This document shows positions 1-64,000 of a DNA stretch of 64,000 bases, piece after piece. The position numbers and the translations under genes are program-made. The notes under the pieces were generated by a model. It did not search any database. It saw nothing but the letters and a program-made list of their open reading frames with translations, and was not told the origin of the DNA. The first letter of the stretch is position 1, and each line of letters opens with the position of its first letter. Origin of the DNA: an uncultured Maribacter sp. (GTDB lineage: Bacteria; Bacteroidota; Bacteroidia; Flavobacteriales; Flavobacteriaceae); NCBI RefSeq assembly GCF_947496775.1, contig NZ_CANMDU010000012.1:1-64000 (forward strand), in the 5' to 3' direction.

Positions 1-28
1 CCTAACAACATTCTTACGCTTGTCTTTA

Positions 29-44
29 CAATATTTCAATGAAC
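29..44 (-). promoter_or_regulatory. boxA-like antitermination element, proximal copy
   Basis: On the minus strand this reads GTTCATTGAAATATTG, sharing its first ten bases with the copy at 185-200. This form closely resembles the leader element seen just ahead of 16S rRNA in flavobacteria. The 16S gene itself would start left of position 1. Confidence 0.5.
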
Positions 45-107
45 TCTAATACACTAACCAAAGCTAGCTTATTGTCTTTTTACTTAAGTTATTTCCCTAA
101 GCGGCTG

Positions 108-137
108 CAAATATATAACTGTTTTTTAAACTGACAA
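108..137 (-). promoter_or_regulatory. Leftward promoter P2, rRNA-operon-like
   Basis: Read on the minus strand there is TTG (135-137), a 19-nt spacer and TATATTTG (108-115), a full match to the Bacteroidota consensus TTG-N(17-23)-TAnnTTTG. It is followed by the initial sequence CAGCCGC and, further left, by a boxA-like GTTCATTGAAATATTG. No gene lies to the left inside the window. Together with the second copy at 256-285 this looks like the proximal promoter of an rRNA operon beyond the left edge. Confidence 0.6.
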
Positions 138-184
138 CATTAAATTTAAAAAAAATTTATTTTTTATTTAACCTTATCTAAAAA

Positions 185-200
185 CAGCTTTTCAATGAAC
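185..200 (-). promoter_or_regulatory. boxA-like antitermination element, distal copy
   Basis: On the minus strand this reads GTTCATTGAAAAGCTG. It resembles the GTTC(T/A)TTGAAATATTG-type element found upstream of 16S rRNA genes in Bacteroidota. It lies between the two tandem promoters. The assignment rests on similarity and position only. Confidence 0.4.
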
Positions 201-255
201 TTACAACTCTTAATTACCAGCAAACAACTCAATCAAGCTTATTGTTTGCGGGCTG

Positions 256-285
256 CAAATGTACACCTCTTTTTATTTCTCACAA
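256..285 (-). promoter_or_regulatory. Leftward promoter P1, rRNA-operon-like
   Basis: On the minus strand TTG (283-285), a 19-nt spacer and TACATTTG (256-263) match the Bacteroidota promoter. Spacer length and the bases just after the -7 element (GCAGCC) are the same as in the promoter at 108-137, so the two appear to be tandem copies firing leftwards. Confidence 0.6.
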
Positions 286-462
286 ACCATTTTTAATATT
301 TATTGTAAAATATTTTAAACCCACATACAAAACAACTAAACAACAACCACTTACAACAAAAAAAAATACCAAAACCACAACTTAACTCCTAAACAAAACC
401 AATACTAACCCCAGAACACACCCATATAAAACCTAAATGGAAACAAATACCAACTAAAACAA

Positions 463-474
463 CCCCCCCCCCCC
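463..474. repeat. Homopolymer tract of 12 C
   Basis: Twelve consecutive cytosines stand in an otherwise AT-rich intergenic region between the leftward rRNA-type promoters and thrS. Such a tract is prone to slippage and to sequencing error. It lies about 90 bp upstream of the thrS -33 element, with no reading frame across it. Confidence 0.8.
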
Positions 475-564
475 ATAAACCCAACAGAAAACAGAAAAAC
501 ATATATAGAACATTATACAAAAGCATTATTCCTATTATATACAGCTAAAAACATATAAAGTATA

Positions 565-595
565 TTGCCCGCTTCAAAGCAACATACTATCTTTG
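565..595 (+). promoter_or_regulatory. Promoter of the thrS operon
   Basis: TTG (565-567), a 20-nt spacer and TATCTTTG (588-595) match the Bacteroidota sigma-A consensus completely. Transcription should start near 600-602, giving a 5' leader of about 18 nt before the thrS ATG at 620. Confidence 0.75.
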
Positions 596-619
596 CATCC
601 TTATAGTTAAAAAGCAGGA

Positions 620-2560
620 ATGATTAAGATTACACTACCAGATGGCTCGATAAAGGAGTTTGCAAAAGGCACTACCCCAATGGAAGTAGCTAAAAGCATA
701 AGCGAAGGATTAGCTAGAAACGTAATTTCGGCGAAATTCAACGACACCACATTAGAAACAGTATCCCCGCTAAATGAAGATGGAGCCTTAACCCTTTTTA
801 CCTGGAACAATCCTGAAGGCAAGAAAGCTTTTTGGCACTCTAGTTCTCATATTGTAGCTCAAGCAATTGAAGAACTATATCCAAACGCTAAATTAACTAT
901 TGGACCCGCAATTGAAAACGGGTTTTATTATGATGTTGATTTTGGAGACAATAACATCTCCGAAAAAGATTTTAATGCTGTCGAAAAAAGAGCTATTGAA
1001 ATAGCTAGAGGAAAGCACGATTTTAAAATGCGTTCTGCTTCCAAAGCGGAAGCTCTTGAATTATACAAAACGCAAAACAACCCATACAAGGTAGAACTTA
1101 TTGAAAATCTTGAAGACGGAACAATAACTTTCTGCGATCATGATACTTTTACGGATTTATGTCGAGGAGGACATGTTCCAAATACGGGTATCGTAAAAGC
1201 AATTAAAATACTCAGTGCTGCCGGAGCATACTGGAGAGGTGATGAAAAAAACACACAACTTACTAGGATATACGGTATTTCTTTTCCTAAACAAAAGGAA
1301 CTTACAGAATACCTTCACTTACTAGAAGAAGCCAAAAAAAGAGACCATAGGAAACTAGGCAAAGAATTAGAACTTTTTACTTTTTCTCAAAAAGTAGGAC
1401 AAGGATTACCTTTATGGCTTCCTAAAGGTGCTGCTTTAAGAGAAAGACTAGAACAATTTTTAAAGAAAGCTCAAAAAAAAGCTGGATATGAAATGGTTGT
1501 TACACCGCATATTGGACAAAAAGAACTATATGTAACCTCTGGTCATTATGCAAAATACGGAGAAGATAGCTTTCAACCTATAAAGACCCCTAAAATGGAT
1601 GAGGAGTTTTTATTAAAACCTATGAATTGCCCTCACCATTGTGAAGTTTATAATTTTAAACCTCACTCTTATAAAGATTTACCAAAACGCTTTGCTGAAT
1701 TTGGCACTGTATATCGTTATGAACAAAGCGGAGAACTACATGGTTTAACAAGAGTTCGTGGATTTACGCAAGATGACGCTCATATTTTTTGCACACCAGA
1801 CCAATTAGCTGAAGAATTTAAAAATGTAATTGATTTAACCTTATATGTATTAGGTTCTTTAGGGTTTGATAATTTCACCGCACAAGTTTCTGTTAGAGAC
1901 TTAGACAATCCGGACAAATATATTGGAGAAGTAGAAAACTGGGAGAAAGCAGAAAATGCTATAATTAACGCTGCAAAAGAAAAAGGCTTAGATTTTATTA
2001 TAGAAAGCGGAGAAGCTGCTTTTTATGGTCCTAAGTTAGATTTTATGGTGAAAGATGCTTTAGGAAGAAGCTGGCAATTAGGAACTATACAGGTAGATTA
2101 CAACTTACCTGAACGTTTTGATCTTAACTATAAAGGTAGTGATAATGAGCTTCACAGGCCTATAATGATTCACAGAGCTCCTTTCGGAAGTTTAGAACGT
2201 TTTATAGCATTAATGCTCGAACATACAGGCGGAAATTTCCCTTTATGGTTAATTCCAGAGCAAGCTATTATCTTGCCAGTTAGTGAGAAACATGAAATAT
2301 ATGCCGAAAAAGTTTTTAATTCCTTAGAAAATAACGAAATTCGCGCCCTTGTAGACCGTAGAAATGAAACTATTGGCAAGAAAATACGAGAAGCCGAAAT
2401 GAGCAAAATACCATTTATGCTAATTGTAGGAGATAATGACCAAGAACAAAATACCATCTCTGTTCGAAGACATGGAGGAGAAGATATAGGCGCCATCAGC
2501 ATAGAGAAGTTTACAGACTTGGTAAATAATGAAATAAATAGTACCTTAAAGTCGTTTTAA
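620..2560 (+). CDS. thrS: Threonine--tRNA ligase
   Basis: Charges tRNA-Thr with threonine in the cytoplasm. The 646-residue protein has full family length and order: a TGS domain (about 1-60, starting MIKITLPDGS), the second additional (editing) domain with its HxxxH/C-type residues, the class II catalytic core and the C-terminal anticodon-binding domain. The catalytic zinc site is visible: Cys337 in MNCPHHC, with further conserved histidines in the DDAHIFC and HRAPFGS segments. Motif 2 is seen as YRYEQSGELHGLTRVRGFTQDD. It is the first gene of the classical thrS-infC-rpmI-rplT order and is driven by the promoter at 565-595. The start fits because it places the TGS domain at the N-terminus and lies 25 nt after the -7 element. 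Confidence 0.97.
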   Translation: MIKITLPDGSIKEFAKGTTPMEVAKSISEGLARNVISAKFNDTTLETVSPLNEDGALTLFTWNNPEGKKAFWHSSSHIVAQAIEELYPNAKLTIGPAIENGFYYDVDFGDNNISEKDFNAVEKRAIEIARGKHDFKMRSASKAEALELYKTQNNPYKVELIENLEDGTITFCDHDTFTDLCRGGHVPNTGIVKAIKILSAAGAYWRGDEKNTQLTRIYGISFPKQKELTEYLHLLEEAKKRDHRKLGKELELFTFSQKVGQGLPLWLPKGAALRERLEQFLKKAQKKAGYEMVVTPHIGQKELYVTSGHYAKYGEDSFQPIKTPKMDEEFLLKPMNCPHHCEVYNFKPHSYKDLPKRFAEFGTVYRYEQSGELHGLTRVRGFTQDDAHIFCTPDQLAEEFKNVIDLTLYVLGSLGFDNFTAQVSVRDLDNPDKYIGEVENWEKAENAIINAAKEKGLDFIIESGEAAFYGPKLDFMVKDALGRSWQLGTIQVDYNLPERFDLNYKGSDNELHRPIMIHRAPFGSLERFIALMLEHTGGNFPLWLIPEQAIILPVSEKHEIYAEKVFNSLENNEIRALVDRRNETIGKKIREAEMSKIPFMLIVGDNDQEQNTISVRRHGGEDIGAISIEKFTDLVNNEINSTLKSF

Positions 2561-2591
2561 AAAAAATAAGTTTAATTAAAATATTGAAGTC

Positions 2592-3146
2592 ATAGCAATT
2601 AGAAAAAGATTTAGGCCACAACCTAGAAGGGAAAACAAAAACCCACACAAAATCAACGAGCTCGTTATTTCCCCTAACGTTAGATTGGTCGGAGATAATG
2701 TAGAGGTTGGTGTATACACATTGCAACAAGCAATGGCAAAATCGGAAGAACTAGGTTTAGATTTGGTAGAAATTTCTCCAAAAGCTGATCCTCCAGTTTG
2801 TAAAATTATTGATTACAAGAAATTCCTTTATGAGCAAAAAAAGCGAGAAAAGGTTATGAAAGCGAAAGCTTCCAAGGTTGTAGTTAAAGAAATACGATTT
2901 GGACCTAACACCGATGATCATGATTATGAATTTAAAAAGAAGCATGCCGAAAAGTTTTTAGCTGAAGGAGCTAAACTAAAAGCATATGTGTTTTTTAAAG
3001 GACGATCTATAGTTTATAAAGATCAAGGAGAAATTTTATTATTAAGACTTGCTTCTGAATTAGAAGAACTAGGAAAAGTAGAGCAAATGCCTAAGTTAGA
3101 AGGTAAACGAATGACTATGTTCATTGCTCCAAAAACCAAAAAATAA
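2592..3146 (+). CDS. infC: Translation initiation factor IF-3, non-ATG start
   Basis: IF-3 binds the 30S subunit, keeps 50S away and proofreads the start codon. The first in-frame ATG (2685) would remove the start of the N-terminal domain. The same frame is open upstream from a stop at 2577-2579 and encodes [13 protein letters not shown], then [17 protein letters not shown], which are typical IF-3 N-terminal residues. Flavobacterial IF-3 usually begins MAIR, so the start is probably ATA at 2592; ATT at 2583 and ATT at 2598 are in frame too. No ATG, GTG or TTG is available in that stretch. Rare start codons on infC are known from E. coli (AUU), where IF-3 represses itself through them. The C-terminal domain runs to [10 protein letters not shown]. 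The gene begins 32 nt after thrS. Confidence 0.9.
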
Positions 3147-3194
3147 GAACTAATTTTTGTCTTTTTAGATTTTAAAATTAGAATATATAGCATA

Positions 3195-3230
3195 CTGAAT
3201 ATCTGCCTATTTAATCGTAGGCAGTTTCAG
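3195..3230 (+). promoter_or_regulatory. Hairpin in the infC-rpmI spacer
   Basis: A perfect 7-bp stem, CTGCCTA (3203-3209) with TAGGCAG (3218-3224) around an 8-nt loop, is extended by CTGAA/TTCAG (3195-3199 with 3226-3230) across a small internal loop. No T-tract follows, so it is not a simple terminator. Its place upstream of rpmI suggests a processing site or a ribosomal-protein autoregulatory leader, comparable in position to L20 leaders of other bacteria. That role is inferred. Confidence 0.4.
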
Positions 3231-3266
3231 CATAAAACAGTGAGATAATTTAATACATAGGAGAAA

Positions 3267-3464
3267 ATGCCTAAACAGAAAACAAAATCCAGTGCTAAAA
3301 AGCGATTTAAGCTTACAGGTACTGGTAAGATCAAGAGAAAGCACGCTTTTAAGAGTCATATTTTGACTAAAAAATCTAAAAAGCGTAAGCTTGCGTTAAC
3401 ACATTCAGCATTGGTACACCAAGCTGATGTTAACAGCATAAAAGAACAGTTACGTTTAAAGTAA
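3267..3464 (+). CDS. rpmI: 50S ribosomal protein L35
   Basis: Small basic protein of the large ribosomal subunit. The 65 residues begin [20 protein letters not shown] and are almost all Lys/Arg-rich, the standard length and N-terminus for bL35. It lies between infC and rplT, as in most bacteria. A purine-rich GGAG lies 5 nt upstream of the ATG, unusual in this window where most genes lack a Shine-Dalgarno sequence. Confidence 0.97.
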
Positions 3465-3556
3465 TTATTCTTTTCGGTAAACAGTTATTAACCCTGGAGT
3501 TAGGCAATTAAAAGAGTCGAGCAATCGTCCGCCTACTACAAAAAACAATTTAAATT

Positions 3557-3901
3557 ATGCCAAGATCAGTAAATGCAGTAGCTTCAAGAGCCAGAAGAAA
3601 AAAGGTAATGAAGCAAGCCAAAGGTTACTTTGGAAGACGTAAAAACGTTTGGACAGTAGCCAAAAATGCGGTTGAAAAAGCAATGTTATATGCTTACAGA
3701 GATCGTAGAAACAAAAAAAGAACTTTCCGTGCACTATGGATTACCAGAATTAACGCTGGTGCTAGATTACATGGAATGTCTTACTCACAATTTATGGGAA
3801 AAGTAAAAGCTAATAACATTGAACTTAACAGAAAAGTTCTTGCAGATTTAGCAATGAACCACCCAGACGCTTTTAAAGCAATTGTAGAGCAAGTTAAATA
3901 A
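3557..3901 (+). CDS. rplT: 50S ribosomal protein L20
   Basis: Binds 23S rRNA and is needed early in 50S assembly; in several bacteria it also represses this operon through a leader RNA. The 114 residues begin [20 protein letters not shown] and contain the [15 protein letters not shown] and [14 protein letters not shown] segments diagnostic of bL20. It is the last gene of the operon, 92 nt after rpmI, and is followed by a strong terminator at 3927-3957. Confidence 0.97.
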
Positions 3902-3926
3902 ATTAAGAACGTTATCTCACTATAAG

Positions 3927-3957
3927 AAAATCCGATTCTAACGAATCGGATTTTTTT
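3927..3957 (+). terminator. Rho-independent terminator of thrS-infC-rpmI-rplT
   Basis: The stem AAAATCCGATTC (3927-3938) pairs with GAATCGGATTTT (3943-3954) around a 4-nt TAAC loop and runs into seven T residues. It lies 25 nt after the rplT stop. Confidence 0.9.
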
Positions 3958-3968
3958 ATATTCTAAAT

Positions 3969-4397
3969 TTAGATAGAAATTCCAGAAACTGTTAGCACCA
4001 AATTTCTTCCCGAAGCGTTATTTCTATGTTCACAAAGATAAACACCTTGCCAAATACCCATATTTAATACTCCATTAGTTATAGGAATTTGAACCGAAGC
4101 CCCCAATAAAGAAGCTTTAATATGTGCTGGCATATCATCAGGGCCTTCATAATTATGCAAATAATAAGGCATATTTTCTGGCACCATTTTATTTATATGA
4201 CTTTCAAAATCTTCTCTAACTGTTTCGTCCGCATTTTCATTTATTGTTAAACTGGCAGAGGTATGCTTTATAAAAACATGTAAAACACCGACTTTGATTC
4301 TCTTGATCTCTAAGAATTGATTTAAAATAACATCTGTTACCAAATGAAAGCCCCTACAATATTTCGGCAAACGTATTTCTTTCTGAATATAAACCAT
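3969..4397 (-). CDS. YjbQ family protein (UPF0047)
   Basis: The 142-residue protein is a full-length YjbQ/UPF0047 member, shown by HTSASLTINENAD and the C-terminal GVYLCEHRN segment. The family folds as a small trimeric beta barrel with a metal or phosphate site built from conserved histidines; some members have weak thiamine-phosphate synthase activity in E. coli complementation, hence the database name secondary thiamine-phosphate synthase. The true cellular role is unknown. It converges on rplT, sharing the terminator region, and is divergent from the HAD gene at 4522. Confidence 0.9.
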   Translation of the reverse strand: MVYIQKEIRLPKYCRGFHLVTDVILNQFLEIKRIKVGVLHVFIKHTSASLTINENADETVREDFESHINKMVPENMPYYLHNYEGPDDMPAHIKASLLGASVQIPITNGVLNMGIWQGVYLCEHRNNASGRNLVLTVSGISI

Positions 4398-4521
4398 TGT
4401 AAAATTCTATTAAAAAAAGCAAACTAACTCTAGGAATTAAAATCTCGATTATAAAGTAAAAATAAGATTTACTGACGTAAAATTAACACCAATGAAATAC
4501 CTTTACAAAAAAAGAAAAAGA

Positions 4522-5319
4522 ATGGATTTATCTAAAATAAAAATGGTGGTCACAGATATGGATGGCACTTTGCTAAATTCTAAGCATGAAGTAAGTGACC
4601 GCTTTTTTGAATTACACCAAAACTTAAAAGATAAAGGTATTCAATTTGTAGCTGCAAGTGGTAGACAATACAACAGCATAATCGACAAGCTTTCCCCTAT
4701 AAAGAATGATATTATTGTCATTGCAGAAAATGGAGGTTTTGTTATGCAACAAAACAAGGAACTTTTATCTACCCCCCTTCCCTCCTCTATTAAAAACAAC
4801 ATTTTGAATCTAATAGATACAATGAAAGATGTTCACCCTGTTCTTTGTACAAAAAACAAAGCTTATCTTCTTAATTCATCTAAAGAATTTGCTCAAAAAT
4901 TAAAGGAGTTTTATTCTGCCTATGAGATGCTAGAGGACTTAAAAGATTACAAAGGCGAAGTTTTAAAAGTTGCCATATATCATTTTGAAAGTTCTGAGCA
5001 TTATATTTATCCGCATGTAAGGCATTTAGAAGAAAATATTAAAGTAAAAGTATCTGGTCAAAATTGGCTAGACTTATCAGATTTTAATGCCCACAAAGGG
5101 CACGCGTTAAAAAAAGTACAAGAACTTTACCATATTTTACCAGAAGAAACTATGGTATTTGGAGACTATAACAATGATTTGGAAATGCTAGCCATGTCTA
5201 AATATAGTTTTGCTATGGCTAATGCTCATAAAAATGTAAAAGAAACTGCTAATTACAGAACGGAAAGTAATGACAACTTTGGGGTAGAACGCATCTTAGA
5301 AAAACTTATTCGGAGTTAA
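4522..5319 (+). CDS. HAD-IIB (Cof-type) phosphatase
   Basis: Cytosolic sugar-phosphate or nucleotide phosphatase of the Cof subfamily. Motif I is VVTDMDGTLLN, with two aspartates for nucleophile and acid/base; motif II serine is in AASGRQ; motif IV is GDYNNDLEM near the C-terminus; the lysine of motif III is probably in the FNAHKGHALK segment. The cap domain lies between motifs II and III (HAD-IIB type). An ATG at 4492 would add ten residues rich in Lys/Arg (MKYLYKKRKR); the start at 4522 (MDLSKIKMVV) fits the family better. The substrate cannot be read from sequence. It converges on the gene at 5321 with one base between them. Confidence 0.88.
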   Translation: MDLSKIKMVVTDMDGTLLNSKHEVSDRFFELHQNLKDKGIQFVAASGRQYNSIIDKLSPIKNDIIVIAENGGFVMQQNKELLSTPLPSSIKNNILNLIDTMKDVHPVLCTKNKAYLLNSSKEFAQKLKEFYSAYEMLEDLKDYKGEVLKVAIYHFESSEHYIYPHVRHLEENIKVKVSGQNWLDLSDFNAHKGHALKKVQELYHILPEETMVFGDYNNDLEMLAMSKYSFAMANAHKNVKETANYRTESNDNFGVERILEKLIRS

Positions 5320-5320
5320 A

Positions 5321-6583
5321 TTACGTTTTTTGCTTCTTTTTTCTCGCTGCTGGAAACAACACATTATTAAGAATTAAGCGATATCCAGGGGATGTAGGGT
5401 GCAATTCTAATTCTGTTTTTGGGTCTCCTACCCTATGCTGATAATCTTCTGGATCATGCCCACCATAAAAAGTAAAAAAACCCTTGCCTTTTATACCATG
5501 AATATATCTTGCTTCATTATTAACTTTATTCTCCCCCAATACTAAAACTGTAGGTTTAATTTGCTCTCTTGAAAAAGAAGTAGTTTGCCCCATAAAACCT
5601 TTTACTAAAGAGGTATGGTTTTGACATAACATTGTTGGCACTGGATCCCATTTTGCAGAAAAATCCATTAAGGAAAAATAATCCGTTTCTTTAGATATAC
5701 TCCTTCTTTTACTTGTCATATCTATAGAAGAAAATTCATATTTTAATGGGTTTCTTTCTAAAATAAAATCTTTAAAAGCGAACGACTTATTAAAATCTAA
5801 TTTACTTTGGTAGTTAGCTTCAGATGGGTCACCATCGAACATAGGTTCACAAATATCGACTCCATCTGCAGCTAAAGCAATATCAAAACTATCGGTTGCG
5901 GAGCACATAGCAAACATAAAACCACCCCCAATTACATAATTTCTAATTTTTAATGCAACTGCTCCTTTTTCTTCGGAAACTTTAGAAAAGCCAAGTTTAA
6001 TAGCTAACTCCTCAGCATTTTGTTTCCCTTCTATATACCATGGTGTTGCTCTATAGCTACCATAGAATTTTCCGTATTGTCCGGTAAAATCTTCATGATG
6101 TAAGTGCAACCAATCGTAAAGAGCCAGTTTATCTTGAATTACTTCTTCATCATAAACGGTTACATAAGGAATCTCTGCATAGGTAAGCACCATAGTTACC
6201 GCATCATCCCAAGGTTGTTTACTTTTAGGAGAATACACAGCAATTTTAGGAGCTTTTTCTAAAATTACTGCCTCTTGGTTTTGCGAGGGACTACTTATTT
6301 CTTGCAATATTGTATTCGCCTGGTCATCCGATAAAATTTCAAAAGACACACCACGAATTTGACATTCTTTACGAATAACCTCTCCATCGGGCAACAAAAA
6401 AGAGCCACCTCTATAATTAAGTAACCATTGTACTTTTTGCTGTTTTGCAAGAACCCAATAGGTTATTCCATACGCCTTTAAATGATTTTTCTGGTACTCT
6501 GCATCCATTGGGATAAGAATTGAAGAAGCAGATAAAGAAAATAATGAACAAGCAAAAAATAAAAAACATATTATCTTTTTCAT
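5321..6583 (-). CDS. Secreted class I amidotransferase-like protein of Bacteroidota (often mislabelled asparagine synthetase B)
   Basis: Begins MKKIICFLFFACSLFSLSAS, a clear signal peptide, so the mature protein is exported. The roughly 420-residue body has none of the N-terminal Cys2 glutaminase or ATP-pyrophosphatase signatures of a true AsnB, although homologues in flavobacteria are commonly labelled so. A glycine-rich turn followed by cysteine, GGGFMFAMCSATDS, resembles the nucleophile elbow of class I glutamine amidotransferase-like (DJ-1/PfpI) folds. Other conserved blocks are HLHHEDFTGQYGKF and FTFYGGHDPEDYQHRVGD. It lies between the HAD gene and dnaB. An in-frame ATG three codons earlier (6592) would spoil the signal peptide only slightly. 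Function unknown. Confidence 0.75.
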   Translation of the reverse strand: MKKIICFLFFACSLFSLSASSILIPMDAEYQKNHLKAYGITYWVLAKQQKVQWLLNYRGGSFLLPDGEVIRKECQIRGVSFEILSDDQANTILQEISSPSQNQEAVILEKAPKIAVYSPKSKQPWDDAVTMVLTYAEIPYVTVYDEEVIQDKLALYDWLHLHHEDFTGQYGKFYGSYRATPWYIEGKQNAEELAIKLGFSKVSEEKGAVALKIRNYVIGGGFMFAMCSATDSFDIALAADGVDICEPMFDGDPSEANYQSKLDFNKSFAFKDFILERNPLKYEFSSIDMTSKRRSISKETDYFSLMDFSAKWDPVPTMLCQNHTSLVKGFMGQTTSFSREQIKPTVLVLGENKVNNEARYIHGIKGKGFFTFYGGHDPEDYQHRVGDPKTELELHPTSPGYRLILNNVLFPAARKKKQKT

Positions 6584-6673
6584 AAATACCAATAGTATAA
6601 TCTATAATCAAAGATAGCCTAAAAACTAATGGTTTTTAAAGACAAAAAACTTATTCCAGGAATTAATTAATGC

Positions 6674-8218
6674 TTAAAAAGGTACATCATTATCATCCGG
6701 AGAACCGTCATTCATAGAACTTCCAAAAGCTTCGTTAGGATTTGGGAGGTTTTTAGTTACAAAAGGATTATCCTCATCTTCATTCATTTTCGATTGGAAC
6801 TCAAAAGGGGAATCAAAATCATCTAAATTATCAAACTTACCTTGGTTACCAATAAATTTAAGACGAATATTCTCTAAACCACCATTCCTGTGTTTTGCAA
6901 CAATAAACTCTGCCTGCCCTGCTGTAGGACTTTGTTCTTCATCATCCCACTCATCAATCTTGTAGTATTCTGGCCTATAAATAAAAGAGACAATATCAGC
7001 ATCTTGTTCAATGGCTCCAGATTCCCTTAAATCGGATAATACAGGTCTTTTACTTCCTCCACGAGTTTCCACAGCACGTGATAATTGCGAAAGAGCAATT
7101 ACAGGCACATTTAGTTCTTTTGCTAGAGCTTTTAAGTTCCTAGAAATTGTAGATATTTCTTGTTCTCTATTCCCTCCTTTTTGACTACCACCAGCGGTCA
7201 TAAGCTGCAAATAATCAATCATAATCATTTTAATGTCGTGTTGCGAAGCTAATCTTCTACACTTTGCTCTTAAATCGAAAATAGAAAGAGAAGGAGTATC
7301 ATCTATAAACAAAGGAGCTGCTTCTAAAGATTTAACTTTTACGTTTAATTGTTCCCACTCATGTTTCTCTAACTTTCCCGTTCTTAATTTTTCAGAAGAC
7401 AATCCAGTTTCTGATGATATTAATCTGGTAATTAGCTGTACCGATGACATTTCCAGAGAAAAGAATGCAACTGCAGTATTAGAATTTACTGCAATATTCC
7501 TCGCCATAGATAATGTTAAGGCCGTTTTACCCATACCTGGACGGGCTGCCACAATAATCAAATCACTCGGTTGCCAACCAGAAGTAAGTTTATCTAGTTT
7601 ATCGAAACCAGAAGCAACGCCACTCATTCCTTCTTTTCCGGCGATTTCCTCAATACGTTTTTTTGCCTGTATTACTAAGTTCTGAGCAGTTTCGGCTGAA
7701 CGTTTAAGGTTTCCCTGTGTTACATCGTATAATTTAGATTCCGCCGTATCTAATAAATCGAATACATCTGTAGACTCATCATAAGCCGATTCTATAATCT
7801 CCCCAGATATTTTAATTAAACTACGTTGTATAAATTTCTGAAGTATTATACGTGCATGAAACTCTATATGCGCTGAAGAAGCGATCTTTTGTGTAAGTTT
7901 TATTAGGTAAAAATCACCTCCTGAACTCTCTAATTTACCGTCCTTCTTCAATTGTGTGGAAACGGTTAATAAATCTATAGGCTCCGAAGTTTCAAACAAT
8001 TTAAAGATAGCTTCAAATATATTCTTATGGGCTTCTTTGTAAAACACATCTGGATGAAGAATATCAATAACATCATCTACCCCCTTTTTATCAATCATCA
8101 TAGCACCAATAACAACCTCCTCTAAATCAACTGCTTGAGGTGGTATCTTACCCCTTTCTAAATTAATTAGGGTAGATTTATCTACTTTACGACCAATAAC
8201 TGGGTTTGGTTTTTCCAT
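6674..8218 (-). CDS. dnaB: Replicative DNA helicase DnaB
   Basis: Hexameric 5'-3' helicase that unwinds DNA at the replication fork. From the chosen start (MEKPNPVIGRKVDK) the protein has 514 residues. The N-terminal domain carries PPQAVDLEEVVIGAMM, the DnaB-N signature; the RecA-like motor has Walker A AARPGMGKTALTL, Walker B IMIDYLQLM, the LSQLSRAVETR segment and the DLRESGAIEQDADIV motif. No intein interrupts the motor domain. The C-terminal tail is acidic (MNEDEDNPF to GSPDDNDVPF). A longer reading from 8236 adds only MYIFVF and is less likely. Confidence 0.96.
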   Translation of the reverse strand: MEKPNPVIGRKVDKSTLINLERGKIPPQAVDLEEVVIGAMMIDKKGVDDVIDILHPDVFYKEAHKNIFEAIFKLFETSEPIDLLTVSTQLKKDGKLESSGGDFYLIKLTQKIASSAHIEFHARIILQKFIQRSLIKISGEIIESAYDESTDVFDLLDTAESKLYDVTQGNLKRSAETAQNLVIQAKKRIEEIAGKEGMSGVASGFDKLDKLTSGWQPSDLIIVAARPGMGKTALTLSMARNIAVNSNTAVAFFSLEMSSVQLITRLISSETGLSSEKLRTGKLEKHEWEQLNVKVKSLEAAPLFIDDTPSLSIFDLRAKCRRLASQHDIKMIMIDYLQLMTAGGSQKGGNREQEISTISRNLKALAKELNVPVIALSQLSRAVETRGGSKRPVLSDLRESGAIEQDADIVSFIYRPEYYKIDEWDDEEQSPTAGQAEFIVAKHRNGGLENIRLKFIGNQGKFDNLDDFDSPFEFQSKMNEDEDNPFVTKNLPNPNEAFGSSMNDGSPDDNDVPF

Positions 8219-8327
8219 GAATACGAAAATATACAATTAACCTTTAGTTAACATGGATTTTTATGCTTACGATATCCACAGTTACTTAAGATTCTCTGTT
8301 AATAAGTTACAAAATTATGTTGATAAC

Positions 8328-8359
8328 AAAAAAAATCCGGAATTTAAGCTTTCCGGATT
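8328..8359 (-). terminator. Rho-independent terminator downstream of accA
   Basis: On the minus strand AATCCGGAA (8351-8359) pairs with TTCCGGATT (8334-8342) around an 8-nt loop and is followed by a run of T (8328-8335). It lies just past the accA stop and before dnaB, so dnaB probably has its own promoter in the 8219-8330 gap. Confidence 0.8.
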
Positions 8360-8384
8360 ATACGAAACTAGACAAAAAATGCAA

Positions 8385-9338
8385 TTAGCCATTAAAGACT
8401 CCCATATTTGCATATTTATCCATTCTTTTACTTACTAAGTCTTTTGGTGATAACTTTTTCAATTCCTCATACTGGTTAAAGATTTTGTTTTTCACTGTTT
8501 CGAAAGTTTCTTCTCTATTAGAGTGAGCACCTCCAATAGGTTCTTTTACTATTTCATCGACTATATTCATTTTTTTCATGTCTGGAGCTGTCAATTTCAA
8601 AGCTTCTGCTGCTCTTTCTTTAAACTCCCAGCTTCTCCACAAAATAGAGGAACAAGATTCTGGAGATATAACCGAATACCATGTATTTTCTAACATTAAA
8701 ACGGAGTCTCCCACTCCTATACCTAAGGCTCCACCGGAGGCACCTTCACCAATTATAACTACGATAATTGGAACTTTAAGACGTGTCATCTCTAAAATAT
8801 TACGAGCAATTGCTTCTCCTTGACCGCGCTCTTCGGCTTCTATACCTGCATAAGCACCTGGCGTATCTACAAAACAAACTACTGGCACATTAAACTTCTC
8901 AGCAGATTTCATTAATCTCAATGCCTTTCTGTACCCTTCTGGATTTGCCATACCAAAATTACGGTATTGCCTTGTTTTAGTATTATATCCTTTTTGCTGA
9001 CCAATAAGCATAAAACTTTGATTGTTTATTTTTCCTAAACCACCAATCATTGCCTTATCGTCTTTCACATTCCTATCTCCATGTAATTCTAAAAAAGAAT
9101 CTCCACAAATAGCGTTAATATAATCCAAAGTATAAGGCCTGTTTGGATGTCTGGATAACTGCACACGCTGCCAAGCAGTAAGGTTCTTATATATAGTCTT
9201 ACGTGTATCTGCTAGCTTTTTTTCAATTTTCTTGCAAGTTTGTGTAACATCTACATCGCTCTCTTCGCCAATAATTACACACTTATTCAACTGTTCTTCC
9301 AGCTCTTTAATAGGAAGTTCAAAATCTAAATATTCCAT
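8385..9338 (-). CDS. accA: Acetyl-CoA carboxylase carboxyltransferase subunit alpha
   Basis: Together with AccD it transfers the carboxyl group from biotin to acetyl-CoA to make malonyl-CoA for fatty acid synthesis. The 317-residue length is standard. The N-terminal coiled part ([17 protein letters not shown]) and crotonase-fold signatures are present: [18 protein letters not shown], the oxyanion-hole glycines in [12 protein letters not shown], and [11 protein letters not shown]. accD is not in the window, as is usual for genomes where the two subunits are unlinked. Confidence 0.97.
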
Positions 9339-9401
9339 AAGTCAAATAGGTTTCGTTAGTTTAAGTCAACAAATATAAAACTTTAATACAAATGGTATCC
9401 C

Positions 9402-10289
9402 TTAGTTTTTCTTTAATTTTTTTCTATTTTTCAGAATAGCATTTATAACCACAGTTCCAAGTATAATCAGAGCGCCAACATAAAACATAGAGTTTAACTC
9501 TTTATTTTCTCCTAGAATAATAAATGCCATGAAAATACCATATACTGGCTCCAAATTTGTGGTAAGCATTACTGTATAAGGAGTTAGGAATCGCATTACT
9601 TTTACTGAAGCTATAAAAGCGTATGCAGTACAAATCGATGCCAAAATAAACAGATACAACCAGTCTTTACTAGAGACTTTAAAAAAGTTTAAATTAAATT
9701 CTCCTGCGATTAAAAAATAAATAGACAAAAATAGTACTCCCGCTCCTAACTCTACAAATGAAATAATAGAGGGAGTGTCTGTTTTTACCAGTTTACCATT
9801 TATTATTGAAAAAGTGGCTGCCAAAAATGCAGATATTGCTGCTATAACCATACCATACCAGTTTGCCAAATCGACTCTAAAAATTAAGTAAAGACCTAAT
9901 ATAACCACTAAACCTAAAAGGATTTCGTATTTTATTATTTTTCTACCGTACCAAATAGGCTCTAATAAAGATGTAAAAAACGCTCCTATAGACATGGTTG
10001 CTAATGCAATAGATACGCTTGAAACCTTAATTGCCATAAAAAAGGTAAACCAATGCAATGCTACTACTATCCCACCAAAAAACATCCATAAAAAAGATTT
10101 TTTAGAAAGTTTAAAACGCAATTTTGAAAACAGAATATACCCACCTATTAATAAAAATGCAATTAACATTCTAAACCACACTAATCTTAGAGCATCTACG
10201 GAAATAAGCTTTCCTATAACCGCGGTAAACCCCCAAATAAAAACTATAAAGTGAAGGTGAATTAAATTTCGAAGCCTATCGTTTTGCAT
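9402..10289 (-). CDS. EamA/DMT family transporter
   Basis: Inner-membrane protein of the drug/metabolite transporter superfamily, 295 residues, with about ten hydrophobic segments arranged as two EamA repeats (first repeat starting FIVFIWGFTAVIGKLIS, second around WYGMVIAAISAFLAATFS). The C-terminal half has the typical TPYTVMLTTNLEPVYGI segment and ends in a basic KNRKKLKKN tail. The substrate is unknown; members export amino acids, purines or other metabolites. Its start overlaps the stop of the upstream permease gene by 14 nt, so it is the third gene of a tgt-permease-eamA operon. Confidence 0.88.
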   Translation of the reverse strand: MQNDRLRNLIHLHFIVFIWGFTAVIGKLISVDALRLVWFRMLIAFLLIGGYILFSKLRFKLSKKSFLWMFFGGIVVALHWFTFFMAIKVSSVSIALATMSIGAFFTSLLEPIWYGRKIIKYEILLGLVVILGLYLIFRVDLANWYGMVIAAISAFLAATFSIINGKLVKTDTPSIISFVELGAGVLFLSIYFLIAGEFNLNFFKVSSKDWLYLFILASICTAYAFIASVKVMRFLTPYTVMLTTNLEPVYGIFMAFIILGENKELNSMFYVGALIILGTVVINAILKNRKKLKKN

Positions 10290-11358
10290 TTTGCAGTAAA
10301 TAAAACGCTAATAATCCAAATACAACATTTGGAATTACTACAGCTAATAGTGGCGAAAAACCAGATTGTTCTGCAAGAGTACCAAAAACTTTATCAAAAA
10401 AGACGTAAACAAAAGCTACCAATATTCCAAAAGCTAAATTTACACCCATACCACCTCTTCTTTTAACGGAAGAAACTGCTACTGCAATTACCGTCAAAAT
10501 AAATGCAGTTAATGGCAAAGCCCACCTTTTATATTTAACCAGAATATACGTGTTTATATTGGACGCTCCTTTTCTTTTCTGATCTTCAATAAAAGTATTA
10601 AGTTCAAACAAATTTTTAGTTTCTGCAACATAGGAAACAGGGGTTAAATCATCTATCTTAAAGGCAAACAATGTATCTAACCTTCTTTTACTTTCAATAA
10701 TAGCCGTATCTCCAACAATGGTTCTTTTTTTATAGGAGGTAAGTCGATAAATACTGTCCTTTTCTACCCATCGAATATTAGATGCAGCAATTTTAAATTC
10801 TAAATTATTTTCTTTATCAAAACGCTCGTAAGTAAAATTATTACCTATTTGTCTTGCCGGATTAAAACTACTTACGTAAATAAAATCAGTTTCGTTTAAT
10901 TGATTAAATATATTATTTGTAACACGGTCTTGTTTCCCTTTTTTTAGGTATTTATATTTAAATTCGTTAAAACCAAGACTAGCTTTTGGCACTAGAAACA
11001 TTGTTGTAAAAAACATAAGTATGGCCACCAAAGTAGCCCCTATCATATAAGGTCTTAAAAATCTGTTATAAGAAACACCGGAACTAAGAATAGCTACAAT
11101 TTCTGTATTGTTTGCAAGTTTGGATGTAAAATAAATAACCGAAAGAAACAAAAATATTGGAAATAACAAGCTACCTATATACACTGTAAAATGCATATAA
11201 TATATAAGTATTTCATTTACTGGAGCATCATTTGCTGACATTTTGCCATTCTGCTCTGCATAATTAGCCATGATACCAATAGGAATAAAAAGCAATAACA
11301 TAACCGTAAATGTGGCTAAATATCGTTTTAAAATGTATCTATCTAGTATCGTTAACAT
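10276..11358 (-). CDS. LptF/LptG-family permease
   Basis: YjgP/YjgQ-type membrane subunit expected to work with LptB in the ABC exporter that lifts lipopolysaccharide from the inner membrane. The 360-residue protein has the family layout: three N-terminal membrane spans (MLTILDRYILKRYLATFTVM and following), a large periplasmic jellyroll region (about 125-265) and three C-terminal spans. The TEIVAILSSGVSYNRFLRP segment is the conserved coupling helix facing the ATPase. An lptB homologue lies 37 kb away at 48816. The ATG shares one base with the tgt stop (TAATG), indicating translational coupling. LptF and LptG cannot be told apart here. Confidence 0.9.
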   Translation of the reverse strand: MLTILDRYILKRYLATFTVMLLLFIPIGIMANYAEQNGKMSANDAPVNEILIYYMHFTVYIGSLLFPIFLFLSVIYFTSKLANNTEIVAILSSGVSYNRFLRPYMIGATLVAILMFFTTMFLVPKASLGFNEFKYKYLKKGKQDRVTNNIFNQLNETDFIYVSSFNPARQIGNNFTYERFDKENNLEFKIAASNIRWVEKDSIYRLTSYKKRTIVGDTAIIESKRRLDTLFAFKIDDLTPVSYVAETKNLFELNTFIEDQKRKGASNINTYILVKYKRWALPLTAFILTVIAVAVSSVKRRGGMGVNLAFGILVAFVYVFFDKVFGTLAEQSGFSPLLAVVIPNVVFGLLAFYLLQNAKR

Positions 11359-12488
11359 TATAATCTTTTATCCATTTGTTTTACCATTGTATCTTTCCAG
11401 GCTCTAAAATCTCCCGCAATAATATGTTTTCTAGCCTCACGCACTAACCACATATAAAATCCTAAATTATGTATTGTAGCTATTTGCTTCCCCAAATACT
11501 CATTTGCAGCAAACAAATGTCTTAAATAGGCTTTAGAATATTCTCTATCTACAAAAGTAGTCCCGTCTGGATCAAGCATAGAAAAATCATCTTCCCACTT
11601 TTTATTTTTAATATTAATAGTACCGTGGGCTGTAAATAACATTCCATTTCTTGCATTACGAGTAGGCATCACACAATCGAACATATCTATTCCTAATGCA
11701 ATGTTTTCAAGTATATTAATTGGTGTTCCTACCCCCATTAAATAACGTGGTTTATCTTCTGGAAGAACTTCGCAAACCACTTCGGTCATTCCATACATTT
11801 CTTCTGCTGGTTCGCCAACAGAAAGTCCCCCTATTGCGTTTCCTTCTGCACCTGCATTCGCTATATATTCTGCGGATTGTCTTCGTAAATCTTTATAAGT
11901 AGACCCTTGAACTATCGGAAAAAATGTTTGAGTATAATCATACTCAAAAGGAGTTTTATCTAAATGCTTTATACACCTATCTAACCATCTATGGGTCATA
12001 TGCATAGAACGTTTAGCATACTTATAATCACATGGGTATGGGGTACATTCATCAAAAGCCATAATAATATCTGCTCCGATTACTCTCTGTATCTCCATTA
12101 CGTTTTCTGGAGTAAACATATGATACGAACCATCAATATGCGATTTAAACTTTACACCCTCCTCTTTTATTTTTCTGTTCGCAGAAAGAGAATATACCTG
12201 GTACCCTCCACTATCGGTTAAAATATTACGGTCCCAACCCATAAATTTATGCAAGCCTCCTGCTTTTTTTAAAATTGGGGTCTTGGGCCTAAGGAATAAA
12301 TGATAGGTATTTCCTAGAATTATGTCTGGATTAATTTCTTCTTTTAACTCCTTTTGATGAACTCCTTTAACAGAAGCTACTGTGCCCACTGGCATAAAAA
12401 TAGGTGTTTCTATAGGCCCGTGATCGGTAACCATTGTTCCTGCTCTAGCCTTGCTTAGAGGATCGGTATGATGTAATGTAAATTTCAA
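11358..12488 (-). CDS. tgt: tRNA-guanine transglycosylase, TTG start
   Basis: Exchanges guanine-34 for the queuosine precursor in tRNAs with GUN anticodons. Family signatures are all present: PIETPIFMPVGTVASVKG, the catalytic Asp in NILTDSGGYQVYS, GADIIMAFDECTPYP, the second Asp in GIDMFDCVMPTRNARNG, and the C-terminal zinc-ligand region, although this region reads DFSMLDPD-T-FVDREYSKAYLRHLF with aspartates or other residues where the usual CxCxxC cysteines are expected. The frame is open further upstream to a TTG at 12518, but a promoter -7 element (12506-12513) covers that part. The TTG at 12488 gives LKFTLHHTDPLSKARAG, the usual N-terminus. First gene of an operon with the permease and eamA. 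Confidence 0.92.
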   Translation of the reverse strand: MKFTLHHTDPLSKARAGTMVTDHGPIETPIFMPVGTVASVKGVHQKELKEEINPDIILGNTYHLFLRPKTPILKKAGGLHKFMGWDRNILTDSGGYQVYSLSANRKIKEEGVKFKSHIDGSYHMFTPENVMEIQRVIGADIIMAFDECTPYPCDYKYAKRSMHMTHRWLDRCIKHLDKTPFEYDYTQTFFPIVQGSTYKDLRRQSAEYIANAGAEGNAIGGLSVGEPAEEMYGMTEVVCEVLPEDKPRYLMGVGTPINILENIALGIDMFDCVMPTRNARNGMLFTAHGTINIKNKKWEDDFSMLDPDGTTFVDREYSKAYLRHLFAANEYLGKQIATIHNLGFYMWLVREARKHIIAGDFRAWKDTMVKQMDKRL

Positions 12489-12505
12489 ATCTTTATTTAA
12501 GTTCA

Positions 12506-12513
12506 CAAATATA
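12506..12513 (-). promoter_or_regulatory. -7 element of the tgt operon promoter
   Basis: Minus-strand TATATTTG matches TAnnTTTG. A weaker upstream TTAGG lies where TTG is expected. Transcription would begin near 12500, leaving about 12 nt before the TTG start codon at 12488 and excluding the upstream in-frame TTG at 12518. Confidence 0.5.
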
Positions 12514-12662
12514 ATCAACTAAGACGCATAAAAAACCTAAGAAAAAGATAAAGATGAAAACCAAAGTAAAATATAGGCTCTCTAGCTTATAAATCTAAAT
12601 GTTAATTGTACTTATGCTCTTATTAGATTAACAATAATGAACTATAGGCATCGTTTACCTAT

Positions 12663-12694
12663 TTGAGAAGAAATAAACAATGGTATCATTTTTG
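12663..12694 (+). promoter_or_regulatory. Probable promoter of the outer-membrane barrel gene
   Basis: TTG (12663-12665), a 21-nt spacer and CATTTTTG (12687-12694), which has one mismatch to TAnnTTTG. Transcription would start near 12700, 25 nt before the ATG at 12726. Confidence 0.4.
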
Positions 12695-12725
12695 TGCTAT
12701 TGAACTATTTAAAAACAAGAACATT

Positions 12726-13313
12726 ATGAAAAAAACAATTGTATTGGCAGTACTAACTTTGTTAAGTTTTTCTGCTTTTTCCCAATCCGATTCTGGGTTC
12801 GGAATACTTGGCGGACTCAATTTTAGTGCAAATGGAGATTATATTGCTTCTGCTACAGAGGCTGCCGAGAATCCAGATAGAAATATTGGCTACCATATTG
12901 GTATTTTTGGCAAACTAGGAAATAGATTTTATGTACGACCAGAATTGGTTTATACCAAAACAAAATCTGACTACGACGGAGATACTTTTGATATGAGTAA
13001 ATTAGATGCTCCCATATTGGTTGGGACAAAAATAATTGGACCTTTGCATGTATTTGCCGGACCAGCTTTCCAGTATATTTTAGATTCAGAGTTTGATGGT
13101 ATTAGCATAGACAACATAGAAAATGATTTTTCTATAGGGGTTCATATTGGTGCAGGTGTAAATCTAGGTAAATTAGGAATTGATATTCGTTACGAAAGAG
13201 GTATGAGCAGCAACGAAGCTAAATTTATTAATAACAACATTAGCACTATAGAAGAAAGCAGATTAGATACGAGGCCTGACCAAATAATTTTAAACCTTTC
13301 TTTTAAAATATAA
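12726..13313 (+). CDS. Outer-membrane beta-barrel protein, PorT-like
   Basis: The protein begins with a signal peptide, MKKTIVLAVLTLLSFSAFSQ, cleaved after SFSQ. The mature part of about 175 residues alternates polar and hydrophobic residues and ends in an aromatic/aliphatic strand (IILNLSFKI), as in eight-stranded OMP_b-brl/PorT-type barrels. Segments such as FGILGGLNFSANGDYI and RFYVRPELVYTKTKSDYD are typical barrel strands. An upstream ATG-like start at 12663 would place 21 residues ahead of the signal peptide and is rejected. It stands alone, with its own promoter and a terminator at 13367-13396. Its cargo or function is unknown. Confidence 0.8.
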   Translation: MKKTIVLAVLTLLSFSAFSQSDSGFGILGGLNFSANGDYIASATEAAENPDRNIGYHIGIFGKLGNRFYVRPELVYTKTKSDYDGDTFDMSKLDAPILVGTKIIGPLHVFAGPAFQYILDSEFDGISIDNIENDFSIGVHIGAGVNLGKLGIDIRYERGMSSNEAKFINNNISTIEESRLDTRPDQIILNLSFKI

Positions 13314-13366
13314 ATGTATTCTTTTATATGCCGTATTAAAAGAGCGCAGTATTTTATAAAAAATTA

Positions 13367-13396
13367 AGCCAGAGCATTTTTTTGTTCTGGTTTTTT
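13367..13396 (+). terminator. Rho-independent terminator after the barrel gene
   Basis: CCAGAGCA (13369-13376) pairs with TGTTCTGG (13383-13390), with one G-T pair, and is followed by six T residues. The remaining 240 bases up to the stop of the GH105 gene hold nothing I can identify. Confidence 0.75.
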
Positions 13397-13633
13397 GTTG
13401 TTTAATTATTTTTTTTAGCAGTTGCCAAATCAATTACATTGAGACAACTCCAATCTTTTCCTCTTCCACCTATTCCATAATTGCATACCTGTCTACTAAA
13501 ACTACAACACAACCCTTATTAATGCCTGGATTATACATCTTAATTTGTTTTTAATTAAATAGATACAATAAATAGAAAGAACAAAAGATTAAGAATCATA
13601 GAGTTCCTTATTTCTAAAACATAGTAACTTTTA

Positions 13634-16048
13634 TTATTTAGACAAAACAATTCCTTTTACGTCTGCTTTATAATTAACAAAAGAGTTCCAAGGGCCATTT
13701 AACCATAGTAATACTTTATGCCCTTCCCCAGCAACAACAATTGGTCTTATATTTCTATATTTAGATTTAGATGTAACTGCCTCCCAATTAATAGTTGACA
13801 CATCATCGTTCATGTTAATTTTAGCCGTGTAAATTTCATGAAGCCCACCTAAATCTTCTCCCGTGGAAGGATTTACATCTGTAGATATATATACTCTTGA
13901 AACATCTTCGGGATCAAAAGCCATTAAACCAGTGTAGCTGCTCTCCATTGTATACAAGCACTTTCCCCCATATGCAATTTCTCTATCAATCCATTTTTCT
14001 CCATTCCAAGAAGCAATCCGAAAACGATGATCATCATTACTTAAATATAAAGAATACCCCATATGCGGGTTGTTATTTTTATCTTTCCCTGTAGCACAGG
14101 ACCAAGCACTGTTTATAACACTTTCAAAACCCTTCTCTTTCTTTTTAGTTTCACTTCCTTTATATATTTTCTCAGCTTCAGTCGTATTTAAAGGCTTTTC
14201 AAAATCTTTTATCTTTGTTCCGTCTACATTATAAAATGCACCATTAGAAAATTCAGCGTAATACAAGCTATTACCATATCTTCTTGGATGACCATCTGTA
14301 AATGAAATTCCGATTGTATTTTCATCCTTTTGAAAATAGCGTGTGTACGGCCTTTGTCTCCCGTCAACATTATCTTCTATAAAATGCAAACTATTAGTAC
14401 TCCAAGTATCTCCATGATCGGACGAGGTAATAAACGCAGGGTTAAACGTTGGTCCATCTCTAAAAAAATTATACAATAACTTTTCGTTTTCTAAATAATA
14501 CAAATTCATATACGTAACTCCTTTATCCTCTTTATAAGTATGGATATACTCTTTTATATCTCCCCATTCCAGATAATTACCTACCGAAGAAACACTATAA
14601 TAATGCTTTTTTTCATTGGCGTGTTTAGCCCACATTGCTAAAATACTCCCATTTGGTCTAACATAAAGAGCTGGAACGTCATGATCATCTGCTTGGAAAT
14701 TTTTATCTAAAACTATAGTTCCTTCCTTTATATTATCTTTTAAATTATAAACCCCAATTTTAACATCTCCTGATCGCCCACTTAACCCTCCAAAAACTAA
14801 TTTACCATTCTTTATTACGGCTCGCGGATCTTGATACCAGCACCAACCTCCATCTTCCATAAATGTTGTAAATAAGGATGTATTCTCTTTTGCTATTTTT
14901 TTAGACTCCTTAATTTCAGTAAATTTATAAACCTCTGCAGAGGCCGCTAAAAAAGCGCCAACACCATATACTTCTGTGTACTCTTTATAACTATTTCCGG
15001 GTGCTGCTCCTACAGGTTGTATATAGCCTACTAAACCTTCTGGAGTAACGCATTTTGTTAATGCGTGCCACCCCTTTAACATTACGGGCTCATAAACTTC
15101 CTTGCTTAAAATCCCTTGATTAATTCCCCAAGCCAGACCATAAACAAAAAAAGCTGAACCACTTATTTCCTTTACTGGGTATGCCTCTTCTCCTCCTAAT
15201 AATCCGGAGGACCAAGTACCATCTTTTCGTTGGGTATTTTTTAAAGTTGCTGCCATTTTCGCAAAAAGGTCAACATAAAATGATTTCCCTTGCCAATCCT
15301 CAGGAAAATCAGGGATCATCAGTGCCAAACCGCCAAAAACCCATCCGTTTCCTCTTGACCAAAATATCTTTTTCCCATTTTGCTCTTTTTTATCCAAATA
15401 GGAGGCATCTCTAGAAAATAAATGTTCTTTATTATCCCAAAGTAAATCATATGTTTTATGATATTGCTTATCCATAAAATTTAAATACTTTGTATCCCCT
15501 GTAGATTTGGCTAATCCTGCCCAAACGGGTGGGGCCATAAAAAGGGCATCGCACCAATCCCAATGTAAACTATCCACTTTTTTACTACCCAAAATTGAAT
15601 CAAACTGTTTTCTCATAGGTTTTAATAACCTAGGATGCCCGTATAGTTTGTGCATCTTTAAATACATTTGGCCAACTGCATGGTCATCTGCATGATATAA
15701 ACGATTATACAGTTCCCATTTGTTATTTTCTCCTATATCATATAACCACTTTTCATATGTAACATCCGGGTTAATTTCTGCCCATTCGTACATTCCTGCA
15801 TAAAGTGCGGCATTAGTCCATTCTAATTCATGGTGCTTATCTCTATTATGCCATTTCTTCTGCTCTTCTTTAGGAGGTAAAGCCCTATATTTTCCCATAT
15901 CATCAAAAGTAGAAATTTGCCAATCGGCTACTCTATTAGCTATCTTCTCCACTTCCATAGTTGATGGTAATTTTGGTTTTGAATTACACCCCACTAGAAA
16001 AAATAATATTAATACATAAACAACTTTGCAAAATTTAATATTCATCAA
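13634..16048 (-). CDS. GH105-like unsaturated uronyl hydrolase fused to a BNR-type beta-propeller, lipoprotein
   Basis: An 804-residue surface or periplasmic lipoprotein; the signal peptide ends in the lipobox LVGC. Residues about 30-385 form an (alpha/alpha)6 barrel of the GH88/GH105 type, with WDWCDALFMAPP carrying the probable catalytic aspartate, FWSRGNGWVFGGLA, and the closing TEVYGVGAFLAASAEVYKF. GH105 enzymes remove the 4,5-unsaturated uronic acid left by polysaccharide lyases acting on rhamnogalacturonan, ulvan and similar polymers. Residues about 400-800 form a BNR_4-like propeller: GGWCWYQDPRAV, SSDHGDTW, GRQRPYTRYF, HMGYSLYLSNDDHRFR. Similar propellers occur in several polysaccharide-active families, including some ulvan lyases. 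No SusC/SusD pair is adjacent. It is divergent from a membrane-bound regulator, and the two are probably functionally linked. Confidence 0.85.
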   Translation of the reverse strand: MMNIKFCKVVYVLILFFLVGCNSKPKLPSTMEVEKIANRVADWQISTFDDMGKYRALPPKEEQKKWHNRDKHHELEWTNAALYAGMYEWAEINPDVTYEKWLYDIGENNKWELYNRLYHADDHAVGQMYLKMHKLYGHPRLLKPMRKQFDSILGSKKVDSLHWDWCDALFMAPPVWAGLAKSTGDTKYLNFMDKQYHKTYDLLWDNKEHLFSRDASYLDKKEQNGKKIFWSRGNGWVFGGLALMIPDFPEDWQGKSFYVDLFAKMAATLKNTQRKDGTWSSGLLGGEEAYPVKEISGSAFFVYGLAWGINQGILSKEVYEPVMLKGWHALTKCVTPEGLVGYIQPVGAAPGNSYKEYTEVYGVGAFLAASAEVYKFTEIKESKKIAKENTSLFTTFMEDGGWCWYQDPRAVIKNGKLVFGGLSGRSGDVKIGVYNLKDNIKEGTIVLDKNFQADDHDVPALYVRPNGSILAMWAKHANEKKHYYSVSSVGNYLEWGDIKEYIHTYKEDKGVTYMNLYYLENEKLLYNFFRDGPTFNPAFITSSDHGDTWSTNSLHFIEDNVDGRQRPYTRYFQKDENTIGISFTDGHPRRYGNSLYYAEFSNGAFYNVDGTKIKDFEKPLNTTEAEKIYKGSETKKKEKGFESVINSAWSCATGKDKNNNPHMGYSLYLSNDDHRFRIASWNGEKWIDREIAYGGKCLYTMESSYTGLMAFDPEDVSRVYISTDVNPSTGEDLGGLHEIYTAKINMNDDVSTINWEAVTSKSKYRNIRPIVVAGEGHKVLLWLNGPWNSFVNYKADVKGIVLSK

Positions 16049-16108
16049 TATTTATTTAAAATGAATTAACATAGCTACAAATTATAAATTATGTACAAAA
16101 ACAGTATA

Positions 16109-16145
16109 TTTAACGATGATTTAACGGTATTTGTAACGGTTAAAT
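16109..16145. promoter_or_regulatory. Three phased TAACG repeats, candidate operator
   Basis: TAACG occurs at 16111-16115, 16122-16126 and 16134-16138, that is, at steps of 11 and 12 bp, all on the same strand and each preceded by T or G. The last copy extends into GTAACGGTTAAAT, which also forms an imperfect inverted repeat with the second. Direct repeats at one-turn spacing are the usual binding site of OmpR-type winged helices, and such a protein is encoded immediately downstream. The site lies between the two divergent genes if the regulator starts at 16178. Confidence 0.5.
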
Positions 16146-16177
16146 ATAACAAGTTGATCCATAAAAAATATACACAA

Positions 16178-17326
16178 ATGCTATCTGATGAAAAAAAAAT
16201 AGAATTGTGTGAAGCTATATTGAAAAGTAAAACTTTTCAAAAATCACCTAAAAGCAGTGCTTTATTAAGATATTTGGTAAAAACAAGTATTAATGGCGAT
16301 ATAGTAAAAGAAGATATTATTGATCTTGAGTTTTTCGGAGACCGCCCTACTACAGACAAAAACAGCACGCGTGTTAGGGTAAATGTTTATAATCTTAGAA
16401 AAAAACTAAATGATTATTACAAAACAGAAGGGCAACTACTACATTGGTTAATAAAAATAGATAAAGGGCAATATAATGTTCGGTTTGAAAAAAGAAAAGC
16501 GAAAGAACGCTTAACATCGTTTATTACAATAAAAAATAGTATCCCATATTTATTTACTGCGTTAATCTGCTCTTTTTTTATTCTAAAAAATTTGCCAAAT
16601 AAACCTCCTAGAATTTGGGAAGGTTTTTTTTTAGAAGAAAAGCAAAACACATTATTTATTGGAGATGCTTATGGAATTAAAGGAAAAACAATTACTGGAA
16701 AAGAAGGATGGACAAGAGATTATTCCATTAAGAATATTGATGACTATTATAAGTTACTTGAAAAAAAACCTGAATTAAAAGATATTACAAAGCCTTCTGA
16801 TTACAATTACATTACAGGAATGGGCGCGGAATCATCTCATGACCTCATGCGTTTATTCGCTGAGTTTAACAGTGATTTTACCATTAGATACTCTTCAAGT
16901 TCTTCCTTTATGGATATTAAAAAAGGTAATTTAATTTACGTTGGTCCATTTAAGAATGAAAATAAATTCATATCTATATTTAATGAGGAAAATCCTTATT
17001 TTAAATTAAATGGAAAAGACATTGTATTTTCTAATCATAAAAATATTCCGAACAAAACCATTAGCTATTCCGATTTTAAGAACGACAGGGATATAGCCGT
17101 TGTATCTAGAATTCCTAGTGGACAAAATAACGAGAGTTTCATATTTTTTTCTAACCATGACATGGGAGTAAAAGCAACCATAAATTATTTTACCAATAAA
17201 GATTCCGTAAAAGCTTTTGATAAAAAATATTTAAAAGGAAAACAATACTTTACCAGTATTTTTTATGCTTATGGAAAAAATAGAACAAACTTAAAATTAG
17301 AAACTTTAATGGTAGTACCCTTTTAG
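16178..17326 (+). CDS. Membrane-bound one-component regulator: winged helix, single span, extracytoplasmic domain
   Basis: From MLSDEKKIELCEAI the protein has 382 residues. Residues about 25-103 resemble an OmpR/ToxR-type winged helix: SALLRYLVKTSINGD, VRVNVYNLRKKLNDYY (recognition helix) and IKIDKGQYNV (wing). This N-terminal module is known from large Acidobacteria-type regulators with the pattern VRVxxxxLRxKLxxYY. One hydrophobic span lies at about 119-138. The remaining 240 residues should be outside the cytoplasm and contain DIKKGNLIYVGPFKNENKF and AVVSRIPSGQNNESFIFFS. The topology is that of ToxR/CadC. A longer start at 16091 adds 29 atypical residues and would put the TAACG repeats inside the gene. 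It probably controls the divergent GH105 lipoprotein. The ligand is unknown. Confidence 0.7.
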   Translation: MLSDEKKIELCEAILKSKTFQKSPKSSALLRYLVKTSINGDIVKEDIIDLEFFGDRPTTDKNSTRVRVNVYNLRKKLNDYYKTEGQLLHWLIKIDKGQYNVRFEKRKAKERLTSFITIKNSIPYLFTALICSFFILKNLPNKPPRIWEGFFLEEKQNTLFIGDAYGIKGKTITGKEGWTRDYSIKNIDDYYKLLEKKPELKDITKPSDYNYITGMGAESSHDLMRLFAEFNSDFTIRYSSSSSFMDIKKGNLIYVGPFKNENKFISIFNEENPYFKLNGKDIVFSNHKNIPNKTISYSDFKNDRDIAVVSRIPSGQNNESFIFFSNHDMGVKATINYFTNKDSVKAFDKKYLKGKQYFTSIFYAYGKNRTNLKLETLMVVPF

Positions 17327-17523
17327 TTATGTTTACGAACTCTTCTCAAGACTGAAAACTAATAAAAAAAATCTTATAGTGTAACCATAGATTTTTTGCA
17401 TACCAGAAAGTAATTTTACCTTTCTAATTTCTCCTAATAATAATTCCCATTTATTTGCTCTTTTCCTTTGAGAGTAAATAATAGTTAAATTGTTTCCCCT
17501 ACTTAAAAACACTCATCAAGCAA

Positions 17524-17553
17524 AAAACCAGAAAACTAATATTTTCTGGTTTT
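17524..17553. terminator. Bidirectional terminator
   Basis: AAAACCAGAAAA (17524-17535) and TTTTCTGGTTTT (17542-17553) form a perfect 12-bp stem around a 6-nt loop, with T runs in both directions. It serves the regulator gene from the left and the FKBP gene from the right. The rest of the 17327-17577 gap shows nothing else. Confidence 0.8.
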
Positions 17554-17577
17554 TAAAATTTATTCAAGTTTATGTTC

Positions 17578-18429
17578 TTAATTGGTATCTGCATCTAAAT
17601 AATCGGGAGTACCATCTTCATCTGCATCATCATTAAGCAAATATCCATCCCCATTGGAGTCTTCGTCAATAGATGCCACACCATCATTATCATGATCCTG
17701 TTCTTCTGTAGTAATCAAATCAAATTTAAATATTAAAGGACTATATGCACCAATAGAAGAACCCGATGGTGGAGTATCAAAATACCCCAATCCAGATGGC
17801 ATTATTACCATACCTATTCCAAACCCTTCCGCTGTAAAAGTTCCATCTTCATTAGAAATTACATTAGTGCTAGGTTTTAAAAAGGTCAATCCTTCTGTAA
17901 ATCCTCTGGCTCCTGTAGCCTGTATATTAGATAAATCGAACCAAAACGGTATGTTATAATTTGATTCATCAAAAACCTCACCACTTAACTTAAATCCCTG
18001 ATACCGAACATAAGCCGAATCACCTGCCGTTGCTGTTTCTTTACTATTATCTCCACCTTCTCTAACTGTTAAAAAATATATTTTATGATCAACATCTCCT
18101 TCGTCTTCTAATACTCTAAACCTACTGGAAGAAACTTTAACTGTTTTAAAATCTACTTGATCAAATAATGGAGTTTTATTCGCATTATCTCCTGTTATTT
18201 CCCCAATTTGTATTTTATAATCAAAATCAACAGGTGGATTTGCAAACTCCTCATAATTATAAAAGTGTGTTTTTAAGTACTCTACTATTTCCGCATCATT
18301 CTCTAATGCTACTTCACTCAATAATCTTTGTTCAACCTCGTTAACTCCGCCATCATCATCATCATTATTACAAGAACAAGCAAATATAGAAATTGCTACT
18401 AGCACTAAAATTTTATTCCATTTCATCAA
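17578..18429 (-). CDS. FKBP-type peptidyl-prolyl isomerase lipoprotein with C-terminal Asp-rich calcium-binding-like repeats
   Basis: Begins with a lipoprotein signal (VAISIFACSC) followed by NNDDDDGG. The central region (about 120-235) resembles an FKBP domain: ATAGDSAYVRYQGFKLSGEVFDES, then FTEGLTFLKPS and FGIGMVIMPSGLGYF; these are the sequences that normally form the active-site pocket. The last 45 residues, from DHDNDGVASIDEDSNGDG to DEDGTPDYLDADTN, are typical thrombospondin type 3-like calcium-binding repeats. Gliding or surface-exposed FKBP lipoproteins of this layout are common in flavobacteria. Likely outer-membrane anchored, assisting folding of exported proteins; whether it retains isomerase activity is not clear from sequence. 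Confidence 0.8.
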   Translation of the reverse strand: MMKWNKILVLVAISIFACSCNNDDDDGGVNEVEQRLLSEVALENDAEIVEYLKTHFYNYEEFANPPVDFDYKIQIGEITGDNANKTPLFDQVDFKTVKVSSSRFRVLEDEGDVDHKIYFLTVREGGDNSKETATAGDSAYVRYQGFKLSGEVFDESNYNIPFWFDLSNIQATGARGFTEGLTFLKPSTNVISNEDGTFTAEGFGIGMVIMPSGLGYFDTPPSGSSIGAYSPLIFKFDLITTEEQDHDNDGVASIDEDSNGDGYLLNDDADEDGTPDYLDADTN

Positions 18430-18465
18430 AAAAATATTTTAAAGGCCGAAGATACAATTTTCCCT

Positions 18466-18473
18466 TATTTTTG
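18466..18473 (+). promoter_or_regulatory. -7 element upstream of the S4-domain gene
   Basis: TATTTTTG matches TAnnTTTG 33 nt before the ATG at 18507. No good TTG is seen 17-23 nt upstream, so only the -7 half is supported. Confidence 0.35.
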
Positions 18474-18506
18474 TAGAGTACGTTAACAAAGAATTTTAAT
18501 TCAAAA

Positions 18507-18878
18507 ATGCGCATAGACAAATACTTATGGAGTACCCGGTACTTTAAAACTAGAAATATTGCTACTACTGCATGTAAAAAAGGTCACATAAAAGTAAACG
18601 AACAAGTAGTAAAACCTTCTAGAGAAGTATTTCCTATGGATAAATTAATTGTTCGCAAGAATCAAATTAATTATGAGCTTACCGTTCTAGATATTCCGAA
18701 AAGTCGCGTTGGTGCTAAGCTGGTAGACATATACAGAAAAGATACTACACCAAAAGAAGCTTTTATACATGATGAATTGCTACAACATGCTAAAGATCAT
18801 TATAGAAAGAAAGGAACTGGTAGGCCAACCAAAAAAGACCGAAGAGAAATTGAAGACTATTTAGATGAATCTGAATAA
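18507..18878 (+). CDS. S4-domain RNA-binding protein, HslR/Hsp15-like
   Basis: The 123-residue protein starts MRIDKYLWSTRYFKTRNIAT, an S4 RNA-binding domain, and continues CKKGHIKVNEQVVKPS. The Lys/Arg-rich tail (KKGTGRPTKKDRREIEDY) is that of the HslR/Hsp15 family, which in E. coli binds stalled 50S subunits carrying nascent chains and helps recycle them. The gene overlaps the next one by 14 nt. Confidence 0.9.
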   Translation: MRIDKYLWSTRYFKTRNIATTACKKGHIKVNEQVVKPSREVFPMDKLIVRKNQINYELTVLDIPKSRVGAKLVDIYRKDTTPKEAFIHDELLQHAKDHYRKKGTGRPTKKDRREIEDYLDESE

Positions 18879-19446
18879 AGAATTTTGGGAAAATAGATAT
18901 AAAAATGAGGATACTGGATGGGATATTGGAAACATTTCTACTCCTTTAAGAGAATATATTACTCAGTTAACAAACAAAAATCTTAAAATTTTAATTCCTG
19001 GAGCAGGTAGAGGGCACGAAGCTATTTATCTTCATGAGCACGGTTTTACTAATGTGTATGTTATTGATATTGCTGAGCAACCTTTAGAATATATTCTAAA
19101 CCACACTTCTAATTTCCCCAAAGAACATTTGATTCAGGATGATTTTTTTAACCTACAAATAGCCGATTTTGATTTAATCCTAGAACAAACTTTCTTTTGC
19201 GCTCTTCATCCGAGCTCACGAAATAAGTATGTAACAACCATGTATAGATTATTAAAGAAGAAAGGAAAATTAGTAGGCCTCTTATTTAATTTTGACTTTG
19301 TAAAAAAAGGCCCTCCATTTGGAGGGAATTTAGAAGAATATAAATCTATATTTTTACCATTGTTTACTATAAAAATTTTAGAAAAAGCATCAAATTCTAT
19401 TTTACCACGAGCAGGTAAGGAACTGTTTTTTATCTTTGAAAAGTAA
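18865..19446 (+). CDS. SAM-dependent methyltransferase, thiopurine methyltransferase (TPMT) family
   Basis: A 193-residue cytosolic class I methyltransferase. The N-terminal FWENRYKNEDTGWDIG, the SAM-binding loop ILIPGAGRGHEAIYLHEHG, the acidic ribose-binding residue in VIDIAEQPL and LILEQTFFCALHP are the standard TPMT signatures. Bacterial members methylate thiol, selenium or tellurium compounds or other small molecules; the substrate is not predictable here. Translationally coupled to the S4 gene by a 14-nt overlap. Confidence 0.9.
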   Translation: MNLNKEFWENRYKNEDTGWDIGNISTPLREYITQLTNKNLKILIPGAGRGHEAIYLHEHGFTNVYVIDIAEQPLEYILNHTSNFPKEHLIQDDFFNLQIADFDLILEQTFFCALHPSSRNKYVTTMYRLLKKKGKLVGLLFNFDFVKKGPPFGGNLEEYKSIFLPLFTIKILEKASNSILPRAGKELFFIFEK

Positions 19447-19460
19447 TTTTAAGTTAGAAC

Positions 19461-19958
19461 ATGGAGAATACAATTTTAAGTCATAAACAAATTCAACATA
19501 AAATAAAGCGTATTTCTTATCAAATATACGAAGCTAACGTAGAAGAAAAAGAGATAATAATTGCTGGTATAGACGGTGTTGGATTAAAACTTGCTAAAAA
19601 AATACAAAGTGTACTTCGTAAAATTACAGATGCAGAAATTGTTTTATGCAAAGTAAATATGAACAAGAAAAATCCGTTAAATAGTGAGGTTAAAACATCT
19701 ATTAGCGTTTCTAACTACGAAAATAAGTCTATTGTTTTGGTCGACGATGTTTTAAATTCTGGTACCACTTTAATTTATGGCGTTCATCATTTCTTAAAAA
19801 CTCCTTTAAAACAATTAAAAACAGCAGTATTAGTTAACAGAAATCATAAAAAATATCCTGTAAAAGCAGATTATAAAGGAATCTCTTTATCTACTTCTTT
19901 ACAAGAACATGTTCATGTTGTTTTAGAAGGCAGTAACGATCGTGTGTTTTTAGACTAA
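19461..19958 (+). CDS. Phosphoribosyltransferase family protein, PyrR-like
   Basis: The 165-residue protein has a type I phosphoribosyltransferase fold: IIIAGIDGVGLKLAKKI near the N-terminus and the PRPP-binding motif SIVLVDDVLNSGTTL. It is close in size to PyrR, the pyrimidine attenuator/uracil phosphoribosyltransferase, but the rest of the pyrimidine pathway is not nearby. In flavobacteria this gene is regularly found beside aroK, as here, where the two converge and overlap by 9 nt. The substrate is uncertain. Confidence 0.85.
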   Translation: MENTILSHKQIQHKIKRISYQIYEANVEEKEIIIAGIDGVGLKLAKKIQSVLRKITDAEIVLCKVNMNKKNPLNSEVKTSISVSNYENKSIVLVDDVLNSGTTLIYGVHHFLKTPLKQLKTAVLVNRNHKKYPVKADYKGISLSTSLQEHVHVVLEGSNDRVFLD

Positions 19959-20465
19959 AACATCTGAAATACTTTCTACCACCTCACTAACCGTATTATT
20001 GTGTACATTGATTGTATGATGCGCTTTAGTATAGAAGTAACTCCTCTCGAACATATGCTTGCCAATAAATTCTGGCATTTCTTTATCACTAATATTCTTT
20101 ATTAGAGGTCTATGTTCCTTTTCTAAAGAAAGGCGACTAACAAGTTCCGATATTCCCACTTTAATATAAAACACATTTTCTGTAGCAGAAAGCATTACTT
20201 CCATATTCCCAGTATAACAAGGAGTACCTCCTCCTGTAGAAAGAACTACATTATCTTTATACAAAAGTACTTCTTGCAAATAGTGGAACTCTTTTTTTCT
20301 AAAATAAATTTCCCCTTTTTGCTCAAAAATTTCTGGAATAGTTTTTCCTTCTGATTCTTCTATATATTCGTCTAAATCTATAAAGTTAAGATTCTTATTT
20401 TTTGCAAGTAACTTACCTACAGTAGTTTTACCACTACCCATATACCCCACTAAAACAATTTTCAT
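19950..20465 (-). CDS. aroK: Shikimate kinase
   Basis: Phosphorylates shikimate at the 3-hydroxyl, step five of the shikimate pathway to aromatic amino acids. The 171-residue protein has Walker A GYMGSGKTTVGKLLA, the shikimate-binding DLDEYIE and FRKKEF (the Arg contacts the substrate), GGGTPCY, and the lid region with RPLIKN. Converges with the phosphoribosyltransferase gene. Confidence 0.95.
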   Translation of the reverse strand: MKIVLVGYMGSGKTTVGKLLAKNKNLNFIDLDEYIEESEGKTIPEIFEQKGEIYFRKKEFHYLQEVLLYKDNVVLSTGGGTPCYTGNMEVMLSATENVFYIKVGISELVSRLSLEKEHRPLIKNISDKEMPEFIGKHMFERSYFYTKAHHTINVHNNTVSEVVESISDVLV

Positions 20466-20571
20466 TTAGCTTATTTTTATGCAAAATTCAGCTAATTAAT
20501 AACCATTTCAAAGAATTTTAAAATTTCTTTAAAATACACTTGTAAAATTAATTAAACGTATTATATTTGCA

Positions 20572-20579
20572 CCCGCATT
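20572..20579 (+). promoter_or_regulatory. -7 element upstream of the first tRNA-Lys
   Basis: TATATTTG, a full TAnnTTTG match, lies 25 nt before the tRNA. The nearest TTG (20540-20542) is 29 nt away, longer than usual, so the -33 element is uncertain. Confidence 0.5.
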
Positions 20580-20604
20580 AAGGATTTTAGTTCTTTAAAA
20601 TTAT

Positions 20605-20677
20605 GACCTGGTAGCTCAGTTGGTAGAGCATCTCCCTTTTAAGGAGAGGGTCCTGGGTTCGAGCCCCAGCCAGGTCA
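20605..20677 (+). tRNA. tRNA-Lys (TTT), copy 1
   Basis: A 73-nt cloverleaf: acceptor GACCTGG/CCAGGTC, D-arm with AGCTCAGTTGGTAGAGC, anticodon stem TCTCC/GGAGA with loop CTTTTAA (anticodon TTT), and T-arm CTGGG-TTCGAGC-CCCAG. The discriminator is A; CCA is not encoded. It is followed by a terminator at 20692-20715. Confidence 0.97.
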
Positions 20678-20691
20678 CAGATTATTAAAAG

Positions 20692-20715
20692 CCTCTTTAA
20701 AAAAGAGGTTTTTTT
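20692..20715 (+). terminator. Terminator after tRNA-Lys copy 1
   Basis: CCTCTTT (20692-20698) pairs with AAAGAGG (20702-20708) and is followed by seven T residues. It stands between the two tRNA-Lys copies. Confidence 0.7.
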
Positions 20716-20773
20716 ATATAAATATGTGAGCTGTTTTTATAAACACAAACATGCTAAGTTCTTTTAAAATTAT

Positions 20774-20846
20774 GACCTGGTAGCTCAGTTGGTAGAGCAT
20801 CTCCCTTTTAAGGAGAGGGTCCTGGGTTCGAGCCCCAGCCAGGTCA
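20774..20846 (+). tRNA. tRNA-Lys (TTT), copy 2
   Basis: Identical in sequence to the copy at 20605-20677 over all 73 nt, with a near-identical 15-nt upstream flank (TTCTTTTAAAATTAT here, one T fewer in copy 1). The two are tandem duplicates with a 169-bp period. No TAnnTTTG is visible in the 58 nt between the first terminator and this copy. Confidence 0.97.
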
Positions 20847-20860
20847 CTACAAAACCAAAA

Positions 20861-20897
20861 AACCTTTATGAGTTAGTAACTCTTAGAGGTTTTTTTA
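20861..20897 (+). terminator. Terminator after tRNA-Lys copy 2
   Basis: AACCTTTATGAGTT (20861-20874) pairs, with one G-T pair and one mismatch, with AACTCTTAGAGGTT (20878-20891), followed by a T run. It differs in sequence from the first terminator, so it was not duplicated with the tRNA. Confidence 0.65.
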
Positions 20898-20963
20898 TTT
20901 TGCAACTTCTTTTATTCCGAAATACGATATTGCTATATTTAATAAAGTAGTACGGCTTAATGT

Positions 20964-21821
20964 CTAGCTTAAAGTTTTACATGCTTTAAGTAAACTATCC
21001 TTCCAATTAGGAATTTCAATTTTTAAAGCTTCTTTTATTTTAGCTTTATCTAAAACACTAAAGTTTGGTCTTTGCGCAGGTAACGGGTATTCTTTACTAG
21101 GGATTGGATGAACTTTTACTGAAATATTACTAATTTCAAAAATTGCTGTAGCAAAATCATACCAGCTAGCTGTGCCCTCATTACTATAATTATAAATACC
21201 ATAATCTGTATTTTCTTTTACAATAAAAAGCAATAACACTTCTGCCAAATCTTTAGCGTAAGTCGGTGTTCCTATTTGGTCATTAACTACAGAAAGTTCT
21301 TCTTTTTCTTTGCCTAGTTTCAACATGGATTTCATAAAATTATGTCCATATTCTGAATAGAGCCATGATGTTCTAATTATAAAATATTTAAACGTATTAT
21401 TCTTAATTTCTTTCTCTCCAAATAGTTTTGTACTCCCATAAACACTCAAGGGTTCTTCTATATCCTCCTCTGTGTAAGGAACTCTTTTAATTCCGTTAAA
21501 AACAAAATCGGTCGATATATGTAAGAGCATAGTACCATGCTTTTTACAGGCAATGGCCAAATTTTTTGAACCAATATGATTTACTGAAATAGCTTTTTCT
21601 TTTTCCTTCTCTGCATTATCTACATGAGTATACGCGGCACAATTAATGCAATAATCGTAAGTTCCACACTCCAATTCTTTAGAAACAGCTTCTTCATCCG
21701 CAATATTTAACTCCAAAGAATTCCTATATACAAAAGTAAAGTCTTCGGCATATTTAGAAGAAACATCTTTAATGCATCTTGCTAATTGTCCATCACCCCC
21801 TGTTACTAGTATTTTTTTCAT
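20964..21821 (-). CDS. rfbD: dTDP-4-dehydrorhamnose reductase-like
   Basis: Short-chain dehydrogenase of the RmlD family, 285 residues, reducing dTDP-4-dehydrorhamnose to dTDP-L-rhamnose. Seen: the N-terminal NAD(P) loop VTGGDGQLARCI, the substrate segment NCAAYTHVDNAE, HISTDFVFNG, and the catalytic YxxxK in VYGSTKLFGE. rfbA, rfbB and rfbC are not adjacent, so a role in another deoxysugar path is possible. Its loop is GGDGQL rather than the usual GxxGQL, a minor change. It is divergent from the P450 gene with 220 bp between them. Confidence 0.88.
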   Translation of the reverse strand: MKKILVTGGDGQLARCIKDVSSKYAEDFTFVYRNSLELNIADEEAVSKELECGTYDYCINCAAYTHVDNAEKEKEKAISVNHIGSKNLAIACKKHGTMLLHISTDFVFNGIKRVPYTEEDIEEPLSVYGSTKLFGEKEIKNNTFKYFIIRTSWLYSEYGHNFMKSMLKLGKEKEELSVVNDQIGTPTYAKDLAEVLLLFIVKENTDYGIYNYSNEGTASWYDFATAIFEISNISVKVHPIPSKEYPLPAQRPNFSVLDKAKIKEALKIEIPNWKDSLLKACKTLS

Positions 21822-21983
21822 ATCAAGAACTTAAAAAACCAAAACTAAGATTTTAAAATTATTAATTGTAATACAACCAATTAATACTATAATTTTTATC
21901 CAAGACTAATTAAAAAACACGGTTATACAATATCGTTTATAAATTGGTCAATATAGATAACTTTATGTGATTTAATATTTTCA

Positions 21984-22012
21984 ATTTTTGCTGTACAGAG
22001 AGAGTCGTACAA
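21984..22012 (+). promoter_or_regulatory. Candidate P450-operon promoter and operator
   Basis: AATTTTTG (21984-21991) is one base from TAnnTTTG. Immediately after it, TGTAC (21993-21997) and GTACA (22008-22012) form an inverted repeat with a 10-nt spacer, covering the expected transcription start. This layout would suit a repressor. The arms are only 5 bp, so the assignment is tentative. Confidence 0.3.
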
Positions 22013-22042
22013 ACAATAGATAAAGATTTAACCGTAAAAAAT

Positions 22043-23206
22043 ATGGAAAAAAGCAAACTAACTGATCCATTTGAGAAAGCTAGATTAGAAACTGGTCTTG
22101 GAGAAATGAACGATCAAAATGATCCAGTAACGATGCTTTTACGACATAAAGATGTGCGTAAAAGTGCGCATAATTATAAAACGTTTCAATCTGGTGCAAC
22201 ACCAGGCCGTATTGTTATTCCTTCTGAAGTAGATATTAGAGATACGCGCCAAATTCCATTTGAAGTTGACCCACCTGAACATAAAGATTATAGAGCTATT
22301 ATAGAACCATGGTTTAGAAGACCATTACAAGCGGAATATGAAAAGAAATTAACTGCAATTATAACGTCTATAGTAGAGCATGCTCTTACCAAAGAAAGTA
22401 TAGAAGTGGTTACTGAATTTTCTTTACCATTACAATCTAATGCATTAACATTACTAATTAATAGTGATGCTTCTGAGGCCGAAACATGGATTTCTTGGGG
22501 AACACATGTATTTAGAAGTGAAGGAGAAGCTTTAGATGGTGATAAAGCAACGGTTTTGTACGATTATATAGAAAATCAAATTGAAGAAGCAATTAATAGC
22601 CCTTCTGAAAATTTATTTACAAAACTTGTAAATTCTGAGTTTCAGGGAAGAAAGCTTACAAAGGAAGAAATTAAAGGCATTATGGTCTTAACTTTCGCTG
22701 GCGGTAGAGACACGGTTATTAATGCTGTAACCAATTCAATAGCTTATTTTTCAGAGCACCCAGAATCTTTACAACGCATTCAAAAAGAACCAGAAATAAT
22801 AGGTAATGCTGTGGAAGAGTTAATTCGCTATTTTTCGCCTTTAACGCAAATGGGACGCGTAGTTACCGAAGATACATATGTATGCGAACATGCAGCTAAG
22901 GCTAATAGTCGCGTTTCTTTATGCTGGGCATCAGCAAACAGAGATGAAAAAGTTTTTGAAAATCCAAATGAGATTATTCTAGACAGAAAAATTAATCCGC
23001 ATGTAGGTTTTGGCTTTAGTCACCATAACTGTTTAGGTGCTACTCATGCTCGCCAAATAATGCGCATATTATTAAAAACATTATCTAACAAAATACAATC
23101 TATAGACATTTTAGATTACAAAGAAAACATAGAAGATTTAGACCAATTTAAGCGCAAAGTTGGTTATGACAGTATCCACGTAAAATTTAATCCTAAAACT
23201 ATTTAA
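22043..23206 (+). CDS. Cytochrome P450, candidate 6-O-methyl-D-galactose demethylase
   Basis: Soluble bacterial class I P450 of 387 residues. Heme ligand Cys330 lies in FGFSHHNCLG; the K-helix ExxR is Glu259-Leu-Ile-Arg262; the I-helix oxygen-binding motif is AGGRDT. The gene starts a three-gene operon: ferredoxin follows after 15 nt and its reductase overlaps that by one base, so the electron chain NADH - FAD reductase - [2Fe-2S] - P450 is complete. In Zobellia galactanivorans and Formosa agariphila an equivalent trio oxidatively removes the methyl group from 6-O-methyl-D-galactose of porphyran, releasing formaldehyde. The nearby sulfatase and aldose epimerase genes fit this, but no agarase or porphyranase is in the window. 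P450 identity is certain; the substrate is inferred. Confidence 0.9.
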   Translation: MEKSKLTDPFEKARLETGLGEMNDQNDPVTMLLRHKDVRKSAHNYKTFQSGATPGRIVIPSEVDIRDTRQIPFEVDPPEHKDYRAIIEPWFRRPLQAEYEKKLTAIITSIVEHALTKESIEVVTEFSLPLQSNALTLLINSDASEAETWISWGTHVFRSEGEALDGDKATVLYDYIENQIEEAINSPSENLFTKLVNSEFQGRKLTKEEIKGIMVLTFAGGRDTVINAVTNSIAYFSEHPESLQRIQKEPEIIGNAVEELIRYFSPLTQMGRVVTEDTYVCEHAAKANSRVSLCWASANRDEKVFENPNEIILDRKINPHVGFGFSHHNCLGATHARQIMRILLKTLSNKIQSIDILDYKENIEDLDQFKRKVGYDSIHVKFNPKTI

Positions 23207-23221
23207 AACAACTACTCTATT

Positions 23222-23530
23222 ATGGCAAAAATTACATTTATAACAAGCGACAACGAAAAAATAACCCTAGAAGGAACTACTGGTTCTGTAATGGCTTTAG
23301 CTGTTGAAAATAATATTAAAGGTATTGACGGAGATTGTGGTGGTGTTTGCTCCTGCGCCACTTGTCATGTACATGTAACCCCTGAAAATATGGCAAAAAC
23401 AGGAGAGGCAAGTGAAATAGAAATGGACATGTTAGAATTAGACGACAATACGGATGAATACAGCCGTCTATGCTGCCAGTTAGAGATAAGTGATGCTATT
23501 GATGGCGTTGTATTGAAAGTTGCAAAATAA
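23222..23530 (+). CDS. [2Fe-2S] ferredoxin, putidaredoxin/adrenodoxin type
   Basis: Electron carrier for the adjacent P450. The 102-residue protein has the vertebrate-type cluster ligands Cys39, Cys45 and Cys48 in CGGVCSCATCHVHV and Cys85 in RLCCQL, spaced almost exactly as in putidaredoxin. It starts 15 nt after the P450 stop and its stop shares a base with the reductase start, so the three proteins are made together. Confidence 0.95.
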   Translation: MAKITFITSDNEKITLEGTTGSVMALAVENNIKGIDGDCGGVCSCATCHVHVTPENMAKTGEASEIEMDMLELDDNTDEYSRLCCQLEISDAIDGVVLKVAK

Positions 23531-24798
23531 TGAATAATACCCCCAAAAAAGAAAATGAAACTTGCGTTATTATTGGAGCAAGCCATGCTGGTGTTAATTT
23601 AGCTTTTGGATTACGAAGAGAAGGTTGGTCAGGAGATATTCATCTGTATGATACCGATCCAGAATTACCATATCATCGCCCACCTCTTTCCAAAGCGTAT
23701 TTAACTAGTGGAGATACTATAGAAAAAAACCAACTTAGATCTTCTGAAAGCTATAAATCGGAAAACATTGCTCTGCATTTAGGAAGTACTGTAAAAGAAA
23801 TTAATCGAGAAAACAAAAAAATAGTACTCGGAAATGGTTCTTTACAATCTTATGATAAATTAGTAATAGCCTCTGGAGCAAGACCAATTATTCCACCCAT
23901 CCCTGGAATAGAAACCGCTAAAAATATATTCCCAATACGAACTGCCGCAGATATAAACAACATTCGCGAAGCATTATCAAAAAGCATCACTAAAAGAGTA
24001 GTTATTATTGGTGGTGGGTATATTGGATTAGAAACAGCTGCTTCATTAAAAAAACTTGGTGCAACAGTTACTGTATTAGAAAGAGAAAAAAGGATATTAG
24101 CAAGAGTAACAGCCCCTGAAATGTCCTCTTTCTTTCAACTAATCCATAACGAAAATGGTGTGGATATTATTACCTCTAAAAATGTTAATAAAATAGAGTA
24201 CAAAAACGATAAAAACACAATTCTTTGCGCTGATAACACAAGCTATATTGCAGATATTGTTATTGTTGGTGTAGGTATTTTTGTAAACAAAGAGCTTGCC
24301 GAGCAAGCAGGAATTTTATGCAAAAATGGTATTTGTGTAGACGAAAACACCAGAACAAATGACCCTGATATTTTTGCTATTGGAGATTGTTCTTACCATT
24401 ATAACCCACATTATGATAAATATCTACGATTAGAATCAGTACAAAATGCAATAGACCAAGCAAAAGTCACCGCTGCTACTCTTTGCTGTAAAGAGATTAT
24501 ATACGATACTATTCCTTGGTTTTGGTCGGACCAATACAATGTGAAACTACAAATGGTAGGTCTTTCTCAAGGATACAACCAGATAATACTAAGAAAAGAA
24601 TCCGGAGAGGGTACTTACGGAGATAGTTTTTCTGTTTGGTATTTTAAGGATGAAACCCTTTTGGCAGTTGACGCTGTAAATAATGCTAAGGCCTATGTTA
24701 TTGGCACTAAATTTATAAAAGGAAACCTAAAGGTTAACAAACAGAAACTCGCCAATCCAGAAACGGCTTTTAAGCCTAATAATCTACTACTAGAATAA
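23530..24798 (+). CDS. NAD(P)H-dependent ferredoxin reductase (putidaredoxin reductase family)
   Basis: FAD flavoprotein of 422 residues that passes electrons from NAD(P)H to the ferredoxin. The FAD-binding GxGxxG region is VIIGASHAGVNLAFGLRREG, followed by PYHRPPLSKAYL, typical of the family; the pyridine-nucleotide loop is VVIIGGGYIGLETAASLKKLG with Glu at the end of the second strand (VLEREK), suggesting NADH; the second FAD motif is IFAIGDCSYHYN. The C-terminal region contains the ferredoxin-contact domain with PWFWSDQYNVKLQMVG. Its ATG overlaps the ferredoxin stop (TAATGA). Confidence 0.94.
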   Translation: MNNTPKKENETCVIIGASHAGVNLAFGLRREGWSGDIHLYDTDPELPYHRPPLSKAYLTSGDTIEKNQLRSSESYKSENIALHLGSTVKEINRENKKIVLGNGSLQSYDKLVIASGARPIIPPIPGIETAKNIFPIRTAADINNIREALSKSITKRVVIIGGGYIGLETAASLKKLGATVTVLEREKRILARVTAPEMSSFFQLIHNENGVDIITSKNVNKIEYKNDKNTILCADNTSYIADIVIVGVGIFVNKELAEQAGILCKNGICVDENTRTNDPDIFAIGDCSYHYNPHYDKYLRLESVQNAIDQAKVTAATLCCKEIIYDTIPWFWSDQYNVKLQMVGLSQGYNQIILRKESGEGTYGDSFSVWYFKDETLLAVDAVNNAKAYVIGTKFIKGNLKVNKQKLANPETAFKPNNLLLE

Positions 24799-24828
24799 CT
24801 TTTTTAGGATAAAAAAAATCTTAAAACA

Positions 24829-24860
24829 AATAAATCGGTCTTTAAAAAGGCCGATTTATT
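24829..24860 (+). terminator. Hairpin after the P450 operon
   Basis: AATAAATCGG (24829-24838) pairs with CCGATTTATT (24851-24860), extended inward by a T-G and a C-G pair around an 8-nt loop. No long T-tract follows on the plus strand; reading leftwards it is followed by a T-rich stretch, so it may also end the convergent sulfatase transcript. Confidence 0.5.
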
Positions 24861-24911
24861 AACTAAGTTAAAAAAACCATTAACTCTGACTCTAAACAGA
24901 TATGGTCATTT

Positions 24912-26390
24912 TTACCTCTCCTTTCTGTGTAAAGGAAAAATACCAGATGGTGTCCTGGATGACGCCAAAAGCTCTTTCATTTCTGCAACTATCTCTGGAT
25001 GTTCCTTTGCTACATTATGTTCTTCTTTAACATCTACATATAAATTATATAGCTCTAAATTGCTTTTCTCTCCTTCAAAAGCATTATAAACAACTCCTTT
25101 CCAGTCGTCTATACGTATAGCTTGCCTCCCTCCTTTTATGGCAAATTCCCAGTATAAATATTTATGTTTTTGTTGCCCTTTCATTCCCAATAAAGAAGGT
25201 AAAAAAGAAATTCCGTCTGTATTTTTAAGAGAAACAATTCCTGCAATTTCTGCTACTGTTGGCACTACATCCCAAAAAGCAGATAGGTGTTCTGTTGATG
25301 TTCCTTTTTTAATTTTTCCTGGCCATAGTACTATGAAGGGTGAACGAATACCCCCATCGTACAAATCTCTTTTTTTTCCTCGCAAACCTCCACTACTATT
25401 AAAGAAATCTATATCAGCTCCTCCTTCTCCATGTGCTCCATTATCACTAGCAAACATTATAATAGTATTATCAGCTATTCCCAAATCGTTCACTTTATCA
25501 ATAATCTGTCCTACATAAACATCCATTCTATCTACCATAGAAGCATAAACAGCGTTGGGAACTTTTTGGGAACAATACTTATAATATTCCATATCCGGAC
25601 CATAGTCTGAAGTATAGTTATCTGATGTTATTAAATGCGATTTTTCTGCAAATTTCCCTTCATACTTTTTAAAAATAGAATCTTTAGGAGATATTAGTTC
25701 TGCATGAGGCAATACTAATGGTATATATGCAAAAAAAGGTTTATCCTTATTCTCTTCTAAAAAATACATAGTTTCTTCTTGTATTACATCAGGGGCATAA
25801 GTAACTTTATTCGTCCAATCGTTTCCTTTTAAAGAATCTTTTTCCTGATTACGCCACAGATAAGGAGGGTAATACCTATGTGCCATTTTTTGATCATTAT
25901 ACCCATAAAATTCATCAAAACCTTGGGCATTTGGATCTCCTTCCCTACCGGTATAACCTAAACCCCATTTTCCGAAAGCGCCGGTAACATAACCTGCAGA
26001 TTTAAGAATTTCTGCTATAGTTATGGCATTTTCTGGTAAGGGAGTTTGCCCTCCGCCTTGTACTTCTCTATTTCCTCTTATGGGTGTATGTCCTGTATGC
26101 TGACCTGTCATTAAAGAAGAACGGGCAGGTGCACATACCGCTGCTCCACTATAGTGATTTGTAAATTTTATTCCATTAGCAGCCATTTTATCAATATTAG
26201 GCGTCATAAATTTCTTTTGACCGTAGCTGCTTAAATCTCCATAACCCAAATCGTCTGCTAGTATATAAATTATATTCGGCTTATTTTTTTGTTTTACATT
26301 TTCCTCCAAAACCTTTTCCTTTACTGCTTCCTTACAGGAAATAAAAAAAACAGTTAGTGCAAAAACAAACCATAAATTTCTTAGTCTCAT
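24912..26390 (-). CDS. Sulfatase (family S1) lipoprotein
   Basis: Formylglycine-dependent sulfatase of 492 residues with a lipoprotein signal (VFFISCKE). NIIYILADDLGYGDLSSYG gives the metal-binding aspartates; the modification motif CxPxR is Cys86 in VCAPARSSLMTG, needing an anaerobic or FGE-type maturase; GKWGLG, PHAE and FASDNGAHGEGG complete the active site. Such enzymes desulfate algal or host glycans in the periplasm or at the cell surface. It lies between the P450 trio and the aldose epimerase, suggesting a sulfated galactan, though the exact linkage cannot be read. It converges with the P450 operon. Confidence 0.92.
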   Translation of the reverse strand: MRLRNLWFVFALTVFFISCKEAVKEKVLEENVKQKNKPNIIYILADDLGYGDLSSYGQKKFMTPNIDKMAANGIKFTNHYSGAAVCAPARSSLMTGQHTGHTPIRGNREVQGGGQTPLPENAITIAEILKSAGYVTGAFGKWGLGYTGREGDPNAQGFDEFYGYNDQKMAHRYYPPYLWRNQEKDSLKGNDWTNKVTYAPDVIQEETMYFLEENKDKPFFAYIPLVLPHAELISPKDSIFKKYEGKFAEKSHLITSDNYTSDYGPDMEYYKYCSQKVPNAVYASMVDRMDVYVGQIIDKVNDLGIADNTIIMFASDNGAHGEGGADIDFFNSSGGLRGKKRDLYDGGIRSPFIVLWPGKIKKGTSTEHLSAFWDVVPTVAEIAGIVSLKNTDGISFLPSLLGMKGQQKHKYLYWEFAIKGGRQAIRIDDWKGVVYNAFEGEKSNLELYNLYVDVKEEHNVAKEHPEIVAEMKELLASSRTPSGIFPLHRKER

Positions 26391-26720
26391 TTATTTAAAT
26401 TTTAAGCTCTTTAAAGAATTTTATTTTTCTAATATTACTTTAGCCTTTCCTTGATAATTATTTTTTTCTGAATTATGTATTTTTGTGCTAGTAATAAGTT
26501 AAAAGTACCTATTATTAAGTAATACTAGTAAATTACGGTTTTTCAATTTATTACTATTTGGAGGCACTAAATATTGGATTTCTATGCCTACACCGAATCC
26601 CCGTAATCATCCACAAAGAATTAATTTCTCTGGTATTTATTACACTTAGTTTACTTTGACCAAAAGCAGTTACCCCTCTACATTAACTGAACAGAATTAC
26701 TGCAAGGTTAAAAATTACAT
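26391..26720. other. Intergenic region with no identifiable feature
   Basis: About 330 bp between the sulfatase and the aldose epimerase on the same strand. All frames are broken by stops, no tRNA-like or terminator hairpin is evident and no clear promoter was found. Some codon-like patches on the minus strand suggest decayed coding sequence but are not convincing. Confidence 0.4.
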
Positions 26721-27893
26721 TTATTCTTTAACCAAAAACTTATAAATACAAATAGAAGAATACGTTTCGCCAGGGTTTAAAATAGTAGATGGAAATTCTG
26801 GATGATTTGGGGAGTCTGGATAATGCTGCGTTTCTAAACAAACGGCTCCTCTTTTCAAATACGGTTTACCACTCTTACCTATTACTGAACCATCCAAAAA
26901 ATTAGAAGTATATAATTGCATTCCTGGTTCATTTGTGTAAACCTCCATAATTCTCCCTGATTCCGGCTCTTCTACTTTTGCTGCAAAAGGAATACCATTT
27001 TTATTAGTCGGAAACTCCTTTACAATAAAATTATGATCGTAACCATTCCCAATAACCAACTGTTCATGGTTTTTATTTATATCCTCTCCTATTACCTTAG
27101 GACTAGTAAAATCAAATGGAGTATCTTTTACTTTGATTATTTCTCCAGTTGGTATTTGGTTTTTATTTAAGGCCGTAAACTCTTCCGAATTTAATGTTAA
27201 AACATGGTCCATAACATCTCCCTCTCCTTCTCCTTTTAAATTAAAAAAGGAATGATGCGTAAGATTCACATGCGTTGTCTTGTCCGTAGTAGCTGAATAT
27301 TTTATTACCAATTCGTTGTCACTAGTTAATCTATAGTTCACGAAAACGGATAAATTTCCAGGATACCCCTCCTCCATATCTGGAGAAACACGAGTAAATT
27401 CCACTTCATCCTCACCAATTACATTTGCTGTCCATACTACTGCATTAAAACCTTTTTCGCCGCCATGAAGATGATTTTCTCCGTTATTCTTAACCAAACT
27501 ATATTTTTCTCCATTCAATGTAAAGGAGCCATTTGCTATACGATTACCATACCTACCAATAGTTGCGCCAAAAAAACCACCTTTTGGGCCTACATATTCC
27601 TTTATATTAGACAACCCTAAGACAACATCAGAGAAGTTCCCGTTTTTATCGGGAATATGCAGCGAAACTAAACATTGTCCATAATTAGTAAATACCGCCT
27701 CAACCCCATTTTTGTTTTTTAATCTATACAAACTAACCTTTTCTCCATCAACAATCGCACTGAAATCTCCTTCTTTAATCATAGATTTAAAAACTTTACT
27801 TTTTTTGCCTAACTTCTTTTTTTCTACTTCTTTGCATTGAATAACACAAAGAGTTATAAATAAAATCACTGCAAAAAATGGTCCTTTTTTCAT
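26721..27893 (-). CDS. galM: Aldose 1-epimerase lipoprotein
   Basis: Interconverts alpha and beta anomers of galactose and related aldoses. From MKKGPFFAVILFITLCVIQC the protein is an exported lipoprotein of about 390 residues; a start at 27917 would add eight residues ahead of the signal. Signatures: NGENHLHGGEKGFN (the substrate-binding histidine), NLTHHSFFNLKGEG (the acid histidine), DTPFDFTSP and the catalytic base Glu in ETQHYPDSPNHP. A periplasmic mutarotase next to a sulfatase and the P450 trio fits a galactose-polymer use module. Same strand as the sulfatase, but 330 bp away. Confidence 0.92.
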   Translation of the reverse strand: MKKGPFFAVILFITLCVIQCKEVEKKKLGKKSKVFKSMIKEGDFSAIVDGEKVSLYRLKNKNGVEAVFTNYGQCLVSLHIPDKNGNFSDVVLGLSNIKEYVGPKGGFFGATIGRYGNRIANGSFTLNGEKYSLVKNNGENHLHGGEKGFNAVVWTANVIGEDEVEFTRVSPDMEEGYPGNLSVFVNYRLTSDNELVIKYSATTDKTTHVNLTHHSFFNLKGEGEGDVMDHVLTLNSEEFTALNKNQIPTGEIIKVKDTPFDFTSPKVIGEDINKNHEQLVIGNGYDHNFIVKEFPTNKNGIPFAAKVEEPESGRIMEVYTNEPGMQLYTSNFLDGSVIGKSGKPYLKRGAVCLETQHYPDSPNHPEFPSTILNPGETYSSICIYKFLVKE

Positions 27894-28005
27894 ACTTATA
27901 AGGCTGTATTTTAGCATGCAAAATTACTTTTAAACAAAAGAAAAATAATTAATAGTGTTATCCAAAGAAAATAGCAAATATAACGTCTACTACATATTTC
28001 TTTAG

Positions 28006-28218
28006 ATAACCTATTTCTATACATACAAGAGGAACATCTCAACCAATTATACTGTAGGGAATTCAGGGGCAGAAAACGTGGAGATAGACATACAAGAATT
28101 ACAAGGTTGTTTTACCAATAAATACTCATTCAATCCTATTACAAAAGAAAATTGTACTAAAATAAATTACAATATTCGAATAGAAATAACTGTAAAGAAA
28201 AACTTAAACACTTTTTAA
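28006..28218 (+). pseudogene. Coding relic, C-terminal fragment of an unknown protein
   Basis: A 70-codon open frame without any ATG, GTG or TTG start runs from just after a stop at 28003-28005 to a TAA at 28216-28218. Its codons look protein-like, for example VEIDIQELQGCFTNKYSF and KINYNIRIEITVKKN. It stands alone in a 420-bp gap between galM and tRNA-Leu, with the upstream part of any gene missing. I do not recognise the family. Chance openness in AT-rich DNA cannot be excluded. Confidence 0.3.
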
Positions 28219-28269
28219 CTCATTACCCAAATAGATTTTTTATTCTTAACATTTAAAGATGAATAAATT

Positions 28270-28298
28270 TTGAGATACCAACTAGCTTTTTATCTTTG
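28270..28298 (+). promoter_or_regulatory. Promoter of tRNA-Leu
   Basis: TTG (28270-28272), an 18-nt spacer and TATCTTTG (28291-28298) match the consensus fully. Transcription would begin about 12 nt before the mature tRNA 5' end. Confidence 0.75.
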
Positions 28299-28315
28299 CC
28301 AAGCATTATTCTAAT

Positions 28316-28399
28316 GCCCACGTGGCGGAATTGGTAGACGTGCTACCTTGAGGGGGTAGTGTTCTTATGGACGTGCTGGTTCGACTCCAGTCGTGGGCA
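28316..28399 (+). tRNA. tRNA-Leu (GAG)
   Basis: An 84-nt class II tRNA with acceptor GCCCACG/CGTGGGC, anticodon stem CTACC/GGTAG with loop TTGAGGG (anticodon GAG, reading CUC/CUU), a long variable arm (TGTTCTTATGGACG region) and T-loop GTTCGACTC. The discriminator is A; CCA is not encoded. Confidence 0.96.
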
Positions 28400-28406
28400 C
28401 AAAAAG

Positions 28407-28441
28407 CACTTTAGTTACACAATAATTAAAGTGTTTTTTTT
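28407..28441. terminator. Terminator of tRNA-Leu, shared with the thioredoxin gene
   Basis: CACTTTA (28407-28413) pairs with TAAAGTG (28427-28433), followed by eight T residues; an A run precedes it, so it can also act leftwards. The T run overlaps the stop codon of the thioredoxin gene that ends at 28440. Confidence 0.75.
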
Positions 28442-29000
28442 ATTGCAACAACAAGGTGTCCAGTAACTCCCTTACAGAATCACTATTCCAATTAGCTGAA
28501 CCGGTGGACTTAACCACGACATATCCATCTTTATTTAGTATAAAGGTTGTTGGGATTCTATCAAAAGATAATACCTCTGGGCTGTTAGATTTTTGATAAA
28601 ATATTGGGAAATTATAATTGTATTTCTTTACGTAAGAATCAACCCTTTTAGCTTCATCTTGAGCTATAATTAAAAAAACAACTTCCTTATTATATTTGGA
28701 ATACAACTCCTGAATACTAGGCATTTCGGCAACGCAAGGAGGACACCATGTTGCCCATATATTTATAAACACTACTTTACCTTTTGCATTTTCCAAATTA
28801 AAATTTTTTAAATCGGAATCATACAGCAACCAGTTATAATCCTCTATATTTTGTTGTTCAGATTCTTCTATAACATTTGGACTAAAGGATAGTAGTCTAT
28901 TTACAAAAACTTTAACTGGAAAACCCAAAGGAGTAAATAATAAAACAACAGCTAAAAGAACAAAAAGGGTATTGCCAATTTGTTTTTTATCCAACTTCAT
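28440..29000 (-). CDS. TlpA-like thioredoxin-family protein, intact CPPC
   Basis: A 186-residue protein anchored by one N-terminal span (about 10-28) with the thioredoxin domain outside the cytoplasm. The active site is Cys86-Pro-Pro-Cys89 in INIWATWCPPCVAEMP; the cis-proline loop is FDRIPTTFIL. Such proteins reduce or oxidise disulfides in the periplasm. It follows its paralogue with one base between stop and start, so the two are co-transcribed. Confidence 0.9.
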   Translation of the reverse strand: MKLDKKQIGNTLFVLLAVVLLFTPLGFPVKVFVNRLLSFSPNVIEESEQQNIEDYNWLLYDSDLKNFNLENAKGKVVFINIWATWCPPCVAEMPSIQELYSKYNKEVVFLIIAQDEAKRVDSYVKKYNYNFPIFYQKSNSPEVLSFDRIPTTFILNKDGYVVVKSTGSANWNSDSVRELLDTLLLQ

Positions 29001-29001
29001 A

Positions 29002-29556
29002 CTATTCCTTAATTAGCTCCTCTAACAAAGCAGATATCGTTGCATTATCCCAATCTGCTATATCTGTTTCTTTAATTACAATTTCTCCTTTTTTATTTAA
29101 AACATAAGACGCAGGCGGTTCCAAAACATCAAGAGGGGAATCCCCTCCAATAATTAAATAAGTTACAGGAAATGTAAACTTGTTTTTTTTCATAAAAAGC
29201 TCTACCGGCTCTCTCTCTTCATCTGTTATTATATAAAAATCTACCGCATTACCATACGTATTATAAACTTCCTGAATCTCTTGTAATTCTGCCGCACAAG
29301 GCAATCGCCATGAAGCCCAAAAATTTATAAAAACAACTTTTCCTTTTGACTTATTAAAATTAAAAAACTGCCATTCCGCATTTTTTAACTTCCAATCATA
29401 ATTTGCAATTTGTTCTCTTTCTTCGGATAAAATAATTGACGGAGTTTTCGCAAATAGTCTATTTAGATATACTTTTCCATAATAACCCACTGGAGTAACA
29501 AAAAAAGAAATTACAGCAGCAATTAGCAAAACATTAATTATTGTTTTCTTTGTCAT
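29002..29556 (-). CDS. Thioredoxin-like paralogue lacking the CxxC motif
   Basis: This 184-residue protein has the same layout as its downstream neighbour: an N-terminal span, a shared spacer (VYLNRLFAKTPSIILSEE against VFVNRLLSFSPNVIEESE) and a TlpA-like fold. The active site reads FWASWRLPCAAEL, with Arg84 in place of the nucleophilic cysteine and only Cys87 left. The cis-proline (EPPASYVL) is kept. It therefore cannot perform the usual dithiol exchange and may act as a partner or regulator of the neighbour, or be in decay. The frame is intact, with no stops or frameshifts. Confidence 0.85.
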   Translation of the reverse strand: MTKKTIINVLLIAAVISFFVTPVGYYGKVYLNRLFAKTPSIILSEEREQIANYDWKLKNAEWQFFNFNKSKGKVVFINFWASWRLPCAAELQEIQEVYNTYGNAVDFYIITDEEREPVELFMKKNKFTFPVTYLIIGGDSPLDVLEPPASYVLNKKGEIVIKETDIADWDNATISALLEELIKE

Positions 29557-29565
29557 AAGTCTATT

Positions 29566-29601
29566 CCCTCAAGAGGGTTTAATACTCCGATGTTTACATC
29601 G
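29566..29601 (-). promoter_or_regulatory. Two small hairpins upstream of the thioredoxin pair
   Basis: CCCT-CAAG-AGGG (29566-29577) and CGATG-TTTA-CATCG (29588-29601) are perfect short inverted repeats in the leader of the thioredoxin genes. No T-tract follows. They may shape the 5' end of the mRNA, but no function is proven. Confidence 0.35.
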
Positions 29602-29679
29602 AAATGTTTAAAATTAATTTCTTTTATACCTCCCAAGAGTACCTTGAGATGATTTACTCAATCAATCTTTCAAAACTAA

Positions 29680-29708
29680 AAAACTCCTGACCAATATCAG
29701 GAGTTTTT
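29680..29708 (-). terminator. Terminator downstream of acnA
   Basis: On the minus strand a stem built from AAAACTCCTGA and TCAGGAGTTTT (11 bp) around a 6-nt loop runs into a T run just after the aconitase stop. Confidence 0.85.
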
Positions 29709-29730
29709 ATTAAATATTTACAACTAGCAA

Positions 29731-32004
29731 TTAGTTAGCATTTTCCATTTTTATAACATTTAAGGCAGAACCTTCTCTGTACCACTCTATTTGTGCATCA
29801 TTATACGTATGATTTAACATTACCACATCCTTACTCCCATCCGCATGTTCAATTTCAATTGTTAATTGCTTATTTGGAGCAAATTCTGCAATGTCGATAA
29901 AATTAAAAGTATCGTCTTCTTTTATTAAGTCGTAATCACTTTCATTGGCAAATGTTAAACCTAACATACCCTGTTTTTTAAGATTTGTCTCATGTATACG
30001 AGCGAATGACTTTACTATAACTGCTGCAACTCCTAAATGTCTAGGCTCCATTGCGGCATGCTCTCTCGAAGAACCTTCTCCGTAATTATGATCTCCCACC
30101 ACAACACTTCTAACACCAGCCGCTTTATATGCTCGTGCTGTATCTGGAACACCACCATATTCTCTTGTTAATTGATTTTTAACAAAATTTGTTTTCTTAC
30201 CAAAAGCATTTACAGCTCCTATTAAACAGTTATTAGAAATATTATCTAAATGTCCACGGAAGCGCAACCAAGGCCCAGCCATAGAAATATGATCTGTTGT
30301 ACATTTACCAAAAGCTTTTATTAATAATTTAGCACCAAGTAAGCTCTCATCTTTTATAGGAGTAAAAGGCTCTAGCAATTGCAACCTTTCAGAATCTGGA
30401 GACACTTTAACCACAACACCAGAACCATCTTCATCTGGAGCTAAAAAGCCTGCATCTTTTACCTCAAATCCTTTTGGAGGTAATTCCCATCCGGTAGGTT
30501 CATCAAACATTACTTCTTCTCCTTTTTCGTTGATTAACTTATCTTTTATCGGATTAAAATCTAATCTGCCAGAAATAGCTATTGCTGCCGTAATTTCTGG
30601 CGAAGCAACAAAAGCGTGCGTATTTGGGTTACCATCTGCTCGTTTAGCAAAATTCCTATTAAAAGAGTGCACAATACTATTTTTAGGTGCATTTTTAGGA
30701 TCGCTATATCTTGCCCATTGACCAATACATGGTCCGCAAGCGTTCGTAAATATTTTAGCATCTAAGTTCTCAAAAACTTTAAGTATACCATCTCGTTCTG
30801 CTGTATAACGTACTTGTTCAGAGCCAGGGTTAATTCCTAATTCCGATTTCATTTTTATTCCTTTATCAATAGCCTGTTGTGCAATGGAAGCCGCTCTAGA
30901 CAAATCTTCATAGGAAGAATTGGTACAAGAACCTATTAGTCCCCATTCGACAGCTAAAGGCCAATCATTCTCTGTAGCTTTTACATTCATATCTGCACCA
31001 ACTTTGGTAGATAAATCTGGTGTAAAAGGGCCATTTAATAAAGGGGTTAATTCCGATAAGTTAATCTCTATAACCTCATCAAAATAGTCCTCCGGATTTG
31101 TATAAACTTCTGCATCACCAGTTAAGTATTCCTTAACCTCATTTGCTGCATCTGCAATATCTGCTCTATCTGTAGCTCGTAAATAACGTTCCATAGCATC
31201 ATCATAACCAAAAGTAGACGTAGTAGCTCCAATTTCTGCACCCATATTACAAATAGTTCCTTTTCCAGTGCAGGATAAGGATATGGCACCGGGGCCAAAA
31301 TATTCTACAATAGCTCCTGTACCTCCTTTCGCAGTTAAAATTTCTGCCACTCTTAGAATAACATCTTTAGGAGCTGTCCAACCAGAAATTGTTCCTGTTA
31401 ACTTAACTCCTATTAATTTAGGGAATTTAAGTTCCCAAGCCATTCCTGCCATTACATCTACTGCATCTGCGCCACCAACACCAATAGCTACCATTCCTAA
31501 ACCACCAGCATTTACAGTATGAGAATCCGTACCAATCATCATTCCTCCTGGAAAGGCATAATTTTCTAAAACTACTTGATGAATAATACCCGCTCCAGGT
31601 TTCCAAAAACCAATTCCGTATTTATTAGAAACTGATTCTAAAAAATTAAAGACTTCTGCACTAGTGGTATTGGCTGATTTTAAATCTGCTACTGCGCCAC
31701 TTTTCGCTTGTATTAAGTGATCACAATGTACTGTTGTAGGTACAGCGACTTTTGCTTTACCAGCCTGCATAAATTGCAATAGTGCCATTTGCGCTGTTGC
31801 ATCTTGGCACGCTATACGGTCCGGAGCAAAATCTACATAGTCTTTACCCCTTTCAAATGCTTTCTCAGCTTTACCATCCCATAGATGAGCATATAAAATC
31901 TTTTCTGCTAAAGTTAAAGGCTTTCCCACAACATCCCTCGCCGCATCTACTCTTTTTGCTATGCCAGAATACACAGCTTTTATCATATCAATATCAAATG
32001 CCAT
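29731..32004 (-). CDS. Aconitate hydratase, mitochondrial/AcnA-related type
   Basis: [4Fe-4S] enzyme that interconverts citrate and isocitrate in the TCA cycle. The 757-residue protein has the eukaryotic mitochondrial-type N-terminus and cluster cysteines in [11 protein letters not shown] and [11 protein letters not shown]. Substrate-binding segments include [14 protein letters not shown] and, in the swivelling C-terminal domain, [18 protein letters not shown] possible promoter (TTG-N17-AATTTTTG, 32045-32072 on the minus strand) precedes it. A second aconitase, AcnB, lies 3.5 kb away; the two classes are only distantly related and usually respond differently to iron and oxidative stress. Confidence 0.95.
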
Positions 32005-32194
32005 AAGATTATATTTTTTTCCATTTTTAAACTACCCTAATATACAAAAATTAGCACATGCTTATAAAGCAAATATGTAATCTATTCGCATGGTTATCTC
32101 TAATAACTAAATCCTCTTCGAAATAAAATTTTTTTCACAAGAATTCGTTACTCTTAGTAATACAGACCTTTCCTAATCCCTAAAAATATCTACT

Positions 32195-35100
32195 GTGAAG
32201 ATTAAAAAATTCTGGAAACGAATTTTACTAGCATTAATCTTAGTTCCAATGCTATTAATAGGGGGGTTAATGCTATATATTCAGAGTAACCAATCTGAAA
32301 TTATTAAAGGAGAAATTACCAAACTAAATAAAGAACACAAAGGTCTTATTCGTGTTGGCAAAAGTGAATTATCTCTTTTTAGCAATTTTCCGTATGTCTC
32401 TATAAAAATATATGATGTGCAGGTTTTGGAAACAAAAGAAGACAATGCACCTATTATCATAAACGTAAAAGACATATTTGTAGGTTTTAATCTATGGGAT
32501 ATTGTAAAGGGCAATTATGATATTCAGTCTTTAGTTCTAGAAGAAGGCGTTTTTAATATCGTAATTCATGAAAATAACACCACCAATATTCAAAATTCCT
32601 TAGCCAGCACAGAAGAAACGGAAACACCTTCAACTAGTATTCATTTAAAAAAAATTAAATTTAAAAATCTGGATATTCACACATTAGATGAAGCTACCAA
32701 TACCGATGTTGAAAAATTCATTTATACGGGCGTAGGAGGCTTTAGTCAAACAGACAGTATCATCGCAGGGCATATAGATACCGATTTTGAATTAAATGTA
32801 ATAAAAGATGGAGATACCACTTTTATTCATAAAAAGCATTTTGAAATTCATACCGATGTGGCATTTAATGAACACACTGGTATTCTAGACATACAACCAT
32901 CGGGTATTGTCATGGAAAATGGGGATTTTGAACTAGAAGGCTCTATAAACACTAAGAATGATGTAGACCTTGACCTTTCTATAAAAGGAACAAAACCCAA
33001 TTTTGATATGCTTATTGCTTTTGCTCCTACAGATGTAATACCCATATTAGATAAGTACAAAAATGCAGGTGAAATTTATTTTAATGCTACTATTCAAGGC
33101 CCATCTAACAAAGGAAACCGACCTTTTATAAACGCCAACTTTGGAGCAGGAAAAGCCTTTTTGGAGAATACCGAAAAAAGAAAAAAAATAGATAACATGG
33201 GCTTCAACGGCCATTTTACAAATGGTGCTAATAGAAATACCAGTACTATGGAATTTTCTTTAACCAATATGACCGCCTCTTTAGAAAAGGGAGAATTTAA
33301 AGGATCTCTTTTTGTAAAGAATTTTGAATCGCCTGAAATCGACATGCAACTAAACTCGAATTTTAATCTTGATTTTGTTACAGACTTTTTTGACCTACAA
33401 CAAGTACAAGATGCCTCTGGGAAAGTATCTCTAGAAATGAATTTTCATGATATTATAGATATAGATAATCCCGAAAAAGCATTAGAAAAACTCAACCAAG
33501 CTTACTTTGCAGAATTATTGGTAAAAGATTTGAGTCTATCTTCTAAAGAGCTTCCCGCTCCCTTACAGGATTTAAATGTACATTTAGTAATGAATGGCAA
33601 GGAAGCAACATTACATAAGTTTCAACTAGTAATGGGTAATACCGATGTATCTATACGTGGTTTTCTTTCTAATTTACCAGCTATAGTACACCATACCAAC
33701 ATTCCTGTAAAAGCACATTTAGATATAAACTCTAACACCATAGATGTTTCGCAACTAACTGGTTTTTCAAAACAGGATTCTATACAAACTGGTATCGACG
33801 AACAAATAAAAGACTTGAGCTTAGGGCTTTCTTTTAAAACTTCTGCCAAAGATTTTACAGAAACTACCTATTTACCAAAAGGAGAGTTTTTTATAGATAG
33901 TTTATATGCAGACTTAAAGCATTATCCGCATAAACTACATGATTTTCATGCCGATGTATTAATAGATGATAAAGACTTGCAATTGGTAGATTTTACAGGT
34001 TATATAGATGATAGCGATTTTCATTTAAACGGCCTCATACATGATTATGGCTTTTGGATGCAACCAGAGCTTAACGGAGAGGTAGATTTAGATATTAATC
34101 TTACTGCTAAAAAACTAAAACTCGAAGACCTATTTTCTTATAAAGGAGAAAATTACGTTCCCAAAGAGTACCAACATGAAACCTTTAACAATTTGGCATT
34201 GCATTTTGCGTCTAGCATGCATTATAAAGATTCTTCGTTACATTCTATAGATTTGGCTTTGGATAAGCTAGACACCAAAATGAAGTTACACCCACTTCGT
34301 TTTCATGATTTTAAAGGAAATATACATTACGGAGAGGAACATATAGTTATAAAAGATTTTCATGGAGAAATAGGGACTACCAATTTTAATTTTGATTTTA
34401 ACTATTATTTAGGGAAGGATACACAAATAAAGAAAAGAGATAATTATTTAGCACTAAAAGCAAATTATATAGATTTTGATGCCCTTTTTAATTTTGATGC
34501 AAGTTCGCCAAAACAAACAGGAGTTGTTACTTCAAAAACTGAAGATGTAAAAGAGCATGCTGATGCATTTAACGTATATGAGTTGCCATTTACAGATATG
34601 CAATTCAAGGCAGATATTGCTCATTTTATATACCATAGAATAGACTTACAAAATATTAAAGCCAATTTAAGAACTACTCCTAACCATTACCTTTATGTAG
34701 ATACATTAGATATGAATGCCGCAGGAGGAAATATTCAATTAAACGGGTATTTTAATGGTAGTGACCCAAAACATATTTATATGCAACCCAATTTGGTTTT
34801 AAATAATGTGGATTTGGATAAATTGCTGTTTAAGTTTGAAAATTTTGGACAAGACCATCTCATTTCCGATAATTTACAAGGAAAGCTTACTTCTAGAATT
34901 AAAGGTAAAATTAGAGTGTATCCAGATTTGATACCCGACTTAGACCAATCTACTTTAGATATGGATGTACAAGTATTAGACGGAAGATTAAAAAATTACA
35001 ACCCAATGCTAGCACTTTCCGATTATATGGAGGATAAAAACTTGCAAAATATTAGGTTTGATACCTTGCAAAATAGCCTAAATATACAACAAGGAAAAAT

Positions 35101-35398
35101 TACCATTCCCGCTATGACCATTGCTTCTACTCTAGGGCATATGCAACTTTCTGGTACGCATGATAATAATCAAAACATAGACTACGCCATACGTATTCCT
35201 TGGAAAACCGTAAAAAAAGCGGCTTGGCAAAAACTGTTTGGAGGAAAGAAAGATAGTATTAGCAATGCCCAACAAGAAGATGAAATTGTAAAAGTAGATG
35301 CTAACCAAAAAACAAAATACCTTAATTTAAAAATTAAAGGAACTATAGACGACTACAAAGTGTCTTTAGGGAAGAAAAAAGAGAAATATCCTAAATAA
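32195..35398 (+). CDS. AsmA family protein, GTG start
   Basis: A 1067-residue protein with one N-terminal membrane span (LLALILVPMLLIGGLMLYIQ) and a long periplasmic part made of repeated beta-strand and amphipathic segments, ending in an AsmA-like C-terminal domain (LDMDVQVLDGRLKNYNPM and IRIPWKTVKKAAWQKLFGG). AsmA/TamB relatives form hydrophobic grooves that carry phospholipids or assist outer-membrane assembly. The first codon is GTG (32195); no better ATG lies nearby. It is transcribed against both flanking aconitase genes. Confidence 0.88.
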   Translation: MKIKKFWKRILLALILVPMLLIGGLMLYIQSNQSEIIKGEITKLNKEHKGLIRVGKSELSLFSNFPYVSIKIYDVQVLETKEDNAPIIINVKDIFVGFNLWDIVKGNYDIQSLVLEEGVFNIVIHENNTTNIQNSLASTEETETPSTSIHLKKIKFKNLDIHTLDEATNTDVEKFIYTGVGGFSQTDSIIAGHIDTDFELNVIKDGDTTFIHKKHFEIHTDVAFNEHTGILDIQPSGIVMENGDFELEGSINTKNDVDLDLSIKGTKPNFDMLIAFAPTDVIPILDKYKNAGEIYFNATIQGPSNKGNRPFINANFGAGKAFLENTEKRKKIDNMGFNGHFTNGANRNTSTMEFSLTNMTASLEKGEFKGSLFVKNFESPEIDMQLNSNFNLDFVTDFFDLQQVQDASGKVSLEMNFHDIIDIDNPEKALEKLNQAYFAELLVKDLSLSSKELPAPLQDLNVHLVMNGKEATLHKFQLVMGNTDVSIRGFLSNLPAIVHHTNIPVKAHLDINSNTIDVSQLTGFSKQDSIQTGIDEQIKDLSLGLSFKTSAKDFTETTYLPKGEFFIDSLYADLKHYPHKLHDFHADVLIDDKDLQLVDFTGYIDDSDFHLNGLIHDYGFWMQPELNGEVDLDINLTAKKLKLEDLFSYKGENYVPKEYQHETFNNLALHFASSMHYKDSSLHSIDLALDKLDTKMKLHPLRFHDFKGNIHYGEEHIVIKDFHGEIGTTNFNFDFNYYLGKDTQIKKRDNYLALKANYIDFDALFNFDASSPKQTGVVTSKTEDVKEHADAFNVYELPFTDMQFKADIAHFIYHRIDLQNIKANLRTTPNHYLYVDTLDMNAAGGNIQLNGYFNGSDPKHIYMQPNLVLNNVDLDKLLFKFENFGQDHLISDNLQGKLTSRIKGKIRVYPDLIPDLDQSTLDMDVQVLDGRLKNYNPMLALSDYMEDKNLQNIRFDTLQNSLNIQQGKITIPAMTIASTLGHMQLSGTHDNNQNIDYAIRIPWKTVKKAAWQKLFGGKKDSISNAQQEDEIVKVDANQKTKYLNLKIKGTIDDYKVSLGKKKEKYPK

Positions 35399-35433
35399 AA
35401 GGCAGGATGGCAAGTACAAAATTCATGGAACAA

Positions 35434-35464
35434 AAAAGTCCGAGCTTAAAAACTCGGACTTTTT
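35434..35464. terminator. Bidirectional terminator between the AsmA-like gene and acnB
   Basis: AAAAGTCCGAG (35434-35444) and CTCGGACTTTT (35453-35463) form an 11-bp stem with A and T runs on either side, suitable for both convergent genes. Confidence 0.85.
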
Positions 35465-35489
35465 AAAATATTATAATCGTAACCTAAAA

Positions 35490-38267
35490 CTAGCTTACTA
35501 ATTGCTTTTGAGAAGGTTTAAACTTAGTAAGCTCAATACCTTCTACGGCAGCTTCATACTCTTCCATAGTAGGTGTTCTTCCTAAAATAGTAGATAAAAC
35601 CACTACTGGCGTGGAGGATAATAAAGATTCTCCTTTTTTACCATCTGTATCTCTAACCACTCTTCCTTGGAATAAACGTGTAGAGGTTGCCATTACTGTG
35701 TCTCCTGGCTCAGCCTTTTCTTGGTTACCCATGCAAAGGTTACAACCTGGACGCTCTAAATACAACATATTTTCATATTTAGTACGTGCTAAACCTTTTG
35801 GTGCATCATCATCGAATACAAAACCTGAGTATTTCTCTAATATTTCCCAATCGCCTTCTTCTTTTAACTCATCTACAATGTTATAGGTTGGTGGTGCAAC
35901 TACTAAAGGCGCATTAAACTCCACTTTTCCTTGTTGTGCCTCTACATTCTTTAGCATTTGCGCTAAAATCTTCATATCCCCTTTATGTATCATACAAGAC
36001 CCAACAAATCCTAAATCTACTTTCTTAGTACCTCCGTAGAAAGATAATGGTTGAATGTTATCGTGTGTATAACGCTTAGATACATCTTCGTTATTTACAT
36101 CTGGATCCGCAATCATTGGCTCCACAATCTTATCTAAGTCAATCACCACTTCTGCATGGTACTGCGCATCTGCATCTGGCTTTAAAGCTGGTCTTTCTCC
36201 TGACTTTAATTCTGCAATACGCTTGTTTGCTTTATCTACTAAGCCTTGTAATACCTTCTTATCGTTATCCATACCCTTATCTAGCATAATTTGGATACGA
36301 TCTCTAGAAATTGCTAAGGACTCTGCTAATGTAGCATCTTCAGAAATACAGATAGATGCTTTAGCTTTCATCTCTGCCGTCCAATCTGTAAATGTAAAGG
36401 CCTCATCCGAAGTTAAGGTACCAATATGCACCTCAATGATTCTTCCTTGGAATACATTCTCTCCGCCAAACTGATTTAACATCTGCTCTTGCGTAGCATG
36501 TACCACATCACGGAAATCCATGTACGGTTTCATATTTCCTTTAAAGGTTACTTTTACAGACTGCGGAATTGGCATAGTAGCCTCTCCTGTTGCTAAAGCT
36601 AAAGCAACGGTTCCAGAATCTGCCCCAAAAGCAACACCCTTTGCCATACGTGTATGCGAATCTCCACCAATAATAACATCCCAATCATCTACAGCGATAT
36701 CATTTAATACTTTATGGATAACATCGGTCATTGGAAAGTATTTCCCCTTAGGATCACGTCCTGTAATTAATCCAAAATCATTCATAAATGACATTAATCT
36801 TGGAATATTAGCTTTAGACTTATCATCCCAAACTGAAGCAGTATGACAACCCGATTGGTATCCTGCATCTACAATTGGAGAAATAATAGTTGCTGCCATC
36901 ATCTCTAACTCTTGAGAGGTCATTAATCCTGTAGTATCCTGAGAACCTACAATATTAACTTCTACTCTAACATTAGATCCAGCATGCAATGTTTTTCCTG
37001 GTGTGGTTCCTACTGCATTTTTGTTGAATATTTTTTCAACGGCAGTTAACCCTTGCCCTTCTATAGAAACTTCTTTTGCCGCAGCGTATACTTGAGGAAC
37101 ATCTATTCCTAAAGCTTTACACGCAAAAGTTTGTAATTTTTTACCAAAAACAACAGCATAAGACCCTCCAGCTTTAATAAACTCCATTTTTGGAGGTGTT
37201 AATGCTGCAGAAATATCCTTAACGGCTTTACCGTCTTTATATAGTTTTTTCTCTTTTGTATTTATCGTAAGTACCGTACCTGTATCTACTGTATATACTT
37301 GTTCTAAAACTGGTTCTCCGTCTGCATCATAAACGGTTTTACCATTTTCATCTTTTTTAGTAACCCAGTTTTTAAGATCAATACCAATACCACCAGTTAC
37401 CCCAACTGTGGTTAAGAAAATTGGAGCAATGCCATTTGTTCCTGCAATTACAGGTGCAAAATTAATAAATGGCACGTATTTGCTAAAAGGTACCCCTGTC
37501 CATAAAGCAACATTATTAACTCCTGACATTCTTGAAGACCCCACTCCCATGGTTCCTTTTTCCGCGATTAACATTACGCGCTTATCCGGGTGCTGTTCTT
37601 TTAAAGCCAACACTTCTTGTTGCATTTCTTTATTATGCTCAAACATACACTGACCATGCAATTCTCTATCTGATCTTGAGTGCGCATCTGCTCCAGGCGA
37701 TAATAAATCTGTTGAAATATCTCCAACACCAGCAATATACGTTACGATTTCTATCTCTTCTTCTACTTCTGGAAGTTTTGTAAAGAATTCTGCTTCCGCA
37801 TAACTTTCTATAATTTCTTTTGCAATAGCACTTCCTGCTTTCATAGCGTCCTCTAAACGGTCCGTATCTGCTTCATATAAGAAAACCTGAGTTTTTAAAA
37901 CCTCAGCTGCTTGTTTTGCTATAGATGCATCTTCACCTAAAGCCAAATCTAGCAACACTTCAACGGAGGGTCCTCCCTTCATATGAGACAATTGTTCTAA
38001 AGCAAAAGAAGGTGTAATTTCTTTAACTTCTGACTCCCCTAAAATGATTTCCTTTAAAAATTTAGCTTTTACACTAGCAGCACTAGTAGTTCCAGGCAGA
38101 ACATTATAGATGAAAAAATTAAGAGAATCTTCCCTATATTCATTATTTACATCTTTAATTTGCTCAATAATTTCACTAAGTAATTCTGCTCCATCAATTG
38201 GTTGTGGATGAAGTCCCTGACCTTTTCGCTCTTCTATCTGTTTAAGGTAATCTTTATAAATGCTCAT
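35490..38267 (-). CDS. acnB: Aconitate hydratase B
   Basis: Bifunctional aconitase/2-methylisocitrate dehydratase, 925 residues. The order is typical of AcnB: an N-terminal HEAT-like helical domain (MSIYKDYLKQIEERKGQGL), the swivelling domain 4 moved to the N-terminal half (VMLIAEKGTMGVGSSRMSG), then the cluster domains with IGGDSHTRMAKGV, DLGFVGSCMIHKGDM and RPGCNLCMGNQEKAEPGD carrying the iron-sulfur cysteines. A -7-like TAATTTTG lies upstream (38307-38314, minus strand). In enterobacteria AcnB is the main TCA enzyme and loses its cluster when iron is low. Confidence 0.96.
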   Translation of the reverse strand: MSIYKDYLKQIEERKGQGLHPQPIDGAELLSEIIEQIKDVNNEYREDSLNFFIYNVLPGTTSAASVKAKFLKEIILGESEVKEITPSFALEQLSHMKGGPSVEVLLDLALGEDASIAKQAAEVLKTQVFLYEADTDRLEDAMKAGSAIAKEIIESYAEAEFFTKLPEVEEEIEIVTYIAGVGDISTDLLSPGADAHSRSDRELHGQCMFEHNKEMQQEVLALKEQHPDKRVMLIAEKGTMGVGSSRMSGVNNVALWTGVPFSKYVPFINFAPVIAGTNGIAPIFLTTVGVTGGIGIDLKNWVTKKDENGKTVYDADGEPVLEQVYTVDTGTVLTINTKEKKLYKDGKAVKDISAALTPPKMEFIKAGGSYAVVFGKKLQTFACKALGIDVPQVYAAAKEVSIEGQGLTAVEKIFNKNAVGTTPGKTLHAGSNVRVEVNIVGSQDTTGLMTSQELEMMAATIISPIVDAGYQSGCHTASVWDDKSKANIPRLMSFMNDFGLITGRDPKGKYFPMTDVIHKVLNDIAVDDWDVIIGGDSHTRMAKGVAFGADSGTVALALATGEATMPIPQSVKVTFKGNMKPYMDFRDVVHATQEQMLNQFGGENVFQGRIIEVHIGTLTSDEAFTFTDWTAEMKAKASICISEDATLAESLAISRDRIQIMLDKGMDNDKKVLQGLVDKANKRIAELKSGERPALKPDADAQYHAEVVIDLDKIVEPMIADPDVNNEDVSKRYTHDNIQPLSFYGGTKKVDLGFVGSCMIHKGDMKILAQMLKNVEAQQGKVEFNAPLVVAPPTYNIVDELKEEGDWEILEKYSGFVFDDDAPKGLARTKYENMLYLERPGCNLCMGNQEKAEPGDTVMATSTRLFQGRVVRDTDGKKGESLLSSTPVVVLSTILGRTPTMEEYEAAVEGIELTKFKPSQKQLVS

Positions 38268-38468
38268 ATAATAGAATATCTAGTTTTTTAAGTTATTGCA
38301 ATCTCACAAAATTACTAAAATCTACAAGCTTTATGAAAGAAATTCATTGTCTTAACCTATATTTTAAGGAAATAGCTAAATAACTCGCAAGAAAAAGAGA
38401 TTCCCAAAATTTTTAGGTCAAATTTTAACAATAATGCAAGCGAAAACGTTTGACCCAAAGCAATGAAA

Positions 38469-39422
38469 CTACCATAATTGCTTAATAATGTCTTCTTCAG
38501 AGATACTTTCGGCCTCAGCCTTGTAATTCTTAATAATTCTATGCCTTAATATTCCAAGAGAAACCGCTTTTACATCTTCAATATCTGGAGAAAATTTACC
38601 ACTAATTGCTGCATGCGCTTTTGCAGCCAAAACAAGGTTTTGAGATGCCCTAGGGCCTGCTCCCCAATCTAAATACTGACGAACATAATCGGATGCTCCT
38701 TCTATATTAGGTCTTGTACTACTAGCCAATTTCACTGCATATTCCACCACATTATCTGGAACAGGAATCCTTCTAATTAAATGCTGTACAGCAACAATTT
38801 CTTCCGCATTAAATAATGCATTAACCTTTACAATATTATCCGAAGTTGTATTTTTCACCACCTCAATTTCCTCTGCTATAGATGGATATTTTAATTCTAT
38901 AGCGAACATAAAACGATCTAACTGTGCTTCTGGTAATGGATACGTACCTTCTTGTTCTATTGGGTTTTGCGTTGCTAGCACAAAATAAGGTAAATCTAAC
39001 TTATGCTGCACACCAGCAATAGTAACTGCCCTTTCTTGCATAGCCTCTAACAAGGCTGCTTGTGTTTTTGGAGGCGTCCTATTTATTTCATCTGCCAAAA
39101 TAATATTAGAAAAAATGGGGCCTTTAATAAATTTAAAATTCCTGTTCTGATCTAAAACCTCACTCCCTAATATATCGCTTGGCATTAAATCTGGTGTAAA
39201 CTGAATTCTCTTAAAGTTTAAACCTAATGTTTGCGCTATCGTATTAACCATTAAGGTTTTTGCTAAACCAGGAACACCTATTAATAAAGAATGCCCGCCT
39301 GTGTATATAGAAAGTAGTATTTGGTCAATGACTTCTTCTTGCCCAATTATAATTTTACCAATCTCTTTCTTTAAGGATTTATGCTTATTTACAAGGTTTT
39401 GAACCGCAGTAACATCTGACAT
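38469..39422 (-). CDS. MoxR-family AAA+ ATPase
   Basis: A 317-residue chaperone-like ATPase. Walker A is GVPGLAKTLMVNTI, Walker B is ILADEINRTPPKTQAALLEAMQE, sensor 1 is ATQNPIEQEGTYPLPEAQLDRF; the C-terminal lid has DWGAGPRASQNLVLAAKAHA. MoxR proteins usually help insert cofactors or mature surface complexes together with VWA-domain proteins. Here the upstream partners are two SurA-like proteins, with only 4 nt separating this gene from the nearer one. The arrangement suggests a role in envelope protein maturation. Confidence 0.93.
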   Translation of the reverse strand: MSDVTAVQNLVNKHKSLKKEIGKIIIGQEEVIDQILLSIYTGGHSLLIGVPGLAKTLMVNTIAQTLGLNFKRIQFTPDLMPSDILGSEVLDQNRNFKFIKGPIFSNIILADEINRTPPKTQAALLEAMQERAVTIAGVQHKLDLPYFVLATQNPIEQEGTYPLPEAQLDRFMFAIELKYPSIAEEIEVVKNTTSDNIVKVNALFNAEEIVAVQHLIRRIPVPDNVVEYAVKLASSTRPNIEGASDYVRQYLDWGAGPRASQNLVLAAKAHAAISGKFSPDIEDVKAVSLGILRHRIIKNYKAEAESISEEDIIKQLW

Positions 39423-39426
39423 GTAA

Positions 39427-40884
39427 TTATTCTTTTACCCATTTATTAGAAAAATCACAATCTTTCTTAGAGTCATTAACACTAATATAAGTATCTTTTA
39501 TGTGCTCTGCCATCCATTCTTTTATTTCGCCAAATTGTTTCTCCGTAAGAGCAAGTTTTTGAATTTTAATATAATCCTTAGCAAAATCAGCTACATGCTC
39601 ATCATACCTATTCGTCACTTTTAATAGTTTGTATTTTGGAGGACCACCCCTCGGGTCTTCTTCTATAACTGGATGAGAAATCTCATTATCTTTTAAATTA
39701 CGTACCTGATTATATAATGATGGATCCATTTTAGTTAACTCAAAACGGGAATCAAAATTTGTTGGATTCCTTAGCAAACCACCATCAAATTTTGTTTCTT
39801 TTTCATCTGAGAAATTAAGTGCTGCCTGTGCAAAAGTAAAATCTCCTTTATTTATTTTAGCCCTAATACTATCTAATTCTTTCTTCGCCTCTGCTATTGC
39901 GTCATCCGATATTTCTGGTTGAATTAGAATATGTCTTAAATCTAATTCTTGCCCTCGAATTTTTTCGATAAATATGATATGATACCCAAACTGCGTTTCA
40001 AAAGGCTCTGAAATCTCTCCCTCTTGCAAACTAAAAGCTACATCTTTAAAAGTTTTATCAAAACCTGTTTCTTTTGTAATACTGTAAAAGCCTCCTTTAG
40101 ATTTAGATCCAGGGTCCTGAGAGTACAAAATCGCTTTTACACTAAAACTAGCATCATTATCATCTACATCTGCTTTTATACCATTTAATTTATCTATAAC
40201 CTTTTGTATTTCTTTCTGCGATGGTTTTGGTGATTTTACTATTTGCGCAATTTCCATTTCTGCTCCAAACACCGGTCTTTCGTCTTTGGGTATCTTATTA
40301 TAAAACTGACGGACTTCTTCTGGAGTTATTTCTATTTCAGAAACAATACTGTTTTGCATTTTCTCAGAAAGCATACGCAGCTTATTAATCTTATATAACT
40401 CTTCCCTAAAAGCTACTTCACTTTCTTTTTTATAATATTTTAAAACCTTTTCCATAGATCCAATCTGTTGCACTAAGGATTGTAATTGCCTATCTCCTGT
40501 GGCATTAACCTCATCATCAGAAACCAAGATACTATCCTGGACGGCTTGGTGTGCATACAAACGATCTTCCATTAATTTTCCAAGAAGACTACATCTTGTA
40601 ATATCCTCCGTGGAAGCCCCTTGACTCTTTAAATCTATCAAAGTTTTTTCAATATCCGACTCTAGGATTACATAATCCCCTACAACAGCAGAAATACCAT
40701 CTAATTTTACTTTTTTAAAATTAGAGACAGAATCTTTTTCCTCGACTATCTTAGTCTCTTCTACTATTAGTTCTTGTGGTTCTACCTGTGTATCTGGAAT
40801 TTCTTGAGGCGTTTCTTGTGCATTAATCGTATAAGAAAACACACATAAAACTAATAACAATACTAATTTATTCTTCTGGAACAT
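39427..40884 (-). CDS. SurA-like periplasmic peptidyl-prolyl isomerase
   Basis: Exported chaperone with a signal peptide (MFQKNKLVLLLVLCVFSYTINAQ) and about 485 residues. The N-terminal SurA domain holds ISAVVGDYVILESDIEKTL; two parvulin-type rotamase domains follow: AEMEIAQIVKSPK to QFGYHIIFIEKI and LRHILIQPEISDD to the C-terminal part. SurA escorts outer-membrane proteins to the BAM complex. The start at 40884 overlaps the upstream lipoprotein gene by 17 nt; an earlier in-frame ATG (40917) would place a basic stretch before the signal. Confidence 0.9.
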   Translation of the reverse strand: MFQKNKLVLLLVLCVFSYTINAQETPQEIPDTQVEPQELIVEETKIVEEKDSVSNFKKVKLDGISAVVGDYVILESDIEKTLIDLKSQGASTEDITRCSLLGKLMEDRLYAHQAVQDSILVSDDEVNATGDRQLQSLVQQIGSMEKVLKYYKKESEVAFREELYKINKLRMLSEKMQNSIVSEIEITPEEVRQFYNKIPKDERPVFGAEMEIAQIVKSPKPSQKEIQKVIDKLNGIKADVDDNDASFSVKAILYSQDPGSKSKGGFYSITKETGFDKTFKDVAFSLQEGEISEPFETQFGYHIIFIEKIRGQELDLRHILIQPEISDDAIAEAKKELDSIRAKINKGDFTFAQAALNFSDEKETKFDGGLLRNPTNFDSRFELTKMDPSLYNQVRNLKDNEISHPVIEEDPRGGPPKYKLLKVTNRYDEHVADFAKDYIKIQKLALTEKQFGEIKEWMAEHIKDTYISVNDSKKDCDFSNKWVKE

Positions 40885-41761
40885 AAACTTCAAATTCTTT
40901 TTCTTTAATAGCTTCATCTATTATCTCTGCTTCTAACTTTCTAACGTAATCAAGTTTTCTTCGACTAAGCAATACTTGTCTTATACTAGGCTTAATAAAT
41001 GAAAGAGGTGCAATTGTATTTTCTTCTTTTACCTCCACAATTTTCCCCAAATATACCCCTAATGAATCCTTCAATTCAAAAAATTGTGATTTTTTTAAGT
41101 ATCTATCCTGATTTTCAATTGTTAATGGAGGAATCTCTTCAATAACTCTAGAAGCAGAAACCCAAATAGAATCATTAAAATTTAACTTTCGAAATTGTAC
41201 CGAAATAGAATCTAAAAATTTAATGTCGTCATTTTTAAAATTCTTTAACCTTTTAACAACTTCATTTTTATTTAAAAACTGATTTGGAATTTCTACAAAA
41301 CGCAGCCTTAAAATCCTTTCTTTTAATTTAAAATTATCCTTCTCTCGTTCATAAAAAGACCGTAATTGCGCATCTGTTACAATAGAATCGCTCCCTTGTT
41401 GCACTAATGCCTCTTTATATGCCCTAGTATACAAATCTGTTCTATAATTAGCCACAAGAGTATCAAACTGAGCAAGTTTTTCTTCAGACAAATTAATTTT
41501 TGCTTTAGACAGCAGCAATTGTTTAGATGCCCAGTTATTTATATAATTAGTAATTATTGCTGCGCTGTCCGAAGATGATATTCCCTTTGTTAGAAAAGGA
41601 GCAACAGCTTCCATGTACAAATAGGATTGCCCTACTCTAGCCAAAGGTTTCTCATCTACTTCTTTTTTGAGATAGGACCCACAAGAAATAAAGACCAACA
41701 GAAATATGACTAATAAGCATAAACTACTTATTAATCTCGATTTTTTCTTTAATACAAACAT
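40868..41761 (-). CDS. SurA/PrsA-like lipoprotein
   Basis: A 297-residue protein from the start MFVLKKKSRLISSLCLL, with a lipobox at VFISCGSY. The region after it (KPLARVGQSYLYMEAVAPFL) resembles the N-terminal part of SurA/PrsA chaperones; no clear parvulin domain is present. A longer frame from 41830 has an unlikely N-terminus. A full promoter (TTG-N19-TATTTTTG, 41766-41795) ends only 5 nt upstream of this ATG, so the mRNA may have almost no leader. First gene of a three-gene operon with the isomerase and MoxR. Confidence 0.8.
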   Translation of the reverse strand: MFVLKKKSRLISSLCLLVIFLLVFISCGSYLKKEVDEKPLARVGQSYLYMEAVAPFLTKGISSSDSAAIITNYINNWASKQLLLSKAKINLSEEKLAQFDTLVANYRTDLYTRAYKEALVQQGSDSIVTDAQLRSFYEREKDNFKLKERILRLRFVEIPNQFLNKNEVVKRLKNFKNDDIKFLDSISVQFRKLNFNDSIWVSASRVIEEIPPLTIENQDRYLKKSQFFELKDSLGVYLGKIVEVKEENTIAPLSFIKPSIRQVLLSRRKLDYVRKLEAEIIDEAIKEKEFEVYVPEE

Positions 41762-41765
41762 GCCG

Positions 41766-41795
41766 CAAAAATAGCAATAAGATAATGTCATGCAA
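41766..41795 (-). promoter_or_regulatory. Promoter of the SurA-like/MoxR operon
   Basis: Minus-strand TTG (41793-41795), a 19-nt spacer and TATTTTTG (41766-41773) match the consensus exactly. Transcription is expected at or within a few bases of the ATG at 41761. Confidence 0.65.
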
Positions 41796-41913
41796 GAATT
41801 AACAGCTTTCCTTAACAGAATTTTGGGCATCTCTTAAGAATTATTACATTAGACCATATTATAAGATTCATTTATCTAAAAAAAAGAAGACTATACGTAA
41901 TTAGTACTATAAA

Positions 41914-42156
41914 ATGAGCGATAGAAAAATAAAATTGATTTGGGATTTTAGAGGACCCGCAGCGCAAAAAACTGCAGAGCACCATGAAATACACTTAAAA
42001 GAATATATTCAAATAGAAAAGCTAACACAAAAAATTACTGGTTTTACACAAATAAACGAAATGCATAGTATTGCATTCATGGTCACCGAAGAGGCTAATA
42101 TGATAGCGGTAAGAGATGCTTTAAAACCTCATAGAGGAGAAGTTTATTCGGATTAA
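41914..42156 (+). CDS. Small conserved flavobacterial protein
   Basis: An 80-residue soluble protein beginning MSDRKIKLIWDFRGPAAQKTAEHHEIHLKE. I recognise no domain. It contains several histidines (AEHHEIH, HRGE) and a mixed alpha/beta composition. It lies 86 nt upstream of rluF on the same strand. The start is the only ATG near the beginning of the frame. Function unknown. Confidence 0.7.
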   Translation: MSDRKIKLIWDFRGPAAQKTAEHHEIHLKEYIQIEKLTQKITGFTQINEMHSIAFMVTEEANMIAVRDALKPHRGEVYSD

Positions 42157-42241
42157 AGAAAACACATATTATAAAACAAATTTGTATAAGATTCCGATAT
42201 TTGCATTCAAATTATATTTACATGTTTAATAGTAACCCCTC

Positions 42242-42982
42242 ATGACTGAACCCAAAAAGACACGTATTAATAAATACTTAAGTGAAGTTGGTTTTTGTTC
42301 TAGAAGAGCCGCAGACAAACTAATTGACCAAGGAAGAGTTACTATAAATGGAAAAGTTCCTGAAATGGGAACCAAAATTATAGAAGGTGATGAAGTAAAA
42401 GTAGATGGAAAACTTATTTCCGAACCTAAAGAAAAACCCGTTTACATTGCTTTTAATAAACCCATTGGGATTGTTTGCACTACAGACACCAAAGTAGAAA
42501 AAAACAATATAATTGATTACATAAATTACCCCAAGAGAATTTTTCCTATTGGAAGGTTAGATAAACCTAGTGAAGGATTAATTTTCTTGACTAATGATGG
42601 CGATATTGTGAACAAAATTCTTAGAGCCAGAAACCATCATGAGAAAGAGTATATGGTTACTGTAGACAGAGTTATAACCCCAAACTTTTTAAAACAAATG
42701 CGAAACGGCGTGCCCATACTCGATACGGTAACACGCAAATGTGAAGTGGAGGAAATAAGTAAATATCAGTTTAAAATTATTCTAACTCAAGGTTTAAATC
42801 GGCAAATTAGACGTATGTGCGAGTACCTTGGATACGATGTAAAAAAGCTAAAAAGAACACGAATTATGAATATTTCCTTGGACATTCCTATTGGACAATG
42901 GAGAGACATTACTGCTGCTGAACTGCAAGAAATAAATCGTTTGGTTTCTACTTCTGCAAAAACTCATGATAATACTTTTTAA
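42242..42982 (+). CDS. rluF: 23S rRNA pseudouridine synthase, RluF/RsuA family
   Basis: The 246-residue enzyme has an N-terminal S4 domain ([22 protein letters not shown]) and an RsuA-type catalytic domain with the active Asp in [11 protein letters not shown] and the [18 protein letters not shown] motif. E. coli RluF modifies U2604 of 23S rRNA; the RsuA/RluB/E/F family is related enough that the exact site here is inferred from the EGL and QIRRM details. It stands alone with no terminator evident downstream. Confidence 0.9.
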
Positions 42983-43045
42983 ACCTAAAAAAGGACTATT
43001 AAAACCACATTTTATTTCAAAATTTAACAGTTACCCATCTAAAAA

Positions 43046-43060
43046 TCACTAACTTAGTGA
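43046..43060. promoter_or_regulatory. Perfect palindrome upstream of the CarboxypepD_reg-like gene
   Basis: TCACTAA-C-TTAGTGA is a perfect 7-bp inverted repeat with a single central base, 55 nt before the ATG at 43116. It could be an operator for a dimeric repressor; as an RNA hairpin it would have too small a loop. No matching regulator is identified. Confidence 0.35.
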
Positions 43061-43115
43061 GTAAACCACAAGCAATAATTATTTTATTTAATTTACGCTT
43101 CTTAATATAATCATC

Positions 43116-44435
43116 ATGATATCTATAAAAATAAGCTATATAAAAAGAAGTAACTTAAGAATTCTCTTGTCCCTTATACTAATAAGTGCTCTTAACAACT
43201 TTAACGCTTTTGGGTTTCAAGAACAAGAAATTAATTTTACGGAATACAAAGGAGAGGTTTTAGATGAAGCATCTAAAAAACCCCTAATATTTGCCACATT
43301 AGCCGTACAGGAATCTAACATTACAACGGTTACGAATACAGAAGGACAATTCTCTTTAAAAATTCCTGAAGAAAAAATGAGCTCTACTGTTTTAATTTCT
43401 TTTCTTGGATACAAAACGAGACTTGTTTCCATTTCTCAACTAAACAAAAAAAAGAATAAAATATTTTTAACAATTTCCGTAACTGAACTTGCCGAAATAA
43501 ACATAAGTGCTCCAAAAAATGCAGAAAGCTTAGTAAGAGAAACTCTAACTAAAAAAGGGAAAAATTATTTTGATGACCCAACCTTAATGACTGCATTTTA
43601 TAGAGAAACCATAAAGAAAAGAAGAAAAAATGTTTCTCTTTCTGAAGCTGTTGTAAACATTTACAAAACGCCATATACGTCTCACCGGAATGACGCCGTA
43701 CAGCTATACAAAGCTCGAAAAAGCACAGATTACACTAAAATGGATACGGTTGCCTTAAAGTTACAAGGCGGACCTTTTAATGCTCTTTATATAGATATAA
43801 TGAAGTATCCTGAGTTTATTTTTAGCAATGAGTCTCTAGATGATTATACTTTTAGTTTTGACAGCTCTACTAGAATAAACAACAAATTAATCTACGTAAT
43901 AAACTTTGAACAAAAATCTAGTGTCCAAAGACCAATGTATAAGGGTAAGTTGTATATAGATCAAGAAAATAAAATTCTAACCAGTGCTATTTACTCTTTA
44001 AATATTACTAACAAAGATGATGCAGCTAGAATGTTTGTTCGCAGAAAACCGAGAAATGCTAAGGTTTGGCCTACCGAAATTGCCTATAGAGTAGATTACA
44101 GAGAAAAGAATAACAAATGGTATTACGGATACAGTAATGTTTTATTAGAATTTAAAATTAATTGGGATAAAAAATTATTTAATTCTGTTTATAGCATGAC
44201 CTGCGAAATGGCGGTAACCGATTGGGAGAAAAACCATATTCAATCCATGCCTAAAGCAAAGGAAAGAATAAAAACTTCTATTATTTTAAGTGATGAAGCA
44301 ATAGGTTTTTCTGACCCAGATTTTTGGGGTGAATACAATATTATAGAACCAGAAAAGTCTATTGAATCTGCGATAAAAAAAATACAACGACAACTAAAGC
44401 GTTCTAAAAACAAAAGTGGAACTTCTACACCTTAA
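43116..44435 (+). CDS. CarboxypepD_reg-like domain surface protein
   Basis: Exported protein of 439 residues, with a signal peptide (ILLSLILISALNNFNAFGFQ) and then a carboxypeptidase regulatory-like fold (about 40-120: YKGEVLDEASKKPLIFATLAVQ, GQFSLKIPEE, SFLGYKT), the module that also starts many TonB-dependent receptors. The rest (AFYRETIKKRRKNVSL and GKLYIDQENKILTSAIYSL) is a beta-rich region found in stand-alone flavobacterial proteins. Probably at the outer membrane; the ligand is unknown. A perfect palindrome lies 55 nt upstream. A strong terminator follows at 44481. Confidence 0.8.
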   Translation: MISIKISYIKRSNLRILLSLILISALNNFNAFGFQEQEINFTEYKGEVLDEASKKPLIFATLAVQESNITTVTNTEGQFSLKIPEEKMSSTVLISFLGYKTRLVSISQLNKKKNKIFLTISVTELAEINISAPKNAESLVRETLTKKGKNYFDDPTLMTAFYRETIKKRRKNVSLSEAVVNIYKTPYTSHRNDAVQLYKARKSTDYTKMDTVALKLQGGPFNALYIDIMKYPEFIFSNESLDDYTFSFDSSTRINNKLIYVINFEQKSSVQRPMYKGKLYIDQENKILTSAIYSLNITNKDDAARMFVRRKPRNAKVWPTEIAYRVDYREKNNKWYYGYSNVLLEFKINWDKKLFNSVYSMTCEMAVTDWEKNHIQSMPKAKERIKTSIILSDEAIGFSDPDFWGEYNIIEPEKSIESAIKKIQRQLKRSKNKSGTSTP

Positions 44436-44480
44436 AAATATTCCGCAAAAATATCATGAAATAGAATTAACCGCTTAAAT

Positions 44481-44518
44481 AAAAAAGAGTCAAAGCAATG
44501 CAACTTTGACTCTTTTTT
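44481..44518. terminator. Strong bidirectional terminator
   Basis: AAAAAAGAGTCAAAG (44481-44495) pairs perfectly over 15 bp with CTTTGACTCTTTTTT (44504-44518) around an 8-nt loop, serving the CarboxypepD_reg-like gene and recQ from opposite sides. Confidence 0.92.
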
Positions 44519-44529
44519 ATTTACGTATA

Positions 44530-46743
44530 TTAATTAGCTACTTCGCTTATAAATTTCAATCTATACAATCGAAGTTCTTCATCTTCATAATCCCCATCGA
44601 ACTCTTTACTTGCCTCCTCTAAGTTATCCGTTTCTGCTTCTAAGAAATAATCGTGAATTTCTTCTTGTTGGTCTTCATCTAGAATCTCATCAATCCAATA
44701 TCCCAAATTAAGTTTAGTACCACTAAAAACAATTTGTTCCATTTCTTTTATTAAATCTGGAAGCTCTATTCCTTTTGCTGAAGCAATATCATTTAAAGAT
44801 AATTTTCTATCGACATTTTGTATTATATAAAGTTTTAAAGCAGAGTTAGCACCGGTACTTTTTACCACCAAGTCATCTGGGCGAATAATATCATTCTCTT
44901 CCACGTAACCTGCTATTAATTGTACAAATGGCTTTCCGTATTTTTTAGCTTTCCCCTCTCCTACACCATGAATATTAAGCATCTCTTCCATACTAATAGG
45001 ATACTTTAACGCCATATCTGCCAAAGACGGATCCTGAAAAACCACAAAAGGAGGTACACCAAGCTTATCTGCTTGCGCCTTTCTTAAATCTTTAAGTTGT
45101 TTTAATAGTTTTTCATCGGATACCCCTGCAACCTTAGAAGCACTTACAATAGCATCATCACTTTCTTGATTATACACGTGATCCATTGTCATCATAAATG
45201 ACTCTGGTTTATCTAAATATGCCTTACCTTTTGGTGTAACCTTTAAAACTCCGTATTGCTCAATTTCTTTTTTTAGATAACCGGCAACAAGAATTTGTCT
45301 AATTAAAGCCATCCAGTATCCCGTATCTTTATCTTTACCTATTCCAAAAAATGGCTTTTCGTTGGTTTTATGAGATGAAATTAAAGCATTTACCTCTCCA
45401 ATGATGGTTTTAACTATCTCCTTTGCCTTAAACTTCTCTGCCGTACCATGCACAACACTTATTAGTTTTGTAACATTTTCTTTGGCTTCTTTTTTATCTT
45501 TTGGATTCCTAGCATTATCATCCATATCTGCCCCTTCTCCATTAACCTCATCATAAGATTCTCCAAAGTAATGTAGCATAAATTTACGCCTAGACATAGA
45601 TGTCTCCGCATAAGCAACTACTTCCTGCAAAAGTGCATTTCCTATTTCTTGCTCCGCAACGGGCTTACCGGACATAAATTTTTCTAGCTTCTCTACATCT
45701 TTATACGAATAAAACGCTAAACAATGTCCTTCCCCTCCATCTCTTCCTGCACGCCCTGTTTCCTGATAATAACTTTCTATGCTTTTAGGGATGTCATTAT
45801 GAATAACATAACGAACGTCTGGCTTATCTATACCCATTCCAAAGGCTATAGTTGCAACAACAACATCTACATCTTCCATTAAAAACATATCCTGGTACTT
45901 AGATCTTGTTTTAGCATCAAAACCAGCATGATAAGGAACGGCACTAATTCCATTAACCTGCAAAACTTGCGCCAGAGCCTCTACTCTTTTTCTACTTAAA
46001 CAATAAATAACTCCAGATTTCCCCGTATTTTGTTTTACAAAACGAATAATATCTGCATCTATATTTGCTGTTTTTGTTCGTACTTCATAAAACAAATTAG
46101 GTCTATTAAACGAAGCTTTGAATAACTGCGCTCCATTAATTCCTAAATTTTTAATAATATCTTCTTGCACTTTGGGAGTTGCAGTAGCAGTAAGCCCTAC
46201 AATTGGAATATTATCTCCTAACCTACCTACAATATTTCTTAAATTTCTATATTCTGGTCTAAAATCGTGACCCCACTCCGAAATACAATGAGCTTCATCT
46301 ACAGCTACAAAAGAAATTTTTACAGAATTAAGGAATTCTACATACTCATCTTTTGTTAAAGATTCTGGCGCTACATACAATAACTTTGTAACCCCATTAA
46401 CAATATCCTCTTTTACTTGTTTTATTTCTGTTTTATTTAACGAAGAATTTAAAACATGCGCAACTCCATAATCAGAAGAGACTCCACGAATGGCATCAAC
46501 TTGATTTTTCATCAAAGCTATTAAAGGAGATACAACAATTGCTGTACCCTCTTGCATTAATGCCGGCAATTGATAACACATAGATTTACCACCGCCTGTA
46601 GGCATAATAACAAAAGCGTTTTTACCTTCTAAAATTTTCTTTATTACCTCTTCTTGCAATCCTTTAAATTGAGAAAAGCCAAAATATTTTTTTAATGCTA
46701 TGTGTAAATCATCACTACTCAAACTCATATCACTTATTGCCAT
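44530..46743 (-). CDS. recQ: ATP-dependent DNA helicase RecQ
   Basis: 3'-5' helicase acting in recombinational repair. The 737-residue protein has the helicase motifs [19 protein letters not shown] (Walker A), [14 protein letters not shown] (DEAH box), [11 protein letters not shown], the motif VI segment [12 protein letters not shown], and a C-terminal HRDC domain ([20 protein letters not shown]), plus extra C-terminal residues. The RecQ-C zinc region retains [13 protein letters not shown] but the canonical zinc cysteines are not obvious. The start at 46743 and one at 46728 (MSLSSDD) are both possible. Divergent from kdsD. Confidence 0.96.
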
Positions 46744-46848
46744 CTTTCAACAAATTCTTCCAATATATTAGAATATCAATTTAATAAAATATATAACTAA
46801 TTACAAGTTACATTTAAAAGCAAAGTTAAATTCTATTTTGTAAAAATA

Positions 46849-46877
46849 TTGTATAAAATTAAGTTTGCTTAATTTTG
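46849..46877 (+). promoter_or_regulatory. Promoter of kdsD-tatC
   Basis: TTG (46849-46851), an 18-nt spacer and TAATTTTG (46870-46877) match the consensus. Transcription would start near 46882, about 50 nt before the TTG start codon of kdsD. Confidence 0.65.
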
Positions 46878-46932
46878 TAATCTTAAAGATAAGACATTCT
46901 TTTAGGAATTCAACCCATAATCAAGCAATACA

Positions 46933-47898
46933 TTGAGTAATACAGAAGCTTTACTTGCCCTAGCAAAAAAAACAATTGACCTTGAAAGCAAAGCAATAGG
47001 GAATTTAACCTCATTGTTAAATTCAGATTTTGCGAATAGTATTAATACAATTATCGAATCTAAAGGAAGAGTTATTCTTACTGGTATTGGTAAAAGTGCC
47101 ATCATTGCAAATAAAATTGTTGCTACATTTAACTCTACAGGAACACCTGCAATTTTTATGCATGCCGCCGATGCCATTCATGGAGATTTAGGGACTATAC
47201 AAGACAATGATGTGGTAATTTGCATTTCTAAAAGTGGGAATACCCCAGAAATAAAAGTTCTTGTCCCATTAATTAAGAGAGGTAATAATAAACTAATTGG
47301 AATTACTGGAAACATAGATTCTTTTTTAGCCAAACAAGCAGATTTTGTTTTAAACACCTACGTGGAGAAAGAGGCTTGCCCTAATAATTTAGCCCCAACA
47401 ACAAGTACTACTGCCCAACTAGTAATGGGAGATGCTTTAGCAACTTGTTTATTAGAGTTAAAAGGATTCAGTAGCTCTGATTTTGCGAAATATCATCCCG
47501 GAGGAGCGCTAGGAAAAAGACTATACCTTAGGGTTGCAGATATTGTAGACAAAAATCAAAAACCAGAAGTAACCGCAGATTCCGATGTTAAAAAGGTTAT
47601 TGTAGAAATTTCTGAAAAAATGCTGGGTGTAACAGCGGTAATAGAAAATTCTAAAATAGTTGGTATAGTTACCGATGGAGATATTCGAAGAATGCTTAAC
47701 AAGCATGATAACATAAAAGGATTAACCGCCAAGGACATTATGTCTACCAACCCAAAAACAATTGAAACGGACGTTTTAGCAGTTAAAGCTTTAGAAGAAA
47801 TGCAAAATAGCGGAATTTCGCAATTATTAGCCATAAAAGACAATACGTACCAAGGAATTGTACATTTACATAATTTAATAAATGAAGGCATTTTATAA
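46933..47898 (+). CDS. kdsD: D-arabinose 5-phosphate isomerase, KpsF/GutQ family, TTG start
   Basis: Converts ribulose 5-phosphate to arabinose 5-phosphate, the first step of Kdo synthesis for lipopolysaccharide. The 321-residue protein has a SIS domain (ILTGIGKSAIIANKIV, CISKSGNTPEI, PTTSTTAQLVMGDALA) and two CBS domains (VIENSKIVGIVTDGDIRRML and the C-terminal SQLLAIKD). A stop lies 15 nt upstream in frame and there is no ATG before TTG 46933, so a TTG start is well supported. Its stop shares a base with the tatC ATG. Confidence 0.93.
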   Translation: MSNTEALLALAKKTIDLESKAIGNLTSLLNSDFANSINTIIESKGRVILTGIGKSAIIANKIVATFNSTGTPAIFMHAADAIHGDLGTIQDNDVVICISKSGNTPEIKVLVPLIKRGNNKLIGITGNIDSFLAKQADFVLNTYVEKEACPNNLAPTTSTTAQLVMGDALATCLLELKGFSSSDFAKYHPGGALGKRLYLRVADIVDKNQKPEVTADSDVKKVIVEISEKMLGVTAVIENSKIVGIVTDGDIRRMLNKHDNIKGLTAKDIMSTNPKTIETDVLAVKALEEMQNSGISQLLAIKDNTYQGIVHLHNLINEGIL

Positions 47899-48740
47899 TG
47901 AGTAAAAAAGACCCAAGCGCCACACAAGAAATGTCTTTTCTTGACCATTTAGAAGAATTACGTTGGCACCTCATTAGAAGCACCTTAGCAGTTGTTATCA
48001 TAGGTAGTATAGCCTTTTTAATGCGAGGATTTATTTTTGACACCGTCATTTTTGGTCCCAAAAAAATGGATTTTCCTACCTATCGCCTATTTTGCGACAT
48101 AGCAACATATTTAGGGTTCGATTCTGATTTTTGCGCGGATAAATTACCGTTCACTATACAAAGTAGATTAATGTCTGGACAGTTTTCTGCACATATCTGG
48201 ACATCCATATGGGCCGGATTTATTATTGGTTTTCCATATATTTTATATGAAATGTGGAAGTTTATTAGTCCAGGTCTGTATGAAAAAGAACGAAGAAACT
48301 CAAAAGGTTTTATCTTTATAGCCTCCTTTTTATTCTTTCTAGGTGTTCTATTTGGATATTATATTGTAGCCCCATTATCTATTAACTTTTTAGGAACATA
48401 CCAAGTAAGTAAAGAAGTATTAAACGAATTCGATTTAAGCTCTTTTATTGCTACCGTAAGATCCTCTGTTATTGCCTGCGGGATTCTTTTTGAATTACCC
48501 ATAATTATATACTTTTTAACCAAAATTGGCCTAGTAACCCCAGAAATAATGCGCAAGTATAGAAAAATAGCACTTGTTGTTGTTCTTATTTTATCTGCAA
48601 TAATTACACCTCCAGATGTTGCTAGCCAAGTTATAGTGGCTGTACCTGTATTAATACTGTACCAAGTGAGTATACATATATCTTCTTATGTTATGAAGAA
48701 GGAAGCTAAAAAGGCCAAAAAGAATTTAAAAGCCAATTAA
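47898..48740 (+). CDS. tatC: Sec-independent protein translocase TatC
   Basis: Receptor of the twin-arginine export system in the inner membrane. The 280-residue protein begins with a cytosolic MSFLDHLEELRWHLIRS motif that binds signal peptides, and has six membrane spans; FISPGLYEKERR is the conserved first cytosolic loop and the glutamate before GLYEKE is retained. The C-terminus is Lys-rich. It is coupled to kdsD by a one-base overlap (TAATG). tatA/tatB are not adjacent. Confidence 0.95.
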   Translation: MSKKDPSATQEMSFLDHLEELRWHLIRSTLAVVIIGSIAFLMRGFIFDTVIFGPKKMDFPTYRLFCDIATYLGFDSDFCADKLPFTIQSRLMSGQFSAHIWTSIWAGFIIGFPYILYEMWKFISPGLYEKERRNSKGFIFIASFLFFLGVLFGYYIVAPLSINFLGTYQVSKEVLNEFDLSSFIATVRSSVIACGILFELPIIIYFLTKIGLVTPEIMRKYRKIALVVVLILSAIITPPDVASQVIVAVPVLILYQVSIHISSYVMKKEAKKAKKNLKAN

Positions 48741-48815
48741 CTAGTATAATATTCTTTTGGTTAAAAATTACATAATTTCTTTTGTTGCTAACCAAATAGA
48801 ATTAGATTTGAAAGT

Positions 48816-49556
48816 ATGAAGCTTAGAGCAGAAAATATAATGAAAGCCTATCGTGGCAGACAAGTAGTAAAAGGTATTTCTTTAGAAGTAAATCAAGGAG
48901 AAATTGTTGGACTTCTAGGGCCCAACGGAGCAGGAAAAACTACTTCTTTTTATATGATTGTTGGTTTAGTAAAGCCCAACAGTGGGAAAATTTATCTAGA
49001 CGATATGGAAATTACCAATTTTCCCATGTACAAGAGAGCTCAAAATGGGATTGGTTATTTAGCTCAAGAGGCTTCTGTCTTTAGAAAATTGACTATAGAA
49101 AAGAATATATTAAGTGTACTACAACTAACTAAACTGAGTAAAAAGGAACAACTCATGAAAATGGAGTCGTTAATAGAAGAGTTTAGCTTAGGACATATTA
49201 GAAAAAACAGGGGAGATTTGCTTTCTGGTGGAGAGCGTCGCCGTACGGAAATAGCGAGAGCATTAGCTACTGACCCTAAATTTATACTATTAGATGAACC
49301 TTTTGCTGGTGTTGACCCTGTAGCCGTAGAAGATATACAGCGTATTGTAGCTCATTTAAAAGATAAAAATATTGGCATATTAATTACGGACCACAACGTA
49401 CAAGAAACACTAGCCATTACAGAACGTTCGTATCTTATGTTCGAAGGTGGCATCTTAAAATCCGGAGCTCCTGAGGATTTAGCTGCAGATGAAATGGTTC
49501 GAAAAGTCTACTTAGGTCAAAACTTTGAATTACGTAAAAAGAAGTTAGACTTTTAG
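48816..49556 (+). CDS. lptB: LPS export ABC transporter ATP-binding protein
   Basis: Cytosolic ATPase that drives LptFG to lift lipopolysaccharide out of the inner membrane. The 246-residue protein has Walker [15 protein letters not shown], a Q-loop in [10 protein letters not shown], the signature [15 protein letters not shown], Walker [14 protein letters not shown] and H-loop ITDHNV. Sequence features such as [11 protein letters not shown] match LptB closely. A permease homologue lies at 10276. It ends 4 nt inside the convergent rlmF gene. Confidence 0.95.
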
Positions 49557-50533
49557 ACTAATCTCCACCTTTTTCTTTGCCAATCTTGTTGTTCTGCTTT
49601 GGACTTAAAAGTCCAAATTACGACCCTACTTATTTTATTCCCCTGTCCCATTGGTAAGGTTCCTACCTCACTTGCTTCTATGCGTTCTAATAACTTATGT
49701 ATTCCTGGTACATTAGACTCTTTAGACACTAAAGTAGAAAACCATAAACAAGAGTCCTTGTATTGTCTGCTTTGGTATATCATATCTTTAATAAACTTTA
49801 TTTCTCCTCCCTCGCACCACAATTCATTAGACTGCCCTCCAAAATTTAAAATAGTCTTTGCTTTTTCACCTTTTAAATTTTTAATCTTACGCTTGGTTCC
49901 TCGCTGCGCATCTTCTATGGAAGCATGAAATGGCGGATTACAAATAGTCAAATCGAACAACTCCCCTTCTTTAACTACTCCTCTAAAAAAGTCCCTAGAA
50001 CTTTCTTGCAGACGAATCTCTACCTTTTCTGTTAAATATTCATTTTTATATACAATCTTATTTGCCGCCACTATTGCTTTTATATCTATTTCTGAACCAA
50101 CAAAATTCCAACCATATTCCGTTGCGCCTATAATTGGATAAATACAATTAGCACCAACACCAATATCCAAACACTTTATATGTCCATTTTTCTTGATTCT
50201 TCCGTCAAGTATTTCTGGATTACTCCTATATAAAATATCCGCCACATTATGTATATAATCCGCCCTTCCAGGAATTGGCGGACATAGATAATTAGAAGGC
50301 ATGTCCCAAAAATCAAGATTATAATGAAATTTCAATAAAGCTGTATTTAGCATTTTTACGGCTTCAGGATTAAAAAAATCAATAGATAAATCATTATAAA
50401 CATTTAATGCTACGAAAGGTTCTAATTCCGGGCAAGCAGTAATTAAAGCTTTAAAATCATAACGCCCTCTATGCTTACTTCTTGGATGTAATTTCGATTT
50501 TTCTTTAGGATGCTCTCTTTTCTTTCCAGACAT
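49553..50533 (-). CDS. rlmF: 23S rRNA (adenine(1618)-N6)-methyltransferase
   Basis: Methylates A1618 of 23S rRNA. The 326-residue enzyme has the family N-terminal [16 protein letters not shown], the SAM-binding [21 protein letters not shown] and the catalytic N6-adenine motif NPPFHAS. Converges with lptB with a 4-nt overlap. Confidence 0.94.
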
Positions 50534-50603
50534 GGGTTTCTTATTAAAAAGGGCAAGTTAATTACTAATATTATAACTAGACTCCGAAATTTTGAAAAAA
50601 GAA

Positions 50604-51593
50604 TTACAGACTAGGGGTTTTCAACAAGTAATCTTTCTTCCTTATTTTCAAAGAGGTTTCCCTATCCATATTACCTCCCGAAAGCACAATTAGGACTTTT
50701 TTCCTTGTTTTTTGTTTTTGCAACCATTGTTTAGCAGCCTCCATGCCCATAGCACTTGTTGGTTCTATCCTAAGTTTTAACAAATGGGTTAGCCATTGAG
50801 TCCAATATATAATTTGCTCTTCTTTTATTTCGAAGAAAGCATCTAGCCTTTTTAAATATTCAAAAGTCAACACCCCAACAGACATAGTCATGGCCCCGTC
50901 TGCTAGTGTATCTGGTTTTGATTTTAAGCGCTGTATTACGTTTTTTTGTAGGGATAAAGAAGCATCATTTGCATTTCTTGGTTCAGCCCCTATTACCTTA
51001 ACGTTCGGCAGTAATCCTTTTGCTGCTATAACAGAACCTGCTAGTAAACCTCCTCCTCCGCAAGGTGCAATAACAGCCTCAACTTTTCCTACTTCCTTAA
51101 TAGCTTCATAAACCGCGGACCCTTGCCCGGAAATAACTTGTTCATGATTATAAGGTGGTATCCAATAAAATCCATCTTTAACAGACGCTTCGGCAACCAT
51201 AGAATCTGCTATATCCCTTGTTTCACACAAAACAACTTTAGCTCCGTAGGATTTAGTAGCTTGTATTTTCACTTTAGAGGAATACTCCGGCATATAAATA
51301 GTTGCAGGAATTTTAAATATTTTAGCAGCCCAGGCAACAGCTTGAGAATGATTCCCTGAACTGTTTGCTACAATATGCTTTGGCTTTTTCCCTTTCTCAA
51401 TCAACCATGCAATAGTATTCAATGCACCACGAACCTTAAATGCTCCTACTTTTTGTAATCCTTCTACTTTAAAATAAATATCGTGCCCTAACCAATCATT
51501 TAATAAGGAAGAAGTAACAATCGGAGTTGTATTTATAAAAGGAGTAATTCTATTTTTGGCTTTAAGAATATCGTGTAATTGTATAATTTTCAT
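50604..51593 (-). CDS. Threonine/serine dehydratase, PLP-dependent
   Basis: Fold type II PLP enzyme, 329 residues, without the C-terminal ACT regulatory domain. The PLP lysine lies in KVGAFKVRGALNTI, the asparagine/phosphate cradle in ANSSGNHSQAVAWAA, and the glycine loop in APCGGGGLLAGS. It resembles catabolic threonine dehydratase and serine racemase; without an ACT domain it is not the feedback-regulated biosynthetic IlvA. Activity on L-threonine or L-serine, or serine racemisation, cannot be separated by sequence. Confidence 0.9.
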   Translation of the reverse strand: MKIIQLHDILKAKNRITPFINTTPIVTSSLLNDWLGHDIYFKVEGLQKVGAFKVRGALNTIAWLIEKGKKPKHIVANSSGNHSQAVAWAAKIFKIPATIYMPEYSSKVKIQATKSYGAKVVLCETRDIADSMVAEASVKDGFYWIPPYNHEQVISGQGSAVYEAIKEVGKVEAVIAPCGGGGLLAGSVIAAKGLLPNVKVIGAEPRNANDASLSLQKNVIQRLKSKPDTLADGAMTMSVGVLTFEYLKRLDAFFEIKEEQIIYWTQWLTHLLKLRIEPTSAMGMEAAKQWLQKQKTRKKVLIVLSGGNMDRETSLKIRKKDYLLKTPSL

Positions 51594-51663
51594 GTATTAC
51601 CATATTTAATCTGCGACATTAAAATTAAAGACAGAGTGTAATTGCTTAGAAAACTATTGATTA

Positions 51664-52533
51664 TTACTTCTGTTTCATTTGTTCCTTAAAAAACAAAGCC
51701 GCCTTATCTATACTTAGTAATCCCAATTCTTTATTATGCCAAAAACCATGTGGTGCTCTAGGCAAAGAAACTAATTCGCAATACACTCCAAATTCTGAAA
51801 GTTTTGCTACACTATTTACCGATTGTTTAAAAGGCACTATGTTATCTGCACTACTATGTATAAATAACATGGGGGCAGATTTCTTATTAATATGAAAATA
51901 TGGAGAAGCTAACTTCCATAAATCCTTATTTTCAGAATAAGATGCTCCTAACCAATCTGCCAAAGGCTTACTTTCCTTAACTAATGAAAAATCTGCGTCC
52001 GCTGCCAATATAACCACTGCGTTTACTTTAAAATCGCTATAATTGCCGACAGGATTCAATGCAGAAATTTCATTGGTTGTCGCTAACATCATAGCTAAAT
52101 GAGCGCCGGCTGACCCCCCTAAAACACCAATTGCATTAGCATCTAACCTGTATTCTTTAGCATTCTCATTTACCCATTGTACTGCAGCTTTAGCATCTAT
52201 TACAGCACCTGGAAATAGAGCCTCTTTTGCTGTTCTATATTCTATGCAAACAGCTGCAAAACCTCTTTTTGCTAATTTTTCAGAAATTGGAGCAAAACCA
52301 TTTTTATCTCCCACTTTAAAACCACCTCCTCTTATCACTACGATAGTTTGTAGGTTTCCTTTGAAGATAGCGGGTCTATACAAATCTAACAGCAATGTAT
52401 CTTTTTCGTAGGTTGCAAAAACAATATTCTTTACAATATCTACATTGGTACTCGTAATAGTAGACTCTTTCTGAGAAAAAGCAAAAGAGCTTAATAAACA
52501 AAATAGTATTACAACTATAGACGGCTTACGCAT
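51664..52533 (-). CDS. Exported alpha/beta hydrolase (BD-FAE/esterase-like)
   Basis: Begins with a signal peptide (MRKPSIVVILFCLLSSFAFSQ), so the product is exported. The roughly 290-residue body has VIRGGGFKVGDKN (the HGGG-like oxyanion hole, here RGGG), the nucleophile elbow LGGSAGAHLA and the catalytic histidine in RAPHGFW; the acid is probably Asp in IHSSADNIVPF. This is the layout of carboxylesterases that deacylate carbohydrates or small esters. The substrate is unknown. A start at 52557 adds eight residues ahead of the signal. Confidence 0.86.
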   Translation of the reverse strand: MRKPSIVVILFCLLSSFAFSQKESTITSTNVDIVKNIVFATYEKDTLLLDLYRPAIFKGNLQTIVVIRGGGFKVGDKNGFAPISEKLAKRGFAAVCIEYRTAKEALFPGAVIDAKAAVQWVNENAKEYRLDANAIGVLGGSAGAHLAMMLATTNEISALNPVGNYSDFKVNAVVILAADADFSLVKESKPLADWLGASYSENKDLWKLASPYFHINKKSAPMLFIHSSADNIVPFKQSVNSVAKLSEFGVYCELVSLPRAPHGFWHNKELGLLSIDKAALFFKEQMKQK

Positions 52534-52631
52534 TAAACCAAAAACTAAATTCTGCATAATTACATATTAAATAAACTACACTTTATTACAAAGCAAACCA
52601 CTGTATACTTAAATATTGATATCGATTAAGG

Positions 52632-53387
52632 TTATTTATCAGAACTCCAATTTGTAACGAGAGAGCTTATAATATAAAAACCTATAATGGCAGGTATTGC
52701 CATAAATTTCATCGTTACTATGAGCACTAAACTAACTATAATAAATATATATCGTAATGCATTGTCTTTAAATCCCCAATTTTTAAATTTTAGAGCAAAA
52801 AGTCCAATATTCGCATTTAAAAGGAAAGCACTAAGAACAGTCATCCCCACTAAAAACCACGAATTAAGAATTATACCATTAAGCGTATCGTTATTATGGT
52901 ATAATAAAATAAGTGGTAAAGAAAGTATTAACAAAGTATTAGCTGGTGTTGGCAAGCCAACAAAGGATGATTGCTGATTTTCATCAATATTAAATTTAGC
53001 CAATCTATAACCAGATGCTAGTGTAATTAAAAAACCAAAAAAAGGAAGTGGAGCTACTTTTAAGCCCACCCAAAATGTATCATTAGTAGCTTGGGAAGAT
53101 AAATCTACATTCCATCCTCCTGTCATAGACATTCCTAAAAGTTGAAACATAACAATACCAGGAACTAAACCACTGGTAATCATATCTGCTAAAGAATCTA
53201 ATTGCAACCCCATTGGACTTTGCGCATTTAAAATTCTTGCAGCAAAACCATCAAAAAAATCAAAAACAATCCCTAAAAAAACAAATAAAGCCGCTATCTC
53301 TAATTGATTAAGTACTGCAAAAACAACAGCTACACAGCCACAAAACAAATTTAGCAAGGTTATTAAATTGGGAATATGTCTTTTCAT
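52632..53387 (-). CDS. pssA: CDP-diacylglycerol--serine O-phosphatidyltransferase
   Basis: Makes phosphatidylserine, the precursor of phosphatidylethanolamine. The 251-residue membrane protein has the CDP-alcohol phosphatidyltransferase motif DG(x2)AR(x8)G(x3)D(x3)D, read as FDFFDGFAARILNAQSPMG then LDSLADM, and about six to eight spans. Its psd partner is not in the window. Confidence 0.94.
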   Translation of the reverse strand: MKRHIPNLITLLNLFCGCVAVVFAVLNQLEIAALFVFLGIVFDFFDGFAARILNAQSPMGLQLDSLADMITSGLVPGIVMFQLLGMSMTGGWNVDLSSQATNDTFWVGLKVAPLPFFGFLITLASGYRLAKFNIDENQQSSFVGLPTPANTLLILSLPLILLYHNNDTLNGIILNSWFLVGMTVLSAFLLNANIGLFALKFKNWGFKDNALRYIFIIVSLVLIVTMKFMAIPAIIGFYIISSLVTNWSSDK

Positions 53388-53488
53388 TTTATTCTACGTA
53401 TTTATGTAAAAATAAGACATTTTTTCAGGAATAAGATTTGTTGCTAAATTATTCAGATATTTGCAAAACACTAACTTTTTGCCCAAAC

Positions 53489-54670
53489 ATGTTTATAAAG
53501 AAATTATTTTTTTTATTCGTTCTTTTTTTCAGCATCATTAACAATGCTCAAAAGAAAATAGAATTAACCCCTTTATCCAAAGTTAGCGTCTTAACTATAG
53601 GAACAGAAGAAGAACTAAGCTCTAAATTTGGTCATAGTGCTTTTCGTATACAAGACCCTACTTTAGGTATTGACGTTACCTATAATTATGGAATGTTCGA
53701 TTTTAACGCCCCTAATTTTTACTTAAAGTTCACTACCGGGAAACTACCTTATAGATTAGCAAGACATTCTTTTGAGAACTTTATGTATAGTTACAAAATA
53801 GAGAATAGATGGGTAAAAGAACAAACACTTAATCTTAACCTAAAAGAAAAAAATACACTTCTTCAGTTTTTAGAAAACAATTTATTGCCCGAGAATAAAT
53901 ATTATAAATATGATTTTTTGTTTGATAATTGTGCGACTAAAATCCCGGAGGTATTAAAAAAAATTACAAACGAGGACCTTAAACCTTCCCACAGTCATTT
54001 AAAAAAAGAATCGACCTTTAGACAACTAATACATGAATCTTTAGATACTAATGAATGGTCTACCTTTGGCATAGATTTAGCTCTTGGTTCCGTTATAGAT
54101 ATAAAAGCAACATCAAAAGAACATCTATTCTTACCTATTTATGTATACCATCAATTAGAAAATACTTCTAAAAAAGACAATACACCTTTAGTATCTAAAA
54201 CAGAAATGATTTTAAAAACTAAAGCCCAAGAAAAAAACAATATTTTTCTACTAAGTCCATTTTTTTGGTTTGGTCTCCTTTTTATTCTTGTAACTCTACT
54301 CACCATAAAAGATTATAGCACAAAAAAAAGAACCAAATGGTTAGATACTCTTTTATTCTTTTCTACAGGAATTGCAGGTTTATTAATTCTTTTTCTTTGG
54401 TTTGGAACAGACCACAACGCAACGGCAAGGAATTTTAATATTTTATGGGCCTTTCCTTTAAACCTTTATGTTGCTTTTGTTTTAAGAAAGAAAAGCCTTC
54501 CAGATTGGATTAAAATATACTTAATTACTTTACTCTCACTAATATTAATTTCGCTTTTTATTTGGGCCGCAAAAATTCAGGTATTCTCAATCATTCTTAT
54601 TTTTATTTTACTTTCATTAGTAATAAGATATCTGTATTTATTATTTCATTTAAGACGTAGAAACGACTAA
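53489..54670 (+). CDS. DUF4105 domain membrane protein
   Basis: From MFIKKLFFLFVLFFSIINNAQ it has a signal peptide, an extracytoplasmic DUF4105 region (about 25-250: LSSKFGHSAFRIQDPT, GMFDFNAPNFYLKFTTGKL, DFLFDNCATKIPEVL) and, after about residue 255, four or five membrane spans with a basic C-terminal end. DUF4105 carries conserved histidine and cysteine/asparagine residues (GHSAFR, DNCATK) reminiscent of NlpC/P60- or LRAT-like catalytic sites. The function is unknown. An upstream start at 53438 would add 17 residues before the signal. Confidence 0.83.
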   Translation: MFIKKLFFLFVLFFSIINNAQKKIELTPLSKVSVLTIGTEEELSSKFGHSAFRIQDPTLGIDVTYNYGMFDFNAPNFYLKFTTGKLPYRLARHSFENFMYSYKIENRWVKEQTLNLNLKEKNTLLQFLENNLLPENKYYKYDFLFDNCATKIPEVLKKITNEDLKPSHSHLKKESTFRQLIHESLDTNEWSTFGIDLALGSVIDIKATSKEHLFLPIYVYHQLENTSKKDNTPLVSKTEMILKTKAQEKNNIFLLSPFFWFGLLFILVTLLTIKDYSTKKRTKWLDTLLFFSTGIAGLLILFLWFGTDHNATARNFNILWAFPLNLYVAFVLRKKSLPDWIKIYLITLLSLILISLFIWAAKIQVFSIILIFILLSLVIRYLYLLFHLRRRND

Positions 54671-54686
54671 AATTTAGTTAACAAAA

Positions 54687-56561
54687 ATGAACTTACTAAC
54701 GGTAGAAAATATTGCCAAATCCTTTGGCGAACTTGTCCTTTTTAAAGACCTATCTTTCGGCATTAATAAAGACCAAAAAATAGCTTTAATTGCCAAAAAT
54801 GGAAGTGGAAAAACCTCAATATTAAATATCCTTTCAGGGGCAGAAGCTCCAGATAAAGGACAAGTAAACTATCGTAAAGGCACGCGGGTTTCCTTTTTAG
54901 AACAGGAACCAAAAATGGACCCAAAACTAAGTATTGAAGAAACCATTTTTGCGTCAGACAATGAAGTTCTAAAGATAATTCGTGCTTATGAAAAAGCTTT
55001 AAACAATCCAGAAGACACTGAAGCATACCAAAAGGCTTTTGAAGCTATGGATCGTTTTAATGCTTGGGATTTTGAAACGCAATACAAACAAATTTTATCT
55101 AAGTTAAAACTAGATGATTTAAACTTAAAAGTAGGTTTACTCTCCGGTGGACAAAAGAAAAGACTAGCTCTAGCAGATGCCTTAATTAATAAACCCGATT
55201 TATTAATCTTAGATGAACCTACCAATCATCTAGATTTGGAGATGATAGAGTGGTTAGAGCAATATTTTGCAAAAGAAAATATGACTCTGTTTATGGTAAC
55301 GCACGATCGTTACTTTTTAGAACGTGTATGTAATGAAATTATAGAACTAGATGGAGGTAACCTTTACCCCTACAAAGGGAACTACTCTTATTATTTAGAG
55401 AAAAAAGAAGCCAGAAAAGAGCAAGAAGCAGTAGAACATCATAAATCTAAACTTTTGTTTAAAAAAGAATTAGATTGGATGCGAAGACAACCTAAGGCCA
55501 GAACTACAAAATCTAAATCTAGAATAGACGATTTCCACGCCATTAAAGAAAAAGCTAACAATAGAAGAAAAGAACATGAAGTTCAGTTAGAAATTAATAT
55601 GACCCGAATGGGTAGTAAGATTATTGAGCTTCATAAAATTTCCAAAGCTTTTCCGGATAAACCCATCTTGGACCAGTTCGACTATAGTTTTACCAAAGGA
55701 GAGCGTGTTGGTATAATTGGAAAAAATGGCACCGGAAAATCTACCTTTTTAAATATCATTGCTGGAAAAGGAGAGCCGGATAGCGGAAAAGTAATTATAG
55801 GAGATACCATAAAATTTGGATATTACACCCAAAAAGGGATTGCTATTAAAGAAGGACAAAAAGTAATTGATGTCATTCGCGATTTTGGCGATTATATTCC
55901 TCTTACCAAAGGACGACAAATTTCAGCGCAACAACTATTAGAACGTTTTCTTTTTGACAGAAAAAAACAATATGATTTTGTTGAAAAACTAAGTGGTGGT
56001 GAAAGAAAGAGGTTATACCTATGTACCGTTTTAATACAAAACCCCAATTTTTTAATACTAGATGAGCCTACTAATGATTTAGATATTGTTACTCTAAATG
56101 TACTAGAAAGCTTCTTATTAGACTTCCCTGGTTGCCTAATGGTAGTTTCTCATGATAGATATTTTATGGACAAAATTGTAGACCATTTATTTGTATTTAG
56201 AGGCAATGCTGTCATAGAAAATTTTCCAGGCAATTATTCAGATTACAGAGCATATGAAGACAGCCAAGTAATTGAAAAAAGAGAACAAAAAGAAAGCTCT
56301 AACTCCAAATCTAAAAATTCATGGAAAAAAGAAAGTACGGCAAATAAACTATCTTATGCGGAACAAAAAGAATATAACCAAATAGAAAGAGAAATTCAAA
56401 AGCTAGAAAATAGAAAGACAAAAACTCAAAATGAATTTACCAATCCGGAACTTTCTGGAGACGACATTGCCGAACTATCTAAAAAATTACAAGAAATAAA
56501 CATTGCTATAGAAACTAAAACTGAACGCTGGTTTGAGCTTTCTGCAATCATAGAAAACTAA
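54687..56561 (+). CDS. ABC-F family ATPase (Uup-like)
   Basis: Cytosolic protein of 624 residues with two ABC domains and no membrane spans. Walker A: LIAKNGSGKTSILN and GIIGKNGTGKSTFLN; signatures: LLSGGQKKRLALADAL and KLSGGERKRLYLCTVL; Walker B: LLILDEPTNHLDLEM and FLILDEPTNDLDIVT. The domains are joined by a basic linker (MRRQPKARTTKSKSRI) typical of ABC-F translation factors, and a C-terminal coiled coil (EQKEYNQIEREIQKLENRK) is like that of Uup. Such proteins bind the ribosome E site. Confidence 0.93.
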   Translation: MNLLTVENIAKSFGELVLFKDLSFGINKDQKIALIAKNGSGKTSILNILSGAEAPDKGQVNYRKGTRVSFLEQEPKMDPKLSIEETIFASDNEVLKIIRAYEKALNNPEDTEAYQKAFEAMDRFNAWDFETQYKQILSKLKLDDLNLKVGLLSGGQKKRLALADALINKPDLLILDEPTNHLDLEMIEWLEQYFAKENMTLFMVTHDRYFLERVCNEIIELDGGNLYPYKGNYSYYLEKKEARKEQEAVEHHKSKLLFKKELDWMRRQPKARTTKSKSRIDDFHAIKEKANNRRKEHEVQLEINMTRMGSKIIELHKISKAFPDKPILDQFDYSFTKGERVGIIGKNGTGKSTFLNIIAGKGEPDSGKVIIGDTIKFGYYTQKGIAIKEGQKVIDVIRDFGDYIPLTKGRQISAQQLLERFLFDRKKQYDFVEKLSGGERKRLYLCTVLIQNPNFLILDEPTNDLDIVTLNVLESFLLDFPGCLMVVSHDRYFMDKIVDHLFVFRGNAVIENFPGNYSDYRAYEDSQVIEKREQKESSNSKSKNSWKKESTANKLSYAEQKEYNQIEREIQKLENRKTKTQNEFTNPELSGDDIAELSKKLQEINIAIETKTERWFELSAIIEN

Positions 56562-56570
56562 CCTTATCCA

Positions 56571-57065
56571 TTGTATTCTTTTATTCATCACATTAAATTT
56601 CTTTTAAGAGCTACGAATCAACATGGTGTACATTCTCCTTTTGTATATTCTTATGTTACCAAATGCCTATATTCCAAAAAGAAATATGCTTCGACCAAAA
56701 GTGCTGATGTATTACTAAAAAGTATTGATTATTTTAAAATTAAAAGTTTAAAAATTAATTCGGAAAGTGAATTATATAAACATCAAATTAAAAAAAGATT
56801 TCCAGGTTTAAATACTAATACCTCTACCTACGATGCTATTTATATGAATGATTGTCTTACTTGGGATAAAGAAATAGAAAAAAAAGAAATAAAAAATACT
56901 AGTTGGGTCTTTATTAAGAGTATTCATCATAGTAAAGAATCCTCTTCTCAATGGAACAACATTATAGCACTAGATGAAGTAACCGTTAGTATTGATTTGT
57001 TTTATTGTGGAGTACTTTTTTTTCGTCGAGAACAAGAAAAGGAACATTTTAAAATTAGATACTAA
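56571..57065 (+). CDS. Shrunken SAM-methyltransferase-like protein, TTG start
   Basis: The protein of 164 residues starts at TTG (56571) with YSFIHHIKFLLRATNQHGVHSPFVYSYVTKCLY, and ends DLFYCGVLFFRREQEKEHFKIRY. Both ends match a flavobacterial family of about 240 residues labelled class I SAM-dependent methyltransferase. The part between, which should hold the GxGxG-type SAM loop (LELGTSLGIGT-like), is missing or unrecognisable; only SADVLLKSIDYFKIKSLKIN and the short YDAIYMNDCLTWD remain. The frame is intact, so it is a compact or decaying homologue. It begins 9 nt after the ABC-F stop and is probably co-transcribed. Confidence 0.7.
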   Translation: MYSFIHHIKFLLRATNQHGVHSPFVYSYVTKCLYSKKKYASTKSADVLLKSIDYFKIKSLKINSESELYKHQIKKRFPGLNTNTSTYDAIYMNDCLTWDKEIEKKEIKNTSWVFIKSIHHSKESSSQWNNIIALDEVTVSIDLFYCGVLFFRREQEKEHFKIRY

Positions 57066-57187
57066 AAGCTTAATTTTAATGTAAATTACCTTGCAATTTT
57101 CTTGCAAGCCGTTAAAAACACCTTGAAGCATTTGGACACATGCATCATGGAATAAAAAACCCGTCGAAGGGAATAAATTGAAATAGT

Positions 57188-57334
57188 ATGGAAAATAATA
57201 CCATGTTTTATGTTTTAGGAGGCGTAGTTGCTATATATCTATTTGTTACTATGAGAAATCGCCAAAAATCAAAAGATAGAAAGTCAAAAAAATTTATGAG
57301 CGATTATAATAGAAAGAATAAAAAGTTAGATTAG
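57188..57334 (+). CDS. Small membrane protein, 48 residues
   Basis: A short frame reads MENNTMFYVLGGVVAIYLFV followed by a basic tail (TMRNRQKSKDRKSKKF and so on to KNKKLD). The single hydrophobic span with a Lys/Arg-rich cytoplasmic tail is typical of real small membrane proteins. It ends 36 nt before the cobalamin adenosyltransferase gene on the same strand. No function is known. Support comes from composition and position only. Confidence 0.6.
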   Translation: MENNTMFYVLGGVVAIYLFVTMRNRQKSKDRKSKKFMSDYNRKNKKLD

Positions 57335-57369
57335 TACATTGTTGATTTACCCATATTAAATAAACAAAT

Positions 57370-57945
57370 ATGAAAATATATACTAAGACTGGTGACAAAG
57401 GAACATCTGCTCTTTTCGGTGGCACTAGAGTTCCTAAACATCATATTAGACTAGATGCCTACGGCACCATAGATGAATTAAACTCGTGGATAGGTCTTAT
57501 CCGAGATCAAGAAATAGATACACTGTCCAAAAAAACGCTAACTCTTTTACAAGACAAATTATTTACCGTTGGCGCTATTTTAGCAACTGACCCTGAAAAA
57601 GCGATTCTTAAAAACGGAAAAGAACGGCTTACCATCCCTAAAATTAAGGATACCGATATTACTTTTCTAGAAGATAATATGGATGCTATGGAGGTAAGTT
57701 TACCCCAAATGACTCATTTTATTTTACCAGGAGGACACACAACCGTGTCATACTGTCATATTGCACGTACTATTTGCAGAAGAGCGGAGCGCATGGTATC
57801 TTTTTTAAATGAAAATGAACCAACAGATCCTAATGTTTTGTCATATATCAACAGATTATCCGACTACCTATTTGTATTGGCACGAAAGTTGTCTTTTGAC
57901 CTTAAAGCTGAAGAAATTAAATGGATACCTGAAAAAAAAGGCTAA
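57370..57945 (+). CDS. Cob(I)alamin adenosyltransferase, PduO type
   Basis: Adenosylates cob(I)alamin with ATP to make coenzyme B12. The 191-residue protein begins MKIYTKTGDKGTSALFGGTRVPK, the ATP-binding signature, and has AYGTIDELNSWIG, TICRRAERMVSFL (the Arg and Glu of the active site) and NRLSDYLFVLAR, all PduO/MMAB-type motifs. No other cobalamin gene is in the window, so it probably serves a B12-dependent enzyme elsewhere. Confidence 0.94.
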   Translation: MKIYTKTGDKGTSALFGGTRVPKHHIRLDAYGTIDELNSWIGLIRDQEIDTLSKKTLTLLQDKLFTVGAILATDPEKAILKNGKERLTIPKIKDTDITFLEDNMDAMEVSLPQMTHFILPGGHTTVSYCHIARTICRRAERMVSFLNENEPTDPNVLSYINRLSDYLFVLARKLSFDLKAEEIKWIPEKKG

Positions 57946-58025
57946 TAAATTCGTTATTTCTTCGTTATCAAAATATTAGCACGGGGATTTTGTTAATAAA
58001 ATAGTGGAAATACTTACAAAAAACC

Positions 58026-58055
58026 TTGGCTATTTATATTTAAAAATTATTTTTG
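58026..58055 (+). promoter_or_regulatory. Promoter of the DUF2795 gene
   Basis: TTG (58026-58028), a 19-nt spacer and TATTTTTG (58048-58055) match the consensus exactly. Transcription would begin near 58061, about 20 nt before the ATG at 58081. Confidence 0.75.
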
Positions 58056-58080
58056 CAAAAATTTAAAACACATTATTAAC

Positions 58081-58305
58081 ATGTATTGGACATTAGAACT
58101 AGCATCTTATTTAAGTGATGCGCCATGGCCGGCTACCAAAGATGAGTTGATTGACTACTCTATTAGAACAGGAGCTCCGTTAGAAGTTGTAGAAAACTTA
58201 CAATCAATGGAAGAGGAAGGTGGAGAAATTTACGAGTCTATCGAAGAAATTTGGCCAGATTATCCTACCGAAGAAGATTACCTCTGGAATGAGGATGAAT
58301 ATTAA
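58081..58305 (+). CDS. DUF2795 domain protein
   Basis: Acidic 74-residue protein: MYWTLELASYLSDAPWPATKDELIDYSIR, then VVENLQSMEEEGGEIYESIEEIWPDYP. This is the short DUF2795 form common in Bacteroidota, a helical fold resembling other small conserved domains, of unknown role. It has its own consensus promoter and its own terminator, so it is a monocistronic and probably well-expressed unit. Confidence 0.88.
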   Translation: MYWTLELASYLSDAPWPATKDELIDYSIRTGAPLEVVENLQSMEEEGGEIYESIEEIWPDYPTEEDYLWNEDEY

Positions 58306-58330
58306 TAAAATATTATAACAATTGCTGTAA

Positions 58331-58357
58331 AAAAGTCTCCTTGGAGGCTTTTTTTTT
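58331..58357 (+). terminator. Terminator of the DUF2795 gene
   Basis: AAAAGTCTCC (58331-58340) pairs, with one T-G pair, with GGAGGCTTTT (58343-58352), running into a T run. Confidence 0.8.
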
Positions 58358-58528
58358 ATGTAATTTTGTCAGCCACGTAGTGTAATTTTTACAAAAGATT
58401 AAACTGGAATAGCTTTTGTTGTAAAATTATACGGTTAACAAAGAAATAATAACCATAAAATATAATTGATAAACCATCATTTTAACTAGAGTTTTAAAAG
58501 GTTTACAATCTAAAATAGAAGAAGCATT

Positions 58529-61500
58529 ATGAGTTTTATAAATTCAATACTAAAGGTTTTTGTTGGTGACAAATCAGAAAAAGATGTAAAGGAATTACAA
58601 CCTTTAGTAAAACAAATAAAATCTTTCGAAGCGACTATAGAAAATTTAAGCCATGACGAGCTTAGAGCAAAAACTATAGAGTTTAAAAATAAAATAAAAG
58701 AAAACTGTTCGGAGATAACTAGTAAGATTGATGCACTTACGGAAGAAGTACATGCTTCAACAGATATTGACAAAAATGAAGATATCTATGTTGAAATAGA
58801 TAAATTAAAAGAAGAAGCCTATAAAATTTCCGAAAACACTTTAAATGAAATTTTACCAGAGGCTTTTGCAGTGGTTAAAGAAACTGCCAAACGTTTTGCT
58901 AATAATAAAACCATTTCTGTTTCTGCATCCGAATATGACAGACAACTTTCTGGAGAAAAAGAATATGTTACTTTAGATGGTGATAGTGCTACTTGGCAAA
59001 ACTCATGGAATGCTGCTGGTAAAGATGTTACATGGGACATGATTCATTATGATGTTCAATTAATAGGTGGTATAGCATTACATCAAGGGAAAATTGCTGA
59101 AATGCAAACAGGAGAAGGTAAAACTTTAGTTGCTACCCTGCCACTATATCTTAATGCTTTAACTGGTAAGGGAGCACATTTGGTAACTGTTAATGATTAT
59201 TTAGCAAAAAGGGATAGTGCTTGGATGGCCCCAATATTTCAATTTCACGGTCTTTCTGTTGATTGTATAGATTACCATAAACCAAATTCTGAAGGTCGTA
59301 GAGCTGCTTATCATGCAGATATTACCTACGGAACAAATAATGAATTTGGGTTTGATTACTTAAGGGATAATATGGCCCACACACCAAAAGACTTAGTACA
59401 ACGTCCGCACAATTTTTCTATTGTAGATGAGGTTGATTCTGTTTTGGTAGATGATGCACGTACCCCTTTAATTATTTCTGGTCCAGTTCCAGAGGGTGAC
59501 CGTCATGAATTTAACGAATTAAAACCTAGAGTTTCGGAGATTGTTCAAAAGCAACGTCAGTACCTAACAGGTGTATTTGCAGAAGCTAAAAAACATATTT
59601 CCGAAGGCGATACAAAAGAAGGTGGGTTCCTTTTATTAAGAGTACATAGAGGTTTACCTAAAAATAAAGCCCTAATCAAATTCTTAAGTGAAGAAGGAAT
59701 AAAACAACTGTTGCAAAAAACAGAAAACTTCTATATGCAAGATAACAATAGAGAAATGCCTAAAGTAGATGAGGAACTTTTATTTGTTATTGATGAGAAA
59801 AACAACCAAATAGAACTTACCGATAAAGGTGTAGAATATATTTCTGGAGATCAGGATAAAGACTTTTTTGTAATGCCAGATATTGGTGGAGAGATTGCAA
59901 AAATTGAAAACCAAAATCTTGAAATAGAAAAAGAAGCCGAGCTAAAAGAAGAATTATTCAAAGACTTCACTGTAAAAAGTGAGCGTATCCATACTATGAG
60001 TCAATTACTTAAAGCCTACACTCTTTTTGAGAAAGATGTAGAGTATGTAGTAATGGATAACAAAGTAATGATTGTAGACGAGCAAACGGGGCGTATTATG
60101 GATGGCCGTAGATACTCAGACGGTTTACACCAGGCAATCGAAGCTAAGGAAAATGTAAAGATTGAAGCTCTTACGCAAACCTTCGCTACAGTTACCTTAC
60201 AAAATTATTTTAGAATGTATAGTAAGCTTTCTGGTATGACAGGTACCGCTATTACGGAAGCAGGAGAATTTTGGGAAATCTATAAATTAGATGTTATGGA
60301 AATCCCTACTAACAGACCAATTGCCCGGGATGATCGTAACGATTTAATTTACAAAACTAAACGAGAAAAATATAATGCCATTATTGATGAAGTTACCAAA
60401 CTATCACAATCTGGAAGACCAGTTTTAATAGGTACAACATCAGTTGAAATATCTGAATTGCTATCTCGTATGTTAGGTATTCGCAAAGTACCGCATAATG
60501 TATTAAATGCGAAACTACATAAAAAAGAAGCGGACGTTGTTGCAGAAGCAGGTAACCCTGGGGTAGTAACCATAGCAACAAACATGGCCGGTCGTGGTAC
60601 CGATATTAAACTATCAGATGCCGTTAAGGCCGCAGGAGGTTTAGCCATTGTAGGTACAGAAAGACATGACTCTAGAAGGGTGGACAGGCAATTAAGAGGT
60701 CGTTCTGGTCGTCAAGGAGACCCAGGAAGCTCTCAATTTTACGTTTCTCTAGAAGATAACCTAATGCGTTTATTTGGCTCAGATAGAGTAGCTAAAATGA
60801 TGGATAAGATGGGCTTAGAAGATGGTGAGGTTATTCAACATAGTATGATGACCAAATCTATTGAGCGTGCTCAGAAAAAAGTAGAAGAGAATAACTTTGG
60901 TGTACGTAAGCGTTTATTAGAATATGATGATGTTATGAACGCTCAAAGAGAGGTTGTTTATAAAAGAAGAAGACATGCATTACAAGGAGAAAGACTTAAG
61001 GTAGATATTGCCAATATGGTATATGATACTTGCGAAGTAATCACAGAAACGAATAAAGTTGCAAGTGATTATAAGAATTTTGAGTTTGAGCTTATTAAAT
61101 ATTTTTCTATTACCTCTCCAGTTTCCGAAGCGGACTTTGGCAAATTACCTTCACAAGAAATTGCTGGAATAATTTACAAGGAAGCGTATTCGCATTATAA
61201 AGAAAAAATGGAACGTAATGCAACTACAGCTTTCCCAGTAATTAAACAAGTATATGAAGACCAAGCTAATAAATTTGAGCGTATAGTTGTTCCGTTTACA
61301 GACGGTATTAAGAGCCTTAATGTAGTTACTAATTTACAAGAGGCATACGAAAGTAACGGTAAACAATTAGTAACAGATTTTGAGAAAAATATTTCTTTAG
61401 CAATAATAGATGATTCGTGGAAAACTCATTTGCGAAAAATGGATGAACTTAAACAGTCTGTTCAATTAGCTGTACACGAGCAAAAGGACCCTTTGTTAAT

Positions 61501-61888
61501 TTATAAATTTGAAGCTTTTGAGCTTTTCAAAGGGATGATTGATAAAGTAAATAAAGAAATTGTTTCTTTCTTATTCAAAGGAGAGTTGCCTTCAGAAAAT
61601 GCTAATATCCAAGAAGCCGGAAACGTAAGAAGACCTAAAGAAAATTTACAAACTACGAAAGAAGAAATTCCTAATAGCGATGAATTAGCTGCCCAAAATA
61701 GAGCAGCAGGACAAACACAAGGGCAAAGACCAGCGGTTACAGAAACTATTACCAGAGAACGTCCAAAAATTGGAAGAAACGATAGAGTTACTATTAAAAA
61801 TGTTATGTCTGGTGAAAGTAAAACTGTAAAATACAAACAAGCAGAACCTTTGATAGATAAAGGAGAATGGGTATTAACAGAAGATTAA
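58529..61888 (+). CDS. secA: Preprotein translocase subunit SecA
   Basis: Motor that pushes preproteins through SecYEG. The 1119-residue length is that of Bacteroidota SecA, longer than the roughly 900 of E. coli because of inserts in the N-terminal part and the variable helical regions. Walker A is MQTGEGKT (Lys198), Walker B/DEAD-like is VDEVDSVLVDDARTPLIIS, with LIGTTSVEISE, ATNMAGRGTDIKL and LRGRSGRQGDPGSSQFY for the second motor domain. The C-terminal end is DKGEWVLTED, without the CxCxSGxxxxxC(H/C) zinc motif found in many other SecA proteins, as usual in this phylum. Confidence 0.97.
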   Translation: MSFINSILKVFVGDKSEKDVKELQPLVKQIKSFEATIENLSHDELRAKTIEFKNKIKENCSEITSKIDALTEEVHASTDIDKNEDIYVEIDKLKEEAYKISENTLNEILPEAFAVVKETAKRFANNKTISVSASEYDRQLSGEKEYVTLDGDSATWQNSWNAAGKDVTWDMIHYDVQLIGGIALHQGKIAEMQTGEGKTLVATLPLYLNALTGKGAHLVTVNDYLAKRDSAWMAPIFQFHGLSVDCIDYHKPNSEGRRAAYHADITYGTNNEFGFDYLRDNMAHTPKDLVQRPHNFSIVDEVDSVLVDDARTPLIISGPVPEGDRHEFNELKPRVSEIVQKQRQYLTGVFAEAKKHISEGDTKEGGFLLLRVHRGLPKNKALIKFLSEEGIKQLLQKTENFYMQDNNREMPKVDEELLFVIDEKNNQIELTDKGVEYISGDQDKDFFVMPDIGGEIAKIENQNLEIEKEAELKEELFKDFTVKSERIHTMSQLLKAYTLFEKDVEYVVMDNKVMIVDEQTGRIMDGRRYSDGLHQAIEAKENVKIEALTQTFATVTLQNYFRMYSKLSGMTGTAITEAGEFWEIYKLDVMEIPTNRPIARDDRNDLIYKTKREKYNAIIDEVTKLSQSGRPVLIGTTSVEISELLSRMLGIRKVPHNVLNAKLHKKEADVVAEAGNPGVVTIATNMAGRGTDIKLSDAVKAAGGLAIVGTERHDSRRVDRQLRGRSGRQGDPGSSQFYVSLEDNLMRLFGSDRVAKMMDKMGLEDGEVIQHSMMTKSIERAQKKVEENNFGVRKRLLEYDDVMNAQREVVYKRRRHALQGERLKVDIANMVYDTCEVITETNKVASDYKNFEFELIKYFSITSPVSEADFGKLPSQEIAGIIYKEAYSHYKEKMERNATTAFPVIKQVYEDQANKFERIVVPFTDGIKSLNVVTNLQEAYESNGKQLVTDFEKNISLAIIDDSWKTHLRKMDELKQSVQLAVHEQKDPLLIYKFEAFELFKGMIDKVNKEIVSFLFKGELPSENANIQEAGNVRRPKENLQTTKEEIPNSDELAAQNRAAGQTQGQRPAVTETITRERPKIGRNDRVTIKNVMSGESKTVKYKQAEPLIDKGEWVLTED

Positions 61889-61910
61889 AACTTTATCATT
61901 TACAAAGAAC

Positions 61911-61946
61911 AAAAAAATGACAATCAATTATGATTGTCATTTTTTT
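61911..61946 (+). terminator. Terminator of secA
   Basis: AAAAAAATGACAATCA (61911-61926) and TGATTGTCATTTTTTT (61931-61946) form a perfect 16-bp stem with a 4-nt loop. Confidence 0.93.
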
Positions 61947-62121
61947 TATCATCCATTTCAAAAAAGATTAAATTCTTGTTCCGTAAAAGTCCAAAAAATA
62001 GAGCTATACCAACTATTTATTAAACTAAATAACACATTTTAACAAAGTATTTGGTTTTAATGCTAAAACATAATTAGATTTACATTGGATAACACCTCTA
62101 ACCAAGCTATAAAATCCGACT

Positions 62122-63336
62122 ATGCATAAACCAATACTAGATCAAGAAAGACAAAAGAACAAGATTAGTCTTATTCTTAAAGTAAATTACATCTCTTCTG
62201 CTCTATCTATTATACTTTCTATAATCTGTTTCTATGCCTTAAATATTAAGGAAATTGTTCCGGAGACCCTTTTAATTTTTGGAATAGTAAACCTTATAAA
62301 TTCTTTCTTTTTTAAAAAACATAAGAATATAAACTTAACATACAATATATCTTTAATTCTGGCTTTGGTCTGTACACTTATTGTAACTTTGTATACTGGT
62401 GGTATCCATAGTTCCTTTATTTTTATTCTAGCCTTAATAGTTTTTGCTGGCTATGCTAATACAAGAAAATATGGTCAAATATATTTAAGCCTCATTTTTC
62501 TTCTTGTAATTTTAATATTCTCCCAAAGTGCTAGTGATTTTACATTTACAAGAAATGTTATACCTGAAAAACATCAAAGTATTTTTAGTCTTTTAAGTGT
62601 CCTATTTTCTATCTATTTATTAGGAAATGTTTTTGGTAAGAACTTATTAAACACACATAACACTTTATATAACTCTAAAAATGACTTATCTAAAAAACTC
62701 TTAGAAAAAGAAACTCTTCTTAAAGAAATTCATCATAGAGTAAAAAACAATTTACAAACAGTTTCTAGCCTTTTAAGTTTACAAACTAGAAACACGCAAG
62801 ACGATAATGTAAAAACATTACTTAAAGCCACCAAAGACAGGGTTATTTCTATGGCTATGATTCATGAAATGCTATATATGCGAGAAGACTTATCTAAAAT
62901 AGAATACAAAACTTATGTAGAAGAATTGAGTCAATATTTAATAAAATCTATAAAAGGAATAGAAAATAAAATACAATTAACCATAGATATTCCAGATATT
63001 AAATTAGGAATCGATACTGCAATACCATTAGGGTTATTAATTAACGAAGCTGTTACGAATGCCTTAAAATATGGAATTGTAGATGATAACGAAGGGGAAA
63101 TTCATATCGCCATTACCAAAGAAGTAAACAAAGAATATGTTTTAAAAATAGGAGATAATGGTATTGGTTTCCCAGAAACCATTAATCACAAAAACACAAA
63201 ATCTCTTGGTCTTAAATTAATATACAACCTTACTAGACAATTAAAGGGTTCCGTAATTAGAGATGTCTCTAAAAAGGGTACCAATTATATTATTAAATTT
63301 CAGGAAATAGGACAACAATTACATCCTGTAGTTTAG
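62122..63336 (+). CDS. Sensor histidine kinase, HisKA_2 type
   Basis: A 404-residue membrane sensor. About six spans in residues 20-180 form a compact membrane domain with almost no extracytoplasmic part, followed by a linker and a HisKA_2/HWE-like dimerisation domain, LLKEIHHRVKNNLQTVSSLLSLQ, in which the first histidine of HHRVKNN is phosphorylated. The HATPase has LLINEAVTNALKYG (N box) and IGDNGIGFPE (G1 box). No response regulator is adjacent on this side; it may be orphaned, or its partner may be elsewhere. It stands after secA with its own gap. Confidence 0.88.
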   Translation: MHKPILDQERQKNKISLILKVNYISSALSIILSIICFYALNIKEIVPETLLIFGIVNLINSFFFKKHKNINLTYNISLILALVCTLIVTLYTGGIHSSFIFILALIVFAGYANTRKYGQIYLSLIFLLVILIFSQSASDFTFTRNVIPEKHQSIFSLLSVLFSIYLLGNVFGKNLLNTHNTLYNSKNDLSKKLLEKETLLKEIHHRVKNNLQTVSSLLSLQTRNTQDDNVKTLLKATKDRVISMAMIHEMLYMREDLSKIEYKTYVEELSQYLIKSIKGIENKIQLTIDIPDIKLGIDTAIPLGLLINEAVTNALKYGIVDDNEGEIHIAITKEVNKEYVLKIGDNGIGFPETINHKNTKSLGLKLIYNLTRQLKGSVIRDVSKKGTNYIIKFQEIGQQLHPVV

Positions 63337-63347
63337 GATGTATTAAA

Positions 63348-63470
63348 TTATTTTCTATACTTATTATTAGCTTTAACTTTTATTGGTCGTAAAGAATCTT
63401 GGTGTTTCTTAAAAACAAAAACTAAAGTTCCAATTACAACTGCAGGGATTACAACAACTAATACTATCAT
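63348..63470 (-). CDS. Small membrane protein, 40 residues
   Basis: Reads MIVLVVVIPAVVIGTLVFVF followed by KKHQDSLRPIKVKANNKYRK. One hydrophobic span with a basic tail makes a single-pass inner-membrane protein likely. It starts 12 nt after the histidine kinase stop on the opposite strand. Not in any family I recognise. Confidence 0.55.
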   Translation of the reverse strand: MIVLVVVIPAVVIGTLVFVFKKHQDSLRPIKVKANNKYRK

Positions 63471-63490
63471 ATCTTCTTTTTTAAAATTAG

Positions 63491-63508
63491 TACACCATTT
63501 AAGGTGTA
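63491..63508. repeat. Small hairpin between two mini-genes
   Basis: TACACC (63491-63496) and GGTGTA (63503-63508) form a perfect 6-bp inverted repeat with a 6-nt loop, located between the two small minus-strand genes. The downstream T-rich stretch is weak, so it could be a poor terminator or a leader hairpin. Confidence 0.3.
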
Positions 63509-63552
63509 GTAACAAGTTCAATTATTATGCCAAGTAATAGACTAAAGCAAGT

Positions 63553-63663
63553 TTATTCACTATTTTGTTTAGCTATCCAGAATTTTACTTTTTTAACTAT
63601 TGTTAATATTGCTAGTGCCAATACCCAAAATAATATCCATTTAAAAAACGAGCCTTTAATCAT
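63553..63663 (-). CDS. Small membrane protein, 36 residues
   Basis: Reads MIKGSFFKWILFWVLALAIL followed by TIVKKVKFWIAKQNSE. One strongly hydrophobic span with flanking aromatic and basic residues. Same strand as the 40-residue gene, 82 nt upstream of it. Unknown family. Confidence 0.5.
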   Translation of the reverse strand: MIKGSFFKWILFWVLALAILTIVKKVKFWIAKQNSE

Positions 63664-63675
63664 TTGCTAAAATAT

Positions 63676-63738
63676 TTACGCAAGTGGTATGGCCCCTAAA
63701 AATAAAATAATCAATAAAATTAAAATTACTTTTATCAC
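63676..63738 (-). CDS. Possible micro-ORF, 20 residues, GTG start
   Basis: Reads, from GTG, MIKVILILLIILFLGAIPLA and stops 12 nt before the 36-residue gene. The hydrophobic sequence resembles the beginning of DUF3309-type mini-proteins but is only 20 residues long. It may be a real micro-protein, a truncated one or chance in AT-rich DNA. Confidence 0.25.
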   Translation of the reverse strand: MIKVILILLIILFLGAIPLA

Positions 63739-63863
63739 TTGATGTTACTTATCTAAATGTATGAACTACAACTAACATATCCTTAGTAAATCGCTGAATT
63801 ACAGATATTTTAGCTTACCGTAATACTTCTCTATTAAATCATATAGATTAAACACCTATACTT

Positions 63864-64000
63864 TTAAGCTTGGTTATGTCTATTTCGTTTTGTAGCAAAA
63901 GATAGTTCTTTCATTATCCTAGAATTTTTAGACATATATAAGCGAGTTACAGCATTTTTCTTTATTTCTTTTATATTCTTAAAAGAGATTAAAGTTGTTT
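63864..64000 (-). CDS. Partial gene entering from the right edge (C-terminal 45 residues)
   Basis: The minus-strand frame is open from the edge to a TAA at 63864-63866. It encodes NIKEIKKNAVTRLYMSK then NSRIMKELSFATKRNRHNQA, a basic, helical-looking end. The codon pattern fits a real C-terminus, but 45 residues are too few to name the family; a start at the internal ATG would make only a 23-residue peptide. Confidence 0.4.
   Translation of the reverse strand, partial: TTLISFKNIKEIKKNAVTRLYMSKNSRIMKELSFATKRNRHNQA

Follow-up and report, generated by a model that had tools for sequence, protein, structure and literature searches.

The 64,000-nucleotide stretch of DNA that was analyzed (here called the window; contig NZ_CANMDU010000012.1 of an uncultured Maribacter sp.) encodes a predicted membrane-anchored regulator and, divergent from it, a lipoprotein-like protein with glycan-active domains, with a conserved block of DNA between the two start codons. 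The features discussed here are as follows; loci with relatives of the regulator are cited by L numbers where they need to be told apart.

13634 to 16045, minus strand: divergent gene for a GH88/105 (Glyco_hydro_88) plus BNR_4 lipoprotein-like protein, the putative target (Pfam; 4ce7; same gene in L032)
16098 to 16145, plus strand: candidate operator with AACNGT repeats at 16100, 16123, and 16135 and an imperfect AACGAT at 16112 (upstream comparison, control counts)
16178 to 17326, plus strand: membrane-anchored regulator gene, 382 amino acids (ORF list, starts of relatives, AlphaFold2 model)
16247 to 16492, plus strand: predicted winged-helix DNA-binding domain, residues ~24 to 105 (subthreshold PF00486, hhalign to OmpR-type domains, model)
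16529 to 16588, plus strand: predicted single membrane span, residues 118 to 137 (model helix, hydropathy in 41 of 41 relatives)
16598 to 17323, plus strand: predicted extracytoplasmic α/β sensor domain, residues 141 to 382 (model; no match in Pfam, NCBIfam, or PDB sequences)

The frame from 16109 to 17326 on the plus strand is open and forms part of a longer, intact ORF in the ORF list (16091 to 17326, plus strand); a start at the in-frame ATG at 16091 would give the regulator 29 more residues. L033, L034, and L035, three of the four nearest relatives, have their longest ORF starting at the codon equivalent to the ATG at 16178, and in the fourth (L032), it starts farther upstream. The conserved block at 16098 to 16145 lies just upstream of the ATG at 16178 and would be coding if translation started at 16091. 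Because the starts of three relatives match 16178 and the conserved block would otherwise be coding, we took the regulator to extend from 16178 to 17326. Its own genome contains no second clear copy of the gene, the sole other match having an E value of 0.03.

An AlphaFold2 model of the whole regulator, based on a 41-row alignment, had a mean pLDDT of 89.0 and a pTM of 0.66. In this model, helices at residues 24 to 38, 45 to 51, and 64 to 83 and a hairpin of strands 90 to 94 and 101 to 105 form a winged helix, which is followed by a span helix at residues 118 to 137 and an α/β domain up to residue 382. In each of the 41 relatives, the best hydrophobic window lay between these domains, being weak in L035 (1.19), and a net positive charge preceded it in 39 of them; the DNA-binding head at the N terminus is probably located inside the cell, with the C-terminal domain outside. 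The first-pass annotation had proposed a DNA-binding domain at about residues 25 to 103, a span at 119 to 138, and some 240 outer residues, and the model reproduces this layout with only small shifts (~24 to 105, 118 to 137, and 138 to 382 on the 382-residue numbering). It had also called for structure prediction of both halves, and since a winged-helix-like domain was predicted, the absence of such a fold was not seen.

The nearest solved relative of the divergent protein is 4ce7, an unsaturated 3S-rhamnoglycuronyl hydrolase (E value of 1.8e-69), an ulvan enzyme of family GH105. This makes an unsaturated uronyl oligosaccharide the first candidate for a ligand. On the other side of the regulator and convergent with it, positions 17578 to 18429 encode an FKBP-type isomerase with a lipoprotein-like N terminus and an Asp-rich C-terminal tail that resembles calcium-binding repeats.

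Divergent genes beside related regulators

The gene neighborhoods of 42 loci were compared, comprising the window, 40 other full-length regulators, and an interrupted copy in L052. The upstream gene was divergent in 40 of the 42 loci, compared with 115 of 368 background genes (Fisher P value of 1.5e-16), the background being the other genes of at least 200 amino acids in the same loci, with the divergent partners themselves included. In the two exceptions, L036 and L046, sulfatase genes are located close by downstream. When the divergent genes were typed by cluster, with one representative per cluster scanned, 26 of the 40 first divergent genes were glycan related (GH2, 7; GH3, 5; 3-keto-disaccharide hydrolase, 5; GH88, 3; glucuronate isomerase, 3; SusC, 2; GH115, 1) and 14 were without a known function, 10 of which encode DUF1553 proteins (followed by DUF1501) and 4 of which fall in a cluster without a family. 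The survey of homologues thus bears out a linkage to glycan genes. For the earlier proposal that the regulator sits beside such genes, the strict divergence and the 26 glycan-related neighbors speak in its favor, whereas the 14 neighbors without a known function are left outside it.

A second set, taken from a phylum-wide search and from plasmids, gave a divergent upstream gene for 27 of 27 regulators, with repeats included in this count (L110 duplicates L033, and L111 has a partial near-copy in L112). The first divergent genes scanned in this set comprised eight for TonB-type receptors (in L116, N-terminal CarboxypepD domains only) and others for an alginate lyase (L129; the second gene in L117), MFS_2 and SSF transporters, one sulfatase, one beta-helix protein, and one LacI regulator. 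Contrary to a glycan reading are L124, with an Ig-like protein, and L122, with a short ORF without a family.

On a tree of the 41 regulators, the type of target changed 13 times, compared with a mean of 26.4 and a minimum of 22 in 500 shuffles (a quick tree, with 39 of the 41 rows labeled and ten target states). As judged from these sequences, target type tracks the regulator tree. This bears on the possibility that the glycan linkage is incidental, the protein regulating itself or acting generally and its neighbors reflecting glycan-rich genomes. Many glycan loci are present in these bacteria, and the 14 first divergent genes without a known function would fit such a view; however, the strict divergence, the location of the site in the shared intergenic region, the tracking of the tree by target type, and the recurrence of the arrangement in Acidobacteriota and Gammaproteobacteria argue against it, and we consider it very improbable.

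Several observations on the divergent genes can be added. In L062 to L064, L066 to L072, L104, and L113, from Flavobacteriaceae and Catenovulum, DUF1553 and then DUF1501 genes are divergent from the regulator. The DUF1553 proteins carry a planctomycete cytochrome c domain, and the one in L062 also carries a Laminin_G_3 domain; this module may be linked to glycans or to an inducer. Cluster 10 consists of a secreted protein of 475 to 635 amino acids that is divergent from the regulator in four loci (L050, L051, L057, and L059). One member was searched and had no match in Pfam, NCBIfam, or PDB sequences, and the cluster is a candidate for a new glycan-active family. Finally, one genome contains two copies of a regulator-GH3-regulator segment (L111 and L112); in the L112 copy, three ORFs make up the GH3 gene, and the ORF of one regulator is short.

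Candidate operator and DNA-binding half

The block at 16098 to 16145 is nearly identical in L032, with poorly conserved flanks. Its repeats cover 16100 to 16140 at spacings of 12, 11, and 12 bp. In 28 of 41 loci, the 300 bp preceding the regulator contained a perfect AACNGT pair spaced at 11 or 12 bp, compared with 1 of 386 control upstream regions, and at five other spacing classes, 0 of 41 loci had a perfect pair; when at least 9 of 10 letters were required to match, the counts were 38 of 41 and 20 of 386, respectively. The motif was derived from the same 41 loci on which these counts were made. A motif-free spacing test gave peaks at 11 bp (13 of 41), at 12 bp (20 of 41), and at their sum of 23 bp (8 of 41). 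Among 25 held-out regulators, a perfect pair was present in 4, two of these being near-identical copies, and nine or more letters matched in 9, which is still an excess over the controls. This held-out set was drawn up without L074 (a repeat of L033), the partial matches L087 and L094, and three tetratricopeptide fusions. No convincing pair was found in most of the distant families or upstream of the Granulicella and Catenovulum genes described below. Because few held-out and distant regulators carry the pair, the predicted operator is limited to a close branch, and the site marks the branch of Flavobacteriaceae and Persicobacter rather than the whole family.

In the 3.96-Mb genome, the core at 16121 to 16143 had a single match at up to three mismatches, and this match is exact. 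A backward control pattern also matched once at up to three mismatches, and so the uniqueness of the site partly reflects rarity. A palindrome reading, TTAACNGTTAA, occurred in 14 of 41 upstream regions and in 0 of 390 controls and was dropped, as the tandem repeat at 11 to 12 bp covers more loci.

An array of head-to-tail repeats with a period of one helical turn agrees with binding of the OmpR/PhoB type, and the pho box likewise consists of tandem, same-facing repeats at 11 to 12 bp. That the regulator activates, rather than represses, the divergent gene is nonetheless a guess. As a repressor, the same protein would occupy the repeats without ligand and be released when the glycan product arrives. 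The repeats lie ~55 to 95 bp ahead of the divergent start codon and 37 to 78 bp ahead of the regulator's own, so their occupancy could block either promoter; the several same-facing repeats at 11 to 12 bp, in contrast, resemble PhoB/OmpR activator arrays, and we regard repression as unlikely, roughly a one-in-four matter.

The first-pass annotation had recognized an OmpR-like DNA-binding domain. This match is real and supported by profiles, but it is below the Pfam cutoff and is not accompanied by the N-terminal β-sheet. PF00486 scored 19.6 bits on the window protein, under the Pfam cutoff of 26.2. This family was matched at an E value of ≤1 by 29 of 41 relatives, with a best E value of 4.4e-4, a match that, judged by this value, should also score under the cutoff, and other families were each matched by three members at most; PF17282, WZX_like, and other library matches, seen in one to three members each, were set aside as chance. 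An hhalign comparison of the 41 winged helices with five E. coli K-12 domains (PhoB, OmpR, KdpE, PhoP, and CadC) gave a probability of 68.5 and an E value of 4.6e-5, and the sensor alignment, used as a control against the same set, gave a probability of 0.1. A search of solved-structure sequences with the winged-helix profile returned one match with an E value of about 1, which was taken as chance.

An N-terminal four-stranded β-sheet ahead of three helices defines the OmpR/PhoB DNA-binding family. The profile match begins past this sheet, at column 37 of the template, and the model has helices at residues 4 to 15 and 18 to 21 where the sheet would be. Sequence and model together suggest that the DNA-binding half works like an OmpR/ToxR winged helix, yet with two defining features of that family absent. 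Related winged helices are found on plasmid proteins of Sphingobium and Sinorhizobium that are annotated as adenylate cyclase, as well as at the N termini of longer proteins (L084, L085, and L086), with tetratricopeptide repeats in the Bacteroidota proteins L084 and L086. AACCGT/AACGGT repeats are located upstream of these last two genes at a spacing different from that of the regulator family.

Outer domain and distribution of the family

Modeled alone, the sensor had a pLDDT of 91.3 and a pTM of 0.88. The outer domain had no match among Pfam and NCBIfam models and PDB sequences, nor did the whole protein and its profile match any solved-structure sequence. A Foldseek search of the PDB with the sensor alone placed BcsB at the top, weakly (E value of 1.1e-3, probability of 0.98, query TM-score of 0.32), and the first 24 rows were BcsB, GH84, GH67, and GH115 chains, with query TM-scores of 0.24 to 0.42, identities of 7 to 12%, and probabilities of up to 0.99 for BcsB. 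With the whole protein, BcsB filled the first nine rows and unrelated folds (G-protein-coupled receptors) followed from rank 10. No Foldseek match of the sensor or the whole protein reached an E value of ≤0.001, and for this reason the likeness to BcsB and glucuronidase folds is treated as a lead only. At most, the modeled sensor would share a flavodoxin-like core with BcsB and the GH67, GH84, and GH115 chains.

The most conserved sensor residues are D163, G256, G330, G366, and R369, which are constant across differing target types. Such constancy is expected of a structural or partner surface and not of a ligand-specific pocket, and it would suit an outer domain that reads envelope stress or a partner (for example, a ToxS-like protein, the divergent lipoprotein, or an outer membrane receptor) and not the glycan itself. 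However, no partner gene is common to the loci, in which the first divergent genes are of ten types, and relatives in different phyla adjoin different glycan genes; we judge this about a one-in-five prospect, slightly poorer than that of repression, and prefer a sensor that responds to a glycan product.

Among 299 Flavobacteriaceae genomes, with up to six candidates scored per genome, 27 had a match at an E value of ≤0.001, 21 of them over most of the length (the window's own gene and one interrupted copy included) and 6 only in part. The one other genome of the same genus that was searched contained no relative. Across 395 genomes of the phylum Bacteroidota, with up to four candidates scored per genome, 16 had a match at an E value of ≤1e-5, 12 of which were full length, and a contig search that is sensitive to close kin found only two relatives. 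The family is patchy, as expected of accessory glycan loci.

The first-pass annotation had likened the outer domain to that of large Acidobacteria regulators, and this resemblance held up. Three Granulicella tundricola plasmids were searched; two carry six such genes between them and the third carries none. For each of the six, the divergent neighbor is a carbohydrate or TonB-type gene. By annotation, these neighbors encode a carboxypeptidase-regulatory-like protein (with a xylanase gene next), a TonB receptor (with a GH1 gene next), a GH16 protein, a member of the alginate lyase family, a member of the beta-1,3-glucanase family (with GH2 domains in its visible part), and a GH3 protein. With the database size set to 5000, the winged-helix model matched six of the six genes (i-E values of 2.5e-12 to 2.4e-19) and the sensor model matched four (1.6e-4 to 0.013), the other two being above 1 and not significant. 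An hhalign comparison of five Granulicella sensors with the Bacteroidota sensors gave a probability of 96.1 and an E value of 3.1e-9 over 202 columns, with a probability of 0.2 for a winged-helix control. These results support homology of both the winged helices and the sensors. Against solved-structure sequences, the Granulicella sensor profile gave two matches with E values of about 1, which were taken as chance.

Catenovulum adriaticum (Gammaproteobacteria) has three such regulators, all divergent from their partners: DUF1553/DUF1501; cytochrome c, with a hypothetical gene and DUF1080 next in line; and a hypothetical gene. Novosphingobium humi has copies with both domains, and two ORFs scanned beside the Novosphingobium gene matched no family. 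On sequence evidence, an uncatalogued regulator family appears to recur beside carbohydrate genes in Bacteroidota, Acidobacteriota, and Pseudomonadota. Interrupted regulator copies were seen in a flavobacterium (L052, 9000 to 10190, with a stop) and in Granulicella (L155, 5574 to 6844, as two annotated pieces), which suggests that some loci lose their regulator.

Proposed mechanism and relation to known systems

We think it likely, at close to three chances in four, that the window encodes a one-component regulator of the ToxR-like, membrane-anchored kind, which binds the tandem repeats, controls the divergent GH88/105-BNR_4 lipoprotein gene, and senses a glycan product. This ToxR-like reading, already put forward in the first-pass annotation, is supported by the architecture, the linkage to glycan genes, and the predicted winged helix, and the tandem-repeat site shared by the two genes favors an effect on the divergent one. 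The predicted architecture and span, the divergent arrangement, the tandem-repeat site, the target type that follows the tree, and the relatives in other phyla are what the sequences provide; from the repeats and the divergent arrangement, we infer DNA binding by the regulator and control of transcription from the membrane. In the proposed mechanism, the N-terminal winged helix would bind the AACNGT repeats between the regulator gene and the divergent gene in a head-to-tail manner, which would line up its monomers along a single face of the DNA. A product of glycan breakdown, in all probability an unsaturated uronyl oligosaccharide, would be sensed by the periplasmic α/β domain, and the signal would cross the single span, most likely via changed dimerization, so that the divergent gene, and perhaps also the regulator's own, would then be transcribed.

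Like the transmembrane regulators ToxR and CadC, the window protein combines a predicted winged helix at its N terminus with one span and an outer domain at its C terminus, and no phosphorelay domain was found. It differs from them in that its winged helix is under the Pfam cutoff and without the N-terminal β-sheet, in its outer domain, and in its location beside glycan loci. Its recognition-helix region aligns with those of PhoB, OmpR, KdpE, PhoP, and CadC, and the tandem repeats at 11 to 12 bp are as in the pho box; unlike the PhoB/OmpR response regulators, it has no receiver domain and is predicted to be membrane anchored. As with SusR, hybrid two-component systems, ECF/anti-sigma pairs, and LacI regulators, many loci of the family have SusC/TonB receptors and glycan enzymes next to the regulator, but the window protein, without a kinase, joins an outer sensor and a DNA-binding domain in one chain. 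The domains of those systems (histidine kinase, receiver, Y_Y_Y, LacI, sigma, and anti-sigma) are absent from it at a Pfam E value of ≤1, at which only PF00486 and PF17282 matched, and Sigma_reg_N was matched by a single member among the 41 relatives.

According to the available portions of a census of transmembrane transcription regulators ("TTRs"), Pfam models of DNA-binding domains were used, and hybrids make up ~72% of such regulators in the genus Bacteroides (PMC10269533). Because both halves are below or outside Pfam, a domain-based census of this kind would probably miss the present family. In its accessible text, a review of hemicellulase gene regulation covers hybrid two-component and ECF/anti-sigma systems for Bacteroides and contains neither the word ToxR nor winged helix (PMC10766802), and the accessible text of a Solibacter genome paper has no description of the family (PMC3174227). 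We recognized no description of it in the open-access literature, which was covered mostly at the level of titles and abstracts, with subscription journals mostly outside, and this is weak evidence of absence.

On balance, and by a narrow lean, the family may represent a further mode of glycan control across phyla, in which one membrane-anchored protein with a new α/β oligosaccharide receptor drives one divergent operon from tandem repeats. With a regulator and a predicted target at each locus, and a predicted site in the close branch, the signal of many marine and soil glycan loci becomes testable, and the sensor is small, with a ligand that can be guessed from the neighboring enzyme. The findings also suggest that Pfam-based surveys of membrane-bound regulators overlook a class of proteins found repeatedly, in Bacteroidota, Acidobacteriota, and Pseudomonadota alike.

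Elsewhere in the window, positions 22043 to 27917 contain a row of genes for a cytochrome P450, a ferredoxin, and a ferredoxin reductase, adjoining a sulfatase and an aldose 1-epimerase gene. This row may resemble the 6-O-methyl-galactose demethylase set of porphyran users.
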